Positions 1-64,000 of a stretch of 64,000 nt of DNA are shown one piece after another. The notes under the pieces are model-generated. The model had not been told where the DNA came from. It did no database searches and saw only the letters and a program-made list of their open reading frames with translations. Numbering within the stretch: position 1 is the first letter of the stretch; each line of letters begins with the position of its first letter. A program made the position numbers and the translations under genes. Source of the stretch: Kordiimonas marina (lineage in GTDB: Bacteria; Pseudomonadota; Alphaproteobacteria; Sphingomonadales; Kordiimonadaceae); the NCBI RefSeq assembly GCF_023006325.1, contig NZ_JAINDF010000004.1, forward strand, positions 434,001 to 498,000, in the 5' to 3' direction.

Positions 1-209
1 TAAAGCGCGATGGTCGCGGAATCGGAGACAGCCACGTCGCCATCCTGGATGGCAGGCACCTTGCCCATCGGGCTTGCCTTGATGAAATCGGCCGGGCGTT
101 CGCCCGCGCGCACATCCACCGGCACCAGTTCATAATCCACGCCCAGCTCCTCCAGAAGCCAGATCGCCCGCATCGCCCGTGTTTGGGCACACCAATAAAG
201 CTTGATCAT
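1..209 (-). CDS. Glutathione S-transferase family protein, N-terminal part (cut by window edge)
   Basis: Only the first 69 codons lie in the window; the gene continues past base 1. The translation begins MIKLYWCAQTRAMRAIWLLE and continues through a thioredoxin-fold N-terminal GST domain. The characteristic loop SPMGKVPAIQDGD, with its cis-proline after KV, and the following V-S-D-S motif bind the gamma-glutamyl part of glutathione. Such proteins conjugate or reduce substrates with glutathione in the cytosol; the substrate cannot be told from this fragment. The start at 209 is preceded by a GGGGAT-type ribosome site. It is divergent from nothing and lies downstream of the sensor kinase on the same strand, with a gap of about 115 bp. 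Confidence 0.85.
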   Translation of the reverse strand, partial: MIKLYWCAQTRAMRAIWLLEELGVDYELVPVDVRAGERPADFIKASPMGKVPAIQDGDVAVSDSATIAL

Positions 210-324
210 TTTCTTATCCCCCGTGTCGTTACGGCCCCCAATAAATGAGCACCTGACCGGGGAAATCTCGCACATTCGGGCAGTCCCGCAAAGCTTTGTG
301 TGGCATTGCGGGGCAGGACTACTG

Positions 325-2337
325 TCAGTCTGCTGCCACAAGCCCAGCCGGAGCGGGCGGTACCAGCGGGAAAGTCAGCGTCACCGTCGTGCCCACACCC
401 ACGATCGAATCAATGTCCATACGGCCGCCCAAAAGCGCCATAAAGCGGGAAACCAACGGCAGACCCAACCCCATGCCACTGTCTTTTTTGGTGTAGGTAT
501 CCTCCACCCGGCCAAAAAGCTCGAGCGCTGCCGGCATATCTTTCTTGTCGATCCCCGGCCCTGTGTCGATGACAGACAGAATGTAATCCTTGCCCACCAC
601 CCGGCCCCGTACCGTGACAACACCATTCGCCGGCGAATATTTCACCGCATTCGACAGAACCTTGATGATCGCCTGGCGCATCAGGCGCTCATCCGCCTTC
701 ATCTCGGCGCTTTCACATTGGACATCGACGAACAGCTGTTTCTCAAGCGCCGTGGGGGCAACAAAGCCAACGCACATGTCCGTCACGTCACAGGGGTCCG
801 TCTCCGTACAGGTAATTTCGAACCGCCCGGCCTCCAGATCGGACACGCTGAGGATATCGGTCATCAGCGTCAGGAGGTGCTGGCCATTATTATGGATCAG
901 CCGCAGATATTCGCGCTGCTTCTCCACATCCGCCGGTGCATGGGACTGGGTGAGCAGCAGATCGGCGAATCCGATGATGGCATTGAGCGGTGTCCTGATC
1001 TCATGGCTGATGTTGGCGAGGAAGCTGGCTTTCATGGCCAGCGCCGCGGTGGCATCCCCTTGCGCCTTATCGAGCGCGCCTGCCCGGACATTCAGTGCCT
1101 CATTCGCCACCCTGAGCTGGCTGGACAGCGCCCGGCGCTCAGTCCGTTCCTTACGGTAGCGCAGGGTAAACAGCCACATCAGCAGAAAGGCGAACAAAAG
1201 CGAGGCAAGCGGCACATGCTCAGCCCCGCTTGGGCGGCCATGCGCATACAGAAGCGTATCAAGCGCAACCGAAATCATAATCGCCACATGACCGGCCAGC
1301 GCAATCGATGCCCCATCCCGCTTGTTAAGACGCGCCTTCAGGAAAGTGGCGAGCACAATCACCATCGTCACCGCACCCAGCGAAAAATAGGGGTTCCGGA
1401 AGGCGAACATCACCGGGGTCGGGGCCCATAATGCCATGGCGCAGCCGGCCGCGCCCAAAGCAACGAGGAAAACCAGCAGAAGCCTGCTCGATTCCTTCGG
1501 GAACAGGCCATAAGCCAGCGCATAATAGCCGGGCACGACCATAAAAGAGGTGATGTATTCAAGCCTGAGCAACGTGGTAAAGGCCATATCCGGGAAGAAA
1601 ATCCAGATGATGCCATCCGTCATCAGATAGCGGAACGCCATCGTCGCCAGCATGACGAAGCTGACATAATAATAGCTCTCGCCCGCGTGCCAGAAGGCCA
1701 GCAGCATGGTGTAGAGCGAAACAGCCAACAGAAAGCCGACATAGGCCATACCAATAGAAAGGTGTCGACCAACCGCATGATGCGCCACTGCAACCTTGCT
1801 GACCGCAGGCGCCCGAATGAAGCCGACATAGAAATGGACATCGTTGGAAACCTGGATCACCAGGTCGAACTCACGGTCCGGGAAGGTGAATTGCATCATC
1901 CACGGCGGCGCGTGGGTTTTCGTATCCATATCGGGGCCGGGCTGACCGTCCCCACCAAGGTCGACTACGCGGCGTGCGCCGGTCTCCTTATCGGTCAGGA
2001 CAGCATAATAATGATAAACGGTGCGGATTTTCCCCGGCAGCAGGGCATAGTCATAGCCCGCGCCGTCCAACGTTACATGGCGGACATAGGTTGCCACACC
2101 GTAAGCGCCGTCCGGCCCCTTATCCGACATATGCTTCCAGATATGCGGCAGCGTGACAGGAAGCGCCCCACGGCCGACCGAGGCCTCGACAGGGTCCACG
2201 ATCTGCCCGGCATAGACCTTCCAGCCGTCTTTAAGAACCGTGACCCCAGGGTCCCCCGGCGAAAAGGACGGCACAACGGCGTGCACAGGCCCCGCGAAGG
2301 CAGCCATCAGGCAAAAGATCGCAATTATCCAGCGCAC
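325..2337 (-). CDS. 7TMR-DISM-type sensor histidine kinase
   Basis: A membrane sensor kinase. Visible in order: a signal peptide (about residues 1-20), an extracytoplasmic domain of about 165 residues, seven hydrophobic segments (about 195-395) typical of the 7TMR-DISM module, a short coiled coil, and a HisKA/HATPase core. The phosphorylatable His lies in [14 protein letters not shown] near residue 445. An N box (LSNAVKYSP), the G1 box DTGPGID and the G2 box GMGLGL are intact, so it should be active. No receiver domain is fused and no response regulator is adjacent. The frame could open at a TTG at 2349, but the GTG at 2337 has GGAG six bases upstream and puts the signal peptide at the very N-terminus. 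The sensed ligand is unknown; DISM domains often bind carbohydrate-like ligands. Confidence 0.9.
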   Translation of the reverse strand: MRWIIAIFCLMAAFAGPVHAVVPSFSPGDPGVTVLKDGWKVYAGQIVDPVEASVGRGALPVTLPHIWKHMSDKGPDGAYGVATYVRHVTLDGAGYDYALLPGKIRTVYHYYAVLTDKETGARRVVDLGGDGQPGPDMDTKTHAPPWMMQFTFPDREFDLVIQVSNDVHFYVGFIRAPAVSKVAVAHHAVGRHLSIGMAYVGFLLAVSLYTMLLAFWHAGESYYYVSFVMLATMAFRYLMTDGIIWIFFPDMAFTTLLRLEYITSFMVVPGYYALAYGLFPKESSRLLLVFLVALGAAGCAMALWAPTPVMFAFRNPYFSLGAVTMVIVLATFLKARLNKRDGASIALAGHVAIMISVALDTLLYAHGRPSGAEHVPLASLLFAFLLMWLFTLRYRKERTERRALSSQLRVANEALNVRAGALDKAQGDATAALAMKASFLANISHEIRTPLNAIIGFADLLLTQSHAPADVEKQREYLRLIHNNGQHLLTLMTDILSVSDLEAGRFEITCTETDPCDVTDMCVGFVAPTALEKQLFVDVQCESAEMKADERLMRQAIIKVLSNAVKYSPANGVVTVRGRVVGKDYILSVIDTGPGIDKKDMPAALELFGRVEDTYTKKDSGMGLGLPLVSRFMALLGGRMDIDSIVGVGTTVTLTFPLVPPAPAGLVAAD

Positions 2338-2506
2338 GCGGTTCTCCAAGCGCCGACCCCCCAGTGTGACAATTACACCCTAACTTGCCTTGTGCCGCCA
2401 ATCCAGCCTGCAAATGACAGACCCGTCGCTTCAATTTGTCGCCCCACCTGCCCTTGAAGGTTGCACAAGCTGTCGTATCTTAATGGGTACCAAAGGGAGA
2501 CATCTG

Positions 2507-3493
2507 ATGATCAGACCAATCGGACACTCGGGCCTTAAGGTGGAGGCCATCGGCCTTGGCTGCATGGGCCTTTCGGAATTCTATGGCGCCCCGACCGACA
2601 AGGACGCCGCCATCAAGCTGATCCACGAAGCCATCAGCCTCGGCGTCAATCATTTCGACACCGCCGAAATGTACGGCATGGGCGCCAATGAGACGCTGGT
2701 CGGCGCGGCGCTCAAGGGCAAGCGCGACAAGGTGGTGCTGGCCACCAAATTCGGCCCGATGCGCGACCCTGAGACCGGCCGCCCCGTCGGCATCGACGGC
2801 AGCCCAGCCAATTGCCGCCGCGCGATCGAAGGCTCCTTGAAGCGCCTCGGCACCGATTATGTCGACCTTTATTATCTCCACCGCGTATCGCCGACCACCC
2901 CGATCGAGGAAACGGTTGAGGCGATGGCCGAGCTTGTGAAGGAAGGCAAGGTCCGCGCGATCGGGCTTTCGGAAGCCGCGAGCGACACCATCCGCCGCGC
3001 CGCCGACGTGCACCCCATTGCCGCCGTCCAGTCCGAATATTCCATCTTCAGCCGCGATATCGAAGACACGGTCCTCAAGGCCTGTGCTGATGTGGGCGCG
3101 AGCCTTGTGGCCTATTCGCCGCTCGGCCGCGGCATGCTGACTGGCGCCTTCACCAACGACAAGCGCCCCGGCGACAAGGACTATCGCAGCCTGATGAACC
3201 CGCGCTTCCAGAAAGGCGCTTATGAAGCCAACCTGGCGCTGGTTCAGGAAATCGAAGCGGTCGCGAAAGCGAAAGGCGCCACACCGGCGCAGGTCGCGCT
3301 CGCCTGGGTCATCGGCAGGGGTGACAATATCCTGACGATCCCGGGCACCACCAAGCTCAGCCACTTGAAGACCAACCTCGGCGCCTATGATGTGGCCCTT
3401 ACGGACGGGGAAACAGCCCGGCTTGATGCCCTTGCCGACAAGGTCAGCGGCAACCGCTATGACGAGCGCGGCATGGCGGTGATTTACGGCTGA
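2507..3493 (+). CDS. Aldo/keto reductase (AKR11/13-like)
   Basis: A 328-residue NADPH-dependent oxidoreductase with a TIM-barrel fold, acting on aldehydes or ketones in the cytosol. The catalytic tetrad is visible as Asp51 and Tyr56 (HFDTAEMYG), Lys81 (LATKFGP) and His125 (YYLHRVSP). The C-terminal VIGRGDNILTIPGT region is the usual cofactor-binding stretch. The open frame extends upstream to 2390, but the ATG at 2507 has AAGGGAGA eight bases before it and matches the family N-terminus (IGHSGLKVEAIGLG). It is divergent from the sensor kinase, and the gap holds both promoters. The sequence resembles the YajO/IolS-like branch; the natural substrate cannot be deduced. Confidence 0.92.
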   Translation: MIRPIGHSGLKVEAIGLGCMGLSEFYGAPTDKDAAIKLIHEAISLGVNHFDTAEMYGMGANETLVGAALKGKRDKVVLATKFGPMRDPETGRPVGIDGSPANCRRAIEGSLKRLGTDYVDLYYLHRVSPTTPIEETVEAMAELVKEGKVRAIGLSEAASDTIRRAADVHPIAAVQSEYSIFSRDIEDTVLKACADVGASLVAYSPLGRGMLTGAFTNDKRPGDKDYRSLMNPRFQKGAYEANLALVQEIEAVAKAKGATPAQVALAWVIGRGDNILTIPGTTKLSHLKTNLGAYDVALTDGETARLDALADKVSGNRYDERGMAVIYG

Positions 3494-3594
3494 CGGAAAC
3501 GGATGGGGGACCGGCGTCTTAGCCGTCGTCCCACTATTCGGCTGATCCGATCAAGCCAATCGAAACTTTCCATGGTGTGGGCGTGCTTCGGCCA

Positions 3595-3623
3595 TTGTGA
3601 AGACGCGCCCATGGCCTTATGTA
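3595..3623 (+). promoter_or_regulatory. Possible sigma70-type promoter of trxB
   Basis: TTGTGA and TATGTA separated by 17 bases, about 75 bp before the trxB start. The match is moderate and based on eye inspection only. Confidence 0.3.
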
Positions 3624-3660
3624 GGAAAGCGAACCCCAATATCCTGTCGGCGGGCCCTGA

Positions 3661-4659
<999 letters not shown>

Positions 4660-4683
4660 GCGTATCTGTCAGAAAATTTCGGG

Positions 4684-4713
4684 AAAGGCGGCGCAGTGCC
4701 GCCTTTTCTTTTT
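4684..4713. terminator. Intrinsic terminator after trxB
   Basis: A perfect 9-bp stem, AAAGGCGGC (4684-4692) with GCCGCCTTT (4698-4706), five-base loop, followed by a T-rich run. It lies between the convergent trxB and winged-helix genes and may serve both. Confidence 0.85.
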
Positions 4714-4717
4714 GCCC

Positions 4718-5017
4718 TCAGGCCAGCGCCGTTTGCACGGAGGTGCGTGCCTGCATCCCGGCCTGCGTCAGCTCGCAGACATTGGCGCCGTCGCCCCGGT
4801 TGACGAATTTGATGAGGCCCGCACCGGTGGAGCCTAGCTCGGAGATGAAGTGATAGGCCTGCGGTTCGGTCATACCCACGGCCTGAGCCACCTTGCCCAC
4901 GGTCGGGTCATCAAGGTCGAGGATCATCAGGAAACAGATAATCGCCTCCGCCGTCAGCGACGGATACTGGCTTTTGAAAAGAAAGGCCGCTTGTTCGAGT
5001 ACCGATTTGTTGCTCAA
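4718..5017 (-). CDS. Small winged-helix (MarR-like) protein
   Basis: A 99-residue protein consisting of little more than a winged helix-turn-helix. The segment AEAIICFLMILDLDDPTVGKV followed by AQAVGMTEPQAYHFISEL reads as helices 2-4 of a MarR/IclR-type fold, and GLIKFVNRGDGANVCELT as the wing. The frame remains open to 5119, but a TTG at 5017 has AGGAG nine bases upstream, and the extra N-terminal residues have no protein character. It is divergent from the LysR gene at 5153, so it may regulate that gene, itself or trxB. No effector domain is present. The call rests on fold pattern only. Confidence 0.7.
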   Translation of the reverse strand: MSNKSVLEQAAFLFKSQYPSLTAEAIICFLMILDLDDPTVGKVAQAVGMTEPQAYHFISELGSTGAGLIKFVNRGDGANVCELTQAGMQARTSVQTALA

Positions 5018-5152
5018 GGCGTCTTCGCTCCTGTAAGATGTCGATTGTATTGAAAACAACAAGTTACAGCAAGCGGCGTTAGCACCCTTGCGTGCACAGG
5101 TTGGCAATGGCATCGTCAACCCCTAAAGGGGTGCCGAAGGGGAACGCACAGG

Positions 5153-6046
5153 ATGGACTGGGACAGGCTTCGTATTTTTCACACTGTCGCCGAATGCGGC
5201 AGCTTCACGAGCGCGGGGGCGCGGCTCAACTGCAGCCAGTCGGCTGTCAGCCGCCAGATCCGCGCGCTTGAGGAAAGCCTGAATGTCTCGCTCTTTACCC
5301 GGCACGCCCGCGGCCTCGTCCTCACGCAGGAGGGGCAGGAGCTTTATAACACCGCGCGTGAGGTGGTGCTCAGGATCGAGGAAACCGAACGCAGCCTGAT
5401 GGAATCGAAGGAGCGGCCCTCAGGCCTGTTCCGCGTGACCACCATGGTCACCTTCGGTGCCGTGTGGCTGACACCGCACCTGGAACAGTTCATGGCCGAA
5501 TATCCGGATATCGACATCCAGCTTATCCTGGACGACCAGGACCTGGACCTGTCCGCCGGGGCCGCCGACGTGGCGATCCGTCTGCATGAACCGGAACAGG
5601 CCGAGCTGATCCAGCGTCCGCTGGCCACCTTCCATGCCCATATTTACGCAAGCCCGGAATATCTGGACAAGCACGGCACGCCGGTCACCACCGACGACCT
5701 GGATTTCCATGACCTGATCACCTTCGGCATCTCAAACGTGCCGACAATCCGGGAACTGAACTGGCTGCTGACCGTGGGGAACCCGCGCAAGAAGCGCAAG
5801 CCCCGGCTACAGGTCAACAACCTTTATGCCGTGCTGCACGCGGTTGAGCGCGGCATGGGCCTCGCGGTCTTGCCGGACTATCTGGTCTATAACCGCAAGA
5901 AGCTGGTGCGGGTGCTGCCGGACGTGAAGGGCCACAGCTTCAACAGCTATTATTGCTACGCGCCGGAGCTTCGCGGTTCCCTCAAGGTAGCGCTGTTCCG
6001 TGATTTCATGATCCGGCAGATCAGGGCCGAGAGCAATATCCTCTAG
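5153..6046 (+). CDS. LysR-family transcriptional regulator
   Basis: A 297-residue LTTR. The N-terminal winged helix (residues 1-62) carries the usual FHTVAECGSFTSAGARLNCS and QSAVSRQIRALEESL recognition region. The rest is a periplasmic-binding-protein-like effector domain with an unusual run of charged residues (GNPRKKRKPRLQ) near residue 210. The start is ATG with AAGGGGAA upstream. It is divergent from the small winged-helix gene across about 135 bp, the classic arrangement for LTTR autoregulation. Position after trxB suggests a redox-related regulon, but that is inference; no cysteine pair like that of OxyR stands out. Confidence 0.9.
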   Translation: MDWDRLRIFHTVAECGSFTSAGARLNCSQSAVSRQIRALEESLNVSLFTRHARGLVLTQEGQELYNTAREVVLRIEETERSLMESKERPSGLFRVTTMVTFGAVWLTPHLEQFMAEYPDIDIQLILDDQDLDLSAGAADVAIRLHEPEQAELIQRPLATFHAHIYASPEYLDKHGTPVTTDDLDFHDLITFGISNVPTIRELNWLLTVGNPRKKRKPRLQVNNLYAVLHAVERGMGLAVLPDYLVYNRKKLVRVLPDVKGHSFNSYYCYAPELRGSLKVALFRDFMIRQIRAESNIL

Positions 6047-6064
6047 CCCCTCACCCCGGGCAAC

Positions 6065-7741
6065 TTACTGGCAGTGCGGATCATCAAGGCCGACGGTATA
6101 GGCCTTCTTGATGACGTCACCTTCCTCCAGCGCATAGGCCGCGTCCATCCCCTTCACCACATGACCGAACATGGTGTAGCGGCCATTGAGATGCAGGTTA
6201 TAGGCGGTATTGATGAAGAACTGGGTGCCGCCCGTATCCTTGCCGGAGGTGGCGAGCCCCACGGTGCCGGGCCGGTGGTCGGAGACGAACCATTCGTCGC
6301 GGATACTGCCCCAGTTGTTGATATCCTTATTCTCCACAGCCCCGGCCTGGGCGACAAAATCCGGGATCACCCGGTGCCACACCATGCCGTCCATCTTTCC
6401 GGCATCGGCCAGGCGGCGGAAATTGGTCGCCGTATAAGGCGTGCGGGGCTCAAACGCGATGCAGATATCGCCGCGCGTCGTCTCCAGAAGCAGGTCCCGG
6501 CCCAGGTAGGAACGGACAAGCGCATCGCGCGGGGTTTTCCGGGCGGGCACCCGCGTCTCCAGGCTAGGGTCAAGCCGGACGGCGGCGTCATAGCCGCGCG
6601 CAGTGCCCTGATGGCTATCGGCATAATCCTGCAGCACGGCCTTGCCTTCATCGCTGCCCGCCAGGATGCCCATCGCCTTATAGGCCAGGTAATAGTCCTT
6701 GCCCTGAAGCCACTCACCGGCGACATCGTTCGCCGCGGGCCGGTCGACATCAGCCAGGCCTTCAAGCGCGGTCGCCGCCAGCCATTTGTTGGGGTCCTTC
6801 ACCATGGCGCGCAGGATTGTGGCCGCGGCCTTTTCGTCAGGCGCCCGGCGCGCGAGGCTCGCAAGGCTGATCTGGCGGATGAAAACATCGCCCTTCTGTG
6901 CATGGGCCGCAAGATAAACTGCCGTGGTTTCATCCGTGCGGCCACCCATGGCGCGCACCGCTTCATAGCGCATGGCCTTGGTGCCCGTCTCCGCGATCTT
7001 GACAAGCATGGGCCCCGCGCCTTCACCGAACTGGCCGAGGAGACGCACAAGGCGCGGCTTCACGCCATCGTCCGCCTTCTCGATGGCGGCATAAATGGCC
7101 TTGGCATCGAGAACCGCGTCCAGGCCCTGAAACCGGGTAAGCAGGTAAGCCGCCGCCACGCCGCGCTCGCCTTTATCCGAGAGCGCCAGCACATGGGGAA
7201 AATCGAGGTCAGACAGGTGCCGGGCATCCATGCGGTCATAAACGATCGCCTGCATGAGGCCATAAAGCGGTGCGGTCGCCTTCACGCCCGTCTCATCCGC
7301 GCCAATGGCATTCACCGCTTTGACAAGAACACTGAGCGCCGCCTTGCCACCCGAAAAACCGAGCGCCCGCATATAGGCGTCATAGACCTTCGCGTCCTTG
7401 GGGTCGGGCGCCGGAGCAGCCAACAGCGCGGGGGCGAGGCCCTTGTCCTGACAGTAAGCGGCGCCTGTGAAAGCCGCGCGCCGGGCTTCCGCCACGCCCG
7501 AGTCAAAATAAGGGGTGAGCTTGCGGCAAGCATCGCCGCCAATCTGGCCGAGCATCTCCAGCGCGTCGTAATCGCGGGCCTTCAAAGCCTCCTCAAACAC
7601 GGGATTCGCCGCATCTCGGGCGTCTGTCGCCGCCCTCATCTCAGCCATGAAAACATTTTTTGCCGCTGAATTGACAGCGCTTACCTGGCCGCCTGCAGCA
7701 AAAGTTAACAGAAGGGCGGCAATCATGTTCCGGTGTATCAT
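6065..7741 (-). CDS. Exported HEAT-repeat / cyclophilin-type peptidyl-prolyl isomerase fusion
   Basis: A 558-residue exported protein. After a signal peptide (about 1-22) come roughly 380 residues of alanine-rich helical repeats with a HEAT/PBS-lyase look (repeated RLLGQFGEGAG and AVRAMGG patterns). The last 150 residues form a cyclophilin-like domain: LETTRGDICIAFEP, then MVWHRVIPDFVAQAG with the catalytic Arg of the HRVIP motif, GTQFFIN and NGRYTMFGHVVKGMD. Cyclophilins isomerise X-Pro bonds during folding; here the repeats would be a client- or partner-binding scaffold in the periplasm. The usual Gly-Gly-Asp after Q is changed to AQAGAVE, so activity may be altered. ATG at 7741 follows GGGAG. 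The gene stands alone, convergent with the LysR gene. Confidence 0.85.
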   Translation of the reverse strand: MIHRNMIAALLLTFAAGGQVSAVNSAAKNVFMAEMRAATDARDAANPVFEEALKARDYDALEMLGQIGGDACRKLTPYFDSGVAEARRAAFTGAAYCQDKGLAPALLAAPAPDPKDAKVYDAYMRALGFSGGKAALSVLVKAVNAIGADETGVKATAPLYGLMQAIVYDRMDARHLSDLDFPHVLALSDKGERGVAAAYLLTRFQGLDAVLDAKAIYAAIEKADDGVKPRLVRLLGQFGEGAGPMLVKIAETGTKAMRYEAVRAMGGRTDETTAVYLAAHAQKGDVFIRQISLASLARRAPDEKAAATILRAMVKDPNKWLAATALEGLADVDRPAANDVAGEWLQGKDYYLAYKAMGILAGSDEGKAVLQDYADSHQGTARGYDAAVRLDPSLETRVPARKTPRDALVRSYLGRDLLLETTRGDICIAFEPRTPYTATNFRRLADAGKMDGMVWHRVIPDFVAQAGAVENKDINNWGSIRDEWFVSDHRPGTVGLATSGKDTGGTQFFINTAYNLHLNGRYTMFGHVVKGMDAAYALEEGDVIKKAYTVGLDDPHCQ

Positions 7742-7964
7742 TCTCTACTCCCGCGCTAAACCGTTGCCCAATATAACGTTTTTGGGTCAGCATTGCTGTA
7801 CTATTTTTAACCCGCCTAAGCCATTCGTTAAACAAATGGTCACAAAAGCGTAACTATGCATAAAACGCATAGCTGGTACGGCAGAAAAAAGGGTTTTTCT
7901 ATCCGGCCCACAGGCATATATACCTCTCAACAGCGGCGAACGCGAAAGCGAACCGCTTACGAAT
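7742..7964. other. Non-coding stretch upstream of the HEAT-cyclophilin gene
   Basis: No convincing gene. It should hold the promoter of the leftward HEAT-cyclophilin gene. A 6-bp inverted repeat, CTATGC (7854-7859) and GCATAG (7867-7872), is visible. A short open frame running rightward from 7856 has no protein character. Confidence 0.5.
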
Positions 7965-7995
7965 TTGACGGCATACCGTTGGTCTTCCGTCATAA
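7965..7995 (+). promoter_or_regulatory. Possible promoter of the small RNA
   Basis: TTGACG at 7965-7970 and TCATAA at 7990-7995 with a 19-base spacer. The -35 is good, the spacer long. It would place the start near 8001, at the base of the first hairpin. Confidence 0.35.
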
Positions 7996-7996
7996 A

Positions 7997-8141
7997 GGTC
8001 GGTCCCGGGGTTCCTCCCCCCTCCCCCCCCACTTCCCCCCCGGGACCGGCCCTTTTCGTCTTAAGTGTTTCTAAGACGCATGAACCTCCCTATGTTTACT
8101 AACTTTTTAGACCCCGGCTTTTGCCGGGGTCATTTTCTTTG
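7997..8141 (+). ncRNA. Candidate trans-acting small RNA with anti-Shine-Dalgarno-like loop
   Basis: Three successive stem-loops on the plus strand with no coding capacity. Hairpin 1 pairs 7997-8010 with 8038-8051 and exposes a 27-base loop made almost only of C and T, including CCTCCCCCC. Hairpin 2 pairs CGTCTTA (8057-8063) with TAAGACG (8072-8078). A linker carries a second ACCTCCCT (8083-8090). Hairpin 3 is an intrinsic terminator. Because the terminator points rightward and no rightward gene precedes it, a non-coding transcript is the simplest explanation. CU-rich loops that mask ribosome sites are known in alphaproteobacterial small RNAs (the alpha-r and 'cuckoo' types). Start point uncertain; family membership unproved. 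Confidence 0.5.
8110..8141 (+). terminator. Orphan rightward intrinsic terminator (small RNA 3' end)
   Basis: GACCCCGGC (8110-8118), TTTT loop, GCCGGGGTC (8123-8131), then ATTTTCTTT. The opposite strand has an A-rich tail, so it works rightward only. Confidence 0.8.
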
Positions 8142-8250
8142 TGGCAGGATTCCAGGCCAAAAGGCCGCCCCCACTTGCGCGGGGCACGGACTTCAGGACA
8201 GCCGCTTTTTAATGAATCGGAATCCGTAAAGGCTGGGCGGGTTGGCGCAC

Positions 8251-9087
8251 TTAGCCTGCCAGTTCTTCGCCGCGCGTGCGGGCGGCGTGCATGGCTTCCG
8301 CCATCAGCGCGGCAAGGCCGGCTTCGTCCCGCATCAGAATATCAAGCGCCGCCTTGGTGGTCCCGCCCGGGCTTGTCACCCGGCGCCTCAGTTCAGCCGC
8401 GGGCACATCGGGCTGGGCTTCCATCAGATGCGCGGCGCCAATGATGGTCTGACGCGCAAGCTTCATCGCCACATCGGCCTCCAGCCCTTCGGCAACACCG
8501 GCCGCCGCCATGCATTCGACCATATAGAACACATAGGCCGGGCCACTGCCGGACACGGCCGTGACCGAATTGATCTGGTCTTCATGGTCGAGCCAGACGA
8601 CCTGACCGATGGCAGATAGCAGACGCCCTGCCACCGCGCGGTCATCCGCCGCCACATTGGGCGCAGGCGCGAGGCCGGTGATCCCGGCGCCGACAGCCGC
8701 CGGCGTGTTCGGCATGGCGCGCACGAAGCGGGCGGAAACCCCCAGGCCTTTTTCAAGCCGGGCAACGGTGATCCCGGCAGCAACCGAAATCACCAGCGTT
8801 TCAGGGACCGTAAAGGCACCGAGAGGCTTGAGCGCATCGTCCATCACCTGCGGCTTCACCGCCAGCACCAGCGCCCGTGCGGTCAGCCCCGCAGGCAGGG
8901 CATCGGCGCTTGTCACAAAATGATCCGCAGGCACGCCCGGCAGGACGTCAGGGCCTGCCGCGGGGTCAACCACATAAAGCGCATCTGCCGGATGGCCTGC
9001 CTTCAGCCAGCCTTCGGCCATGGCGCGGCCCATGTTGCCGCAGCCGACCAGAATGAGCGGATGGTGAGTGTCGAACCCGTCATGCAT
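8251..9087 (-). CDS. proC: Pyrroline-5-carboxylate reductase
   Basis: A 278-residue enzyme for the last step of proline synthesis, reducing pyrroline-5-carboxylate with NAD(P)H in the cytosol. The Rossmann motif GCGNMGRAMAEGWL opens the protein, VKPQVMDDAL follows, and the C-terminal dimer domain holds the P5CR signature AVSGSGPAYVFYMVE and SPGGTTKAALDIL. Length is typical. ATG at 9087 has AAGGGG nine bases upstream. It follows ybjN on the same strand with a gap of about 110 bp, so the two may be cotranscribed. Confidence 0.95.
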   Translation of the reverse strand: MHDGFDTHHPLILVGCGNMGRAMAEGWLKAGHPADALYVVDPAAGPDVLPGVPADHFVTSADALPAGLTARALVLAVKPQVMDDALKPLGAFTVPETLVISVAAGITVARLEKGLGVSARFVRAMPNTPAAVGAGITGLAPAPNVAADDRAVAGRLLSAIGQVVWLDHEDQINSVTAVSGSGPAYVFYMVECMAAAGVAEGLEADVAMKLARQTIIGAAHLMEAQPDVPAAELRRRVTSPGGTTKAALDILMRDEAGLAALMAEAMHAARTRGEELAG

Positions 9088-9198
9088 GATGATACCCCTT
9101 ACACGGACGCCAAAGAGAGAACGGGCGGAGCATAGCCCCGCCCGTCCGTGTCGGCAAGTCGCCCGGCCAGCTTTGACGCCTCCGGGCCATTTCGCTCC

Positions 9199-9711
9199 CT
9201 AAGCCGTGCCTACGCACTCTAACATGGCGGCCTCGATCGCGCCTTCGGGCGACTGCCCTCCCCACATTACAAACTGGAAGACCGGATAGAAGCGCTCGCA
9301 CTCATTGACCGCATTATCGATCATCGTCGCGACATGCTCCTCGCTCAAGGCACCCAGCATCGGGTCGTTGGCAAGGCTGGCATGGCGATAGAGAAGCGCG
9401 TCTTCTTCCGCCCAATATTCGAAATGGCCGATCCACATACGTTCATTGATCAGCCCGATGGTGTGATAGATATCCATCCGCCGCCCTTCCGGCACGCGGA
9501 GGTCGAACAGGCAGGCAAATTGAAGGGTCTTGAAATCCTCGCGCCAGAAAACCCGGAACTGCAGGTCGGTATAATGGCCGGAGATGAACATAGTCAGTTC
9601 ATCGTCGCCATGGCGCTCGACGGCCCAGTCATTGGCGCCCGCCATTTCCTCGACCATGTCGACAGGATTGCTGTGGATTACTTCGGAGTGTCCGGTACTT
9701 AAGGTGGTCAT
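9199..9711 (-). CDS. YbjN domain-containing protein
   Basis: A 170-residue soluble protein of the YbjN family, a type III secretion chaperone-like fold. The core runs from residue 13 (NPVDMVEEMAGANDWAVERH) through FRVFWREDFKTLQFACLFD to the acidic C-terminal helix AVNECERFYPVFQFVMWGG. Bacterial YbjN proteins are linked to motility and stress in enterobacteria; in alphaproteobacteria a copy often sits next to proC, as here. No catalytic residues are visible, so the role is unknown. ATG at 9711 follows a GGGGGAAACGAG leader end. The leader upstream contains alternative hairpins, described separately. Confidence 0.85.
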   Translation of the reverse strand: MTTLSTGHSEVIHSNPVDMVEEMAGANDWAVERHGDDELTMFISGHYTDLQFRVFWREDFKTLQFACLFDLRVPEGRRMDIYHTIGLINERMWIGHFEYWAEEDALLYRHASLANDPMLGALSEEHVATMIDNAVNECERFYPVFQFVMWGGQSPEGAIEAAMLECVGTA

Positions 9712-9735
9712 CTCGTTTCCCCCCGGAGATGCTGC

Positions 9736-9773
9736 CTGCCGGATAAAGACCGGCAGATCTGGTTACGCCGGTC
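9736..9773 (-). promoter_or_regulatory. Mutually exclusive hairpins in the ybjN leader
   Basis: Reading leftward, GACCGGC (complement of 9767-9773) can pair with GCCGGTC (9748-9754), or the segment holding it (CTGCCGG, 9750-9756) can pair with CCGGCAG (9736-9742). Both stems are perfect 7-mers and share bases, so only one can form. The second lies 25 bases before the ybjN start and could affect initiation. Confidence 0.4.
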
Positions 9774-10005
9774 GCGTTACTGTTGACTCTGTCGAACCAC
9801 GAAATCTGGCTCCTTCCAACATTTATAACACTAGATGTAGCGTGCCAAACGGATGAGTCCGTGGCAAGGGCTTATTCGGATTTGGGGATATTTTCTGTGG
9901 AAAAGTCCCTGAAGGACCATTCTGATATGGCGAATAAAGCCGCGCGGACAGAGCGTTAGAATCCGCTCTTCACCCATTGATTCCAAAGACAGATTATTGC
10001 GCGGA
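9774..10005. other. Non-coding gap between ubiK and ybjN
   Basis: About 230 bp without a gene. It holds a bulged hairpin at 9842-9865 (GCC..ACGGA/TCCGT GGC) and an inverted repeat GAGCG/CGCTC near 9951-9968. It presumably contains the ybjN promoter on the minus strand. Confidence 0.4.
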
Positions 10006-10272
10006 TCAGGCCTTTTTGGCGGCCTTGGCCGGGGTCTTTTTCTTGAGTGCGTCGATTTCGGCGCGCAGTGCTTCGTTTTCGAGGCGGGCTTTTTCAGCCA
10101 TATCACGCACAACTTCGAACTCTTCGCGGCTTACCAGGTCCATCTGGGACAGCTGACGATCGAGCCAGGCACGGAAATGATCTTCCATCTCGGCCTTCAC
10201 GCTGTGGGCAGCACCCACGGCACCGGTGGCGAGTTTGGCGATATCGTCGAAGATTTTGTTGCTGGTTTGCAT
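10006..10272 (-). CDS. UbiK-like accessory factor (BMFP domain protein)
   Basis: An 88-residue protein with the BMFP/UbiK pattern: an N-terminal amphipathic helix (IFDDIAKLATGAVGAAHSVK), a middle VKAEMEDHFRAWLDRQLSQM segment, then a coiled coil (EEFEVVRDMAEKARLENEAL) and a lysine/alanine-rich tail (KKKTPAKAAKKA). In enterobacteria UbiK binds UbiJ and lipids and assists ubiquinone synthesis under aerobic growth; in Brucella the homologue was called BMFP. The ATG has AAGGA nine bases upstream. It is divergent from lgt across 167 bp. Confidence 0.88.
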   Translation of the reverse strand: MQTSNKIFDDIAKLATGAVGAAHSVKAEMEDHFRAWLDRQLSQMDLVSREEFEVVRDMAEKARLENEALRAEIDALKKKTPAKAAKKA

Positions 10273-10439
10273 GGTTCCGTATCCTTATGCGTGCACGCCC
10301 CTTCATATGGGCGAATCCGGCCCCGATGGCAAGGCCCGAGTTGTCGCAGCGTTGCCGCAGGGCCGATGCCCACACCCGGTGCTTGACAGCCGCGCCCATG
10401 CCGCCATGATGGCGCCAAACAATAGCCGGGGACCCCCAC

Positions 10440-11270
10440 ATGCTTGATTCTGCGCTCATGGGCGTCATTGCCTATCCTCAAATCGACCCTGTTCTCGTCC
10501 ACCTCGGGCCGCTGGCGATCCGCTGGTACAGCCTTGCCTATATCGCGGGCCTCCTGTTCGGCTGGTGGTTCATAAGGCGGCAATCGATGAAACCGGGCGC
10601 GGCCATGTCCGCGGCCCATATGGACGATTTTCTAACCTGGGCGATCCTCGGGGTCATCCTCGGCGGGCGCACAGGCTATGTGCTCTTTTATAACCTGCCC
10701 TTCTATATCCAGCACCCGGCTGAGATCTTCAAATTGTGGGACGGCGGCATGTCCTTCCACGGCGGGGCGCTCGGCGTCATCCTCGCCGTCATCTTCTTCT
10801 GCAAGAAGAACAAGCTGGACCTGATGCGCGTGGCCGACGTGGTCGCGGTCGTCACCCCCGCCGGGCTTTTCGCCGGCCGCATCGCCAACTTCATCAATGG
10901 CGAACTGTGGGGCCGCCCGACCGATGTGCCGTGGGCGATGGTCTTCCCGCATGACCCGACCCAATTGCCCCGGCACCCGAGCCAGCTTTATGAAGCTTTC
11001 GGTGAGGGCATCATTCTGTTCCTGATTCTCCAGTTCCTGTTCCACAAAACGCGGGTCGCCAAGGAAATGCCGGGCTTTATCGCCGGTGTCTTCTTCGCGG
11101 GCTATGGCCTGACGCGCATTCTGGTCGAATTCGTGCGGATGCCGGATGTGCAGGTCGGCCTTTATCACGGCATTTCGCGCGGGCAGATGCTCAGCGTGCC
11201 CATGTTCCTGTTCGCCGCCTGGCTGATGTGGCAGGGCATCAAGCGCAAGCGCGCAAGCAAGAAAGCCTGA
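10440..11270 (+). CDS. lgt: Prolipoprotein diacylglyceryl transferase
   Basis: A 276-residue inner-membrane enzyme that transfers diacylglycerol from phosphatidylglycerol to the lipobox cysteine of prolipoproteins. About seven hydrophobic segments are visible. Hallmarks include GGRTGYVLFYN, the FHGGALG motif with its essential His, the Lgt signature GRIANFINGELWGRPTDVPW, and HPSQLYEAF. It starts with ATG at 10440 behind GGGGAC. The next gene begins seven bases after its stop, indicating an operon with the MidA-like methyltransferase and pgeF. Confidence 0.96.
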   Translation: MLDSALMGVIAYPQIDPVLVHLGPLAIRWYSLAYIAGLLFGWWFIRRQSMKPGAAMSAAHMDDFLTWAILGVILGGRTGYVLFYNLPFYIQHPAEIFKLWDGGMSFHGGALGVILAVIFFCKKNKLDLMRVADVVAVVTPAGLFAGRIANFINGELWGRPTDVPWAMVFPHDPTQLPRHPSQLYEAFGEGIILFLILQFLFHKTRVAKEMPGFIAGVFFAGYGLTRILVEFVRMPDVQVGLYHGISRGQMLSVPMFLFAAWLMWQGIKRKRASKKA

Positions 11271-11277
11271 GGGCGGC

Positions 11278-12342
11278 ATGACCGCGCTTAAAAAGCTTAT
11301 CCTCAGGCGCATCGCCGCCGAGGGACCGATGCCGCTTTCCGACTATATGGCCATGTGCCTGATGCACCCGAAGCACGGCTATTACCAGAAGGAACGCGTG
11401 TTCGGGAAAGCGGGCGATTTCATCACCGCGCCCGAAGTCAGCCAGATGTTCGGGGAGGTGATCGGCCTGTGGCTGGCGGAACGCTGGATCGCCATGGGCG
11501 GCCCGTCGCCCGTTCAGCTTATCGAGCTTGGCCCCGGCCGCGGCACATTGATGGCGGATATCTGGCGCGCGACCCGCAAGGTGCCGGGCTTCCATGCGGC
11601 AGCATCTGTGCATTTTGTTGAAGCAAGCACACAGCTGCGCGCGCTCCAACGCGAGAAAATGCCCGCCGCCCACTGGCATGATAATCTGATGACCGTGCCG
11701 GAGGGGCCGAGCCTGATCGTCGCCAATGAATTTTTCGATGCCCTGCCGATCCACCAGTTTGAAAAGCGTGACGGCCTGTGGTTCGAACGGCTGGTCGGCG
11801 CGGAAGACGACACCCTCGGCTTCACGCTCGGGGCGGCAAGCGCCAAGCTCGCGCTCATCCCCGATGCTGTCAAAGCCGCGCCGAACGGCAGTATCGCCGA
11901 AGTCTGCCCCGCGGCGCTGACCGTCACCAGCACCATTGCCGAACGGCTGAAGGCCCATGGTGGTGCCGCGCTGATCCTTGATTACGGCTATGCCCGCTCC
12001 GCCCCCGGCGACACGTTCCAGGCCCTGAAGGCGCATCAATATACCGATCCGTTCGCCGAACCCGGCGCTGCCGACCTGACCGCCCATGTCGCCTTCGACA
12101 GGATCGCCGAAACCGCCCAGGAAGCCGGGCTGACGGCCTCCGCCATTGCCGAACAGGGCACGTTCCTGATGACGATCGGCCTCGGCGCCCGCGCCCAGCA
12201 GCTTGCCGCAGGGGCCGATGACGCCGGGCAAGCGCGCATCCTCAGCGAGCTCAAGCGCCTGACAGCACCCGATGAAATGGGCCAGCTTTTCAAGGTGATC
12301 GCGCTTCAGTCCCCCGGCCTTACCCCGCCGCCGGGCTTTTGA
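11278..12342 (+). CDS. SAM-dependent methyltransferase of the MidA/NDUFAF7 family
   Basis: A 354-residue protein of the NDUFAF7/MidA (DUF185) family. The N-terminus shows the family pattern GPMPLSDYMAMCLMHPKHGY and YQKERVFGKAGDFITAPEVS, the SAM-binding loop is ELGPGRGTLMADI, and NEFFDALPIHQF and ALILDYGY follow. The mitochondrial relative methylates an arginine of a complex I subunit during assembly; the bacterial protein may act similarly on NADH dehydrogenase, which is inference. ATG at 11278 with GAGGGCGG upstream. It lies between lgt and pgeF, an order I recall in other alphaproteobacteria. Confidence 0.92.
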   Translation: MTALKKLILRRIAAEGPMPLSDYMAMCLMHPKHGYYQKERVFGKAGDFITAPEVSQMFGEVIGLWLAERWIAMGGPSPVQLIELGPGRGTLMADIWRATRKVPGFHAAASVHFVEASTQLRALQREKMPAAHWHDNLMTVPEGPSLIVANEFFDALPIHQFEKRDGLWFERLVGAEDDTLGFTLGAASAKLALIPDAVKAAPNGSIAEVCPAALTVTSTIAERLKAHGGAALILDYGYARSAPGDTFQALKAHQYTDPFAEPGAADLTAHVAFDRIAETAQEAGLTASAIAEQGTFLMTIGLGARAQQLAAGADDAGQARILSELKRLTAPDEMGQLFKVIALQSPGLTPPPGF

Positions 12343-12411
12343 CGCCCATAAGCCTTTTCACCGCCCCAATGGCTGATTATGCTGGCCGCACACGAAAATG
12401 AGGCCCGCCCA

Positions 12412-13170
12412 ATGACCCATATAAAAAGTCCCGACATCCACGCCCCGCACGCTTTCCTGAGCCGGATCGGTGGTGTGTCGGACGGCGTGTATGAAAGCCT
12501 CAATTGCGGGGCCGGGTCGGATGATGTGCCCGCGCATGTGCAGGAAAACCGGCGCATCGCAGCGGGGCTGATTTCAGGCACACCAGACACGCCGGTCCTG
12601 AGTTGCTACCAGGTGCACGGTGCGGGCGCGATCCATGTCACCGAAGACTGGGGTAATGACCGCCCGAAGGCCGACGCCATGGTCACCGACCGGCCCGGCC
12701 TGATCCTCGGCATCCTCACCGCCGACTGCACGCCGGTCCTGTTTGAGGACGCCGAAGCCGGTATTGTCGGGGCCGCCCATGCGGGCTGGAAAGGCGCGTT
12801 CGGCGGCGTGACCGACAGCACCGTCGCGCTGATGGAAGACCTGGGCGCAGACCGCAGCCGCATCCATGCCGCGATCGGCCCGACCATCGCACAGGCGAGC
12901 TATGAGGTGGATGCTGGCTTCCGCGAGACCTTCCTGAAATCCGACGAAAGCTTCGACCGTTTCTTCATCCCCGGCAAAGATGCCACGCATTTTCAGTTCG
13001 ACCTGCCCGCCTTCGTGCGCCACCGGCTGGCGGATGCGGGCATCACGCACATATGGGACGCCGGGCTCGACACTTATGCAAGTGCGGATCATTTCTCCTA
13101 CCGGCGGACGACTCACCGGCACGAGCCGGACTATGGCCGCCAGCTTTCCGGCATCATGGTGCGCCCATAA
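12412..13170 (+). CDS. pgeF: Peptidoglycan-editing factor / YfiH-type multicopper-like (laccase domain) protein
   Basis: A 252-residue protein of the PgeF/YfiH family. Diagnostic motifs are SCYQVHGAG (His), ILTADCTPVLF (Cys) and GAAHAGWKGAFGG (His), which bind one zinc ion. In E. coli the protein helps keep muropeptide composition correct; related enzymes show purine nucleoside phosphorylase activity in vitro. ATG at 12412 with GAGG upstream is preferred over the upstream in-frame ATG at 12379, whose extra residues do not fit the family. It closes the lgt operon. Confidence 0.9.
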   Translation: MTHIKSPDIHAPHAFLSRIGGVSDGVYESLNCGAGSDDVPAHVQENRRIAAGLISGTPDTPVLSCYQVHGAGAIHVTEDWGNDRPKADAMVTDRPGLILGILTADCTPVLFEDAEAGIVGAAHAGWKGAFGGVTDSTVALMEDLGADRSRIHAAIGPTIAQASYEVDAGFRETFLKSDESFDRFFIPGKDATHFQFDLPAFVRHRLADAGITHIWDAGLDTYASADHFSYRRTTHRHEPDYGRQLSGIMVRP

Positions 13171-13243
13171 AGGGAAACTGCGTAATAATGGTACACCTCA
13201 AGGGGGTGGAACGCGCAATCGCCCGGTAAAACGCCCATGCGGC

Positions 13244-13271
13244 TTTACACACCCGCCCCCCGCTGATAAAC
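13244..13271 (+). promoter_or_regulatory. Possible promoter of prs
   Basis: TTTACA (13244-13249) and GATAAA (13266-13271) with a 16-base spacer, about 45 bp before the prs start. Moderate match. Confidence 0.4.
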
Positions 13272-13314
13272 CGTGCGCGAAACAAAACTGTCTTCATCTC
13301 ACGGAGGCCATTTA

Positions 13315-14253
13315 ATGGGCATGAAGATCCTGACCGGGAACTCTAACCCGGAACTGGCGGAGGCCATCGCCGCCTATTTGAATATGCCGCTCGCCAAAGC
13401 GGCTATTAAACGCTTTTCCGACCAGGAAGTGTTTGTGGAGATTCATGAAAACGTCCGTGGTGAGGACGTTTTCCTGATTCAGCCCACCAGCTTCCCGGCC
13501 AACGACCATATGATGGAACTTCTGGTGTGCATCGATGCGCTCAAGCGCGCATCGGCCCGCCGGATCACCGCGGTCATTCCTTACTTCGGCTATGCCCGTC
13601 AGGACCGGAAGCCCGGCCCGCGGACGCCGATTTCGGCCAAACTGGTGGCAAACCTCATCACCACCGCCGGGGCCGACCGCGTACTGACCATGGACCTGCA
13701 CGCAGGCCAGATCCAGGGCTTCTTCGATATCCCGACCGATAACCTCTATGCCATGCCGGTTCTCGTTCGCGACCTCAAAGAAAAATACGCTGGCCGCAAG
13801 ACCATGATCGTGTCGCCGGACGTCGGCGGCGTGGTTCGCGCCCGTGCCTACGCCAAGCGCATGGATGCCCCGATCGCCATCATCGATAAACGCCGCGAAC
13901 GCGCCGGGGTTTCCGAAGTGATGCATATCGTCGGTGACGTGGAAGGCTATGATTGCGTGCTGGTCGATGACATCGTCGACAGCGCCGGCACCCTCTGCAA
14001 CGCAGCCAAGGCATTGCATGCGCACGGCGCCAAGTCGGTTTCGGCTTATGTCGCCCACGGTGTGCTTTCCGGCCCGGCGATGGAGCGGATCAAAAACAGC
14101 GTGATGGACGAACTGGTCATCACCGACAGTATCCGCCCGTCGGACGATGTGAAGGCGAACCCGAAGGTCCGCGTGGTTACCGTAGCGCCCCTCTTGGCCG
14201 AAGCCATGAACCGCATCGCGCACGAGACCAGCGTTTCCAGCCTGTTCGACTAA
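13315..14253 (+). CDS. prs: Ribose-phosphate pyrophosphokinase
   Basis: A 312-residue enzyme making PRPP from ribose 5-phosphate and ATP for nucleotide, histidine and tryptophan synthesis. Motifs include [22 protein letters not shown], the metal-binding [15 protein letters not shown], the flexible loop DKRRERAG and the PRPP site [13 protein letters not shown]. The ATG at 13315 has ACGGAGG eight bases upstream. It has its own promoter region and terminator, so it appears monocistronic. Confidence 0.97.
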
Positions 14254-14280
14254 GCGCAAGCGCACTTAAAGATACAAAAA

Positions 14281-14312
14281 AGCCCCTGCCCTAACCGGCG
14301 GGGGCTTTTTGC
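14281..14312. terminator. Bidirectional intrinsic terminator after prs
   Basis: AGCCCCTGCC (14281-14290) pairs with GGCGGGGGCT (14297-14306), followed rightward by TTTTT and leftward by six T, so it can stop both prs and the convergent solute-binding gene. Confidence 0.85.
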
Positions 14313-14328
14313 ATTTGGGGCGCAGGCT

Positions 14329-15132
14329 TCAGTAAACCAGAAACTGGCCGAGGCCCTGGTGCTCAAAGAAGCTGTGGAGCTGGCCGCTGCGTTTCAGCGT
14401 ATCGAGCATGGCGCCGAGGTTGGCCGCCGTGATCGGCGCACCCGCCCGCACCATCAACGGCAGATGATAGTCCTGGTCATGCGGCGGGATAATCTCCACC
14501 TTCCCGGCGAGGGCCTTGTCGCGCTTCTGGCTGCAGGCGAGGAACATGTCGCTAACGATGGCCAAATCCACCGTGCCGGCCACCAGATATTTCAGCCCCT
14601 GTGTCTGGGTCTCGGCAAACATCACATCAAAGTGGCTTTTCAGGAACTTCTGGTCGGCATCGAAGTCGGCAAACGCGTAATGATACCCCAGCGTAAGCGC
14701 CATGCGCCGCTTCAGGCGGTCATCGGGTTTAAGGCTTGCATCCCATGAGCCCTTACGGGCGACAAACACTTCATGGCCTGAAAGGATGGGGCGCGTGACC
14801 TCCACACTGATCCCCGCATCCGCCCAGCCCCAGGTCGGCATTTCGAACATCAGCACATCGATGGCCCCTGACCGCATCAGCTGATACCGCCGCTGAGCCG
14901 GGATCGGCACGAAAACGAAATGATAGTCGGACTGGATTTTGTTCAGGCGTTCAATAAGCGCAGGCGTGACTGCATGCGCGCCCCCGACGAAGGGCTCGAA
15001 CTGGTAGCCACCAACCTTGATGTCTTCTGCCGCTTTGACGCCGGTCGCCAGTGGCCCGAGGAGGGCCAGCACCATTAGGGCAGAAAGCCACCTTCCTAAA
15101 AAGGTAAACACACACAATCCTCTATTCATCAT
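14329..15132 (-). CDS. Periplasmic solute-binding family 3 domain protein
   Basis: A 267-residue exported protein. A signal peptide (about 1-33, ending GVKA/AED) is followed by a type 3 periplasmic binding fold: IKVGGYQFEPFVGG at the start, SGAIDVLMFEMPTWGW in lobe 1 and LVAGTVDLAIVSDMFLA in lobe 2. No permease or ATPase gene is nearby, so it may feed a distant ABC transporter, act with a sensor, or have another role. The start at 15132 (MMNRGLCV...) has GAGGGG upstream and puts the signal peptide at the N-terminus; the frame is open further to 15162. Ligand unknown. Confidence 0.8.
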   Translation of the reverse strand: MMNRGLCVFTFLGRWLSALMVLALLGPLATGVKAAEDIKVGGYQFEPFVGGAHAVTPALIERLNKIQSDYHFVFVPIPAQRRYQLMRSGAIDVLMFEMPTWGWADAGISVEVTRPILSGHEVFVARKGSWDASLKPDDRLKRRMALTLGYHYAFADFDADQKFLKSHFDVMFAETQTQGLKYLVAGTVDLAIVSDMFLACSQKRDKALAGKVEIIPPHDQDYHLPLMVRAGAPITAANLGAMLDTLKRSGQLHSFFEHQGLGQFLVY

Positions 15133-15444
15133 TCTCTCGGCCCCTCGATGAATATCGGCCATCTATCGTTAAATTTTCATAAATTCTCCAAACAAAGGTG
15201 TCCGCTGTGTACTATTAAGCAATTCCAGATATTATATCCCTAATGGCTTTACTTTAAGCTTAGTAATACAACTTATATTTTCATTGTTTCTGCCCTATAA
15301 ATAGGACAGAGCGACTTACGCTCACCGTGCTCGCCTTATTCTCCCAGGAAGGGAATGCCCCCCGGAACTGGATACACGCGCGGGCAATAGGCCGCCCAGA
15401 CACGCATCAGGCCTTCCCATGAGCATACTCAGGGGCGATTAGGC
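15133..15444. other. AT-richer non-coding region between the binding-protein gene and rplY
   Basis: No gene seen. The part from about 15165 to 15310 is clearly richer in A and T than its surroundings and presumably holds the leftward promoter of the solute-binding gene. Confidence 0.5.
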
Positions 15445-15472
15445 TTGCTTTTCCGGGCATTTCGCGTTAAAT
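15445..15472 (+). promoter_or_regulatory. Possible promoter of the rplY-pth-ychF group
   Basis: TTGCTT (15445-15450) and TTAAAT (15467-15472) with a 16-base spacer. A start near 15480 would give a leader of about 110 bases. Confidence 0.4.
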
Positions 15473-15499
15473 CGCGCCCGACTCTGATGGCATCGGCCG

Positions 15500-15567
15500 T
15501 CAGGGAAAGTCCGCCCTTGCATCCCTGGAGGAAGTGGCGGTCAGGTGCGGGATGGTCCCGTCCCTGA
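15500..15567 (+). promoter_or_regulatory. Structured leader upstream of rplY
   Basis: TCAGGGA (15500-15506) pairs with TCCCTGA (15561-15567). It encloses CCGCC/GGCGG (15511-15515 with 15536-15540) and CGGGA/TCCCG (15548-15552 with 15556-15560), giving a three-way junction 20 bases before the ribosome site. This could be a ribosomal-protein autoregulatory leader; no folding program was run. Confidence 0.4.
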
Positions 15568-15589
15568 ATAAAGTTTTTGGAGAAATACC

Positions 15590-16213
15590 ATGGCTGACAT
15601 CGTCACCATCGTTGCCGAAGCGCGCGAACGGGTAGGCAAGGGAGCCTCCCGCGCCGTGCGTCGTGCTGGCAAAGTGCCTGCAGTAATTTACGGCGACAAC
15701 AAAGAACCCGAATCGATCCAGATCCCGCAGAACGAGATCATCCGTCTTCTGAACCGTGGCGGCTTCATGTCCCACACGTTCGAAGTTCAGGTTGGCAAAA
15801 AGAAAACCACAGTTCTGCCGCGTGACCTGCAGCTGCATCCGGTTTCGGATCTGCCGATCCACATCGACTTCCTGCGCCTCGGCAAAGGCATGGATCTGGT
15901 TATGGAAGTACCGGTTCATATCACGGGCGAAGAAGTTTCCCCGGGCATCAAGCGCGGTGGTGTTATCAACCACACCCGCCACGCCATCGAACTGCACGTT
16001 CCGGCTGACGCCATTCCGGAAGCCATCGAAGTTTCGGTTGCTGGCCTCGACGTCGGTGAAGCCATCAAGATCAGCGCTATCGAGCTGCCGAAAGGTTGCC
16101 GTCCGACCATCGATCGCGACTTCACCATCTGTGCCATCGTTGCACCGAGCGGCCTGAAGTCGACCGAGAACGCGGCTGACGAAGGCGCAGAAGAAGACGC
16201 TTCGGAAGAATAA
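15590..16213 (+). CDS. rplY: 50S ribosomal protein L25 (CTC/TL5 type)
   Basis: A 207-residue L25 of the two-domain CTC type. The N-terminal domain that binds 5S rRNA is clear (EARERVGKGASRAVRRAGKV, PAVIYGDNKEP), and the C-terminal TL5-like domain follows (LPIHIDFLRL, PVHITGEEVSPGIKRGG), ending in an acidic tail (ADEGAEEDASEE). ATG at 15590 follows TTGGAGAAATACC. It sits 57 bp ahead of pth, an order conserved in many bacteria. Codon use (many CTG, GTT, AAA) differs slightly from neighbours, as expected for a highly expressed gene. Confidence 0.97.
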   Translation: MADIVTIVAEARERVGKGASRAVRRAGKVPAVIYGDNKEPESIQIPQNEIIRLLNRGGFMSHTFEVQVGKKKTTVLPRDLQLHPVSDLPIHIDFLRLGKGMDLVMEVPVHITGEEVSPGIKRGGVINHTRHAIELHVPADAIPEAIEVSVAGLDVGEAIKISAIELPKGCRPTIDRDFTICAIVAPSGLKSTENAADEGAEEDASEE

Positions 16214-16222
16214 GCACGCACA

Positions 16223-16248
16223 GAGGGTGCCTGAACGCAGGCGCCCTC
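16223..16248 (+). terminator. Intercistronic hairpin between rplY and pth
   Basis: GAGGGTGCCTG (16223-16233) pairs with CAGGCGCCCTC (16238-16248) with one G-T pair. There is no T run, so it more likely tunes mRNA stability or partial termination than ends transcription. Confidence 0.4.
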
Positions 16249-16270
16249 CACTGCCGGAGGAACGTATCCC

Positions 16271-16990
16271 ATGCTGCTTTTTGTCGGTCTTGGCAATCCG
16301 GGCGGCAGCTACGAAAAAAACCGGCACAATGTGGGTTTTATGGCGGTGGACGAGATCGTGCGCCGCCATAATTTTTTGCCCTGGCGCAAGCGCTTCCAGG
16401 GGCTGGTGAGCGAAGGCACACTGGGCGGCCAGAAAATACTGCTTCTCAAACCCCAAACCTTCATGAACCTTTCGGGCCAGGCCGTTGGCGAAGCCATGCG
16501 CTTCTTCAAGCTCAATCCGTCGGACGTGTTCGTGCTGTATGACGAGCTGGACCTCGCGTTCGGCAAGGTCAAGGTGAAGACGGGCGGCGGGGCTGCGGGC
16601 CATAACGGTATCCGCTCCATCACCCAGCATATCGGGGCCGATTTCCACCGCGTACGGATCGGCATCGATCACCCGGGTGACAAGGCGCGTGTGCACGGCC
16701 ATGTGTTGGGCGATTTCGCCAAGGCCGAACAACAGCTTCTGGAGACGATCCTCGACGCGGTAGCCCAGGAAGCCGGCTATCTGGCCGCAGGCGACACACC
16801 GCGTTTCATGAGCGAAGTCGCCCGCACCATCAATCCGCCGCGCGAGAACGGTGGCGGCAAGAAACAAAAGGCCGACACGGCCGCACCGGCCGAGGCGGGC
16901 ACCAAGCCTGCCGCAAAGCCGGTTGAGAAAAAGAATTCCGAGGGCCCCATGGCAGCCATGCTGCGCGCCTTCAAGTCAGGAGATAAATAG
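16271..16990 (+). CDS. pth: Peptidyl-tRNA hydrolase
   Basis: A 239-residue enzyme that frees tRNA from stalled peptidyl-tRNA. The signature [20 protein letters not shown] contains the catalytic His, with [11 protein letters not shown] and [13 protein letters not shown] following. The family core ends near residue 190; the remaining 45 residues are a low-complexity Lys/Ala/Pro tail ([14 protein letters not shown]) and a short final helix. ATG at 16271 follows GGAGG. Its 3' end carries the ribosome site of ychF, which starts at the very next base. Confidence 0.96.
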
Positions 16991-18094
16991 ATGGGTTTCA
17001 AGTGTGGCATTGTCGGCCTGCCGAACGTGGGTAAATCGACGCTTTTCAACGCGCTGACCTGTACGGCATCGGCCGCTGCGGCCAACTATCCCTTCTGCAC
17101 GATCGAACCGAACGTCGGCCAGGTGCCGGTGCCGGATGAGCGGCTGTACAAGCTGGCTGAAATCGCCGGTTCGAAGGACATCATCCCGACCCAGTTGTCG
17201 TTCGTGGACATTGCCGGTCTCGTGCGCGGTGCTTCCAAGGGCGAAGGTCTTGGCAACCAGTTCCTCGCCAACATCCGCGAAGTGGACGCCATCTGCCATG
17301 TGCTGCGCTGCTTCGAGGACGACGACATCACCCACGTTGATGGCCGCGTTGACCCTGTCTCGGACGCTGAAACCATCGAAACCGAGCTGATGCTCGCCGA
17401 CCTTGAAAGCCTGGAAGGCCGCGTCCATGGTCTCGGCCGCCGCGTGCGTGGGGGCGACAAGGAAGCCAAGGCGATGATGGACATGATCGAGCGCCTGATC
17501 CCGCTCCTGAAGGAAGGCCAACCGGCGCGCATGGTCGAAATCAAGGATGACGAAGAACAGAAGACGCTGGAAATGCTTCAGCTCCTGACCTCGAAGCCGA
17601 TCCTTTATGTCTGTAACGTCGAGGAAGAATGCGCTTCCACCGGCAACAAATTCTCCGAAGCCGTTCAGGCGATGGCCGCCGCGCAAGGGGCCGCCTGCGT
17701 CGTGATCTCCGCCGCCGTTGAAGCCGAAATCGCCCAGCTGGACGAGGAAGAGGAAAAAGCCGAATTCCTGGAAACCCTCGGCCTTGGCCAGACCGGCCTC
17801 GCCCGTGTGATCCGCGCCGGTTACGACCTTCTGGACCTCATCACCTATTTCACGGTGGGCCCGAAGGAAGCCCGCGCCTGGACCATCACCAAGGGCACCA
17901 AAGCCCCGGCGGCCGCAGGCGTCATCCACACCGACTTCGAAAAAGGCTTCATCCGCGCTGAAACCATCGCCTTTGATGACTTTGTATCGCTCGGCGGTGA
18001 ACAGGGCGCGAAGGATGCCGGCAAGATGCGGCTTGAAGGCAAGGAATATGTCGTTGCCGACGGCGACGTCCTGCACTTCCGCTTCGCGAACTAA
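16991..18094 (+). CDS. ychF: Redox-regulated ribosome-binding ATPase YchF
   Basis: A 367-residue Obg-superfamily P-loop protein that prefers ATP and binds ribosomes. Motifs: G1 [12 protein letters not shown] at the start, the YchF-specific [11 protein letters not shown]3 [17 protein letters not shown], a coiled-coil insert around residues 130-170, and a C-terminal TGS domain ending FRFAN. Length matches the family. It is directly coupled to pth (no gap; AGGAG inside the pth end), implying one translation-related operon rplY-pth-ychF. Confidence 0.97.
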
Positions 18095-18148
18095 GCCTCA
18101 CGGTTTCAGCCGTTTAAAATAGGGACTGTAACGGCCCCACACCGGCGA

Positions 18149-18166
18149 GGCGAGCCACGGCTCGCC
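18149..18166. repeat. Short perfect hairpin between convergent genes
   Basis: GGCGAGCC and GGCTCGCC with a two-base centre, between the ends of ychF and the DUF2007 gene. No T run; possibly a weak terminator. Confidence 0.35.
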
Positions 18167-18167
18167 C

Positions 18168-18407
18168 CTAGCCCTCATCTACGGGATCAGCAGCTTCGGC
18201 TTGCGCCCGCGCTTCGGCTATCACCCTTTCCGCGGCCTGGACATCCTCATCAGGCACCCATAACCGATAGCCACCTGCGAAGGTGACATGCGGCAAGACG
18301 GACGCCATGTTGAAATTGTCCATATGGACCGCAAAGCCCGCATGCTCCAGAAGGCCTTTCACAACCAGGGCCTCGGTAAAATCCGACGATTCCCAGAATG
18401 GTGTCAT
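18168..18407 (-). CDS. DUF2007-type putative signal-transducing protein
   Basis: A small protein of 79 residues if started at 18407. The pattern SDFTEALVVKGLLEHAGFAV, followed by NMASVLPHVTFAGGYRLWVP and an acidic helix, fits DUF2007, a ferredoxin-like fold related to PII-type domains with unknown function. The frame is open to 18518, but the ATG at 18407 has AAGGGG eight bases upstream and gives the usual length of about 80 residues. ATGs at 18449 and 18461 are alternatives. Convergent with ychF. Confidence 0.75.
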   Translation of the reverse strand: MTPFWESSDFTEALVVKGLLEHAGFAVHMDNFNMASVLPHVTFAGGYRLWVPDEDVQAAERVIAEARAQAEAADPVDEG

Positions 18408-18597
18408 ATGCCAAGCCCCTTCCCCATTGGGTGCCAATGCTAAGCTCATGCTATCTTCCATCTCTGGTTCCAGTCTATAGAGATACGCCTCCACAGAAAA
18501 CGCAGAAACACTTGGCAAAAAGGGTATGTTTCCTTTTTGTTATGCTTTCTTAAGCCCTTAGGGTTAGTATCGGACCAAGATCAGCAGGTTATTAACC

Positions 18598-19839
18598 ATG
18601 ACAACATCCATGACGGCTCCCGTATCGGTCGAAGACCTGAACCATCTGTTCAGAACATCGGTGCTTGGCGTCATGGTTCATCGGGATATGGCCGTCCTCT
18701 ATGCCAATGAGCGCCTGGCCGGGCTGCTGCAGTATGAAGATGCGGATGCCCTGATAGCCCACGGCAACTTGGGGCCACACCTGCCCGCCGACATGCACCG
18801 GCGCCTGCGCGAACGCTGGAGCAACATCATCGGCGGCACCGAGGCGCTCGAACGCAACCGGCTCAGGCACATCACGTCCGACGGCCGGGAAATCTGGCTC
18901 GACGTTACCGACGAATGCATCCTGTGGCAGGACGGCAAACCCGCCATTCTCAGCACCGCCACCGACGTCAGCGCGGCGGTGGAGACCAATGAAAGCCTCC
19001 TCAGCTCCCTCAGGCGGCTGGAGGCCTCACTCGACACGATCCTGGAAGCCATCCCCACCGGGATCGCCATTTTCTCGGCAAGCGGCCGTCCGCGCATCGT
19101 CAACAGCGCCATGCGCACCCTGTTCCAGGAAGACCCCACTCCCAACGCCGAGGTGCCGCCGGTTGTCACCGAATTGTTGGCGCGCATGGACAGCTCCGAC
19201 AAGGGGGAAACGGTCGAACGCGGGGTTCTGACGCCCATGGGCCGGGTCGTCGACCTTGTCGCCCGCCGCATGGACGATGATGCCATCATGCTGTCCGCCA
19301 CCGATGTCAGCGACTGGCAGGCCCAGCAGGATAAGCTCCGCCACATGGCCGAGCGCGACGCGCTGACCACGCTCTTCAACCGCCGCGGCTTCAACGATGC
19401 CGTCAAGCCCGCGCTCCGGCGCATGGGCGACAAGGGCCAGCCCTGCGCGGTGATGGTGGTGGATATCGACCATTTCAAGCAGATCAACGACACCTACGGC
19501 CACGCCATCGGCGACCAGGCACTCAAAAGCATTTCCCACAGGCTGATGACCGAACTGCGCGATGATGACGTCATCGCCCGTATCGGCGGGGAAGAATTCT
19601 GCATCTTCCTGCCCGGCTGCACCGCGGAAACCGCGGAAGGCATCGCCAACCGGCTTCGAGCCAAGGTTTCAGAAACACCGGTGACGACCCGCCATGAACG
19701 GATCGCGATCACGGCATCCTTTGGGCTCAAGACCTGGGATGGCAGCGCACCACCCAAGCTGAGAGAGCTTGTCGCAGAAGCCGACGCCGCGCTTTACCGC
19801 GCCAAACAATTGGGCCGCAACCGCGTCGTCATCGCCTGA
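18598..19839 (+). CDS. PAS-GGDEF diguanylate cyclase
   Basis: A 413-residue cytosolic protein with no membrane segment. Residues 10-130 form one PAS domain (MVHRDMAVLYANERLAGLLQ), about 140-240 a second PAS-like domain (AIPTGIAIFSASG), and 250-413 a GGDEF domain starting at DALTTLFNRRGF. The active site is IGGEEF (330-334). An inhibitory RxxD site (Arg321-Asp324) lies exactly five residues before GGEEF, so product inhibition by c-di-GMP is likely. No EAL domain is present. It should make c-di-GMP in response to a signal sensed by the PAS domains. The gene is alone on its strand. Confidence 0.95.
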   Translation: MTTSMTAPVSVEDLNHLFRTSVLGVMVHRDMAVLYANERLAGLLQYEDADALIAHGNLGPHLPADMHRRLRERWSNIIGGTEALERNRLRHITSDGREIWLDVTDECILWQDGKPAILSTATDVSAAVETNESLLSSLRRLEASLDTILEAIPTGIAIFSASGRPRIVNSAMRTLFQEDPTPNAEVPPVVTELLARMDSSDKGETVERGVLTPMGRVVDLVARRMDDDAIMLSATDVSDWQAQQDKLRHMAERDALTTLFNRRGFNDAVKPALRRMGDKGQPCAVMVVDIDHFKQINDTYGHAIGDQALKSISHRLMTELRDDDVIARIGGEEFCIFLPGCTAETAEGIANRLRAKVSETPVTTRHERIAITASFGLKTWDGSAPPKLRELVAEADAALYRAKQLGRNRVVIA

Positions 19840-19867
19840 AGGCGATCTCTAACAGAATATAGCTTTC

Positions 19868-20521
19868 TCAGATATCCGCATCGCGCGGGGAGGCGTGCTT
19901 TGCCTTGCGCAAATAGGGTATCGCCCCTTGCATATACATCAGGATCGGGATCGGAATAAGCGCCAATAAACCGCCGCACACCGTCGCATACCCAAGGCAC
20001 CCGACAAGAATATAAGTCGGCCAGAAATTCCTGAACCAGCGCAGGTGCTTGTCCCCTGCCGCCGCCAACAAGGCGGTCCGGCCTTCAGGGCCCAGGGCCA
20101 TCCGGTAGAAAACCGGCATCAGGAAGTCCCCGAACACCCAAAGGGATATGCCCGCAATCATAACGATAAGGACCGTATGTTCGCTTGGTGCGTGACGGAA
20201 CCAGTCAAACCAGGCGCTGACCAGCATCACGCCAATGGGGTAGGAAACCGAAATGATCCCGACCAAAAAGTTGCCGATAGCACGCAGGCGCCAGAGACCT
20301 GACGCCTGAATGATTCTTTCATGGTGGCAGAACCACATGAAGGCTAGACACAAGATCTGGAGGTTGAGAACGATTTCCCACCACCAGCGTGCGATAAAGA
20401 TCTCCCGTCCGAACACCCCTGGCAGCAGATAGAACGCCACCATGAGCGACAGGATCGTCCCGACGATCAGAAGGGCAAGAGCACCAATGAAAGCGCGGCT
20501 GTCGTGGATGCGTCCTGCCAT
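19868..20521 (-). CDS. Integral membrane protein of unknown function
   Basis: A 217-residue protein with about five hydrophobic segments: near residues 10-34 (FIGALALLIVGTILSLMVAF), 46-64, 80-100, 118-140 and 165-195. The ends are hydrophilic and basic. I recognise no family. Aromatic-rich turns (IARWWWEIV, RWFRNFWPTY) and the absence of charged residues inside the segments argue for a structural or small transport role, but this is only a description. ATG at 20521 with AGGA upstream. It follows the amidohydrolase gene by 28 bp on the same strand and may be cotranscribed. Confidence 0.75.
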   Translation of the reverse strand: MAGRIHDSRAFIGALALLIVGTILSLMVAFYLLPGVFGREIFIARWWWEIVLNLQILCLAFMWFCHHERIIQASGLWRLRAIGNFLVGIISVSYPIGVMLVSAWFDWFRHAPSEHTVLIVMIAGISLWVFGDFLMPVFYRMALGPEGRTALLAAAGDKHLRWFRNFWPTYILVGCLGYATVCGGLLALIPIPILMYMQGAIPYLRKAKHASPRDADI

Positions 20522-20549
20522 TCAATCCTGCCCGGGCGGGCCTCCTTAA

Positions 20550-21863
20550 TCACTTCTTCTTGTATATCTTGCCGTCTTTCATGACAAAGTCCACATCCAA
20601 CAGTTCGTGCAAGTCCTTGAGCGGGCTGCCATGCATGGCAACCACGTCGGCGATCTTGCCCGGCTCCAGCGTGCCCAGCTTATCGGACATGCCAGCGAGG
20701 TCGGCGGCATTGACGGTCGCGGATTTCAACACATCCATCGGCGTCATGCCAGCCTTGTTCATCAGGATCGCTTCTTCTGCGTTCATACCGTGGTGGGATA
20801 CGCCACTGTCGGTGCCGAAAGCGATTTTCACACCGGCTTTATAGTCAGCCGTGAAATGCTTCAGCATGTCGCCGCCAACGCGGATGGCCTTGGCTTTGAT
20901 GTCCTTGGGCATGAAGTTGCTGGTCTTGGCCATATGCACCACGGTGTCACCGGCCAGCAGCGTCGGCACAAGGTAAGCGCCGGTCTTCTTGAAGAGCTTG
21001 ATCGATTCCGCATCGGCGTAGGAGCCATGCTCGATGCTGTCCACACCAGCGCGGAGCGCGGCATTGATACCACCAGCCGAGTGGGCATGAGCGGCGACCT
21101 TGCGGCCGAGGCTATGAGCTTCATCACAAATGGTTTTCATCTCGGCATCGGTCATCTGCTGGCCGGTACCGGTGCTGGTGTCCGACAGGACGCCACCGGT
21201 CGCCATGATCTTGATGACATCGGCACCATATTTGACTGCATAGCGCACGGCGTGCAGGCAGGAATCGGCACCGTCACACACGGTCTTCGGCGTTATCAGG
21301 TGCATGAAGTCAGGACGCATGCCGTCCACGTCGCCGTGGCCGCCGGTCGCCGACAGCGGGCTGCCCGCCGCAATGATGCGCGGCGCCGGGATCCAGCCCT
21401 TGGCCGAGGCGTCACGAAGCGCGAAGATATGCTCGGGCTCATCACCCAGGTCACGGACCGTGGTGAAGCCGGCCATCAGCGTGCGCTTGGCAAACATCAC
21501 GCCCTGCATGCCGTAAAGGGCATTCGAATAGTGCAGGCGCTCATAGTCATTCTTCGGCCCGAGCTGGCCCAAGAGGTGGACGTGCATGTCCATCAGACCC
21601 GGCATGACGAAGCCGTCCTTGAAGTCCACTTCCTTGGCCTTCGGGTCAATTTCGCTGGCCGGAACATAGCCCTTGCGCACGGCCTTCACATGGCCGTCTT
21701 CAATGATGAGCGTCTGTTCCTTCAGGGGTGCCTTGCCCGGCACTTCGAGAAGCTGACCGGCGTGGATAACGGTGATCTGGCCCGCGAAGGCAACGCTCGC
21801 GGTCGCCATGGCGCCGACGGCAGCCACAGCCAAATTCTTGGTAATCATCTTAATGACGGACAT
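20550..21863 (-). CDS. Exported amidohydrolase-superfamily enzyme (Xaa-basic dipeptidase/carboxypeptidase-like)
   Basis: A 437-residue enzyme with a signal peptide (about 1-27, ending ASVAFAG). The binuclear metal ligands are visible: His94 and His96 (MDMHVHL), bridging Lys218 (DVIKIMATGG), His259/His261 (AAHAHS), His279 (SIEHG) and Asp352 (FGTDSG). The sequence resembles the Caulobacter-type amidohydrolases that release C-terminal Arg or Lys from small peptides; some relatives are prolidases. The exact substrate is inference. A strong GGGAGGAATTTTC leader precedes the ATG at 21863. It probably works in the periplasm. Confidence 0.88.
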   Translation of the reverse strand: MSVIKMITKNLAVAAVGAMATASVAFAGQITVIHAGQLLEVPGKAPLKEQTLIIEDGHVKAVRKGYVPASEIDPKAKEVDFKDGFVMPGLMDMHVHLLGQLGPKNDYERLHYSNALYGMQGVMFAKRTLMAGFTTVRDLGDEPEHIFALRDASAKGWIPAPRIIAAGSPLSATGGHGDVDGMRPDFMHLITPKTVCDGADSCLHAVRYAVKYGADVIKIMATGGVLSDTSTGTGQQMTDAEMKTICDEAHSLGRKVAAHAHSAGGINAALRAGVDSIEHGSYADAESIKLFKKTGAYLVPTLLAGDTVVHMAKTSNFMPKDIKAKAIRVGGDMLKHFTADYKAGVKIAFGTDSGVSHHGMNAEEAILMNKAGMTPMDVLKSATVNAADLAGMSDKLGTLEPGKIADVVAMHGSPLKDLHELLDVDFVMKDGKIYKKK

Positions 21864-21994
21864 GAAAATTCCTCCCTACTTCTTATTCGGTCTTTTCCTT
21901 GATCGGGCGGGAGTGTGGCACAGCTGCGCCCGATCACAAACTACACGAGTTCGTGAGCCGGGCCGCATTTTCCCAGGCTCACAAAAGCATACAA

Positions 21995-22870
21995 TCACCG
22001 CGACAATCCGTTCGTGTCAGCGTAGGTCAAATCCTTGAGATACATGCGGATGGTGCCCATGCCGGTTTTAAACTCGGCGCGGATGGGCACGAGATACCGG
22101 CTGCCGGGCACCGCCTGCAGCCACAGACGCGGGGCGACATCCGCGTCATCGTCCTTGTCCTTGCGCTTCGCGGCCTTGGCTTCCCGCTTCAGGCGCTTCT
22201 TGCGCTGCTTTTCGGTCTCGATCAGCTTGCCCGCAACCAGGCGGTTCCCAACCAGACATTCCCGCGCGGGGCCATATTTCGGCGAATGGCTGCTTTTTTC
22301 CACCTCGACCATGTCGGGTCCGCATTTGAGTTGCCATTCAACGACCGAATCGCCATCGAAGACCCGGTAAGCCTTCACACCGTCCCCCGTGGCCGCAAGC
22401 GGCGGGTCCCGCAACAAGGCGACGATCAGCGAGGCCGGGTCAGGCCCGACCTGCATATCCTTCGGCACCGGTTCAAAGCGGTATTCCTTCAGCCATTTTG
22501 CAGGGAAATCCCGCTTCTGTTCCTTCAGTTTTCCAGCCCCATCGAACACCATGGTGCGGCTATAGTCGCTGCCGTCCCAGTGCCCGGCGGACACAAAGCG
22601 TTCAGCAGCAAGACCGCCGCCCTGGCCGAAACGCCCCGTCGCGGTGATTTCGCTATGGCCATTTGAAAACAGTTTGGCGATGCCCCGCATGCGGAAATCG
22701 ATATCCAGGCGGTAATCATGGGGGTTCAGCGCCGCGACCGTTTCGGCCGTAGACACCACGAAACCATGCAGGATGAAATTATAGGTCGCGGCAATGCGTT
22801 CAGCCGCCGCAGCCGGGAGGCTGACGCCGATCAGACAGACCATACTGTAGGCAAGGGCTTTTATCCGCAT
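21995..22870 (-). CDS. Exported DUF3108 protein
   Basis: A 291-residue protein with a signal peptide (MRIKALAYSMVCLIGVSL, cleaved after PAAAA). The body matches the DUF3108 beta-sheet pattern: NFILHGFVVSTAETVAAL, GLAAERFVSAGHWDG, and a final VPIRAEFKTGMGTIRMYLKD. An insertion of about 25 very basic residues (RKKRLKREAKAAKRKDK) interrupts the C-terminal half, which is unusual for a periplasmic protein. The start at 22870 is chosen because it opens the signal peptide; ATG 22885 and TTG 22906 lie in frame upstream. Function unknown. Confidence 0.75.
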   Translation of the reverse strand: MRIKALAYSMVCLIGVSLPAAAAERIAATYNFILHGFVVSTAETVAALNPHDYRLDIDFRMRGIAKLFSNGHSEITATGRFGQGGGLAAERFVSAGHWDGSDYSRTMVFDGAGKLKEQKRDFPAKWLKEYRFEPVPKDMQVGPDPASLIVALLRDPPLAATGDGVKAYRVFDGDSVVEWQLKCGPDMVEVEKSSHSPKYGPARECLVGNRLVAGKLIETEKQRKKRLKREAKAAKRKDKDDDADVAPRLWLQAVPGSRYLVPIRAEFKTGMGTIRMYLKDLTYADTNGLSR

Positions 22871-22984
22871 CTCATCCACCCACATCCTCTGCCCTATTCT
22901 ATCCAAAAAGAATGGGGCGATTCCAAGAATATCAGGTCGCGGGTTGCCAAAGTGTTACCGCCGCCCGCGTCAAAGGCCGAGATT

Positions 22985-23665
22985 TCAACCGGTCATGCTC
23001 CACAGAAGCGGCAGGATGAAGGCTGTCGCAAGCCCGTTGGCGGCCATGGCAAAGGCGGCCGCGGCGCCCATCAGGTCGCTGCGGCTGGCGGCTTCGGCCA
23101 TACCGAGCGCGTGCCCCGCGGTCCCGAGCGCGAGGCCTGCCGTCAGGTCGTCGTCCACACCGAGACGCTTGAGGAACGGCGGCCCGATGATGGCGGCGAC
23201 GAGCCCGGTGACGATCACCACCGCAGCGGCCAGCGCCGGGATACCGCCGATCGCCTGCGCCACCGTGATCGCCAGTGGCGTGGTGATGGATTTGTTGGCG
23301 AGGCTTGCGGCTACCGTGGCTGGAGCCTTGAGCCAGAAGGCTACCGCAAGCGCCGAGCCTACCCCGCTTATGGACCCCGCCACCAAGGCGACCGACACCG
23401 CCATTGCTTCCTGCCGGATCGCCGCGGCGTTGCGGTAGAGCGGCAGCGCCAAGGCCGCCACCGCCGCCATCAGCAGATGATGCAGCGTGGCTGTCCCGTG
23501 CTGATAGTCCACCAGTTTCACCCCCGGCAGTGACATCACAAATGCCAGCACAATCACCGGCAACAGCACGGGGTGCAGCCACGGCTTGCGCCCCGTGGCC
23601 CGGAACAGCATGTCGGACGCGGCATAAAGCCCAAGCGTGACGAAGAACCACAGTGCCGGCATCAT
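22985..23665 (-). CDS. LrgB-family membrane protein
   Basis: A 226-residue polytopic protein of the LrgB/CidB/YohK family. The conserved segment SLANKSITTPLAITVAQAIG, followed by GIPALAAAVVIVTGLVAAII and the GTAGHALGMAEA motif, is diagnostic. These proteins act with LrgA-type partners in holin-like control of murein hydrolases in Gram-positives and in glycolate or pyruvate export in others; the role here is not determined. Its ATG overlaps the stop codon of the LrgA-like gene (ATGA at 23662-23665), so the two are translationally coupled. Confidence 0.9.
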   Translation of the reverse strand: MMPALWFFVTLGLYAASDMLFRATGRKPWLHPVLLPVIVLAFVMSLPGVKLVDYQHGTATLHHLLMAAVAALALPLYRNAAAIRQEAMAVSVALVAGSISGVGSALAVAFWLKAPATVAASLANKSITTPLAITVAQAIGGIPALAAAVVIVTGLVAAIIGPPFLKRLGVDDDLTAGLALGTAGHALGMAEAASRSDLMGAAAAFAMAANGLATAFILPLLWSMTG

Positions 23666-24084
23666 GGCGTGCCCTCCCCCCTGCCTGCCTGCGCCTTCCT
23701 GAGCCCCCTGAAGACCAGCGCGGTGACCGCGAGGCCGACGAAGGTGCTGATGCTGACCGCGAACAGAAGCGCAGCCCAGGACCGGACAACCACATCCATC
23801 ACAGCGACAATGGCGACAAGCGGTGGAATGAAGAAAAGCGGGAACAGCCGGAACAAAAGCCCGGCCCCGGCGGATAGGGTGGCGGGCACCCGTTTCTGAA
23901 AGGCGAGCCCAAGCGTCAGGAGCGCCATGGCAAGCACCGGTGCGGGCAGGTTGAGGCCGTAACGGCGCACGCCCCAGTCAACCACCTCGACAAGGCCGAG
24001 GAAAAAGCCGACACCGAGCACCGACTGCACCACGCTGGCCTTCTCGGCCGCATCTTCTGGCTGATGTTCGGGGTGATGCTTCAT
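23662..24084 (-). CDS. CidA/LrgA-family membrane protein
   Basis: A 140-residue protein with four hydrophobic segments and a short hydrophilic N-terminus. The segment LNLPAPVLAMALLTLGLAF followed by LFRLFPLFFIPPLVAIV matches LrgA/CidA proteins, where NxPGxVxGxxLL and FIPxxVG are conserved, though the motif is degenerate here. It pairs with the downstream LrgB gene. The ATG at 24084 has GGAG close upstream; the frame is open to a TTG at 24123 but that extension looks like leader. Function as for LrgB. Confidence 0.82.
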   Translation of the reverse strand: MKHHPEHQPEDAAEKASVVQSVLGVGFFLGLVEVVDWGVRRYGLNLPAPVLAMALLTLGLAFQKRVPATLSAGAGLLFRLFPLFFIPPLVAIVAVMDVVVRSWAALLFAVSISTFVGLAVTALVFRGLRKAQAGRGEGTP

Positions 24085-24179
24085 GGGCTCCGCTCTTACT
24101 GTCCGGGGCCAGTGTTGCCACAAGGACGGACAAAGACAAGAGCGGAGCCCATTTAGGGGCCTTCTTCAGGCTGGTTTTC

Positions 24180-25724
24180 TTAAAGTCCGTAGCGCACGCG
24201 CTCGAGAAAGCTGTCGGTCTGTTCCCCCAGCGTCCCGGCCAGCGCTTCCAGCTGAGCGATGGCGCTGAGCACATTGACGGCCTCGACTTCAGACTGGCGC
24301 GCCTTGCCTTCCACATTTGTGGCATTGTCGGCGGCCGCACGCGTGCCTTCGGACGCCTGCTGGACCGAGCGGGCGATATCACGCGTGGCGGCATCCTGTT
24401 CCTCCACAGCGGCCGCAATGGCAGTGGCGCCGACATTGATATCGCGGATCATGTCATTGATCGCCCGGATCGCCTTGACGGCATCATCCGTGGCTTCCTG
24501 CACGCCACCGATGCGTTTATGGATGCCGTCCGCTGCCTTGGCCGATTCGCCCGCGAGGTTCTTCACCTCGGTCGCGACAACGGCAAAGCCTTTGCCCACT
24601 TCACCCGCCCGCGCGGCTTCAATGGTGGCGTTAAGCGCCAGCAGGTTGGTCTGTTCGGCGATTTCGGTGATGAGCGCCACGACCGAGCCGATTTCCTGCG
24701 CCCGTTCGGACAGAACCTCGATCCGGCCAGCGATGTTTTCGGCTTGGGATACGGCGTCGGCGGTCAGGCGGCTTGTCTGATCCACCTGGCGGGAAATTTC
24801 CGAGGTCGAGCCCGAAAGTTCGGTCGCGGCGCCCGAAACCGCATCGACGTTTGACGACGCATCCCGCGTGGCGTTTGAGATTTGCGCGGCGCCCTCCATG
24901 CTCTGACGGGCCTGGTCCTGCAGGCTTTCAGCCACATTCTTCATGCCCGACGCCATGGAAACCACATCCTTGACGATCTGCTGCACCGAGGCTTCGAACT
25001 CACCGGCGAGCCCATCCAGGAGCGCGCGTTTCTCTTCCTTGGCCTTTTCCTCGGCCTCGGCCTGCGCGTCACGGAGCGCGTCGGCTTCTTCCTTGGCGCT
25101 GGTGGCCCTGTCGGCCGCTGCGAGCGCATCCTTGGCCGCCTGTTCGGCCATTTCGCTGGCGGCATGGGCCTTTTCGGCTTCGGCGAGCGCTTTTTTATGC
25201 TCCTGCTCCACCTGCCCGAACAAGCCATGGACCTGGTTTGTCACCCACAAAAGGCCCGCAGTCAGCACCGTAAAGGCGACGATATTGAAGCCGACCTCGA
25301 AAATCCCGGCACCACCCGGGAACAGAAGCGCAGGCGCCACCCCCATCATCACGGCATAGTAAAGCACGGTCGCTACCGCCGCCGTCACCAGACTGCGCCA
25401 GCAGAATGTGGACGACAGAAGCGCGATCACGGTCGCGAAATACAGGTGAACGTCCTTCTGCCACGGATGCCCCTGATAGAGGGCGACGAGCGCGCCTGCC
25501 GCCATGGTCAGCGCAACCGCCAGCACCATGCGTCCGGCAAGCGGCGGCGCAAACCGGGCCGCGAGCGTGGCGGCGGTCGCCAGGGCGGCAATAATGCCAG
25601 CCACGATCACCGTGTGGCTGCTGCCCGCCCACCAGCCGTGGACAAAGGCAGCTGGCACATGCGCCCACAGGAAGAAAAGAAGAACCCGGACAACGTTCGT
25701 CCGGAGGTCGTCAAGCTTGATCAT
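24180..25724 (-). CDS. Methyl-accepting chemotaxis protein with polytopic membrane N-terminus
   Basis: A 514-residue chemoreceptor. Residues 10-165 contain about six closely packed hydrophobic segments instead of the usual two-helix periplasmic sensor. A long alanine- and charge-rich coiled coil (about 170-240) replaces HAMP, and then comes the MCP signalling domain. The hairpin tip is [20 protein letters not shown] followed by [18 protein letters not shown], identifying a canonical CheA/CheW-binding receptor. No terminal NWETF-type tail for CheR is visible. No che genes lie in the window. ATG at 25724 follows GGGGG. The membrane module may sense the membrane itself or a hydrophobic signal. 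Confidence 0.92.
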
Positions 25725-25941
25725 AAGACCCCCATTTCAGTCGGCCACAAAGCCGGTACATACCGCACCGGCATAAAGTATTCATACACACGCCCGCCTG
25801 TCCTACGTCCACCTCTGCCAGGGACACACCGAGCGACATTTTCGCATTCCTGGCCGATGCGGACGTCCTTTGCCTTGACCAAAAGCAAGCGCGTGCCATT
25901 TTCTCCCCCATGGACAGAACGGACAGGGGAGGATGAAGAGT

Positions 25942-26394
25942 ATGGCCAAAACCTATTACGAAGATATTGACGTCGGCGCGACCGAGGAATTCGGCGCCTA
26001 TGAGGTCACGCGCGAAGAACTGCTGGACTTCGCCGGCAAATACGACCCTCAGCCCTTCCATCTGGACGAGGACGCCGCCAAACGGTCCGTATTCGGGTCG
26101 CTGTGTACAAGCGGCTGGCACACCTGCGCCATGACCATGCGCATGCTGGTTGACCATATGCGCGAAACCGGTTTTGCCGGTCTCGGCTCACCGGGTATCG
26201 ACAATATCCGCTGGAAAAAGCCGGTGTTCCCGGGCGATGTGCTTTCGGTCCGCACCAAAGTCGCCGAAAAGCGTGAAAGCCAGTCGCGCCCCAACCTGGG
26301 CCTCGTCAAATCAGACTATGACGTCAAGAACCAGAAGGGCGAGGTGGTGATGACCATGACCACCAACGTCATGGTCGCCAAACGCCCAGCCTGA
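25942..26394 (+). CDS. MaoC-family (R)-specific enoyl-CoA hydratase-like protein
   Basis: A 150-residue hotdog-fold protein. The hydratase-2 motif region is YDPQPFHLDEDAAKRSVFGS, with the catalytic Asp-x5-His pattern readable as D..PFHLD, then LCTSGWHTCAM and the VFPGDVLSVRTKV strand. MaoC hydratases add water to trans-2-enoyl-CoA, linking fatty-acid breakdown to other routes; many single-domain members remain unassigned. The ATG at 25942 has AGGGGAGG nine bases upstream; the earlier ATG at 25933 abuts that site and is rejected. The gene stands alone, divergent from the MCP. Confidence 0.9.
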   Translation: MAKTYYEDIDVGATEEFGAYEVTREELLDFAGKYDPQPFHLDEDAAKRSVFGSLCTSGWHTCAMTMRMLVDHMRETGFAGLGSPGIDNIRWKKPVFPGDVLSVRTKVAEKRESQSRPNLGLVKSDYDVKNQKGEVVMTMTTNVMVAKRPA

Positions 26395-26405
26395 CTTAGG
26401 TTCCT

Positions 26406-27047
26406 TCAGGCAGCCGCCTGCCTGCGTCGCCGTTTGATGGCGGCAGGCAGGCGCGCGGCAAAAAGCCCGGCCAGAATGGCACCGTAGATGAGCGGCTCCA
26501 GCTGGAAGCCCTTGCGCATCATCACGAAATGGAAGATGGCGAGCACGCCGGTGGCATAGACAAGCTTATGCAACTTCTGCCAGCGCTTGGCCTTCAGCCG
26601 CCGCACCCAGCCCTTGGTGCTGGTAACCGCAAGCGGGATCAGAAGCAGAAACGCCGTCATGCCGACGGTGATATAGATGCGTTTCAGGATATCCGCCCAC
26701 AGTTCGCCCCAGGCGAAATATTTATCCAGCCAGACGTAGCTGATGATGTGCAGGCAGCCATAGAAGAAGGCATAAAGCCCGATCATGCGCCGGAACAGGA
26801 TCGGCTTCGGCGATTTCAGAAGCTTCGACAAAGGCGTGATCGCCAGCGTGATCAGAAGCATCCTCAGGGTCCAGTCCCCGGTGAAACGGTTGGAGGCTTC
26901 CTGCGGGTTGAAGCCGAGCGCATTGGGCTGATACTGGAACGCCAGCCACCAGTTATAGGCCAGCCATAAGGCGGGCAGCAGCAGCGCCACGAACACTAGG
27001 GGCTTGCCGTAGCGCCGGAGTGTGGGGACCGAAACCGTCACAGGCAT
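26406..27047 (-). CDS. msrQ: MsrQ, haem-binding membrane subunit of the methionine sulfoxide reductase system
   Basis: A 213-residue protein with six hydrophobic segments typical of the ferric-reductase-like transmembrane family. It gives electrons from the quinone pool or flavin to MsrP. Candidate haem-ligand histidines lie in YGCLHIISYVW and in HKLVYATGVLAIFHFVMM, and LRRYGKPLVFVALLLPALWL opens the protein. Its ATG overlaps the msrP stop by one base (TGATG), so the pair is translationally coupled. The system repairs oxidised methionines in periplasmic proteins. Confidence 0.94.
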   Translation of the reverse strand: MPVTVSVPTLRRYGKPLVFVALLLPALWLAYNWWLAFQYQPNALGFNPQEASNRFTGDWTLRMLLITLAITPLSKLLKSPKPILFRRMIGLYAFFYGCLHIISYVWLDKYFAWGELWADILKRIYITVGMTAFLLLIPLAVTSTKGWVRRLKAKRWQKLHKLVYATGVLAIFHFVMMRKGFQLEPLIYGAILAGLFAARLPAAIKRRRRQAAA

Positions 27048-28003
27048 CAGAAATTGGCCCTCAGGTCCATGCCGGTATATAGGCTCGCCACCTTGTCACC
27101 ATAGCCGTTGAACATCAGGGTCTTCCGGCGGCCGAATTCACCGATCCGGCGCTCGCGCTTCTGGCTCCAGCGCGGGTGGTCCACCTCGGGGTTCACGTTC
27201 GAATAGAAGCCGTACTCATTGGGCGCCGACATGTTCCAACTGGTCTTCGGCTTCGTGTCGGTGAAATGGATACGCACGATCGATTTGATCGACTTGAAGC
27301 CATATTTCCACGGCACCACGAGCCGAAGCGGCGCGCCGTTCTGGTTCGGCAGTTCCTTGCCGTAAAGCCCGACCGCGACGAAGGCCAGGTCATTCATGGC
27401 TTCATCCATGCGCAAGCCTTCCCGGTAGGGCCAGTCGAGCACCGGCCAGCGGATACCCGGCATCTGTTTCCGGTCCGCCAGTGTTTCGAAGGCAACATAC
27501 TTGGCCCCCGATTCTGGCCCCAGTTTCTTGAGAATCGACGCAAGCGGAACACCAACCCACGGGATGACCATCGACCAGGCTTCCACGCAGCGGTGCCGAT
27601 AAATTCTTTCTTCGAGCGCTGCGTAATCGACAAGGTCTTCGACCCCGAAGGTGCCCTTCTTTTCAACCATGCCGTCCACTTTCACAGACCATGGTGCCGG
27701 CCGAAGCTGCCAGGCGTTTTTGGCCGGATCGTCCTTGTGGGTGCCGAATTCGTAATAATTATTATAGCCCGTCACCGCATTATAGGGCGTCATCGTCTCG
27801 CCGGGGTCGAAATCGGTATGGCGGAAATTCAGCGGCTTGAGCACACGGTCGTCTGAGGCGAAAGCAGGCAGGCTCATAGCCAGCCCCGCGGCAAGTCCGC
27901 CCATCAGGCCGCTTTTCATGAAACGCCGGCGGTTCAGATAGATTTTCTCGGGCGTGACGCTAGCTTCGCCCTCTTCCCAACTTTCACGCGATTTAATCAA
28001 CAT
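27047..28003 (-). CDS. msrP: MsrP, molybdopterin-dependent protein-methionine-sulfoxide reductase catalytic subunit
   Basis: A 318-residue periplasmic molybdoenzyme. A twin-arginine signal ([20 protein letters not shown]) lies at residues 25-45. The molybdenum-ligand cysteine sits in [17 protein letters not shown], and the sulfite-oxidase fold continues with [20 protein letters not shown]. Length is standard. The ATG at 28003 has AAGGAG nine bases upstream; a GTG at 28009 is too close to that site. It reduces methionine sulfoxide formed by reactive chlorine or oxygen species. Divergent from the first PAS gene across about 155 bp. Confidence 0.96.
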
Positions 28004-28094
28004 CGGCACAATCTCCTTACCTGCAGCTTATCAACTGGCTGGTAACGGTCCAGTAACGTCTTGTTGCAAGAATGGTGAGATAGCGGGACTGAGT

Positions 28095-28127
28095 TTGTTG
28101 TCCGCCGCTGAAAAAAATATATATAAC
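28095..28127 (+). promoter_or_regulatory. Promoter of the first PAS gene
   Basis: TTGTTG (28095-28100), 17-base spacer, TATATA (28118-28123) overlapping TATAAC (28122-28127). A good sigma70-like match about 35 bp before the ATG. Confidence 0.55.
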
Positions 28128-28158
28128 GCCCCGGTAAAAAGTTAGTGGAAGCCCCTTT

Positions 28159-28737
28159 ATGAAAACTGCCAGCATCGATGACCTGTGCTTCGATGATGCC
28201 GCAACGACCATGTACGACTATTGGTTATCGTTGCCACGCCCTGAGGGACAGGTGTGTCCGAAACGGTCGGATTTCGATTTCGACCAAGTCAAGGAAATCG
28301 ACGGCAGCATTTATCTGAGTGAATGGGTGTCCGAGGATGTGCTCGCCGTGGCGCGCTGTGGCGATGACATCAACAAATTCATCGGCGCGGACCTGACCGG
28401 CATCAACATGCTGCAGATCTCGATCGGTGAAACCCAGGAACGCGAAACCGCTTACTATCATTTGCTGAGACAGACACCGTGCGCCGGTGTCCTTTGCCGC
28501 GGATCCGTTGACATCAAGGGACAGCGCGCCCGTTATTTCGTCTTGCATTTGCCACTGCTCGATTACGCCAACAGGCCCCATTATTTGATTGGTGTCGGCC
28601 GAGTATTCGATTTTGACGGCCCGGGATCTTATGCCGCCAACCGGATTAACGATGCTGTCGTTCTCGAACGCAAACTGGTCGACATCGGCGCAGGGCTTCC
28701 CCCTGGGTTTGAGCCAAGCCAGAAATCCGTAGCGTAA
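28159..28737 (+). CDS. PAS_5-type PAS domain protein, copy 1
   Basis: A 192-residue soluble protein made of one alphaproteobacterial PAS domain. The family pattern is clear: YWLSLPRPEGQVCPKRSDFD at the start, VKEIDGSIYLSEW, then FIGADLTGINMLQI. No output domain is attached. Compared with copies 2 and 3 it is the most divergent: GTVLDRL is replaced by GDDINKF and FVYRTIQLPL by YFVLHLPL. Closest guess is a sensory or adaptor protein; no ligand residues can be named. ATG at 28159 follows GGAAG, and a terminator lies 130 bp downstream. Confidence 0.85.
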   Translation: MKTASIDDLCFDDAATTMYDYWLSLPRPEGQVCPKRSDFDFDQVKEIDGSIYLSEWVSEDVLAVARCGDDINKFIGADLTGINMLQISIGETQERETAYYHLLRQTPCAGVLCRGSVDIKGQRARYFVLHLPLLDYANRPHYLIGVGRVFDFDGPGSYAANRINDAVVLERKLVDIGAGLPPGFEPSQKSVA

Positions 28738-28869
28738 ATTAGCGCTTGCCTATTCCCAAAGGCAGCCTAAAACTTGACACGCCTTGAGACGAGCCACACC
28801 GCAGAAAACAAAGCTCCCGCGTGTGACACATAAATACTGAGTACGCCTTTTCCGGTCCGAAATTAAATA

Positions 28870-28892
28870 AAGACCGAAAAGGTCTTGTTTTT
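28870..28892 (+). terminator. Intrinsic terminator after PAS copy 1
   Basis: AAGACC (28870-28875), five-base loop, GGTCTT (28881-28886), then GTTTTT. Confidence 0.7.
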
Positions 28893-28921
28893 CTATCGCT
28901 TGAAATCAAGTGCAGGTTAGT

Positions 28922-28949
28922 GCCAAGGTGCCTTGGCTGTTTTATTTAT
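28922..28949 (+). promoter_or_regulatory. Palindrome with T-rich tail just before PAS copy 2
   Basis: GCCAAGG (28922-28928) and CCTTGGC (28931-28937) are perfect arms around TG, followed by TGTTTTATTT. It is either an operator or a terminator-like attenuator; it lies 37 bp before the ATG. Confidence 0.45.
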
Positions 28950-28973
28950 TACCCCTAAAGGCCGCGTTTATTT

Positions 28974-29567
28974 ATGAACGAAGCGCTCCAGATGCTACGC
29001 CATTCTAAAGCCACCCAGGACCTGGTGCGCTTTTGGCTCAATCTGCCGCGCCCCGAAGGCCAGGTCTGCCCTAAGCGTTCAGACTTTTCTTCCGCCCAGA
29101 TCAACGGGGCGCTTCCGGAAGTTTTCCTCAGTGAATGGTACAGCGAAGACGTACTGGCCATTGTTCAGGCAGGCACCGTGCTCGACCGGCTGTTGGGGCT
29201 CGACATTACCGGGCACAATATCTTCGATATCCTGCCGGAAGAACTGAAGGAGCCCGAACGCATCTATTATCGTGCGCTTAGGGACCAGCCGTGCGCCGGG
29301 CTCATCACCCGAAGCGCCAATAACCTGCGCGGCAAACCCTTTGTCTACCGCACCATCCAGCTGCCGCTTCTGGACCCGTTCGGCAAGGTGCACTATTTCG
29401 TCGGCACCGGCGCCGCGCTCGAAGGCAAACAGCTGGAGCAGGAATTCGGCCAGACCAATTTCAAAAGCATCCGGCTGCTGGAGCGGCGGTTTTTCGATAT
29501 CGGCGCCGGCGTGCCGGGTGACGACAAGCTGGGCGAGACCATTCTGGACTTCCAGCCCCATCGCTGA
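28974..29567 (+). CDS. PAS_5-type PAS domain protein, copy 2
   Basis: A 197-residue paralogue of the neighbouring genes. It shares with copy 3 long identical stretches: FSSAQINGALPEVFLSEW, VQAGTVLDRL, LRDQPCAG, FVYRTIQLPL and DPFGKV-YFVGTG, and with all three the ending FFDIGAG. The PAS core is followed by an RLLERRFFDIGAGVPG tail typical of this family. No output domain, signal peptide or membrane segment is present. The ribosome site is weak (AAAGGCC). Expression may depend on the palindrome just upstream. Function not known. Confidence 0.85.
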   Translation: MNEALQMLRHSKATQDLVRFWLNLPRPEGQVCPKRSDFSSAQINGALPEVFLSEWYSEDVLAIVQAGTVLDRLLGLDITGHNIFDILPEELKEPERIYYRALRDQPCAGLITRSANNLRGKPFVYRTIQLPLLDPFGKVHYFVGTGAALEGKQLEQEFGQTNFKSIRLLERRFFDIGAGVPGDDKLGETILDFQPHR

Positions 29568-29745
29568 CACGCGCATTTTCGCACCAAACACCCTAAGCAC
29601 CTGCGTGACCGAACCTTTTACCAAGCTCAACCACAACGCTTGATAAATTCGCGCATTCAGATACATTGAGGGCCGTTCCCGCAACCTCGCCAAGCGCGGA
29701 AACCTGTACCCGTACGCCACAACAGACAAAAAGACCCAATGCCCC

Positions 29746-30333
29746 ATGTATGAAGAGCTGACAGCGCTCAACCACTCAAAAGCAACCGAATATCTGATCC
29801 AATTCTGGTTAAAACTTCCACGCGAAGCGGGGCGGGTTTGTCCGAAGCGCGCCGACTTTTCCTCAGCGCAGATCAACGGTGCCTTGCCGGAAGTTTTCCT
29901 CAGCGAATGGCAGGACGACAAGCTTGTCGTCGTCCAGGCGGGAACGGTGCTTGACCGCCTGATCGGCCTCGACATGACGGGCCGGAATATATTCGACATC
30001 TTGCCCGAGCCCCTGCGCATCCCTGAGACGCTCTATTACCGGCAACTGCGTGACCAGCCCTGCGCCGGGATGATCAGCCGCAGCACCATAGACTTCCGGG
30101 AACGCCCCTTTGTCTACCGCACCATCCAGCTGCCGCTTATGGACCCGTTCGGCAAGGTCCGCTATTTCGTCGGCACAGGTTATGAAGTCCCGCGCGATGA
30201 GCTGATCGCCAAATTGGGGGCCGAGGCTGTCGACCATACCAATCTGGTTGAACGCGAATTTTTCGACATTGGCGCCGGCGTGCCTGACAGCAAAAGCGAC
30301 ACCGCAGGGGATGCCCCCTCGCAAAAGCTTTAA
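29746..30333 (+). CDS. PAS_5-type PAS domain protein, copy 3
   Basis: A 195-residue paralogue, closer to copy 2 than to copy 1. It begins MYEELTALNHSKATEYLIQF and holds the same motifs (CPKRADFSSAQINGALPEV, DRLIGLDMTGRNIFDILPE). No clear Shine-Dalgarno sequence precedes the ATG at 29746, and an out-of-frame ATG lies six bases before it. The stop codon TAA overlaps the stop of the convergent astB. It presumably has a sensory or regulatory role, but no partner is evident. Confidence 0.85.
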   Translation: MYEELTALNHSKATEYLIQFWLKLPREAGRVCPKRADFSSAQINGALPEVFLSEWQDDKLVVVQAGTVLDRLIGLDMTGRNIFDILPEPLRIPETLYYRQLRDQPCAGMISRSTIDFRERPFVYRTIQLPLMDPFGKVRYFVGTGYEVPRDELIAKLGAEAVDHTNLVEREFFDIGAGVPDSKSDTAGDAPSQKL

Positions 30334-31664
30334 CGCTGGAAGTCGTACACACTGCCCAGTTGCAGGATCTGGGTCAGCTCATCCAGGGCCGCAAAGCTTT
30401 CTTCCATCAGTTTCGGGTCCGCCAGGTCATCCGGCATCAGCCGGTCACGGTAATGGCGCTTCGCCCAAACCCTTAGCGTTTCCAGCCGGGCATCATCCAG
30501 AATAGTGTTGCCGCCCATGGCGGCCCTGTCGTCATCCGACAGCGCGACCCGCAGCCTCAGGCACGCGGGGCCGCCGCCGTTGCGCATACTTTGGCGCACA
30601 TCCAGATAGTCGGCATGGTGAATGGTGCCGCCGGTGGCGATCAGCTCCTCCACATAGAGGCGGGTGGACGGCGTCTCCTTCACCTCCGATGGCAGGATCA
30701 GCGTCATGCCCTTGCGGCCGGGCACCGTGACGAGCTGGCTGTTGAACAGATAGGACTTCACCGCGTCCTCCAGCGGCACCTTCGCCTTGGGCACTTCGAT
30801 GAAGGCGACCTGCGTGCCATCCATGGCATCACGGATGGTATCCTGCAGCTTGGGCACCTCGGTGAAGGCTTCCTCATGATAGAAGAAGACATTCTTGTTA
30901 TTGACCGCCACCACATCGTTATGGAAAGCACCCGCGTTGATCGCCGCCGGGTTCTGGCGCACGAACAGCGCCTTGCCGGGCTTGATACCGTGCTGGCGGG
31001 CAAGCGCCTTTGAGGCTTCCATGGTCTGGCGGCCCGGGTAGGTCAGTTCCTTTGCGGTCTCGAACGCGCCACGGCCATAGACGAACAGCTCCACGCCGGG
31101 CTCGCCATAATCGGCGCACAGGCGGTTATGGTTGGCCGCGCCCTCGTCGCCCATATGGACCCCGCCCTCAAGCGGGGCGTGGTGGGTGAAACGCTCCCCT
31201 TCCGGGAACATCACCTTGAGGATGCGGGCGGTCGTCGGCGCCTCGATCGAGCGGTGATACATGGCAGCAAGGTTCGCGGGGGTGAAATGGGTCCGGCCAT
31301 CCAGTGTGTCCGGCGCGGGCGATATGGTGGCCGCGTTCGCGGTCCACATCGCGGCGGAGGACGCCACGTTGGCGATAAGCGCCGGGCTGGATCTCCAGGC
31401 CTCCGTCAGGATTTCCGCATCCGAGCCGGTAAAGCCATGCGCCCGGAGCGTGCTGAGGTGCGGCCGGTCATGGGGCGGCAACACCCCCTGGATGAGACCA
31501 AGCGAGCGCAAATGCGCCGCCTTGTCGAGCCCCTGCAACACGCCCTCAAGCGGGTTGGCCACCTGCCCCCGGTTGCTGGCCGACGCCACATTGCCGTAAG
31601 AAAGCCCGGCGTAATTGTGTGTCGGACCGACGAGACCGTCGAAATTGACTTCCTGCCACGCCAT
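30330..31664 (-). CDS. astB: N-succinylarginine dihydrolase
   Basis: A 444-residue enzyme of the arginine succinyltransferase (AST) pathway, converting N2-succinylarginine to N2-succinylornithine, ammonia and CO2. It is a guanidino-modifying amidinotransferase-fold protein; NFDGLVGPTHNYAGLSYGN opens it, with FHNDVVAVNNKNVFFYHEEA in the middle (catalytic His) and MRNGGGPACLRLRVAL at the catalytic Cys near the end. ATG at 31664 has AAGGAG upstream. It is last of the ast genes here, 42 bp after astD. Confidence 0.96.
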   Translation of the reverse strand: MAWQEVNFDGLVGPTHNYAGLSYGNVASASNRGQVANPLEGVLQGLDKAAHLRSLGLIQGVLPPHDRPHLSTLRAHGFTGSDAEILTEAWRSSPALIANVASSAAMWTANAATISPAPDTLDGRTHFTPANLAAMYHRSIEAPTTARILKVMFPEGERFTHHAPLEGGVHMGDEGAANHNRLCADYGEPGVELFVYGRGAFETAKELTYPGRQTMEASKALARQHGIKPGKALFVRQNPAAINAGAFHNDVVAVNNKNVFFYHEEAFTEVPKLQDTIRDAMDGTQVAFIEVPKAKVPLEDAVKSYLFNSQLVTVPGRKGMTLILPSEVKETPSTRLYVEELIATGGTIHHADYLDVRQSMRNGGGPACLRLRVALSDDDRAAMGGNTILDDARLETLRVWAKRHYRDRLMPDDLADPKLMEESFAALDELTQILQLGSVYDFQR

Positions 31665-31706
31665 CTGCGTGTCTCCTTACTTGCCTGCCGCCCGCGCGGA
31701 TCAGCC

Positions 31707-33173
31707 TCAGTCCAGCTTCAGCCCCTTGGGGGGCGCGGCCACGACAACGCGGCCTTCGGCCTGTTCCATGGTCGCCACCGCATAGGCGCAATAGTCGGCG
31801 GCATAATAGGCGCTCGGGCGGTGGTTGCCCGACCAGCCGATACCGCCGAACGGCGCGGTCGAGGCCGCCCCCGTCAGCTGCTGGTTCCAGTTGACGATGC
31901 CGGCCTTCGCGCGCGGGTAAAACTGGTCATACAAAGCCCGGCTATCGGAGATCAGCCCCGACGCGAGCCCGTAACGGGTGTTGTTAGCCTCCCGGATGGC
32001 GTCCTCGAAATCCTTGACGCGGATCAACTGCAGGAACGGCCCGAACACTTCTTCGTCCGGGCGGTCCTTTACCGCCGTCACATCGATGAGGCCTGGGGTG
32101 ATATAAGCATCCCCGCGCTCCAGCCGCTCAGCGCGGCAGAGCACACGCCCGCCGGACGCCTCAAGCCGGGCTTGCGCTTCCAGCACCTTACCGGCCGCCC
32201 CGGCGGACACGAGCGGACCCATATAGGCCTCTTCCGCATCATTCCAGGCGCCGACCGTGATGCCGTCCATGGTGGCCATCAGGGTATCGACAAATTCATC
32301 CCCGGCTTCCCCGTTCGGCACGATCAGGCGGCGGGCGCAGGTGCAGCGCTGGCCGGAGGACACGAACGCCGACAGGATGGTCATCACCGCCGCCGCTTGC
32401 GTGTCTTCCACCTCATGGACGATCAGCGGGTTGTTGCCGCCCATCTCCAAGGCCTGGATGACATTGGGCCGATCCACCAGCGTGCGGGAAATGGCAAGGC
32501 CGGTGTTGGCGCTGCCGGTAAACAAAAGCCCATCGATGCCGGGGTTGGCCACAAGGGCCGCGCCGGTGTCACGCCCGCCCTGGATGAGGTTGATCACACC
32601 CTTCGGCAGGCCGGCACCATCCCATATTTCGACCATCAGCTCGGCCACCGCAGGCGTCAGCTCGCTCGGTTTGAACACCACGGTATTGCCAGCGATCAGC
32701 GCGGGCACGATATGGCCGTTCGGCAGGTGGCCGGGGAAGTTATAGGGGCCGAACACCGCCATCACACCGTGCGGCCGGTGCGTCAGCCGCGCGCGGATGG
32801 CGCCGTTCACCGCCTCGCGGCTGCCAGTGCGTTCGTCATAGGCCTTCAGCGAAATCTCGACCTTGTTGATCATCGCCGTGGCTTCGCCGGTTGCATCCCA
32901 CAGCACCTTGCCCGCGTCCTTGGCGATCAGCTCAGCGAGTTCGTCCTTGCGCGCGGTCAGCCCCTTGGCGTAGGCGCGGACGATCTCGATCCGGCGCTCA
33001 AGCGGCGTCATCGCCCAGCTATCGAAAGCGGCCTGGGCGGCTTCCACCGCCGCGGCCACCTGGGCCGCGGATGCCGCGAACCCTTCCCACAGCATGCTGC
33101 CGTCCGCCGGGTTGATGGAGGTGAAAACCTCGCCTTCGCCCGCCATCCATTCACCGCCGATAAAATGCGTCAT
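31707..33173 (-). CDS. astD: Succinylglutamate-semialdehyde dehydrogenase
   Basis: A 488-residue NAD-dependent aldehyde dehydrogenase of the AST pathway, oxidising N-succinylglutamate semialdehyde to succinylglutamate. ALDH motifs are visible: GPYNFPGHLPNGHIVPALIA, the Glu region LEMGGNNPLIV, and the catalytic Cys in SGQRCTCARRLIVP. Placement between astA and astB makes the assignment firm. GGGAG precedes the ATG. It starts 24 bp after astA ends. Confidence 0.95.
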   Translation of the reverse strand: MTHFIGGEWMAGEGEVFTSINPADGSMLWEGFAASAAQVAAAVEAAQAAFDSWAMTPLERRIEIVRAYAKGLTARKDELAELIAKDAGKVLWDATGEATAMINKVEISLKAYDERTGSREAVNGAIRARLTHRPHGVMAVFGPYNFPGHLPNGHIVPALIAGNTVVFKPSELTPAVAELMVEIWDGAGLPKGVINLIQGGRDTGAALVANPGIDGLLFTGSANTGLAISRTLVDRPNVIQALEMGGNNPLIVHEVEDTQAAAVMTILSAFVSSGQRCTCARRLIVPNGEAGDEFVDTLMATMDGITVGAWNDAEEAYMGPLVSAGAAGKVLEAQARLEASGGRVLCRAERLERGDAYITPGLIDVTAVKDRPDEEVFGPFLQLIRVKDFEDAIREANNTRYGLASGLISDSRALYDQFYPRAKAGIVNWNQQLTGAASTAPFGGIGWSGNHRPSAYYAADYCAYAVATMEQAEGRVVVAAPPKGLKLD

Positions 33174-33197
33174 GACTGAGTACTCCCTACTGTCCTG

Positions 33198-34244
33198 TTA
33201 TTTGGTTTGTGCCGTGGTGCGGATGCGGTCGATCGGGCTGTAGCGAAGGTCATCCCCCTCATTCAGCTCCAGCAGTTGTGCCGCCTCGTATGGCATCCAC
33301 TGCCCGCTTGAGCCCTCAATCACATTGGTGAGCACGACGCGGAAATTTTCAAGCGACGGATTGCAGGCCAGATGCTTCGGGTCATGCCCCTCGCCTTCAA
33401 CCGTCCCGCCGAGCGTACCGCCGATGCTTTTGCGCACGGTCCAGATACCGCGCCGGTGCACCTCATAGGCCGGGCCGCCATCGAAAATATCGACCGCGCC
33501 CGAGAAGCGGAACCCTTCGTTTTCCAGAAGTTTGATCGCGGGCCGTGCGCTGTCATGCGGCTTGCCGATGACATTGCGCGCCGCTTCCGGCAATAGCGCC
33601 CGATAGATGGGGAACTTGGGCATAAGATCGGCGATAAACTGGCTGTTGCCACGGCCGTTGATCTCATCCGCCGTTTTGAAGTCCATCTGGAAGAAATGAC
33701 GGCCGATCGCCTCCCAGAAGGGTGAGTTGCCCTTGTCGTCAATCCAGCCGCGGATTTCCGAAATCACCGCGTCGGAGAAACGGTCCGGGTGCGCCGCCAT
33801 CAGAAGATAGCGCGCCTTTGAAAGCAGTTTGCCCAGCTTGCCGACCCTATAGTCCGGGTCCAGGAACAGTGTCGCCACCTCGGTGGTGCCGACAAAATCG
33901 TTGGAAAGCTGGAGGATTTCGGTATCGACCCTGAGTTCCGGGTCATGGGAGACCTGGGTCACGTGCAGGATGCGGTAGCTGTAGAAAGGCTGGTCGAGCC
34001 CGACACCGGAGATCAGCGCGCTGGTGCCCGCGATCACGCCCTTCTTCACGTCTTCCAGCACTAGCAGGTACGAACGCTTATCGGTCAGGCCCACGGGGGC
34101 CGAAAAAGCCACCAGCGATTCGGTCACCTTTTTCTCAAGGCTGGACCGGTGGTCCGGCAGGGTCGTCAGTCCCGTGCCGGTCTTCTTGGCAAGCTCAAGG
34201 AGGCCATCGATATCCTCCATTCGTGCGGGTCGCACCACAAACAT
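33198..34244 (-). CDS. astA: Arginine N-succinyltransferase
   Basis: A 348-residue enzyme that transfers succinyl from succinyl-CoA to the alpha-amino group of arginine, the first AST step. It has the GNAT-like AstA pattern: MFVVRPARMEDIDGLLELA, then TTLPDHRSSLEKKV, TEVATLFLDPDYRVGKLGKL and GRHFFQMDF. Some bacteria have two-subunit AruF/AruG versions; only one gene is seen here. The ATG at 34244 has GGAGGGAAATTTC before it, so the upstream in-frame start at 34259 is unlikely. It is followed by astD and astB on the same strand. Confidence 0.95.
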   Translation of the reverse strand: MFVVRPARMEDIDGLLELAKKTGTGLTTLPDHRSSLEKKVTESLVAFSAPVGLTDKRSYLLVLEDVKKGVIAGTSALISGVGLDQPFYSYRILHVTQVSHDPELRVDTEILQLSNDFVGTTEVATLFLDPDYRVGKLGKLLSKARYLLMAAHPDRFSDAVISEIRGWIDDKGNSPFWEAIGRHFFQMDFKTADEINGRGNSQFIADLMPKFPIYRALLPEAARNVIGKPHDSARPAIKLLENEGFRFSGAVDIFDGGPAYEVHRRGIWTVRKSIGGTLGGTVEGEGHDPKHLACNPSLENFRVVLTNVIEGSSGQWMPYEAAQLLELNEGDDLRYSPIDRIRTTAQTK

Positions 34245-34353
34245 GAAATTTCCCTCCAAAGTCCGGGCAACTGATCAGGGCCCCGGGTGCCTTATTGCGG
34301 TCTATCCGCCGCTTGTTTGCCTGACGTCCCTTCCCGGATGTCAGGCCCAAATG

Positions 34354-35613
34354 TCAGGTCTTGGCCTTCACCACGGCGTCCAGGCCGCCGCTTGCGAAAG
34401 CGAAAAGGATGAGCGCGGACAGCTTCGCCCGCTCCGAAAAACTTTCCGGGATCATGAATTCGTCCGCGCTGTGGATAAGCCCGCCCCGCACGCCGAGCGT
34501 ATCCACATTCGGCAGGCCCGCCGCCGCCAGATTGTTGCCTTCGCAACAGCCGCCGGTGGGCACATAATTGATGTCGATATCGAGCGCGGCCCCGCAGGCG
34601 CGGATCGCTTCCATCAGCTTGAGGTTGGCATCCGACAGCGCCTTGGGCGGCCGGTTGATACCACCATAAAGATGAACGTCATAGCCGTCCCGGCCCTGCC
34701 AGTCCCTGATGATGGCGGCGACCTGGGCTTCGAACCATGTGGCGTCCTCGGGTTCCTTCAGCCGCACATTGAAGCGGCACAGCGCCATATCCGGCACCAC
34801 ATTGGGCGCGACCCCGCCTTTTATCACCGCCGGGTTGACCGTCAGTTCCGGCCTGCCGTCCGTCAAAGCCGCCAGCCTGCCGATCATGTCGGCGAGCGCA
34901 ACCACCGCGTTGCGGCCGTTATGGAACTCCCGGCCTGCATGGACCGCCTTGCCGTGGACAACAAGCGTATAGTTGCCGCTGCCCTTGCGGGCACCCGCAA
35001 GCGTGCCGTCAGCGAGCGCGGGTTCATAGGTCATGCCGATATCCGCCGCCTTCGCGCGCTCCATCAGGATCGGCGCGGAGGCGAGTGAGCCGGTTTCCTC
35101 ATCCGGCGAAAGCAGCACTTCCCAGCCGACAGACGGTGCCATGTCCGTCGCTTCAAACGCCTTGAGGGCGTTCAGCATCACAAGGACACCGCCTTTCATG
35201 TCGGCGACACCGGGGCCATTCAGACGGCCATCATCAAGCCAGACCGGCTGTTGAAACGCGCTATCCTTTGGGAAGACCGTATCTGTATGGCCGGTCATCA
35301 GCACGCGTCGGTTAGCCGAAGGGCGCTTGAAGAGGCGGATCATGCGGCCGTTCTTGACGGAGACCGGCACCCCCGCTTCATCGACCATTTCCGTGTCGGC
35401 CAAATCGATCAGCTCGATCTCGGCGCCCAGGGGTTCAAACGCCTTGAGAATCTCTGCCTCCATTTTGGCGAGGCCCTCAAGGTTCCGGCTGCCGCTGTTG
35501 ATGCGCGACCAAGTCTGAACGGTCGCCACCATATCGTCCTGGCGGGCGTCCAAACTATTCAGGGCGTCTTGGATTTGGGGAGTGGCAAAAAGCGATCTGA
35601 AGTCAACCGACAT
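34354..35613 (-). CDS. M20-family metallopeptidase/amidohydrolase in the ast locus
   Basis: A 419-residue M20 dizinc hydrolase (carboxypeptidase G2/ArgE-like). Metal ligands are readable: TGHTDTVFP (His, Asp), GVADMKGGVLVMLNAL (Asp), SPDEETGSLASAP (Glu-Glu), and a final His in GGLIHSADEFMIPES; the dimerisation domain holds HAGREFHNGRNAV. No signal peptide. It is first of the four-gene row before astA. The ATG at 35613 with GGAG upstream fits the family; the frame is open to 35724. Since no astE is seen, it may perform the last step, cleaving succinylglutamate, or hydrolyse an acylated amino acid or dipeptide feeding the pathway. This role is inference. Confidence 0.85.
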   Translation of the reverse strand: MSVDFRSLFATPQIQDALNSLDARQDDMVATVQTWSRINSGSRNLEGLAKMEAEILKAFEPLGAEIELIDLADTEMVDEAGVPVSVKNGRMIRLFKRPSANRRVLMTGHTDTVFPKDSAFQQPVWLDDGRLNGPGVADMKGGVLVMLNALKAFEATDMAPSVGWEVLLSPDEETGSLASAPILMERAKAADIGMTYEPALADGTLAGARKGSGNYTLVVHGKAVHAGREFHNGRNAVVALADMIGRLAALTDGRPELTVNPAVIKGGVAPNVVPDMALCRFNVRLKEPEDATWFEAQVAAIIRDWQGRDGYDVHLYGGINRPPKALSDANLKLMEAIRACGAALDIDINYVPTGGCCEGNNLAAAGLPNVDTLGVRGGLIHSADEFMIPESFSERAKLSALILFAFASGGLDAVVKAKT

Positions 35614-35920
35614 GATAGCTCCGGTCGTATGACAAATTCTGTCGATGTGCTCCCGTCCACAGAGATACGGGACACACCGCCTCAGGTCAAGGCTAGTAGG
35701 GCCTACCCTAAACCTTTCGGTCAAAACTTAAACCATAGACCCGCTAATCTTTCAGCTCGTCGTTCCATATACTCGGTTTATCGCAGCGCAACCGTGAGAA
35801 GAGACGTTTTGCGATAATATGAAAAAAAACATGAGGAACCGGGTCCTTCGGAATGTCTAAAAAATAGCGGCGTGGGACCTGCAAGCTAAACGACAGCTAA
35901 ACTAACAGCGAGGAAATTCT
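35614..35920. other. Divergent control region between the ast locus and a LuxR-type gene
   Basis: About 300 bp without a gene. It contains a leftward promoter candidate at 35663-35690 and, just before the rightward regulator, the direct repeat AGCTAAAC at 35884-35891 and 35895-35902, spaced by one helical turn (11 bp). Confidence 0.5.
35663..35690 (-). promoter_or_regulatory. Possible promoter of the M20-astADB operon
   Basis: On the minus strand TTGACC (35690-35685), 16-base spacer, GTATCT (35668-35663), 50 bp before the M20 start. Confidence 0.4.
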
Positions 35921-36637
35921 ATGAAAGCTCTGATTGTAGATGCCGAGGAACTATATCGACTTTCGTTGAGAGAAGTTATTTCTGTCTCCGGGAACTTCCA
36001 TGAAATATTGGAAGCCGGCAGCGAACACGAGTTTCTGGCCCGCACTGCACACCACGCAGATTTTTCCCTGATCATCGTCCACCCCGGTAGCCTCGGGGAA
36101 GATGGTGAGGACTGCCTGAAGCTGGCCAAGCGCCTGTACCCGGACGCCGCGATTGTGGTGATCCTGGACCGTGCCGGTCAAGCTGCGATGGTGCCGAACG
36201 GCGTTCCGACGGTCCACCGTGGGGCCAGCGTAAGCCAAATCGTCATGACCATCCGCCGCGCGCTCAAGCTGCCGCTGGACGGTTTTGGCACCGTGGCCAG
36301 CCAGCCCGCCGCGCCGAATGTCCGCCGCATGATGGACATGCCCGCACCGAGGAGTGGGGATAGCAGCCTGATAGCCCGTCGTCCCGACAGCGACATTGAC
36401 TTCAGCCGCCTGTCCTACCGCCAGAAGCAAATCCTGGCGATGGCAGCGGACGGTCTGCCCAACAAGGAAATCGCCGCCCGGCTTTCGATTGCCGAAGGGA
36501 CGGTGAAGGCGCACATGCACGCCATCTTCAAGGTACTGGGGGTTCAGAACCGCACCCAGGCGGTTATCCGCTATGGGGCCGCGGGCCGCGCTCAGGCAGC
36601 CCGCAACCAGGAAATGGCTTACGCTACAGCGAGTTAG
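35921..36637 (+). CDS. LuxR/NarL-type regulator with degenerate receiver domain
   Basis: A 238-residue regulator: receiver-like domain (1-120), linker, and LuxR-type HTH (about 167-228: LSYRQKQILAMAADGLPNKE, then AEGTVKAHMHAIFKVLGVQN). The fold pattern of the receiver is kept, but the phosphoacceptor position is His54 (LIIVHPGS) where Asp is expected, the conserved Lys is Arg100 (VHRGAS), and only one of the N-terminal acidic pair remains (VDAEELYR). It therefore probably works without phosphorylation. ATG at 35921 follows GAGGAAATTCT. It is divergent from the ast locus and may control it. Its 3' end overlaps the convergent mmsB by 14 bp. Confidence 0.9.
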   Translation: MKALIVDAEELYRLSLREVISVSGNFHEILEAGSEHEFLARTAHHADFSLIIVHPGSLGEDGEDCLKLAKRLYPDAAIVVILDRAGQAAMVPNGVPTVHRGASVSQIVMTIRRALKLPLDGFGTVASQPAAPNVRRMMDMPAPRSGDSSLIARRPDSDIDFSRLSYRQKQILAMAADGLPNKEIAARLSIAEGTVKAHMHAIFKVLGVQNRTQAVIRYGAAGRAQAARNQEMAYATAS

Positions 36638-37514
36638 TCAGGTGCTTGATAACGCCTGAGAAATCCACACCGCCATGGCCGGCTTCGTCCATGGCGGTAT
36701 ATATTTCTGCCGCCTTCTTGCCCATGGGCGTGTTCGCCCCGGTTGAGCCTGCCGCCTGCATGGCCAGGCGCAAATCCTTCAGCATCAGCGCGGTCGCAAA
36801 GCCCGGCTTATAGTCATTATTCGCGGGCGACGCGGGCACAGGCCCCGGCACCGGGCAGTAGGAGGTCAGCGACCAGCACTGGCCGGAGGCATTCGCCGCC
36901 ACATCAAAGAAGACCTGATCTTCCAGCCCGAGTGACCGGCCGAGGTTGAAGGCTTCGGAAACACCGATCATCGAAATCGCCAGCAGCATATTGTTGCAAG
37001 CCTTGGCCGCCTGGCCGTTGCCTGACGGGCCGCAATGGACGATCTTGCCCGCCATCGGCTCCAGGACCGGTTTGGCGCGCGCGAAAGCTTCGTCCGAGCC
37101 ACCGACCATGAAGGCAAGCGTACCCGCCGCCGCACCCCCGACACCGCCGGAAACCGGCGCATCCACCATGGAAAAGCCTTTCGCCTCAGCGGCGGAGGCC
37201 ACCGCGCGCGCGGTTTCCACATCAATGGTGGAGCTGTCGATCATCAGGGCGCCGTTCTTGGCGTTCGCGAACACACCGTCCGCGCCCTCATAGACGGTCT
37301 TCACGATGCCACCGTTCGGCAGCATGGTGATGATGGCGTCCGCGCCCTGCACGGCTTCGGCGACCGAGGTGAAGGCCTTGCCGCCCGCTTCGGTGAAGTG
37401 CTCCCGTGCGATTTCGGCAAGGTCGAACCCGCGCACGGTGAAGCCGGCGCCCAGGAGGTTCTTGGACATGGGCAGCCCCATGTTGCCGAGCCCGATGAAT
37501 GCGATTGTCGTCAT
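36624..37514 (-). CDS. mmsB: 3-Hydroxyisobutyrate dehydrogenase
   Basis: A 296-residue NAD-dependent enzyme oxidising 3-hydroxyisobutyrate to methylmalonate semialdehyde in valine breakdown. Motifs: GLGNMGLPMSKNLL (Rossmann loop), FVDAPVSGGVGGAAAGTL-type segment (MVDAPVSGG), and the catalytic Lys in GNGQAAKACNNMLLA. The start at 37514 has AAGGAT upstream; the frame is open farther but those residues are not protein-like. It is last in the row acyl-CoA dehydrogenase, hydrolase, dehydrogenase, after a 171-bp gap filled by a cloverleaf-forming element. Confidence 0.95.
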   Translation of the reverse strand: MTTIAFIGLGNMGLPMSKNLLGAGFTVRGFDLAEIAREHFTEAGGKAFTSVAEAVQGADAIITMLPNGGIVKTVYEGADGVFANAKNGALMIDSSTIDVETARAVASAAEAKGFSMVDAPVSGGVGGAAAGTLAFMVGGSDEAFARAKPVLEPMAGKIVHCGPSGNGQAAKACNNMLLAISMIGVSEAFNLGRSLGLEDQVFFDVAANASGQCWSLTSYCPVPGPVPASPANNDYKPGFATALMLKDLRLAMQAAGSTGANTPMGKKAAEIYTAMDEAGHGGVDFSGVIKHLTNSL

Positions 37515-37553
37515 TTTCTTATCCTTGTTTCTACCCTGTTTACAGCTACTTGG

Positions 37554-37679
37554 CGGGACGATCATAGCCGCCGGTGTTCCTGGATGCGCCGGTCCAGCCG
37601 TCGCATGACGAGAATTATTATATGTCGTCACTCGCCGACTTGATCGGCGAGCCCAGGAACACCGCTATGAACGGTCCCG
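37554..37679. repeat. Cloverleaf-forming palindromic element in the valine operon
   Basis: Nested inverted repeats fill almost the whole gap. Outer stem: CGGGAC (37554-37559)/GTCCCG (37674-37679), TCATAG (37562-37567)/CTATGA (37665-37670), CGGTGTTCCTGG (37572-37583)/CCAGGAACACCG (37653-37664). Inside sit three hairpins: ATGCG.CGG (37584-37592)/CCG.CGCAT (37598-37606); GACGA (37607-37611)/TCGTC (37625-37629); CTCGCCGA (37631-37638)/TCGGCGAG (37644-37651). The arms abut with 0-1 unpaired bases. It could be a structured RNA controlling mmsB or a small intergenic repeat element. Confidence 0.7.
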
Positions 37680-37685
37680 TATTCA

Positions 37686-38741
37686 TTAGTCGATATCCAA
37701 TTCACCGTCGCCGAGCGGCGCGAAATAATGGTCGATGGTTTCGTCCGAAACCCGGTCGAGGCCCGCGGGGTTCCACACCGGCTTCATGTCCTTGTCGATC
37801 AGGATCGCGCGCACGCCTTCGAAAAAGTCGTGGCCTTCCATCACCCGGTTCACCATGCGGTATTCCATGCGCATGTTATCGCGGAAATTTTCCAGCACTT
37901 CGCCACGGCGGAGCTGCGCGAAGGTGAGCTTGAGGCTGGTGGGCGACTTGGTCATCAGCATCTTGAACGTCTGCTGGCACCAGTCGGTTTCATCCAGCTC
38001 CAGCATATGCAGGATTTCGTCGACACGGACACCAGCGAAGATGCCGTCGATCTCGTCATAATATTCGACGAGCGGCGCGGGGGCCGGGTCGGCATGGAAG
38101 CGGCCCAAGAGCTTGCGCACATCGTCATTGCCTTCGATTTCGGCCGACGCGAGCGCCCCGATCACCTCGTCCACCTGATTGGAGGCGATGACATGGCTGG
38201 CAATGCCGAGCGCATAGAGGTCCGGCGCTTTCACCCGCGCGCCCGTCAGCGCAAGGTACATCCCGGTTTCACCGGGCAGGCGCGGCAGGAACCAGCCGCC
38301 GCCGACATCCGGGAACAGACCGAGCCCGGTTTCCGGCATGGCGAACAGCGTCTTTTCGGTCGCGACCCAGAAATCCCCGGGGATCGACACGCCAACACCG
38401 CCGCCCATGGCGATGCCGTCCACCAGGCTGATGTAAGGCTTGGGGAACTCATCGATGGCGATATTCATGAGATATTCGTCATGGAAGAAGTCGCGCCACT
38501 CGCCGGTGCCTTCCTTGTAGGACTTGGCGACCCTGACCACGTCTCCGCCGGCGCAGAAGGCTTTCTCACCCGCGCCGACCACGACAACCGCCTGCACGGA
38601 CGGTAATTTGGCCCAGTCGTCCAGCTGGCGCTTGATCGCCACGCACATGCCGTGCGTGAGGCTGTTGAGCGCCCCCGGGCGGTTGAGCGTGATCAGGCCG
38701 ATATTGCCCTTGGTTTCAAACAAAACTTCAGCGTCGGTCAT
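37686..38741 (-). CDS. 3-Hydroxyisobutyryl-CoA hydrolase
   Basis: A 351-residue crotonase-fold thioesterase releasing 3-hydroxyisobutyrate from its CoA ester in valine breakdown. The HIBCH hallmark PETGLGLFPDVGGGWFLPRL is present, with GEKAFCAGGDVV and DGIAMGGGVGVSIPG forming the oxyanion hole; the Glu and Asp in the hallmark are the catalytic residues. Length exceeds plain enoyl-CoA hydratases (about 260) and matches HIBCH. ATG at 38741 has AAGGAC upstream and starts five bases after the acyl-CoA dehydrogenase stop, so the two are cotranscribed. Confidence 0.94.
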   Translation of the reverse strand: MTDAEVLFETKGNIGLITLNRPGALNSLTHGMCVAIKRQLDDWAKLPSVQAVVVVGAGEKAFCAGGDVVRVAKSYKEGTGEWRDFFHDEYLMNIAIDEFPKPYISLVDGIAMGGGVGVSIPGDFWVATEKTLFAMPETGLGLFPDVGGGWFLPRLPGETGMYLALTGARVKAPDLYALGIASHVIASNQVDEVIGALASAEIEGNDDVRKLLGRFHADPAPAPLVEYYDEIDGIFAGVRVDEILHMLELDETDWCQQTFKMLMTKSPTSLKLTFAQLRRGEVLENFRDNMRMEYRMVNRVMEGHDFFEGVRAILIDKDMKPVWNPAGLDRVSDETIDHYFAPLGDGELDID

Positions 38742-38746
38742 GAAAC

Positions 38747-39886
38747 TCAGTCCTTCAAAAGCGCGCGGGAGATAACCACACGCATGATTTCGTTGGTGCC
38801 TTCGAGGATCTGGTGCACCCGAAGGTCACGCAAAATCCGTTCGATCGGATAATCCTGCAGGTAGCCGTAGCCGCCATGCAGCTGGAGCGCAGCGTTGGCA
38901 ACATCGAAACAGACGTCGGTGACGAAGCGCTTGGCCATCGCGGCCGCGGACGCGGCGTCCGGCGCCTTATTGCTGACCTTCTGGGCGGCGGCATAGAGCA
39001 TCAGCCGCGCGGCCTCGAGGTCGGTCGCCATGTCGGCCAGCTTGAACTGGGTCGCCTGAAAATCGGCGATGGCCTTGCCGAACTGCTTGCGGTCCTTCAC
39101 GTAAACCACGGCTTCGTTGAACGCGCGCGTGGCACCGCCGAGCGAACAGGCCGCGATATTGAGACGGCCGCCATCGAGGCCCTGCATGGCGATCTTGAAG
39201 CCCTGGCCTTCCTCACCCACCAGGTTGGCGGCGGGAATGCGGCAGTCATCGAACATCACGGCGGCGGTGGGTTGGCTGTGCCAGCCCATTTTCTTTTCCT
39301 GCGCGCCGAAAGAAAGCCCCGGCGTACCCTTCTCAACGATGAAGCAGCTGATGCCCTTGGCACCACTGTCGCCCGTGCGCGCCATCACAACATAAATGTC
39401 GCTGGTGCCACCGCCGGAGATAAACGCCTTGGAGCCGTTGAGCACATACTCATCACCGTCCTTGACCGCGCGGGTCTTGAGCCCTGCGGCATCCGAGCCT
39501 GCGCCCGGTTCGGTCAAACAGTAGCTGGCCATCTTCTCAAAGGTCGCCAGATCCCCCACAAAACGCTCACGCTGGTCTTCGTTGCCGAAGCAATCGATCA
39601 TCCAGGTCGCCATATTATGGATGGAGATCATCGCCGCGGTCGACGGGCAGCCCTGGGAAAGCTGTTCGAAAATCAGCACGCTTTCCACCCGGCTCAGGCC
39701 GCAGCCGCCGCCTTCTTCGCTGACGTAGATGCTGCCGAAGCCGAGCTCACCGGCGGACTTGGCGACATCGGCCGGCCAGATCTTCTTCTCATCCCACTCG
39801 GCTGCATGGGGCGTGATGCAGTCGGCGGTGAAGTTGCGGGCCATTTCCTGAATGGCGCGCTGGTCCTCATTCAACTGGTAATCCAA
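38747..39886 (-). CDS. Acyl-CoA dehydrogenase, probably isobutyryl-CoA dehydrogenase
   Basis: A 379-residue FAD enzyme. Motifs: [20 protein letters not shown] (substrate and flavin site), [18 protein letters not shown], and [18 protein letters not shown], with the catalytic Glu in EGTNEI. Sequence and position before the hydrolase and mmsB point to the isobutyryl-CoA step (ACAD8-like); a broader branched-chain range is possible. No ATG fits the N-terminus; TTG at 39886 follows AGAGGGACTGAGT and gives the expected [16 protein letters not shown] start. It lies 40 bp after the S9 peptidase gene. Confidence 0.93.
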
Positions 39887-39926
39887 ACTCAGTCCCTCTT
39901 CTTGCTTTTATAGCTTCTTGTTTGTC

Positions 39927-41849
39927 TCACTGCGCCTTCAGCTGCTTCTCAAGGAAAGCGGCCAGACGCCGGTAAAAAGTAATACGGTTATTCATCTTGC
40001 GGATGCCGTGACCTTCGTCAGGGAAGCGGAGATATTCGACCGGCACGCCCTTGGCCCTGAGCGCCATGACCATGCGGTCGGATTCGGTGACCGGGTCCCG
40101 CGGGTCGTTGGCGCCATGCTCATAGAACATGGGCGCGGTGATTTGCGAGACCGTGTTGATCGGCGAATTCTTGGCGTAGAATTCCTGCCAGCGCTTCTCA
40201 CTGATGTCGCCATATTCGATGCGGTCACTGGCCTTCAGGAACGGTGAGGCCTCGGAAAGTGCGCGCACCCAGTCGGACACGCCGACGAACGAGGCCCCGG
40301 CCTTGAAGACACCGGGGTATGCGCCCATCACGGCGTTGACCATATAGCCGCCGTAGGAGCCCCCCATCACCGCCGCGCGGGAGGCATCCACCCGGCCGTC
40401 CTTCTTCATCCAGGCAACCGCATCGACAAGGTCACGCACGCTATCGAGCCGTTTTTCCTGGTTATCCAGCCGGGCGTAGGTCTTGCCGTAGCCGGTGGAG
40501 CCACGGACGTTGATATCGAGGACAGCGATGCCCTTGCCAACGAGATACTGGGTCACCGGCTGCCAGCTCGGCCTTGCCTGTGAGGTCGGCCCGCCATGGA
40601 CGTCCACGACAACGGGCGGCATGGTCACCCCGACCGGCACGTAAAGAAGGCCATGGACGGTCACGCCGTCCCGTGCCTTGAAGCTCACCGGTTCCGGCCG
40701 CACCATGCGGTTGGTCTCAAGCCCCGCCATGTTGGGTTTCAGCGTGTGATAGAGCTCGCCTTCGGAAACCTTGAGGAAGTAAACATCGCCTGCCGTTTGT
40801 GGGCCATTGATCCGAATGGACATGCGGGATTCCGGTATCCCCACCCAACTCATCTGCATCAGGCCGTCCGGCAGGTACGGCAAGCTGGCGGGGCGGTGCA
40901 GCATATAGTCATACATGTGCAGCTTGTCATAGCCGCCTTCGTTGGTGGTCCAGACAAGATAGCGGCCACCGGCGCACATAAGCACGTTGGCGGCGTCATA
41001 GTCGCTCTCCGAGATGGTCTTCACCTCGCCCGTGGTCATATCATAGACGGCGACGGCCTTATGCTCACGGCCCTCATTGGTGGCGAAATAGAAGCGCTTG
41101 CCGCTCCAGTGCCAGGTGAAGTCGGTATAGGACGCGGCCACCTTGGGTTTGAACACCGTCTCCAGCGCACCAGTTTTAACATTGAGGAAATAGACGTTGT
41201 TGGCGTCTTCGCCACGCACTTCGCTGACGATAACGGTGTCGCCGCCCGGCTGCCACGAAACCGGGAAGAAACCGAACGTACCCTTATAGACAATATGGTT
41301 TTTGCCCGTGGCGGTATCAGCGACATAGATATCGAAATCGCGGCCGTTACGTTCGGTCGAGGCATAGACGAACTGCGTGCCGTCGGATGAGAAAGCACCG
41401 AAGCGGCGGAAGGCGCCTGTGTGCGGCAGCACCACGCGTTCCTGGGTGCCGTTCGAGCTGATCATATAAAAGGCTTCGCGCTCGTCGCCGTCCTTGTCGG
41501 CGCCATAGAGGATATGCTTGCCTTCCGGGTCCCAGGCATAGAAGGTGACGCCGCCACCGAAGGTAAGCTGTTTCGGCTGCCCGCCTTCCGGGTTCACCAC
41601 CCAGATTTGCGGCACGCCGGTTTCCCGGCTCAGATAGGCCATCAGGCTGCCGTCTTTGTTGAGATGGACATCAGATGCCCCCCGCGCCATCAGGAAACGG
41701 GTGACATCCGCCGGATACTTACCGGCGAGACCCACGGAAACGGGCGCCGCGGCCGGAATATCCGCCGGGTTGTTCCAGGCTTTCTTGTCATCAGCGTGCG
41801 CGACGGTCGCGCCCAGGGCAATCAATCCTGCCGTTATCCAGAGTTTCAT
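39927..41849 (-). CDS. Exported S9-family prolyl oligopeptidase-type peptidase
   Basis: A 640-residue serine peptidase with a signal peptide (1-19, ending ATVAHA). Residues 50-385 form a seven-bladed propeller with repeated YAWDPEGKHILYG and FGAFSSDGTQFVYAS blades. The alpha/beta-hydrolase domain holds the triad Ser498 (GGSYGG), Asp582 (HGANDPRD) and His614 (DEGHGI). Such enzymes cut short peptides, some of them dipeptidyl or acylaminoacyl peptidases. AAGGA precedes the ATG. It lies between an M16 peptidase and the valine catabolism genes on the same strand. Confidence 0.94.
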   Translation of the reverse strand: MKLWITAGLIALGATVAHADDKKAWNNPADIPAAAPVSVGLAGKYPADVTRFLMARGASDVHLNKDGSLMAYLSRETGVPQIWVVNPEGGQPKQLTFGGGVTFYAWDPEGKHILYGADKDGDEREAFYMISSNGTQERVVLPHTGAFRRFGAFSSDGTQFVYASTERNGRDFDIYVADTATGKNHIVYKGTFGFFPVSWQPGGDTVIVSEVRGEDANNVYFLNVKTGALETVFKPKVAASYTDFTWHWSGKRFYFATNEGREHKAVAVYDMTTGEVKTISESDYDAANVLMCAGGRYLVWTTNEGGYDKLHMYDYMLHRPASLPYLPDGLMQMSWVGIPESRMSIRINGPQTAGDVYFLKVSEGELYHTLKPNMAGLETNRMVRPEPVSFKARDGVTVHGLLYVPVGVTMPPVVVDVHGGPTSQARPSWQPVTQYLVGKGIAVLDINVRGSTGYGKTYARLDNQEKRLDSVRDLVDAVAWMKKDGRVDASRAAVMGGSYGGYMVNAVMGAYPGVFKAGASFVGVSDWVRALSEASPFLKASDRIEYGDISEKRWQEFYAKNSPINTVSQITAPMFYEHGANDPRDPVTESDRMVMALRAKGVPVEYLRFPDEGHGIRKMNNRITFYRRLAAFLEKQLKAQ

Positions 41850-41934
41850 CGTCGGTCCTTTCCCAAAAGGGTGTTCAAGTGGGCCTTATCTTAAAAGCGG
41901 ACGGGACGCATGGCCCCGCCCGCATGTTTTTAGC

Positions 41935-44760
41935 TTACTTGTCCAGGCGGTTGCCGTCCTTGTCCCACACCTCGACATCACCGATGCCCAGCTTGCGGAT
42001 GCCGGCCTCGATCTTGGTGCGGTCCCCGACCACCAGCCAAGTCAGCTGACCCGGATGCATGTCAGCCTTCGCCGCGGCCTGAACCTTGGCCAGATCGAGC
42101 GCATCATAGCGCGCCTTCAGCGTGGTGACATAGTCGAGCGGACGTCCGAACCGACTGTTGGTGACCATGCTCTGCATCACCGCAGCCCCGGTTTCGAATT
42201 CACCAGGAAGGCTGTTGACCTTTTTCTGGATGATCTTCTCAAGCTCCGCCTCGGTGGCCGGATGCTTGCCAAGATAGCCGGTGAATTCCTTCTCCAGCTC
42301 CTCGATGGAATCGACCGTCTTGTCGGTCTGAACCGGCGCATAAACAAGCCACATACGTTGACCGCGGGCATTGGTCGTGAAGGTGTAAGCCCCATAAGCC
42401 CAGTGCTTGTCCTCGCGCAGGTTCATGTTGACGCGCGAGGTGAACTCACCGCCCAGAATGTCGTTTGCGGTTTCCTCGGCCAGATAGTCCTTGGCGCCTG
42501 ACGGCGGGAACAGGTGGCCGGCGAGGATCAGCGACTGGGGCGAACCCGGCTTGTCCATGATGATCACCCGGGCATGCTTCGGCAGAGCCACCGTGGCGAT
42601 ATTCTTGGTCGGGATCGGTGTGGCAGGTGCCTGCCAGTCCCCGAAGGCTTTTTCAAGTGCGGGCACGGCTTCATCCAGCGTGATATCACCCACCATAAAG
42701 ATGGTGGCGTTATCCGGCCTGATCCAGTCGGTCTGGAACTGGACGAGGTCATTACGCGTCAGCCCCTTGATCGAGTCCTCAGTCCCCGAGCCGGTAAGCG
42801 GTATGCCGTAGGCATGCCCCTTACCGTAAAGAAGCGGCGGCAGGGTCCTGAGCGCCAAACGAACCGGACGTGCCTTTTCAGACTGGATAGTGGCGAGCCA
42901 GCGCGAGCGCAGCCGGTCGAGCTCATCCTGCTTGAAGGCCGGGTTGCGGACAATATCCGCCGTCAGCGCCAGCGATTTCGCCAGGTTGGGCTTCAGCGTG
43001 CTCATAAAGACCTGGCTCATATCCACATCGGAGTCTGTGCCGATATTGGCGCCCAGGCGTTCCTCTTCAGCCGCAATCTCGAGCGAGGAGCGGGTCTTGG
43101 TGCCTTCATCCAGCATGGAAAGCGCGAACTTCGCGGTCCCGAGCGGACGCCCGGCATCCGCCGCATAGCCCGCATTGAACTGCATCACCATACCCACGAC
43201 CGGCACGGTCGGCCGGTCGACGACAACCACTTTCATGCCGTTTTTGAGCGTGGCTTCCTTGATCGCCGGGAACTTGAGCGACGGCATGTCGCCCACCGCA
43301 GGAACCCCCTTGGTGCGGTCCACGTCGGACGCGGTGGTTTTGTATTTGGGTTCCGGCCGAACCGTGAGCTGGTAATAGCCCTTGCCGAGCCACTTTTTGG
43401 TGACCTCGGTCACATCCTGAACGGACGCCCGGTTCATCTTATCGAGCATTTTCTCGAAGAAGGCTGGATCACCAGCATAAAGCTCGCCCCGGGCAAGCGC
43501 CGTGGCCTTGCCGCCGAAGCCGCCGATTTGCTCAAGCCCGCGAATATTGTTCGACAGGATCTTGGTCTTGGACCTCAGGAGCTCATCCGCGGTCGGGCCC
43601 TTGGCCAGATACTCCTTCATCACGTCGTTGATGAGTTGATTGGCCTTGGCTTCATCCGCGCCCGGCTTCAGCTGCACCGTGATATCGAAGATATTTGCCA
43701 GCTCAAACGGCTGGTCATCCGCCGAAACGCTGACCGCAAGCTGGTTCTTGTAAACAAGCGCCTGGTAGAGACGGCTGTTCTTGCCATTTGCCAGGATGTC
43801 GGCAGACAGGTTCAGGTAAGCATTATCGAGGTTGCTGTTGCTGGCCACAGCCCAGCTGCGCGAAATGCGGACCTGGGGCGCTGCCTGATCGACATAGCTT
43901 TCAGTAACGTTGGTCTCCTTGACCGGCACCCATTCCTTCAGGTGCTTGACCGGCGGGCCCGCCGGAATGTCACCGAAATATTTGGTGACCATCGCTTTGG
44001 CCTTGTCGGGCGTAATGTCGCCCGCGAGCACCAGCACGGTGTTGGCGGCGCCATAATATTGCTTGAACCAGCCCTTCACGTCGTCGAGTGATGCGGCATT
44101 CAGGTCCTTCATCGAGCCGATGGTCGAATGCCGGTACGGGTGGCCGACCGGGAACAGGCCCTTGAGCTGGTGCTCTTCCATGGTGCCGTAAGGTTGGTTT
44201 TCGCCCTGGCGTTTTTCGTTCTGGACCACGCCGCGCTGTTCATCCAGCACCTTTTTGTCGATAGCGCCCAGAAGGTGGCCCATGCGGTCCGATTCCATCC
44301 ACAGCGCCATATCGAGCGCCGGGGTCGGGACATTTTCAAAATAGTTGGTGCGGTCGAACCAGGTGGTGCCGTTCATGTTGGTGGCACCCGCCGCTTCGAA
44401 CGGCTTGAAATATTCGCCCTTATGGTGTTCCGACCCGTTGAACATCAGGTGTTCGAACAGGTGGGCAAAGCCGGTCTTGCCTTCAGGCTCATCCTTCGAG
44501 CCGACATGGTACCAGACACCAACCGCGACGATCGGGGCCTTATGGTCCTCATGCACGACGACACGCAGGCCATTGGGAAGGGTAAATTTCGTATAGGGAA
44601 CATCAAATTTTAGGTCGAGGGCCGGCTTTTCTGCCGCTGCCACAGTCGCCGCATTTTGCGCCGCCGTATCTTTCCCCGCCTGAGTTTTACCGTCCGACGG
44701 ATTGCAAGCCACCAAGGCCACCGACGCGACAGCACTTAAAAGAATCAGCTTCATCTTCAT
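41935..44760 (-). CDS. Lipoprotein M16 zinc metallopeptidase with two M16 domains
   Basis: A 941-residue protein with a lipoprotein signal: MKMKLILLSAVASVALVAC, with the lipidated Cys at about residue 19. The first M16 domain has the inverted zinc motif His100-x-x-Glu-His104 (FAHLFEHLMFNG) and a downstream Glu. The second repeats the fold but has LSMLDEGTKTRSS instead of the zinc motif, so it is the usual inactive half forming the clamshell. It should be anchored in the inner or outer membrane facing the periplasm and degrade peptides. The ATG at 44760 has GGGAAGA nine bases upstream. Ends 85 bp before the S9 gene. Confidence 0.93.
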   Translation of the reverse strand: MKMKLILLSAVASVALVACNPSDGKTQAGKDTAAQNAATVAAAEKPALDLKFDVPYTKFTLPNGLRVVVHEDHKAPIVAVGVWYHVGSKDEPEGKTGFAHLFEHLMFNGSEHHKGEYFKPFEAAGATNMNGTTWFDRTNYFENVPTPALDMALWMESDRMGHLLGAIDKKVLDEQRGVVQNEKRQGENQPYGTMEEHQLKGLFPVGHPYRHSTIGSMKDLNAASLDDVKGWFKQYYGAANTVLVLAGDITPDKAKAMVTKYFGDIPAGPPVKHLKEWVPVKETNVTESYVDQAAPQVRISRSWAVASNSNLDNAYLNLSADILANGKNSRLYQALVYKNQLAVSVSADDQPFELANIFDITVQLKPGADEAKANQLINDVMKEYLAKGPTADELLRSKTKILSNNIRGLEQIGGFGGKATALARGELYAGDPAFFEKMLDKMNRASVQDVTEVTKKWLGKGYYQLTVRPEPKYKTTASDVDRTKGVPAVGDMPSLKFPAIKEATLKNGMKVVVVDRPTVPVVGMVMQFNAGYAADAGRPLGTAKFALSMLDEGTKTRSSLEIAAEEERLGANIGTDSDVDMSQVFMSTLKPNLAKSLALTADIVRNPAFKQDELDRLRSRWLATIQSEKARPVRLALRTLPPLLYGKGHAYGIPLTGSGTEDSIKGLTRNDLVQFQTDWIRPDNATIFMVGDITLDEAVPALEKAFGDWQAPATPIPTKNIATVALPKHARVIIMDKPGSPQSLILAGHLFPPSGAKDYLAEETANDILGGEFTSRVNMNLREDKHWAYGAYTFTTNARGQRMWLVYAPVQTDKTVDSIEELEKEFTGYLGKHPATEAELEKIIQKKVNSLPGEFETGAAVMQSMVTNSRFGRPLDYVTTLKARYDALDLAKVQAAAKADMHPGQLTWLVVGDRTKIEAGIRKLGIGDVEVWDKDGNRLDK

Positions 44761-44874
44761 GAGAATCATCTTCCCGCTGTATAGGTTCGAGGGATGCGTG
44801 CGCATCCTCCCCGTCAGGTCATGAAGGCATTGATATACTTAGAACTTTTATTGTTGCTCCCCCACAACCGGTGA

Positions 44875-44900
44875 GCCCGGAAGACAAGCATCTTCCGGGC
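44875..44900 (-). terminator. Strong hairpin after mmsA
   Basis: GCCCGGAAGA (44875-44884) and TCTTCCGGGC (44891-44900), perfect 10-bp stem with a six-base loop, ten bases after the mmsA stop. No T run follows on the minus strand, so termination may be partial. Confidence 0.5.
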
Positions 44901-44909
44901 CCGGGTAAT

Positions 44910-46415
44910 TTAGCCGTTGAGCGTCGGAATGACAAATTCCGCGCCGGAGCGGATGCCCGTCGGCCAGCGGCTGGTGACCGTCTTGGTCTTGGTGTAGAAG
45001 CGCACACCTTCCATGCCGTGCTGGTTGATGTCACCGAAGGCGGAATTTTTCCAGCCGCCGAAGGTGTGGAACGCGAGCGGAACCGGGATCGGCACGTTCA
45101 CGCCGACCATGCCGACCTCGACACGGTTGACATATTCGCGCGCGGTGTCGCCATCGCGGGTGAAGATGGAGGTACCGTTGCCGAACTCATGGATCGACGG
45201 CAGGGTGGCAGCTTCATCGAAGGTCTCAGCGCGGACGACCTGAAGCGTCGGGCCGAAGATTTCTTCCTTGTAGGTGCGCATGTCGGCCGTGACATTGTCG
45301 AACAGCGAGCCACCGAGGTAGTAGCCGTTTTCATAGCCCTGCATGTTGTATTTGAAGTCGCGGCCATCGACGACGACCTTGGCGCCTTCCTGCTCGGCCA
45401 GGTCCAGGTAGCCACGGACCTTCTTGAGGTGGTCTGCGGTTACGAGCGCGCCCATTTCGGCGTTCGGGTCCATGGCGTGGCCGACCTTCAGCGCTTCAAC
45501 GCGCGGCTTCAGCATTTCGACCATCTTGTCGGCAACTGCCTTGCCGACCGGCACGGCAACCGAGATCGCCATGCAGCGTTCCCCGGCCGAGCCGTAAGCC
45601 GCGCCCATCAGCGCATCGGCGACCTGGTCGAGGTCGGCGTCCGGCATGATGATCATGTGGTTCTTGGCGCCGCCCATGGCCTGGCAGCGTTTGCCGTGCG
45701 CGGTGGCGGTGGCATAGACATACTGGGCGATCGGGGTGGAACCGACGAAGGACACAGCCTTGACGCGCGGGTCGGTACAAACCGTGTCCACGGCTTCCTT
45801 GTCACCGCAAACCACGTTGAACACACCGTCCGGCAGACCGGCTTCTTTCCAGCACTCAGCCAGCATCAGCGGTACCGACGGGTCTTTCTCACTGGGCTTC
45901 AGCACATAGGTGTTGCCGCAGGCGATGGCCACGCAGCTCATCCACAGCGGGATCATGGCCGGGAAGTTGAACGGCGTGATACCGGCAACAACGCCGAGCG
46001 GCTTGCGCATCGAATACATGTCGATGCCGGTGGAGACGTTATCGGAGAACTCACCCTTGATCAGGTGCGGGATGCCCTGCGCGAATTCAGCGATCTCGAG
46101 ACCGCGCTGCACGTCGCCCTGCGAGTCCGAGAAGACCTTGCCGTGCTCAGCCGACAGGGCTTCTGCCAGACGGTCCTTTTCGCGGTACAGCACCTGCACC
46201 AGGTTCTGCAGCACGCGGGCGCGCTTGACGACCGAAGTGCCGGCCCATTCCGGGAAAGCGGCTTCAGCGGTGGCGATAGCGGCTTCGACTTCCGCCTTGC
46301 TGGCAAGCGCGACCTTGCCCGCCTGCTCACCGGTCGACGGGTTATAGATCGGGCCGAAGCGGCCGGAAGTGCCTTCGACGGTTTTGCCGCCGATGAAATG
46401 ATGACGTTCGTACAT
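44910..46415 (-). CDS. mmsA: CoA-acylating methylmalonate-semialdehyde dehydrogenase
   Basis: A 501-residue aldehyde dehydrogenase that turns methylmalonate semialdehyde and CoA into propionyl-CoA and CO2, the last step specific to valine (and thymine) breakdown. Diagnostic features are FNFPAMIPLWMSCVAIACGN, AMGGAKNHMIIMPDADLDQ and the catalytic Cys in SAGERCMAISVAV. The ATG at 46415 has GGAGG seven bases upstream; the open frame upstream is not protein-like. It heads the leftward row mmsA, M16, S9, acyl-CoA dehydrogenase, hydrolase, mmsB. Confidence 0.96.
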   Translation of the reverse strand: MYERHHFIGGKTVEGTSGRFGPIYNPSTGEQAGKVALASKAEVEAAIATAEAAFPEWAGTSVVKRARVLQNLVQVLYREKDRLAEALSAEHGKVFSDSQGDVQRGLEIAEFAQGIPHLIKGEFSDNVSTGIDMYSMRKPLGVVAGITPFNFPAMIPLWMSCVAIACGNTYVLKPSEKDPSVPLMLAECWKEAGLPDGVFNVVCGDKEAVDTVCTDPRVKAVSFVGSTPIAQYVYATATAHGKRCQAMGGAKNHMIIMPDADLDQVADALMGAAYGSAGERCMAISVAVPVGKAVADKMVEMLKPRVEALKVGHAMDPNAEMGALVTADHLKKVRGYLDLAEQEGAKVVVDGRDFKYNMQGYENGYYLGGSLFDNVTADMRTYKEEIFGPTLQVVRAETFDEAATLPSIHEFGNGTSIFTRDGDTAREYVNRVEVGMVGVNVPIPVPLAFHTFGGWKNSAFGDINQHGMEGVRFYTKTKTVTSRWPTGIRSGAEFVIPTLNG

Positions 46416-46780
46416 GAGTAGACCTCCAAATGAATTACGCGGCGGGCGTCCCTCACCGGGATACCCGACATCAATTCCGATGCCGCGGCCGGGCACTCAG
46501 TCCCGCAGACCGCCGCTGATCCTTCCCCAAAATCGAGCGCAGCATACGTTATGCGATATTGCAGGTCACCAAGAAGTTTTGCATTGGTCTTTGTGCGAAT
46601 ATGCACGAATTTCCAGCGTCCCGCCACGCGGCCTCATTAAACAGCCTGGACGGGAAGCCCACTTGCCGGTCCGGGGCGGACCATACCACGCATCCGCCTG
46701 TATATTTACACCCGCAGGATGAAGACCGAAAGCCCCCTGCGCATAAGGCGCCCAAGACTTTTACTTTAGTTTATAAGACC
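46416..46780. other. Divergent control region between mmsA and the first DUF547 gene
   Basis: No gene seen. Palindromic sites upstream of mmsA: GCATA/TATGC (46542-46546 and 46550-46554) and the approximate dyad TTGTGCGAATATGCACGAA at 46591-46609. Both lie where a repressor or activator of mmsA would bind. Confidence 0.45.
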
Positions 46781-46809
46781 TTGCCTTTAGTTTTATACGG
46801 CCGCACAAT
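46781..46809 (+). promoter_or_regulatory. Promoter of the first DUF547 gene
   Basis: TTGCCT (46781-46786), 17-base spacer, CACAAT (46804-46809). The same boxes and spacing occur before the paralogue at 49091-49119. Confidence 0.5.
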
Positions 46810-46872
46810 CCCCGATCAGACCACGGAAGTTAAGAGTATGGGGAAAATAGAGAGCTCTCAGGGGGAGCCATC

Positions 46873-48093
46873 ATGTTAAACAAACTCAAGTTGTGTATCG
46901 TCGCCCTTCTTCTGGCGACAGGCGCCTTCGCGCTGCAGGCAAATGCGGATGAAAGCAAGATTCCGGAGCCCTTCCGGGGTGCAAGCCCGGGCTCACCGAT
47001 CCAGATCAACTATGATGACTGGAACCGGATTCTGCACCTGACCGTCATCGACGCCGGGACCTCACACGGGCGGACCGCGCCAGCGCCGCGCCCTGAAATC
47101 GGCACGCGCGTCATTCACGGCAACACCAAAAGCACCCGGAACGAAGGCAACCGCCTCGTCTTCCCGGCCTTTGCCGACAATCAAAAAAACCTGAAGGTGG
47201 TCCACGACATCCGCACCGACCTGGAAAAAATTCCTGCCGAAGTGCCGATGAAACAGTGGAGCAAGAATGAACAGCTGGCCTACTGGCTGAACCTTTACAA
47301 CATCACGCTGATTGAGATGCTGGCCCATGAATATCCGGTCAGAAGCCTGAAGAAGCTGAAGTATGGCAGCCATTCGCTGTGGGCCAAGAAGGTGCTGACG
47401 GTCGCGGGTGTCAAGCTGTCGCTCAATGACATCCACAATATCCTCATCAACAAGTGGGATACATCGCTGGTGATGTACGGCCTGTTCCAGGGCTATATCG
47501 GCGGCCCGAACATCATGGACGAAGCTTTCACCGGCCAGAATGTCCACCAGCTTCTGGTCAAGAACGCCCACGAATTCGTCGCCTCCACCCGCGGGATGCG
47601 CATCCGCGGCAAGGAGCTGATCGTCTCCGACTATTACAAGGAAAACAAAAAGCTGTTTCCGCACTGGAAGACCGATCTGCAGAAGCACCTGGCCCAGTTG
47701 ACGGAAGACCTGGGGGACCGCGCCCGCGTCATGGATGCAAAAAAGATCAAGGCCAAGACCAACGACTATTATATCGCGGACCTGTTCGGCGGCACGCGCA
47801 GCACCGCGAACGCCAGCGCCAACAACCCGGCCGCGCTCGACAGCGCCATCGTCCATGCCATGTCGGGTGAGGCCGCAGCCGCGGGCGGCGCCGCCAACCT
47901 TGGCGTGGCCACCATGAACCTTGGCGAATATGCCGACTTCAAGAAGGCCGACGTCGACACCCGCTTCCCGGATTTCGTGAAGGACTATATCAAGCAGGTC
48001 CGCAAGAATAAGAGCATGATGAAGGGCAAGGTTGAGGTCGAGGAATTCGACGGCACCAAAAAGGACGACAAAAAAGATAAGCCCAAGACGTAA
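46873..48093 (+). CDS. Exported DUF547 protein, copy 1
   Basis: A 406-residue protein with a signal peptide (about 1-25, ending LQANADE). The DUF547 core runs from about residue 110: EQLAYWLNLYNITLIEMLAH, LSLNDIHNILINKW, GGPNIMDEAFTGQNV and RIRGKELIVSDYYKENK. Members are predicted secreted proteins of unknown function, in the wide papain-like transglutaminase relative group by some accounts; no catalytic triad is evident here. The tail is rich in Lys and Asp. GGGGGAG precedes the ATG. It is a paralogue of the gene at 49194, with a LysR gene between them. Confidence 0.85.
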   Translation: MLNKLKLCIVALLLATGAFALQANADESKIPEPFRGASPGSPIQINYDDWNRILHLTVIDAGTSHGRTAPAPRPEIGTRVIHGNTKSTRNEGNRLVFPAFADNQKNLKVVHDIRTDLEKIPAEVPMKQWSKNEQLAYWLNLYNITLIEMLAHEYPVRSLKKLKYGSHSLWAKKVLTVAGVKLSLNDIHNILINKWDTSLVMYGLFQGYIGGPNIMDEAFTGQNVHQLLVKNAHEFVASTRGMRIRGKELIVSDYYKENKKLFPHWKTDLQKHLAQLTEDLGDRARVMDAKKIKAKTNDYYIADLFGGTRSTANASANNPAALDSAIVHAMSGEAAAAGGAANLGVATMNLGEYADFKKADVDTRFPDFVKDYIKQVRKNKSMMKGKVEVEEFDGTKKDDKKDKPKT

Positions 48094-48135
48094 ATAGTTC
48101 TCAGCAAAGGTCGTTCCATCGCGTACAAGAGACGT

Positions 48136-49032
48136 ATGTTTGACTGGAACGACCTGCGCTATTTTCTGGAACTCGCCCGCCGCGGCAAGCTCGCGGCGGC
48201 TGCTCTCCGTCTCGGGGTAGACCACACCACCGTTGCCCGCCGTGTTGCCGCGCTCGAAGAAGCGCTCGGCGTTCCCCTGTTCGACCGCGAAAACCGCGCT
48301 TACCGCCTCAATGAAAACGGCCGCCGGCTGATCGGCCATGCCGAGAGGATCGAGGCTGGCTCGCTCCAGCTGATGGACGATATCGCGCCTGTGGCTTCAG
48401 GCCCCGTCGGCACCGTTCGCCTCGCCACCCCGGAAGCCTTCGGCAGCCAGTTCCTCGCCCGCCACTGCATGAGCTTCCACAAAAGCACCCCCGGTGTCAC
48501 GCTGGAGCTGATCGCCGAAACCCGCACGCTCAATTTCAGCCGCCGGGACGCAGACGCCGCCATCACGCTCGCCCCGCCCGGCCACGGCCGCGTGGTCAGT
48601 GAAAAGGTCGGTGACTATCGGCTCCGGCTTTATGCCGCACCCAGCTATCTGCAGCAGCATCCGCCCATCGTCCGGCTTGCGGACCTGAAACCCCACCATT
48701 TCCTGTGGTATGTGGATGACCTGCTGCCCGTGCCGGAACTTCAGATCCTCGACAAGGCGCTGGGTGACGTGCAGGTGATTTTCCGCACCACCAGCGTCAC
48801 CGGCCAGGCCAACGCCGCCGAAGCCGGGCTCGGCATCGCCCTGCTCCCCTGCTTCGTCGCGGACCGCATGAAGGGGCTGACCCCGGTGCTGCCCGGTGAG
48901 CTGAGCATCATGCGCGACCTGTGGCTGGTCGCCCACGCCGAACTCAGGCACGAGCCCCACGTAGACCGGGTGTGCGGCTTCATCAAAACCCTGCTGGCCA
49001 GCGAACGCCGTGTGCTTCTCGGCATAAACTGA
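48136..49032 (+). CDS. LysR-family transcriptional regulator between the DUF547 genes
   Basis: A 298-residue LTTR. The HTH is MFDWNDLRYFLELARRGKLA with ALRLGVDHTTVARRVAALEE; the TTVARRV recognition helix is typical of the branch that includes many short-range regulators. The effector domain follows (VRLATPEAFGSQFLARHCMS; AAEAGLGIALLPCFVADRM). The ATG at 48136 has AAGAGA upstream. It starts 42 bp after copy 1 of DUF547 on the same strand, so it may be read through from that promoter and may regulate both DUF547 genes. Confidence 0.9.
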   Translation: MFDWNDLRYFLELARRGKLAAAALRLGVDHTTVARRVAALEEALGVPLFDRENRAYRLNENGRRLIGHAERIEAGSLQLMDDIAPVASGPVGTVRLATPEAFGSQFLARHCMSFHKSTPGVTLELIAETRTLNFSRRDADAAITLAPPGHGRVVSEKVGDYRLRLYAAPSYLQQHPPIVRLADLKPHHFLWYVDDLLPVPELQILDKALGDVQVIFRTTSVTGQANAAEAGLGIALLPCFVADRMKGLTPVLPGELSIMRDLWLVAHAELRHEPHVDRVCGFIKTLLASERRVLLGIN

Positions 49033-49090
49033 CCGCCCTCAAGCCCCGCCGAAGCCTCCCCGGACTCATAGACCATTGGTTTAGCTGACC

Positions 49091-49119
49091 TTGCCTTTTG
49101 GCTTAGGCTTCGGCACAAT
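49091..49119 (+). promoter_or_regulatory. Promoter of the second DUF547 gene
   Basis: TTGCCT (49091-49096), 17-base spacer, CACAAT (49114-49119), preceded by the same GACC as in copy 1. Confidence 0.5.
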
Positions 49120-49193
49120 TTCTCCTTGTGAGCAGGAAGGGGGCCTGTGGCGTAAGCCGCAGAGAAACTGCTGAATATCAGGGGGAGCAAACC

Positions 49194-50420
49194 ATGCTGA
49201 ACAAACTCAAGTTGTGCATCGTTGCCGCGCTGGCTGGGATGGGCGTCTTCGCGCTGTCCGCACACGCGGATGAAAGCAAGATACCTGAGCCCTTCCGGGG
49301 CGCGAGCCCGGGCTCACCGATCCAGATCAATTATGGCGACTGGAACCGTATCCTGCAGATAACCGTACTGGATGCCGGTCGTTCGAGCGGCCGCGGGTCC
49401 ACCTCAACCCCCCGTCCTGAAATCGGTACACGGGTTGTCCACGGCAATACCAAAAGTACCCGCAACGAAGGCAACCGCCTCTACTTCAAGGCCTTCGCCA
49501 ACAACCCGGCCAATTTGAAAGCGCTGGATACAATCCGCACCGAGCTTGAGAAAGTGCCGGATCAGGCACCGCTCAAGCTGTGGGACGAACACGAACAATT
49601 GGCCTACTGGCTGAACCTCTACAACATCACGCTGATTGAAGAGATCTCCAAGGAATATCCGGTCAGAAGCCTGAAGAAGCTGAAGTACGGCCGCCATTCG
49701 CTGTGGGACAAGAAGGTCCTGAAGGTTTCGGGCGTGCCCCTGTCGCTCAACGATATCCATAATATCATCATCAACAAGTGGGACAGTTCGCTGGTAATGT
49801 ACGGCATGTTCCAGGGCTATATCGGCGGGCCGAACATCATGGACGAAGCCTTCACCGGCGATAATGTCCATAAGCTGCTGATCCAGAACGCCAAGGAATT
49901 CATCTCCACCAGCCGCGGGATGCGCTTCAGCGGCAAGAAGCTGCGTGTTTCCGACTATTATGAGGAAAACAAGGCCCTGTTCCCGCACTTCAAGAAGGAC
50001 CTGAAGGACCATCTGGCCAAGCTGACGGAAGACCCGGCCGAACGCGCGCGCATCATGGACATCAAGCACATCGAGGCCAAAACCAATGACTATTATATCG
50101 CGGACCTTTCAGGCGGTATCGCGCACGCCAGCAACGCCAGCGCGTCCAACCGGGCGGCGCTGACCACCGTGATCGTCCATGCCGCACAGGGTTATGGCAC
50201 CTCGAAAGGTGAAGGCGCCAACCTCGGCATGGGGGAGATGAACATCGACAATTATGCCGACTTCAAAACCTACGATGTCGACCTGCGCTTCCCGGATTTC
50301 GTGAAGGACTATCTGAAGCAGGTTCACAAGAACAAGAGCCTGATGAAAGGCGATGTCCAGGTCGAGGAATATGACGACACGGCCAAGAAGAAGAAAAAGG
50401 AAGACAAGCCCAAGAAGTAA
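49194..50420 (+). CDS. Exported DUF547 protein, copy 2
   Basis: A 408-residue paralogue of the gene at 46873. The first 40 residues (MLNKLKLCIV, ADESKIPEPFRGASPGSPIQ), the DUF547 core (EQLAYWLNLYNITLIEEISK) and the Lys-rich end are close to identical or clearly related, with divergence mainly around residues 325-365. The signal peptide ends at LSAHADE. The ATG has GGGGGAGCAAACC before it, nearly the same as copy 1. An intrinsic terminator follows. Function unknown; duplication with retention of both copies suggests divergent or dosage roles. Confidence 0.85.
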   Translation: MLNKLKLCIVAALAGMGVFALSAHADESKIPEPFRGASPGSPIQINYGDWNRILQITVLDAGRSSGRGSTSTPRPEIGTRVVHGNTKSTRNEGNRLYFKAFANNPANLKALDTIRTELEKVPDQAPLKLWDEHEQLAYWLNLYNITLIEEISKEYPVRSLKKLKYGRHSLWDKKVLKVSGVPLSLNDIHNIIINKWDSSLVMYGMFQGYIGGPNIMDEAFTGDNVHKLLIQNAKEFISTSRGMRFSGKKLRVSDYYEENKALFPHFKKDLKDHLAKLTEDPAERARIMDIKHIEAKTNDYYIADLSGGIAHASNASASNRAALTTVIVHAAQGYGTSKGEGANLGMGEMNIDNYADFKTYDVDLRFPDFVKDYLKQVHKNKSLMKGDVQVEEYDDTAKKKKKEDKPKK

Positions 50421-50447
50421 GGCTTTAGGGCTAAAACCCCCAGCAGA

Positions 50448-50481
50448 AAGGCCGCCTCAACCCGAGGCGGCCTTCGCTTTT
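50448..50481. terminator. Intrinsic terminator between DUF547 copy 2 and the CHAD gene
   Basis: AAGGCCGCCTC (50448-50458), five-base loop, GAGGCGGCCTT (50464-50474), then CGCTTTTT. It serves the rightward DUF547 gene and overlaps the end of the leftward CHAD gene region. Confidence 0.85.
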
Positions 50482-51393
50482 TCAGGCAGCACCCGCCTCA
50501 TCCATCAGGCTGATAAAAGCCTTGGGTTTGCGCCAGAAGAGCGTGGCACCGGCTGAGAAGGCAGCGTCGCGCAGGCGGGTAGCTTCGCGCTTTGCCGCAG
50601 CGTCGAAGGCCGCCACCGTCGCGGGCGGCAACTCGAACGGGCCGGCATGAAGGAACATCTCCAATACATGCAGGTCATGGTCCTCGCCCAGATAGTCTGA
50701 CACAGCATCGATAAGCGCCACACGCTCGGCCAACGCCGCCTGTTCCGGTGTCGGGGTCGCCGCCTTTTTACTATCTGCCGCCAGAAGGCGCATCTGGTGG
50801 CGGAAATGCTGCAGGCTTTTACGCCAGGCGTGCAGATGGTCCGGGTCCGGGCTATCGAACGCGGCCTGAAAATCCTGCCGGGTGCGGCGGTAGGTGTTTT
50901 CGAAGCCTTGCCGCACCGTGCCGCGGTCCGGGACCGCCTTGGGCCAGCCGATGATTTCCGCCTGAACGCGGTGCACCGAACTGTGGAAACGGGTGAGCGC
51001 GGCGGTCACCGCCTCGGGGTCCAGGGTGTAGGACGCGTGGGCGACCATCTGCCGCCTGAGCATGCGTAACGGGTTTGCCGCCGCCTTGGTGGGGGCCGCC
51101 GCGATCAGCCGGTCCAGGCACTGAACACGGGCGGTGGCGTCACGGAAGTCAGCAAGCTTGCGCGCGGCCTTCCTGAGCTGCCGCTCGGCCATCAGCGCAT
51201 CCTGCCCGTAAGCCGGCTCCAGCAGGATCAGCAGGCTCCTGAGCCGCTTGCCGCCCTTACGGCATTTATGAACCGCCGCCCGCGGCTGGCGGGTCGGCAC
51301 ACGGGTGGCGCCCAGCGTATGCTTGAGCTGGCGCCGCACCGCCGTCACCACCGCGCTTGGGCGCGGCCATATGGTTTGTGTCTTGTCGGCCAT
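50482..51393 (-). CDS. CHAD domain protein
   Basis: A 303-residue, mostly helical protein with the conserved histidines and basic residues of CHAD (AAVHKCRKGGKRLRSLLILL; LHAWRKSLQHFRHQMRLLAA). CHAD domains bind inorganic polyphosphate and often accompany CYTH triphosphatase domains; here CHAD stands alone. The start is uncertain: ATG 51393 follows GGAAG, GTG 51405 and ATG 51426 are in frame upstream. Location in the cell is probably cytosolic or polyphosphate granules. Divergent from the S10 peptidase. Confidence 0.85.
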   Translation of the reverse strand: MADKTQTIWPRPSAVVTAVRRQLKHTLGATRVPTRQPRAAVHKCRKGGKRLRSLLILLEPAYGQDALMAERQLRKAARKLADFRDATARVQCLDRLIAAAPTKAAANPLRMLRRQMVAHASYTLDPEAVTAALTRFHSSVHRVQAEIIGWPKAVPDRGTVRQGFENTYRRTRQDFQAAFDSPDPDHLHAWRKSLQHFRHQMRLLAADSKKAATPTPEQAALAERVALIDAVSDYLGEDHDLHVLEMFLHAGPFELPPATVAAFDAAAKREATRLRDAAFSAGATLFWRKPKAFISLMDEAGAA

Positions 51394-51572
51394 CGAGGCT
51401 TCCACATGCTGAGGTCTCCCTTTCATAGCAAAATTCGGGGCCTTGCAGAAGCCATGCAGGTCCAGCCTGCGGCAAAGGGCCTCAGCTCACCTAAACTTGA
51501 CTTCCCGGCCCGCAATCTATCGGCTACCAAAGGGTTACATTTATATGGGAATTTTTTTGAGGAGGAGAGGCC

Positions 51573-53129
51573 ATGAAACGGCTCTTGATGGCGGCAGCCG
51601 CCATGTCGCTTTTGACCGCGCAGGTGACCGCCCCCGCATTCGCTGGCGATGACGCAAAACCGAAGACCGAATTCGGCAACCCGGACATCGAAAAACCGGC
51701 TGAGTTCGTCACCGAGAAGACAGGCACCTTCAACGGCAAGAAGGTCAGCTACCGCACGGTGGCGGGCGATACCTTCATCAAAGCCGCGGACGGCACGCCG
51801 GAAGCGACCTTTTTCACCTATGCCTACATCAAGGAAGGCGTGAAGGACCCATCGACCCGGCCCGTGACCTTCATCTATAACGGCGGGCCCGGCTCGGCCT
51901 CCATGTGGCTGCATATGGGCGCGTTCGGCCCCAAGCGCGTGATCATCCCGGACAACCCCGCCGATGACGGCGCCCCGCCCTACAAGGTGGTGGACAACCA
52001 TGACACCATCCTCGACGTTTCCGACCTTGTGTTCATCGATCCGGTCGGCACCGGCTATAGCCGCGCGCTCGGCAAGGAAGACCCGAAGAAACACTGGGGC
52101 GTGCTCGAAGACGGCAAGTCGGTCGCGCGCTTCATCCACCAGTGGATCGATAACAACAACCGCTGGAACAGCCCGAAATTCCTGGCGGGTGAAAGCTATG
52201 GCACACTGCGCTCCGCCGTGGTGGCAGACCAGCTGACCAACCGCCACAATATCGGGCTCAACGGTATCGTGCTGATCTCCACGGTGCTGGATTATCACAT
52301 GAGCCGCTTCCAGGCGGGCAGCGTGATGTCCTATGTCTCGTTCCTGCCGAGCTATGCCGCCACCGCCTGGTACCATGACATGCTGCCCAACAAGCCGAAG
52401 GCGCTGGAGCCCTTCCTCCAGGAAGTGCGGGATTTCGCCCGCACCGATTATGCCGAGGCGCTGATTGCCGGCGCGCGGCTGTCGGATGCCAAGCAGGCGG
52501 AAATCATCGACAAGCTGCACGCTTATACCGGCCTCAAGAAATCCTACCTGAAGGCCACCAACATGCGCATCAATGTGTTCCGCTTCTTCAAGGAACTGAT
52601 GCGTGACCAGGGCAAGGTCGTCGGGCGGCTGGACAGCCGCTACCTGGGTGAAGAACCGGATTCCGCTGGCGAATACCCGGAAGCCGATCCCTTCTCCTAC
52701 GCTTCAGGCAACGCCTACACGGTCGCGATCAATGACCATCTGAAGAACTTCCTTGGCGTGAAGCTGGACAAGCGGGCCTACAAGAACAGCGCCTACAGCG
52801 ACAAGAATTTCACCTGGAACTGGAACATCTGGGGCAAAAGCCTGCCGAACGGGGGCCGCATGGTGAATGTGGTGCCGATGCTCGGCAAGGCCATGCGCCG
52901 GAACAGCGACATGCATGTGCTGGTCGCCCAGGGCTATTATGATTTCGCCACGCCTTTCTTCGGCGCGGAAAATGCCATGGCCGAACCGCCGATCGTGCAG
53001 GACCGGGTCGAGTATAAATATTACCAGTCCGGCCACATGATGTATGTGCACCAGCAGTCGCGCCTGAAGCTCATGCATGACGTCCGCGCCTTCATTGAGG
53101 CCTACGACCATGAGAAAGACGGCAAGTAA
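51573..53129 (+). CDS. Exported S10-family serine carboxypeptidase
   Basis: A 518-residue peptidase with a signal peptide (about 1-24). Motifs: TFIYNGGPGSASMWLHMGAF (oxyanion hole), DPVGTGYSRALG, the catalytic Ser208 in LAGESYGTLR, an Asp region near QGYYDFATPF, and His in YQSGHMMYVHQQS. S10 enzymes remove C-terminal residues from peptides, often at acidic pH. GAGGAGGAG precedes the ATG. A terminator follows, so it seems monocistronic. Confidence 0.94.
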   Translation: MKRLLMAAAAMSLLTAQVTAPAFAGDDAKPKTEFGNPDIEKPAEFVTEKTGTFNGKKVSYRTVAGDTFIKAADGTPEATFFTYAYIKEGVKDPSTRPVTFIYNGGPGSASMWLHMGAFGPKRVIIPDNPADDGAPPYKVVDNHDTILDVSDLVFIDPVGTGYSRALGKEDPKKHWGVLEDGKSVARFIHQWIDNNNRWNSPKFLAGESYGTLRSAVVADQLTNRHNIGLNGIVLISTVLDYHMSRFQAGSVMSYVSFLPSYAATAWYHDMLPNKPKALEPFLQEVRDFARTDYAEALIAGARLSDAKQAEIIDKLHAYTGLKKSYLKATNMRINVFRFFKELMRDQGKVVGRLDSRYLGEEPDSAGEYPEADPFSYASGNAYTVAINDHLKNFLGVKLDKRAYKNSAYSDKNFTWNWNIWGKSLPNGGRMVNVVPMLGKAMRRNSDMHVLVAQGYYDFATPFFGAENAMAEPPIVQDRVEYKYYQSGHMMYVHQQSRLKLMHDVRAFIEAYDHEKDGK

Positions 53130-53198
53130 CCGCGCCTGAGCCCAAGCTGTTGCAGAGGCAACAGCGTCCGGGCGCCGTGCAACAGCACGTAACACCCC

Positions 53199-53229
53199 AA
53201 AAGGCCGCCTTCATCGGGCGGCCTTTTTC
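53199..53229. terminator. Bidirectional intrinsic terminator
   Basis: AAAAGGCCGCC (53199-53209), seven-base loop, GGCGGCCTTTT (53217-53227) and more T. It separates the convergent S10 and sensor kinase genes. Confidence 0.85.
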
Positions 53230-53270
53230 ATGTCGGGTGTGGAATGAAATCAGGTCAGGGGGGGGTGCCC

Positions 53271-54383
53271 CTACTCCGCCGCCTTGGCCACAATCCTCGA
53301 TTTCGGGAAGCGCAGGCTGACGGTCGTGCCTTTGTTCCGGTCGGAATCGATCACGATATCGCCGCCATGGAGCTGGATGAAGGTCCTGACCAGCGACAGC
53401 CCAAGCCCGGTGCCTTCGTGGCTGCGCGTCATCACGCTTTCCACCTGCCCGAACGGTTCCAATGCCGTATCGATTTCATCCTCGGTCATGCCGACCCCGT
53501 CATCCTTCACCATCAGGACATAGCTGCCGTCATTGGCGATGGAACAGCCCACAGTCACATGCCCGCCGCCCGGCGTGAACTTGATGGCGTTCGAAAGCAG
53601 ATTGAACAGCATCTGCTGGACGATGCGTTTATCGGCCAGAATATACATGTCCTTGGTGATCTCGCGGCTCAGCGTCAGCCCGGCCTCGCGAACATTGAAC
53701 TCGACGATCGGCAGGCATTCCTCAACCAAAGCATCGAGGCTGAACTCCTCTTCCTCAAGCTCAAGCTTCCCAGCCTCGACCTTGGCCAGGTCGAGAATGT
53801 CGCTGATGATATCCAGAAGCATCTTCCCGCTTCTATGGATAAAATTGCTGTATTCTTCGTAGCGTTTTTCCCCAATCCGCCCAAAGATTTGCAGGTTCAT
53901 CACCTCGGAAAACCCAATGATGGCATTGAGCGGCGTCCTGAGCTCATGGCTCATCTTCGCGAGGAATTCGGTTTTGGCACGGTTGGCTTTTTCAGCCTCC
54001 TCCACCGCGTGCTGAAGCTCTACCGTCCGCTGCCGGAGCTCGGCCTCCACCTCCTTGCGGCGGCGGACTTCCTCCTCCAGCATGAGGGAAACCTGGAAAA
54101 AGCGGGAAAGCCCGATCCCGGTCAGCACGATCCCCGGCAGGTAGCCCACCAGGGCCTCCAGCATGTTCCATGTCTTGAGCGGCGCCAGCGACAGCATTTC
54201 GTCGAAAAGCGGGGTCTTTTCGAGATAGTCGACAAGCGCGGTCAGCGTCAGGATCATGGTACCGACGAAGACGAACTTCAGGCCGAAGTCCAACCCGCGC
54301 CAGCGTTTATAGCGGACGATCAGCGCGGCCGGAACCGTCGCGATGCCCAGAAAGATCAGCAAGTCGGCATGCATCAGGTTCAT
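53271..54383 (-). CDS. Membrane sensor histidine kinase
   Basis: A 370-residue kinase. Three hydrophobic segments occupy residues 5-100 with little outside the membrane, then a coiled coil (about 100-140) and a HisKA/HATPase core. The His is in [20 protein letters not shown], the N box is [15 protein letters not shown]1 is DDGVGM and G2 is GTGLGLSLV. Core sequence resembles PleC/DivJ-type alphaproteobacterial kinases. No receiver is fused and no response regulator lies nearby. AGGGAGGG precedes the ATG. Divergent from the PhyH gene. Confidence 0.92.
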
Positions 54384-54479
54384 CCCGCCCTCCCTCTACA
54401 GAAGGCGGATGCCGCTGATTTAGCGTCCCTTTTGCTCATAGTCCCCCCAATCGGTCCGTATGAGATCATCGGTCAATGA

Positions 54480-54566
54480 AACAGCCAGGCTGTTCACCCC
54501 TGCACTATAACAGTTAAATTCATGCCCGGAAGCCCCAATACCGTAACGGCCATAACCCGGGCATGA
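54480..54566. promoter_or_regulatory. Palindromic control region between the kinase and PhyH genes
   Basis: A perfect palindrome AACAGCC-A-GGCTGTT at 54480-54494 lies about 11 bases before a TATAAC box (54506-54511), as an operator would. Farther on, TCATGCCCGG (54520-54529) pairs with CCGGGCATGA (54557-54566), a perfect 10-bp stem enclosing the small hairpin CCG-TAA-CGG. Confidence 0.5.
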
Positions 54567-54627
54567 CAGGCCGGATCAAACAGGCTACATAGAAAACCGG
54601 TTCCAATTCAGCTGTGGAAAGCCCTTT

Positions 54628-55665
54628 ATGCCGCGCATTCTTTACATCCATATGTGGCCCATCTGGCTGCTTGGCCTCCTGAGCGGCGGCAAGTCTTTCA
54701 AGGCCAACCCCATTCTGGGCGCGCGGCTCCTGAATTTCCTTGGGCTGCATGTGCTGCGCGTCGTGCTGGCGCATGGGTTCGCGCATATCCGCTGGCTGAT
54801 GCTGAGGCCGATGATGCCCCCGAGCGAGCGAGCGGCTTATCACCGGGACGGCTTTGTGGCGCTTGAAGGCTTCCTGTCGGCGGACGAGGTCAAAGCCATC
54901 CGCGCCGAGCTTGCCGCCTATAAGGGCGAGGCGCGCCAGATGCTGCAGGGCGATACCGCGACCCAGAAAATCCTGCTCACGGACGACATGCTGGTCCCCT
55001 GCCCACAGCTCAATAAAGCGGTAACGGCAAAGGGTTTCCTGCACCGGCTTTACTATTGTGGTGCCAAGGCGCACCGGCCGCTTCTCTATATCCAGCGCAT
55101 CCGCAATGGCTGGTGTGAGGGCGCCGCTGACCCGCAGAAAGCCATGCATTCGGACACGTTCCACCCCACCATGAAGGCCTGGCTGTTCCTGGAGGACGTC
55201 ACGCCCGAGAAAGGGCCGTTCACCTATGTGCGCGGCTCCCAAAAGCTGACGCTCAAGCGGCTCGGGTGGGAATACAGGCGCTCCCTCGTCGCGGCGCGCA
55301 TTCATGACGGCTATTCCGAAAAAGGGTCCTTCCGGGCCGATGACGACGATCTCAAGGCCATGGACCTGCCCGCGCCCGAAGGGCTGACCGCAAAGGCAGG
55401 GACCTTCGTCATCGCCAACACCAACGGCTTCCATGGCCGCGGGCAAGCAGCCGAAGGCGCAAGCCGGTTGGAGATATGGGCCTATAGCCGCCATAACCCG
55501 ATGAACCCGCTGCCGGGCTTCGCCAGCCTTGCGCTCAGCCGTTTGGAATACGCATTGACGCAAGCCTTCTGGCGCCATAAGGACCGGGAAGCCGCGCAGA
55601 AAGGCTATCCCGCCACCTGGCACCTGATCCCGGCGGAGAAGATGCTGGACGGGCTTGAGGACTAA
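54628..55665 (+). CDS. Phytanoyl-CoA dioxygenase (PhyH) family protein
   Basis: A 345-residue Fe(II)/2-oxoglutarate-dependent dioxygenase. Iron ligands are His174 and Asp176 (AMHSDTFHP) and His269 (GFHGRGQ); Arg280 (ASRLEIWA) should bind 2-oxoglutarate. The PhyH entry pattern YHRDGFVALEGFLSADEVKA is present. An N-terminal extension of about 65 residues is hydrophobic (PIWLLGLLSGG) and may touch the membrane. Substrate unknown; family members hydroxylate lipids, antibiotics or osmolytes. ATG at 54628 follows GGAAAG. It precedes glmU by 107 bp. Confidence 0.88.
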   Translation: MPRILYIHMWPIWLLGLLSGGKSFKANPILGARLLNFLGLHVLRVVLAHGFAHIRWLMLRPMMPPSERAAYHRDGFVALEGFLSADEVKAIRAELAAYKGEARQMLQGDTATQKILLTDDMLVPCPQLNKAVTAKGFLHRLYYCGAKAHRPLLYIQRIRNGWCEGAADPQKAMHSDTFHPTMKAWLFLEDVTPEKGPFTYVRGSQKLTLKRLGWEYRRSLVAARIHDGYSEKGSFRADDDDLKAMDLPAPEGLTAKAGTFVIANTNGFHGRGQAAEGASRLEIWAYSRHNPMNPLPGFASLALSRLEYALTQAFWRHKDREAAQKGYPATWHLIPAEKMLDGLED

Positions 55666-55772
55666 CTGCCAATCTTCGCCATCCGCCATCATATTGCCGA
55701 ATTATTGTTCAGATTGTCGTGCGTTAGCGCTATTGTCCATTAACGTTATTTTTTCAGGGGTTTAGCAGAGCA

Positions 55773-57134
55773 ATGCCTGCACAGGATATCACCGCCATCA
55801 TTCTTGCCGCAGGCAAGGGAACCCGCATGAAGTCGGACCTGCATAAGGTCCTGCATCCGATCGGCGGCAAGCCGATACTGCGCCACCTGCTGGATACGGT
55901 TTCGGGCCTCGCGCCCGCGCGCACGCTGCTGGTCGTCGGCATGGGGCGGGACCAGGTCGCGGCCGCGGCCCCTGATGTGGAAATCGTCACGCAGGCCGAA
56001 CAACTGGGCACCGGCCACGCGGTCCTCGAAACCCGCGATGCCGTCGGCCCGCACACCGGCGACGTGATCGTGCTTTATGGCGACGTGCCCTTCATCCCGC
56101 TTTCTGTGATGCAGGCGATGATCGCCGCTCGTCATGCCACGCCGGACACCGGGCTTGTCGTCCTCGGCTTCCGTCCCGCCGACCCCGGCCGCTATGGCCG
56201 GCTGGTGCAGGATGCGGACGGCGCGCTCGAGCGCATTGTCGAATATAAGGATGCCAACGCAGAAGAACGCGCCATCGGCCTCTGCAACTCCGGCATGATG
56301 GTGATCGACGGCGCACATCTCTATGGCTGGCTGGACCAGCTTGAGAACGATAACGCCGCCGGGGAATATTATCTGACCGACCTTGTGGCCGTTGCCCGCC
56401 AGGAAGGCCATGGTGTCGCCGTGGTGGAAGCCACCGAAGACGACGTGCTCGGCGTCAACAGCCGTGCCGACCTCGCCTTGGCCGAACGTTTCTTCCAGGC
56501 AAAAAAGCGCCAGGAAGCGATGGACGCGGGCGTGACCCTCACCGACCCGGACAGTGTTTATTTCAGCCATGACACGGTGCTTGGCCGTGACGTGAGCGTG
56601 GAACCCAACGTGGTGTTCGCCCCCGGCGTGACCGTGGAAGACGGTGTGACCATCAAGGCCTTCTCGCACCTCGAAGGCACTACCGTACGTGCAGGCGCAT
56701 CCGTTGGCCCGTTCGCACGGCTCCGGCCCGGCGCGGACATCGGTGCGGGTGCCAAGATCGGCAACTTTGTCGAAATCAAAAAGGCCACGCTGGACGCAGG
56801 CGTGAAAGTCAGCCACCTCAGCTATATCGGTGACGCGACCATCGGCGCCGACGCCAACATCGGCGCGGGCACCATCACCTGCAATTATGATGGCTTCCTG
56901 AAGTTCCAGACCACCATCGGCGCCGGGGCCTTCATTGGTTCCAACACTGCGCTTGTCGCGCCTGTGAATGTGGGTGCGGGCGCGATGGTTGGCGCGGGCA
57001 GCGTGATCACCGCAGACGTGCCGGATGATGCGCTTGCGGTCGCGCGCGGCCGTCAGGAAGGGCGCGAAGGCTTCGCCAAAACTTTCCGGGAACGCCAAGC
57101 GGCCAAGAAGGCCGAGCAGAAAAAGGGCAACTGA
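55773..57134 (+). CDS. glmU: Bifunctional UDP-N-acetylglucosamine pyrophosphorylase / glucosamine-1-phosphate N-acetyltransferase
   Basis: A 453-residue enzyme making UDP-GlcNAc for peptidoglycan and lipopolysaccharide. The uridyltransferase half starts AIILAAGKGTRMKSDLHKVL and contains QAEQLGTGHAV and LYGDVPF. The C-terminal half is a left-handed beta-helix of hexapeptide repeats (GAGAKIGNFVEIKKATLDAG, IGADANIGAGTITCNYDG). Length standard. Its stop lies two bases before the glmS start, so the two are one operon. Confidence 0.97.
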   Translation: MPAQDITAIILAAGKGTRMKSDLHKVLHPIGGKPILRHLLDTVSGLAPARTLLVVGMGRDQVAAAAPDVEIVTQAEQLGTGHAVLETRDAVGPHTGDVIVLYGDVPFIPLSVMQAMIAARHATPDTGLVVLGFRPADPGRYGRLVQDADGALERIVEYKDANAEERAIGLCNSGMMVIDGAHLYGWLDQLENDNAAGEYYLTDLVAVARQEGHGVAVVEATEDDVLGVNSRADLALAERFFQAKKRQEAMDAGVTLTDPDSVYFSHDTVLGRDVSVEPNVVFAPGVTVEDGVTIKAFSHLEGTTVRAGASVGPFARLRPGADIGAGAKIGNFVEIKKATLDAGVKVSHLSYIGDATIGADANIGAGTITCNYDGFLKFQTTIGAGAFIGSNTALVAPVNVGAGAMVGAGSVITADVPDDALAVARGRQEGREGFAKTFRERQAAKKAEQKKGN

Positions 57135-57136
57135 CT

Positions 57137-58951
57137 ATGTGTGGCATTATCGGCATTCTCGGGAACACGCCTGCGGTTCCGCGCATGATGGAAGCGCTGA
57201 AGCGGCTTGAATACCGCGGCTACGATTCCGCCGGCGTCGCCACCGTTGAGGACGGCACGCTGGGCCGCAGGCGCGCACCAGGCAAGCTCGCGAATCTTGA
57301 AGCCACGCTTAAGGCTGACCCGCTCGGCGGCATGGCCGGTATCGGCCACACGCGCTGGGCCACCCACGGCTCGCCCACCGAAGCCAACGCCCACCCGCAC
57401 ATGACCGGCCGCGTGGCGATCGTCCATAACGGCATTATCGAGAATTTCCGCCCGCTCAAGGATGAGCTCCTGAAAGCTGGCGTCACGTTCGAAGGCGAGA
57501 CCGACACCGAAGTCGTCGCCCGCCTCTTAACCCGCTATCTGGATGAAGGCCTGGCGCCACGGGATGCCTTCCATAAAACCCTCAGCCGCCTTGAAGGCGC
57601 CTTTGCCCTCTGTGTGCTGATCGCGGGCGAGGACGACCTGATGTTCGGCGCGCGCGAAGGCAGCCCGCTGGTGGTCGGCCTTGGCGACGGTGAAAACTAT
57701 CTGGGCTCGGACGCCATGGCGCTCGCCGGTCTTTCCAGCAAGCTGATTTACCTCGAGGAAGGCGACTGGGCCGAATTGAGCCGGGAAAGTGTGCAGGTGT
57801 ATGACGCCGCAGGCGCGCCGGTTAAGCGCCCAGTGACGCTGAGCCAGGTGGCCGCCACCATGGTCGACAAGGGCAACTACCGCCACTTCATGCAGAAGGA
57901 AATCTTCGAGCAGCCGACCGTGGTCGCGCAGACGCTGGGGCGCTACCTGGACCCCAACAGCGGCACCGTCACCCTGCCCGACATGCCGTTCGACCTCGCG
58001 GGTGTGAACAAGGTCACGCTGGTCGCGTGCGGCACCAGCTATTATGCCGCGCTCGTCGCCCGCTACTGGATCGAGAAGATCGCGCGGGTGCCGGTCGAAG
58101 TGGATATTGCCTCCGAATTCCGCTACCGCGCGCCGGTCTACCAAAAGGACGGGCTGGCCATCTTCATCTCGCAGTCCGGCGAAACGGCGGACACACTGGC
58201 GGCCCTCCGCCACGCCAAGGCGGCCGGGCAGCATATCGCCGTGCTTGTGAATGTCATGGGCAGCACCATGGCGCGTGAAGCCGACGTGGCCCTGCCCATC
58301 TATGCCGGGCCCGAAGTTGGCGTCGCCAGCACCAAGGCCTTCACCTGCCAGCTTGCCGTGCTCGCCGCTTTCGCCATCAAACTTGGCGCGGCGCATGGGC
58401 TGGTGGATGCGGCGCAGGAAGCCGCCTATATCGCCGAGCTTGAACAAACACCGAAGCTGATGGCGCAGGTGCTGCACGCGGACGGCAAAATGGCGGACAT
58501 CGCCCGCCAGATCGCGCCCGCGCGTGACATATTGTTCGTCGGCCGCGGCATCCAGTTCCCGATCGCCATGGAAGGCGCGCTCAAGCTCAAGGAAATCAGC
58601 TATATCCACGCCGAAGGCTATGCCGCGGGGGAGCTGAAGCACGGCCCGATCGCACTGATTGACGAAACCGTGCCGGTGATCGGCCTCGCCCCCAATGACG
58701 GCCTGATCGACAAGACCATGTCGAACCTGCAGGAAATCATGGCGCGCGGTGGCCGTGTGGTGCTGATCTCCGACAATGCCGAGGATGAGGAAGGCCTTCT
58801 GGACCGCTTCCCGATGCCGAGCGCGGGCGAACTGGTGGCGCCAATCCTCTACGCCATTCCGGTGCAGCTGCTGGCCTATTATACCGCAGTCGAAAAAGGC
58901 ACGGACGTGGACCAACCCCGCAACCTCGCCAAATCCGTCACGGTGGAATAA
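57137..58951 (+). CDS. glmS: Glutamine-fructose-6-phosphate aminotransferase (isomerising)
   Basis: A 604-residue enzyme making glucosamine 6-phosphate, the first step to UDP-GlcNAc. The N-terminal Ntn glutaminase begins MCGIIGILG with the catalytic Cys2 and includes HTRWATHGSPTEANAHPH. Two SIS isomerase domains follow (VACGTSYYAALVARYWIE; ISQSGETADTLAALRHAKAA), and the C-terminus DQPRNLAKSVTVE is the fructose-6-phosphate signature. It is fused in one operon with glmU. No glmS ribozyme is expected or seen. Confidence 0.97.
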   Translation: MCGIIGILGNTPAVPRMMEALKRLEYRGYDSAGVATVEDGTLGRRRAPGKLANLEATLKADPLGGMAGIGHTRWATHGSPTEANAHPHMTGRVAIVHNGIIENFRPLKDELLKAGVTFEGETDTEVVARLLTRYLDEGLAPRDAFHKTLSRLEGAFALCVLIAGEDDLMFGAREGSPLVVGLGDGENYLGSDAMALAGLSSKLIYLEEGDWAELSRESVQVYDAAGAPVKRPVTLSQVAATMVDKGNYRHFMQKEIFEQPTVVAQTLGRYLDPNSGTVTLPDMPFDLAGVNKVTLVACGTSYYAALVARYWIEKIARVPVEVDIASEFRYRAPVYQKDGLAIFISQSGETADTLAALRHAKAAGQHIAVLVNVMGSTMAREADVALPIYAGPEVGVASTKAFTCQLAVLAAFAIKLGAAHGLVDAAQEAAYIAELEQTPKLMAQVLHADGKMADIARQIAPARDILFVGRGIQFPIAMEGALKLKEISYIHAEGYAAGELKHGPIALIDETVPVIGLAPNDGLIDKTMSNLQEIMARGGRVVLISDNAEDEEGLLDRFPMPSAGELVAPILYAIPVQLLAYYTAVEKGTDVDQPRNLAKSVTVE

Positions 58952-58978
58952 CGCCGCTCACATATGGAGGAAGCCCCC

Positions 58979-59797
58979 ATGGAAACGATCGATATTCACG
59001 GCATCAGCCTGCCCAAGCTTGGGCTCGGCACCTTCAAGCTGACGGGGGATGAGGGCCAGAAGGCGGTCGAGAATGCGCTCGCGCTTGGCTACCGCCATAT
59101 CGACACCGCGGAAATGTACGACAATGAGGAAGCGGTGGGCGCCGCTATTGCCGCGGCTGGTGTACCGCGGTCTGACCTGCATGTCACCACCAAGGTCTGG
59201 TACGACCACCTGGCGCCGGATGCCATGCGCCGCGCGTGCGAGAGCAGCCTGAAGAAGCTCGGCCTCAACCAACTCGACCTTTACCTGATCCACTGGCCCG
59301 CACCGGGCATGAACCTGGGTGGGGCGCTTGAAACCCTCGGCCAGCTGAAGGACGAAGGCCTGATCCGCGCCATGGGGGTCGCCAACTTCACCCTGCCCCT
59401 GATGCGTGAGGCGGTGGAACAGATCGGCGCGCCGATCGCCTGTAACCAGATCGAATATCACACCTTCCTGGACCAGACGCCGATGCTAACCTTCCTGCGC
59501 GGACACGGCATTCCGCTGGTGGCCTACAGCCCGCTTGGGCAGGGCCGCGTGGCCGGGAATGAGACGCTGCAAAAGATCGGCGAAAAGCATGGTGTGTCGG
59601 CGGCGCAGGTGGCGCTTAAATGGCTCCTCGATCAGGACGGCGTCATCGCCATCCCGAAAGCCGCCCGCACGGTCAGCCAGCAGGCGAACCTGGACGCCTG
59701 GGGTATCACGCTTGATGACGCGGACCGCGCGGCCATCAAGGCGCTGCCGAAAGACCAGCGCTTCTGCGCCCCGGATTTCAGCCCCAAGTGGGACTGA
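58979..59797 (+). CDS. Aldo/keto reductase (DkgA/AKR5-like)
   Basis: A 272-residue NADPH-dependent reductase of the 2,5-diketogluconate reductase group. The tetrad is Asp42 and Tyr47 (RHIDTAEMYD), Lys72 (VTTKVWYDH) and His105 (LIHWPAPG). The C-terminal GVIAIPKAARTVSQQANLDA binds the phosphate of NADPH. These enzymes reduce methylglyoxal and other reactive aldehydes. ATG at 58979 has GGAGG upstream and starts 28 bp after glmS; the earlier ATG at 58964 overlaps that site. Possibly read with glmUS. Confidence 0.93.
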   Translation: METIDIHGISLPKLGLGTFKLTGDEGQKAVENALALGYRHIDTAEMYDNEEAVGAAIAAAGVPRSDLHVTTKVWYDHLAPDAMRRACESSLKKLGLNQLDLYLIHWPAPGMNLGGALETLGQLKDEGLIRAMGVANFTLPLMREAVEQIGAPIACNQIEYHTFLDQTPMLTFLRGHGIPLVAYSPLGQGRVAGNETLQKIGEKHGVSAAQVALKWLLDQDGVIAIPKAARTVSQQANLDAWGITLDDADRAAIKALPKDQRFCAPDFSPKWD

Positions 59798-59820
59798 ACC
59801 CCACCCGAACCGACAAACAA

Positions 59821-59856
59821 AAACGGCGCCCCGATCAGGAGGCGCCGTTTTTTTTG
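59821..59856. terminator. Intrinsic terminator after the aldo/keto reductase
   Basis: AAACGGCGCC (59821-59830), ten-base loop, GGCGCCGTTT (59841-59850) with a following run of T. Lies between this gene and the convergent efflux operon. Confidence 0.85.
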
Positions 59857-59875
59857 TTTCTCTATCAGGCCGTGC

Positions 59876-62800
59876 TTATGTCCTGAGCACCCGGTAGATC
59901 GCCGGGATCACCAGCACGGTCAGCGCCGTTGAGGACAACAGGCCGAACAGCAGCGAGATGGCAAGACCCTGGAAGATCGGGTCCGCCAGGATCACTGCCG
60001 CCCCGATCATCGCCGCGAGCGCGGTCAGCATGATCGGCTTGAAGCGGATGGCGCCGGCTTCGATCAGCACCTCAACCGGCGACAGGCCGGGTGAGGCCGA
60101 ATGCCGGATGAAGTCCACAAGCAGGATCGAGTTGCGCACGATAATCCCCGCGAGCGCGATGAAACCGATCATCGACGTGGCGGTGAAGGGTGCCCCGAAC
60201 ATCCAGTGCCCCAGAAGGATACCGATGAAGGTGAGCGGCACCGGCGTCAGGATGACGAGCGGCAACTTGAAGGAGCCGAACTGGGCCACCACGAGGATGT
60301 AAATGCCCAGAAGGGCGACCCCGAAGGCGGCACCCATGTCCCGGAAGGTGACCCAGGTCACTTCCCATTCACCGTCCCACAAGAGCGTCGGATGGCTTTC
60401 ATCCTCCGGCTGGCCATGGAGCGAGATCACGGGCTTCTGAAGGCCGGTCCAGTCCTGTGCGTCCAGCGCCTTGTCGACCGCCTGCATACCGTAAAGCGGC
60501 GCTTCGAAGGCCCCGGCGAGTTCCGCCGTCACCATTTCAGCCGAGCGGCCATTGTGGCGGAAGATCGGGTAAGAATCCCGCTCCTCCTTCACTCTGACCA
60601 CATCGCCGAGTTCGACAACGCCCCGGTCACCCGGCAGCACGTTGGCGGGGATCGGCGTGGTGAGATAATCCTCATCCAGCGTCTTCTGGCCCTTCGGCCG
60701 CTCGATCCGGATCGGGATCGGCTGACGCCCGCCACCGCGGTGCGAATAGCCCACCGTCTTGCCGCCACCGAGGATCGCCAGCGTGTCGAACACGTCGCTT
60801 TCCTGCACGTGGAAATATTCGGCGTCATCGGTGGAGATGGTCGCCCTCAGCCGGCGGGCCGGAACACCGTAGCTATTGTCCACGTCGACGATGAAGGGCA
60901 CCGAACGGAAGGCCTTTTCGACCCGGGCTGCAACCGCGCGCCGGGTTTTAGCGTCCGGCCCATAGATTTCGGCAAGCAAGGTCGCCATGACCGGCGGGCC
61001 GGGAGGCGGCTCAACAACTTTGAGGCGCGTGCCCTTGGGCACATCCAGTTTCGTGAGCCGGTTGCGGATTTCGAGCGCGAGTTCGTGGCTCGTGCGGGAC
61101 CGGTCGCCCTTCGGCGTCAGGTTCAGCGCAACGTCGCCCTGCTCCGGCTTCATGCGCAGATAATAGTGGCGCACGAGGCCGTTGAAGTTGAAGGGCGACG
61201 CCGTGCCCGCGTAAGTTTGCGCGGAAATGACTTCCGGCATCTTGAGCACATTGTCTGCGATGTCCTGCGCGACCGCGTCGGTGGCTTCAACCGACGAACC
61301 TTCCGGCAGGTCGACTTCCACCGCCAGCTCCGACTTGTTGTCAAACGGCAGCAGCTTCACGGTCACATGCTTGGTGTAGAAAAGCGTGAGCGAGCCGAGG
61401 GTCAGCGCCCCGACAACACCGAGGAAGATCCAGCTTTTCTTCTTGGTCTCCAGGATCGGGCCCGCGACCATCGCATAATAATGGCCGAGCTTGCCGCCGT
61501 GCGGTTGCGCGTCAGCGTCCGCATGCGCGGGTGCCTTGCCTGCGATCTTCATCATCAGCCACGGCGTCACCATGACAGCGACGAAGAAGGAGAAGATCAT
61601 CGCGGCCGAGGCGTTCGCCGGGATCGGGCTCATATAAGGGCCCATCATGCCGGAGACGAACAGCATCGGCAGCAGTGCCGCAACCACGGTGAGCGTCGCC
61701 ACAATGGTCGGGTTGCCCACTTCCGCAACCGCGTCGATCGCGGCACGGCGGCGGTCCCTGCCATCCTTCATCGCCCAGTGGCGCGCGATATTCTCGATGA
61801 TGACAATGGCGTCATCCACCAGAATACCGATGGAGAAGATGAGCGCGAACAGCGACACCCGGTTGAGCGTGTAGCCCATCAGGTTCGAGGCGAACAGCGT
61901 CAGCAGGATGGTCACCGGAATGACGATGGCGACCACGCCAGCTTCCCGCAGGCCGATCGCGAACCAGACGAGGATGATGATCGAAACGGTGGCGAGGGCC
62001 AGGTGGAACAGAAGCTCGTTCGCCTTCTCGTTCGCGGTTTCGCCATAGTCCCGCGTCACGTCAACCTGCACGGTTTTCGGGATCAGGGTGCCTTCCAGCA
62101 TATGGACGCGGTTGAGGATCTCATCCGCTACGGTCACGGCGTTGGCGCCCGCGCGCTTGGCCAGCGCCAGCGTCACCGCCGGTACGCGCTGGATTTTGCC
62201 GTCCTTGTCCCTGGTGACATTGGCCACCAGATGCTCAGCCGTATTGGTGGCGAAGCTGACATCCGCGACATCGCGCACGTAAATCGGGCGGTTATCCCGT
62301 GAGGTCAGCAGCAGGTTGCCGACGTCTTCCGGCGTCTTCAGGGTTTCGCCCGCAAGCACCGAAATCTGCTGACCCTTGTCGCGCACCAGACCCGCCGGAA
62401 ACGACCGGTTGGCGCCCTGGACCTTACCGGCAAGCTGCTGAAGCGTGATACCATTGAGCGCGAGACGTTTGGGGTCAGGCGCGATGCGGATTTCCTCACC
62501 GGTTTCACCGACGATATAGGTCAGGCCGACATTTTCGATCTTGGCAAGTTCGGTCCTCAGCTCCCGCGCGATGCGGGTGAGGTCATTGGCGTTGATCTCC
62601 TTGTCCATGCCCGGTTTGGGCGCCAAGGTGAGCGAGACGATGGCGACATCATTGATGCCGCGTCCGACGATCAAGGGTTCGGGGATGCCGACGGGGATGC
62701 GGTCCATATTGGCGCGCACCTTGTCATGCACCCTGAGGACGGCGGCATCGGCCGAGGTGCCGACAACAAAACGCGCCGTCACCATCACCTGGTTGTCGCT

Positions 62801-63097
62801 CGTCTGGCTATAGACATGCTCAACGCCGTCGATGCCCTTGACGATGGTCTCCAAGGGTTCGGTGATCAGCTTGACCGCGTCTTCGGCCTTAAGCCCGTCC
62901 GCGCGCACATGGATATCCACCATCGGCACGGAGATTTGCGGCTCTTCCTCCCGCGGCAGCGTGACGAGCGCGATAAGCCCGAACGCGAAAGCCGCGATCA
63001 GAAAGAGCGGGGTCAGCGGCGATTTGATGAAGGCGCGTGTCAGCGCCCCCGCAATGCCCAGTTTCCCCTGTTCTTCATTCGTGGAATTTTCGCTCAT
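59876..63097 (-). CDS. RND efflux transporter permease subunit
   Basis: A 1073-residue inner-membrane pump subunit of the HAE1-like RND family. Twelve hydrophobic segments in the RND order are visible, with two large periplasmic loops. The proton-relay acidic pair lies in GILVDDAIVIIENIAR, the form seen in drug rather than metal exporters (which have VDGA). The second half repeats the pattern (GFIALAGIIVRNSILLVDFI). It starts 63097, overlapping the adaptor stop by four bases (ATGA). With the adaptor and an outer-membrane channel it would expel small molecules; no channel gene is in the window. Confidence 0.95.
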   Translation of the reverse strand: MSENSTNEEQGKLGIAGALTRAFIKSPLTPLFLIAAFAFGLIALVTLPREEEPQISVPMVDIHVRADGLKAEDAVKLITEPLETIVKGIDGVEHVYSQTSDNQVMVTARFVVGTSADAAVLRVHDKVRANMDRIPVGIPEPLIVGRGINDVAIVSLTLAPKPGMDKEINANDLTRIARELRTELAKIENVGLTYIVGETGEEIRIAPDPKRLALNGITLQQLAGKVQGANRSFPAGLVRDKGQQISVLAGETLKTPEDVGNLLLTSRDNRPIYVRDVADVSFATNTAEHLVANVTRDKDGKIQRVPAVTLALAKRAGANAVTVADEILNRVHMLEGTLIPKTVQVDVTRDYGETANEKANELLFHLALATVSIIILVWFAIGLREAGVVAIVIPVTILLTLFASNLMGYTLNRVSLFALIFSIGILVDDAIVIIENIARHWAMKDGRDRRRAAIDAVAEVGNPTIVATLTVVAALLPMLFVSGMMGPYMSPIPANASAAMIFSFFVAVMVTPWLMMKIAGKAPAHADADAQPHGGKLGHYYAMVAGPILETKKKSWIFLGVVGALTLGSLTLFYTKHVTVKLLPFDNKSELAVEVDLPEGSSVEATDAVAQDIADNVLKMPEVISAQTYAGTASPFNFNGLVRHYYLRMKPEQGDVALNLTPKGDRSRTSHELALEIRNRLTKLDVPKGTRLKVVEPPPGPPVMATLLAEIYGPDAKTRRAVAARVEKAFRSVPFIVDVDNSYGVPARRLRATISTDDAEYFHVQESDVFDTLAILGGGKTVGYSHRGGGRQPIPIRIERPKGQKTLDEDYLTTPIPANVLPGDRGVVELGDVVRVKEERDSYPIFRHNGRSAEMVTAELAGAFEAPLYGMQAVDKALDAQDWTGLQKPVISLHGQPEDESHPTLLWDGEWEVTWVTFRDMGAAFGVALLGIYILVVAQFGSFKLPLVILTPVPLTFIGILLGHWMFGAPFTATSMIGFIALAGIIVRNSILLVDFIRHSASPGLSPVEVLIEAGAIRFKPIMLTALAAMIGAAVILADPIFQGLAISLLFGLLSSTALTVLVIPAIYRVLRT

Positions 63098-64000
63098 GGG
63101 ACGATAACCGTGTCACCCGCGGCGAGGCCGCTCAATATTTCGACATAGTCGCCGCCGTCATGCTTGATGTGCTCACCCGGCACCACGGCGCGTTCCACCG
63201 TCTGCCCGTCTTCCTTCACCATCACGAAGTCGAGGCCCGACCGGGTGGTTACGGCGCTTGCCGGTACCAGAAGCGCATCGCGCTTGCCCACCGGCACCTC
63301 AACCAGCATCCGCGCGTTGACGAAGTCTGTGTCGAGATCCTTGACCTCCACATCGGCGACCACGCGGCCGTTCTGGATTTCCGGGTAGATTTTTGCCAAG
63401 TGGCCTTCGCTTTCGCCGTCCACCGTGGTGATGCGGATCGGCGCGCCCTGCTTCAGCGCTTCGGCGTGACGTTCCGGGATGGCGAGGCGCAGGAAGAAGC
63501 CGCCACCGCCAACCATGGCCAGCGCTTCGCCCGGCTGGATGACCGAACCGACCGTGACCGGGATCGTCAGCACCTTGCCGTCAAGCGGGGCCAGGACCTT
63601 GCCTTCCGTGCTTTGCTGTTCAACCACCGAGCGCTGGGACTTGGTAGACTGAAGCTGGTTGCGGAGCACATCCACCTGCGTGCGCAGCTGATCAAGCCGC
63701 TGCTTGGTCACCACACCCTTTTCCAGAAGCGTCTCACCGCGTTTGAGGTCGGCCGAAGCCGTCTTCAGCTGCGATTCGAGCGCCCGTATCTGGGCGTCGA
63801 GCGCATCGGTCTGGTAGGCCAGCTTCTGGTCCTGCACCAGGCCGATCTGCTGGCCGGCCTTGACCGCATCGCCTTCGGTGACGGTCAGCTTCATGACCAC
63901 GCCGCCGATACGGGCACGCGCGGGCACGGTATAGCGGGCCTCCACACGGCCGTAAACCGGCTTCCATTCAGTGATGGACGTCGGCGTGAGGGAAATAGCT
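63094..64000 (-). CDS. RND periplasmic adaptor subunit (5' end outside window)
   Basis: At least 301 residues of a membrane-fusion protein (HlyD/AcrA type); the frame runs off the right edge, so the signal peptide is not seen. Readable parts: RARIGGVVMKLTVTEGDAVK (lipoyl half-motif), a coiled-coil hairpin (LDAQIRALESQLKTASADL), the second lipoyl half KVLAPLDGKVLTIPVTVGSV, then a beta-barrel domain and the GLAAGDTVIVP end. It links the RND permease to the outer-membrane channel. It is first in the operon and translationally coupled to the permease. Confidence 0.92.
   Translation of the reverse strand, partial: AISLTPTSITEWKPVYGRVEARYTVPARARIGGVVMKLTVTEGDAVKAGQQIGLVQDQKLAYQTDALDAQIRALESQLKTASADLKRGETLLEKGVVTKQRLDQLRTQVDVLRNQLQSTKSQRSVVEQQSTEGKVLAPLDGKVLTIPVTVGSVIQPGEALAMVGGGGFFLRLAIPERHAEALKQGAPIRITTVDGESEGHLAKIYPEIQNGRVVADVEVKDLDTDFVNARMLVEVPVGKRDALLVPASAVTTRSGLDFVMVKEDGQTVERAVVPGEHIKHDGGDYVEILSGLAAGDTVIVP

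Follow-up and report, generated by a model that had tools for sequence, protein, structure and literature searches.

A conserved RNA gene near trxB-lsrB in Kordiimonadaceae, a probable LsrB-activated anti-Shine-Dalgarno small RNA

Comparative evidence from related sequences identifies a conserved, stand-alone RNA gene as real in the 64-kb window analysed here (the whole stretch of 64,000 nucleotides from Kordiimonas marina), where it follows trxB, lsrB and one cyclophilin gene. We consider it probable (about 0.8) that the product is a trans-acting, LsrB-activated anti-Shine-Dalgarno (anti-SD) small RNA (sRNA) that corresponds to AbcR1 in position and shows a lineage-specific enlargement of the C-loop. 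The steps for which the sequences provide support are a conserved multi-hairpin RNA, its own promoter and terminator, and an LsrB/VtlR-type box upstream of them, spaced as in the abcR1 promoter.

Architecture and conservation of the RNA gene

The most prominent element of the gene is a stem of 14 pairs, one of them G-U, that was read from the sequence as 7997-8010 (GGTCGGTCCCGGGG) with 8038-8051 (CCCCGGGACCGGCC) and which is extended by AAA/TTT with a one-base bulge (7994-7996/8053-8055). Its 27-nt loop (8011-8037) is all pyrimidine except for an A at 8031 and contains UUCCUCC, CCUCCCC and ACUUCCC, with 8011-8041 forming the longest run of pyrimidines interrupted by no more than one purine on either strand of the window (31 nt versus 24 nt for the next). 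This is followed by a second stem of 7 bp (8057-8063/8072-8078), a linker and a terminator-like site found on the + strand only. The minimum free energy of 7990-8145 was -63.7 kcal/mol, compared to a mean of -40.0 (sd 3.6) across 200 dinucleotide shuffles, none of which folded as well (z = -6.65). In the predicted fold, the UUCCUCCCCCC loop is unpaired, placing an anti-SD motif in a hairpin loop, while the linker is partly paired. Both stems, the pyrimidine loop, the linker and the terminator had been described in an earlier note made from the sequence alone, and all were confirmed as described there. The same note had stressed that no rightward gene precedes the terminator, which is correct: the cyclophilin gene and proC flank the RNA and both run leftward, so no rightward gene lies directly 5' of the terminator.

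The extent of the gene had to be revised, since the earlier note proposed three hairpins and a transcript of about 140 bases. Based on two upstream hairpins (P1 and P2) and a conserved promoter, the gene probably spans ~7930-8139 on the + strand, with ~210 nt and five predicted hairpins (Table 1); its start, obtained by counting on from the -10, would lie ~65 nt earlier than proposed. Predicted lengths ranged from 171 to 250 nt in 15 of 20 orthologues, a range that omits L001, L004, L008, L010 and L014, where the terminator was not correctly placed.

Table 1. Features of the RNA locus and its neighbourhood (positions in the window)
Feature	Position	Strand	Basis or remark
trxB, thioredoxin reductase, conserved lsrB neighbour	3697-4659	+	TIGR01292 above cut-off
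LysR-type regulator, LsrB/VtlR orthologue, proposed activator of the RNA	5153-6046	+	Structure match; next to trxB
HEAT-repeat/cyclophilin gene, separates lsrB from the RNA gene and is distinct from it	6065-7741	-	Pfam
LsrB/VtlR-type box, ATGC-N7-GCAT with GCAT-N3-TG extension	7856-7876	+	20 orthologues; putative LsrB binding
Core promoter: GGGTTTTTC block (kept in many orthologues); -10 TATATA	7891-7899; 7917-7922	+	Alignment of 20 orthologues
Hairpin P1 (5')	7932-7957	+	Predicted hairpin in 5' segment of 20/20 orthologues; sequence varies
Hairpin P2, TGACGG/CCGTCA	7966-7992	+	96.2% of cells paired; 2/6 pairs changed on both sides
Hairpin P3: 17-bp stem, one-base bulge at 8052, C-rich 27-nt loop	7994-8055	+	Covariation
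Hairpin P4, 7 bp	8057-8078	+	Variable in sequence; unclear in some orthologues
Linker ACCTCCCT, second anti-SD-like stretch ACCUCCCU	8084-8091	+	Matches CCUCCCU of model R2
Rho-independent terminator P5, followed by ATTTTCTTT	Stem 8110-8131; element to 8139	+	Fold; terminator search
proC	8251-9087	-	

The RNA has a single blastn copy in its own genome and blastn matches in 20 of 29 Kordiimonadaceae genomes, its own included. A covariance model (R1) covering the two central hairpins, built from 14 of these 20 sequences, matched 26 of the 29 genomes, of which 12 were independent of the training set; two matches were weak (G007, E 4e-6; G008, E 9e-5), and R1 found no match in G006, G018 and G022. 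Outside the family, R1 matched five of 118 genomes (E 5e-4 to 9e-3), with approximately one expected by chance. Among named genomes, an exact pattern for the RNA occurred in eight contigs, from three uncultured Kordiimonas, one Kordiimonadaceae MAG, Pseudokordiimonas caeni and three Alphaproteobacteria MAGs. Gene order was also preserved: the upstream gene was the cyclophilin gene or lsrB at 26/26 loci (lsrB itself in L008, L009, L012, L013, L014 and L099), and proC lay downstream at 13/26. Separately, a second, weak R1 match occurs in the K. marina genome at C22:70857-70913 (E 0.0018).

Compensatory changes, which the earlier note had suggested looking for in relatives, are frequent. The alignment of 14 sequences, 13 of them distinct, has 97.0% of its cells paired, and both sides have changed in 13 of 23 pairs; for P3, these values are 97.3% and 11 of 17 pairs. 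None of 500 shuffles reached the observed pairing or both-side changes and 4/500 reached the pair-type count, for a structure drawn from the same sequences on which it was scored, and pairing fell to 32-58% when partners were slid. As one example, the stem 1 extension is AAT/ATT rather than AAA/TTT in some orthologues, both sides having changed together, with the one-base bulge kept. Together, the single blastn copy, conservation in the family and covarying stems bear out the proposal of an RNA gene.

These data leave little room for readings that involve no RNA gene. A structured DNA element or intergenic transcription terminator would account for the strong terminator, but in the window the terminator has no rightward gene directly before it, the element is headed by a conserved promoter and it has a single blastn copy with compensatory changes in the two hairpins tested, making this explanation very improbable. 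We give even less weight to a short protein-coding gene: open frames do cross the locus (for example, the 72-codon frame 7856-8074), but loop length differs by single bases among orthologues, P2 loops are of very different length, and indels that are not multiples of three combined with covarying stems argue against coding.

The LsrB-type promoter and proposed targets

The LysR protein encoded upstream of the RNA matched PDB 9HH1, the structure of Agrobacterium tumefaciens LsrB (PMC11975290), at E 2.5e-85, with the next LysR structures at ~1.5e-32. The trxB-lsrB order is described as well conserved in the class (PMC7486931). In A. tumefaciens, LsrB is reported to be a thiol-based redox regulator in which loss of C273 raises peroxide sensitivity (PMC11975290), and Kordiimonas Cys268 aligns with this residue in an alignment read by eye. 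The counterpart of C144 of rhizobial and A. tumefaciens LsrB is Val in Kordiimonas, which suggests that redox sensing may differ.

The sequence ATGC-N7-GCAT upstream of the RNA conforms to the T-N11-A pattern of LysR-type boxes. The published VtlR/LsrB box (GCAT-N3-TG-N3-T; PMC7486931, PMC8844928) has the 3' part of this sequence, GCAT-N3-TG, as its core. The distance from the start of ATGC to the -10 is 61 nt in 16/20 orthologues and in the K. marina window, and 60 nt in 4/20. Six further family loci also have a box upstream, although that of L101 is poorer. The palindrome with N7 spacing gave 13 matches versus 2 in the control; N6 spacing was rejected as mostly noise (50 versus 33).

As a positive control, we examined three loci (L263-L265), from Sinorhizobium meliloti and Rhizobium leguminosarum, both with annotated trxB and LysR/VtlR, and from Shinella, each of which has two copies of ar15 right after lsrB, with all six scoring 97-127 bits (cut-off 40). 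Upstream of the first copy, we found ATGCGCAAACGGCAT-GGC-TG in S. meliloti, ATGCAGAACACGCAT-GAC-TG in R. leguminosarum and GCAT-N3-TG only in Shinella. The box-to--10 distance of rhizobial abcR1 is within ~1 base of that in Kordiimonas, as judged by reading with the rhizobial -10 assigned by eye. Published accounts of the role of LsrB in AbcR expression disagree for S. meliloti: one report describes LsrB binding to the promoter in gel shifts, >22-fold lower promoter activity without the predicted box and LsrB as indispensable for AbcR1 (PMC8844928), whereas another describes LsrB as not involved in AbcR expression (PMC7486931).

From this arrangement, we infer a circuit in which LsrB, a LysR regulator responsive to redox state, would occupy about -74 to -60 and switch on transcription of the RNA. 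The RNA, probably together with Hfq, would expose two C-rich anti-SD stretches, one in the large loop, where the rigid stem-loop would hold out the three C-rich motifs, and one in the ACCUCCCU linker. By analogy with AbcR, translation could be blocked by base pairing of these stretches to G-rich ribosome-binding sites.

Candidate sites for such pairing are present in the K. marina genome, where GGGAGGAA-ATG occurs at 32 places versus 3 for the reversed-pattern control. Among 30 of these loci, the reading frame is shorter than 60 codons in 7, and several further ones resemble outer-membrane or secreted proteins when their translations are read by eye. The best duplex involves a secreted-protein gene (beta-helix by reading; L302-L318) found in 17 of 19 genus genomes, with an internal stop in four of the 17 matches. 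GGGGA or GGGGG precedes the in-frame start in 16 of these 17 genomes (starts chosen by eye), compared to 8 of 50 window genes with such a ribosome site under a loose count. This gene is a possible conserved target of the C-rich loop but a lead only, because the match itself led to its selection and the genomes are relatives of one another. Pairing with the ribosome site of lsrB was considered and rejected, as GGGG is not kept in five relatives. Next to proC, the ybjN gene (9199-9711, - strand) has a ribosome site, CCGGGGGGAAACGAG, that is complementary to the RNA loop.

A second LsrB-type box, with one mismatch, is present elsewhere in the genome (C11:61209-61230; L067 2710-2731) and lies upstream of a small gene (L067 2275-2592, - strand) encoding 105 aa with a Gly-rich tail; gene and box lie between prmA and a DUF389 gene. 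The 105-aa protein had no match in Pfam and none above cut-off in NCBIfam. It was found beside the box at 13 of 20 box sites chosen and fetched from relatives and was absent at five, while L151 and L152 have the same neighbours and a diverged frame. Agrobacterium VtlR is likewise described as activating an sRNA and a small-protein gene (PMC7486931); if the broader reading of a single ancestral gene, taken up below, is true, LsrB in Kordiimonadaceae would control the RNA and one small protein.

The class-wide lsrB-RNA pattern

Of 240 class genomes, 128, K. marina among them, encode an LsrB-like protein at a threshold of E 1e-70, and trxB lay upstream within the locus in 25 of the best 29 of 127 non-own lsrB loci. 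In 54 of these 127 genomes, we searched the sequence that follows lsrB and found a box within 600 nt in 28/54 loci, compared to 8/271 control windows further along; in the other 26 loci, a box was not seen within this distance. A CCUCCCUGUU-type RNA was present in 24 of the 28 box loci; in 21, CCTCCCTGTT occurred within 400 nt of the box, and three more (L158, L160 and L173) have a near variant of it. A module with a terminator was found by pattern in 31/54 loci and is preceded by the exact hairpin ACGTCTCCCAGACGT in 22 of these 31, as counted by eye. Across L156-L224, the module ACGUCUCCCAGACGU-GAAGCCUCCCUGUU-terminator was observed just after lsrB in many alphaproteobacterial families.

A second covariance model (R2), built from 30 of the 31 lsrB-adjacent modules, showed pairing in 86.2% of alignment cells versus 23-40% when slid. 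Changes on both sides affected 10 of 14 pairs, as many as in none of 500 shuffles, but slid versions reach 9. At E 0.001, R2 matched 199 of 385 class genomes, with the match in the K. marina genome lying elsewhere than the window place. Among the matches listed, R2 lies downstream of lsrB on the same strand within 6 kb in 64/73 genomes (within 500 nt in 58), and, outside the training set, is adjacent to lsrB in 28/33 genomes (within 500 nt in 27). No Rfam family reached its cut-off in 14 scanned lsrB-adjacent module loci, where SorX came nearest (42.0 bits, cut-off 46.6), and the R2-type RNA of Tistrella mobilis scored 40.6 bits for suhB (cut-off 41). In the stretches fetched from Azospirillum, Methylobacterium and Microvirga (L266, L268 and L271), neither the box nor an R2 match was found.

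Descent and relation to known RNA families

At the Kordiimonad locus, the Rfam comparison that the earlier note had suggested gave a best score of 21.8 bits, for suhB/alpha-r8 (RF00519; cut-off 41), and no family in Rfam 15 reached cut-off, with none gained at E up to 5; specifically, ar15 (RF02345) had no match at 7750-8260 and SorX (RF02784; cut-off 46.6 bits) none at the RNA locus, both up to E 5. With 14.1 bits and E 0.011, the best R2 match in the window is a weak one; it falls on the 3' end of the RNA (8058-8139). Five other places in the genome outscore it (22.2, 20.6, 14.9, 14.7 and 14.4 bits), the best of them at another SorX/SorY-like RNA, and the window place is not among the 14 matches listed. 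Across the Kordiimonad loci, 9/26 match R2 at E up to 1, all nine at the RNA 3' end, and the remaining 17 have no match at this threshold. In the same genome, a probable sRNA at C18:535136-535216 (L255 1502-1614, - strand) is SorY/SorX-like, at 36.6 and 32.8 bits, below cut-off. We found no earlier report of the Kordiimonad RNA in the open-licence literature.

These results bear on whether the RNA shares ancestry with the class-wide RNAs or arose as an unrelated anti-SD sRNA that came independently to the same locus and under LsrB. Consistent with independent origin, the C-loop of P3 has no counterpart outside the family beyond the five weak R1 matches, ar15 finds no match and the weak R2 match is outscored elsewhere in the genome. 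Against it stand the shared locus, a box of the same kind placed at almost the same distance and an identical CCUCCCU-linker-terminator order, and P1 of L015 and L017 (GCTGC-N3-GCAGC) resembles that of several class-wide relatives. We therefore regard independent origin as possible but doubtful and common descent with the class-wide RNAs as likely, though unproven, given the shared locus, box and linker-terminator order set against weak R2 and no ar15 match. A different question is whether the RNA serves chiefly as a sponge, with capture of a G-rich RNA by the C-rich loop in place of pairing with the ribosome sites of mRNAs. The loop is unusually long and C-rich, and the G/A-rich RNA CrfA of Caulobacter is reported to pair with CCUCCCU-bearing Sis RNAs (PMC12559287), and the counter-evidence is weak, namely that the candidate secreted-protein mRNA, chosen after the fact, keeps a GGGG-type ribosome site in 16/17 genomes; we find a sponge role unlikely.

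On the broader claim that AbcR1, the LysR-adjacent SorX-type RNAs, the CCUCCCUGUU RNAs and the Kordiimonad C-loop RNA share one ancestral gene, we lean slightly in favour. If true, a module linking LsrB to an anti-SD RNA beside trxB would date from early Alphaproteobacteria and be among the most widely kept alphaproteobacterial riboregulators, with its members at present assigned to different families or lacking annotation. AbcR RNAs are host-interaction and nutrient regulators studied in rhizobia and brucellae. With this type of box and an anti-SD RNA next to lsrB in Kordiimonadaceae and many other families, the circuit would seem to predate host association and to reach beyond it; alpha-r15 itself is described from Rhizobiaceae and Brucellaceae (PMC3712013). 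Through LsrB, whose gene lies beside that for thioredoxin reductase, the arrangement would connect translation control to redox state, a connection open to test. It also extends the definition of the box to a palindrome at a fixed distance from the -10, with which LsrB regulons can be read from sequence.

Several known systems resemble the Kordiimonad RNA in part. Cuckoo RNAs (CcsR1-4) and alpha-r14/NfeR1 have CCUCC-type anti-SD loops as well, and the stem-loops of cuckoo/CcsR RNAs expose CCUCCUCCC. This motif, given for SmelA075/A099 of S. meliloti (PMC3927594), is absent from 7930-8141, as is a tandem array, and the cuckoo link raised in the earlier note is not supported; furthermore, CcsR is described as deriving from the ccaF1 3' UTR (PMC8625941), whereas no same-strand gene directly precedes the Kordiimonad RNA. 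The alpha-r8/suhB/mmgR/SisA-D RNAs (RF00519), in the same Rfam clan as ar15, present UUUCCUCCCU single-stranded before the terminator, as does the Kordiimonad RNA, but their genes are usually found beside an N-formylglutamate amidohydrolase gene rather than lsrB (PMC12559287). SorX/SorY (RF02784, RF02651; Rhodobacter and relatives) have the CCUCCCUGUU-terminator module in common with R2. In Paracoccus and Pseudorhodobacter, RNAs directly after an LsrB-like gene score for SorX at 49.3 and 52.4 bits (cut-off 46.6) and are also matched by R2. SorX/SorY-scoring RNAs of this Paracoccus/Pseudorhodobacter set were observed at ~4039-4126 of L269, before annotated purL, and at ~4028-4115 of L270, a setting unlike that of R. 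sphaeroides SorX, which is described as processed from the 3' UTR of an ompR-type mRNA (PMC9438474).

The closest parallel is with AbcR1/AbcR2 (ar15; Rhizobiaceae and Brucellaceae). Like the Kordiimonad RNA, these lie downstream of trxB-lsrB/vtlR, abcR1 has the same type of box at nearly equal spacing, and both kinds of RNA end in a Rho-independent terminator and combine an anti-SD motif in a hairpin loop with a C-rich linker motif (PMC3712013, PMC5461406), for which Brucella AbcR uses CUCCCA and GUUCCC, respectively (PMC5461406). They differ in length (~210 nt versus 121 and 114 nt for AbcR; PMC8844928), in copy number (one versus a tandem pair) and in the giant C-loop and extra 5' hairpins of the Kordiimonad RNA. 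The alpha-r type suggested in the earlier note is thus right as to kind, given the AbcR1 position and box type, and wrong as to sequence, given that ar15 does not match. Overall, the functional parallel to AbcR is stronger than the sequence homology.
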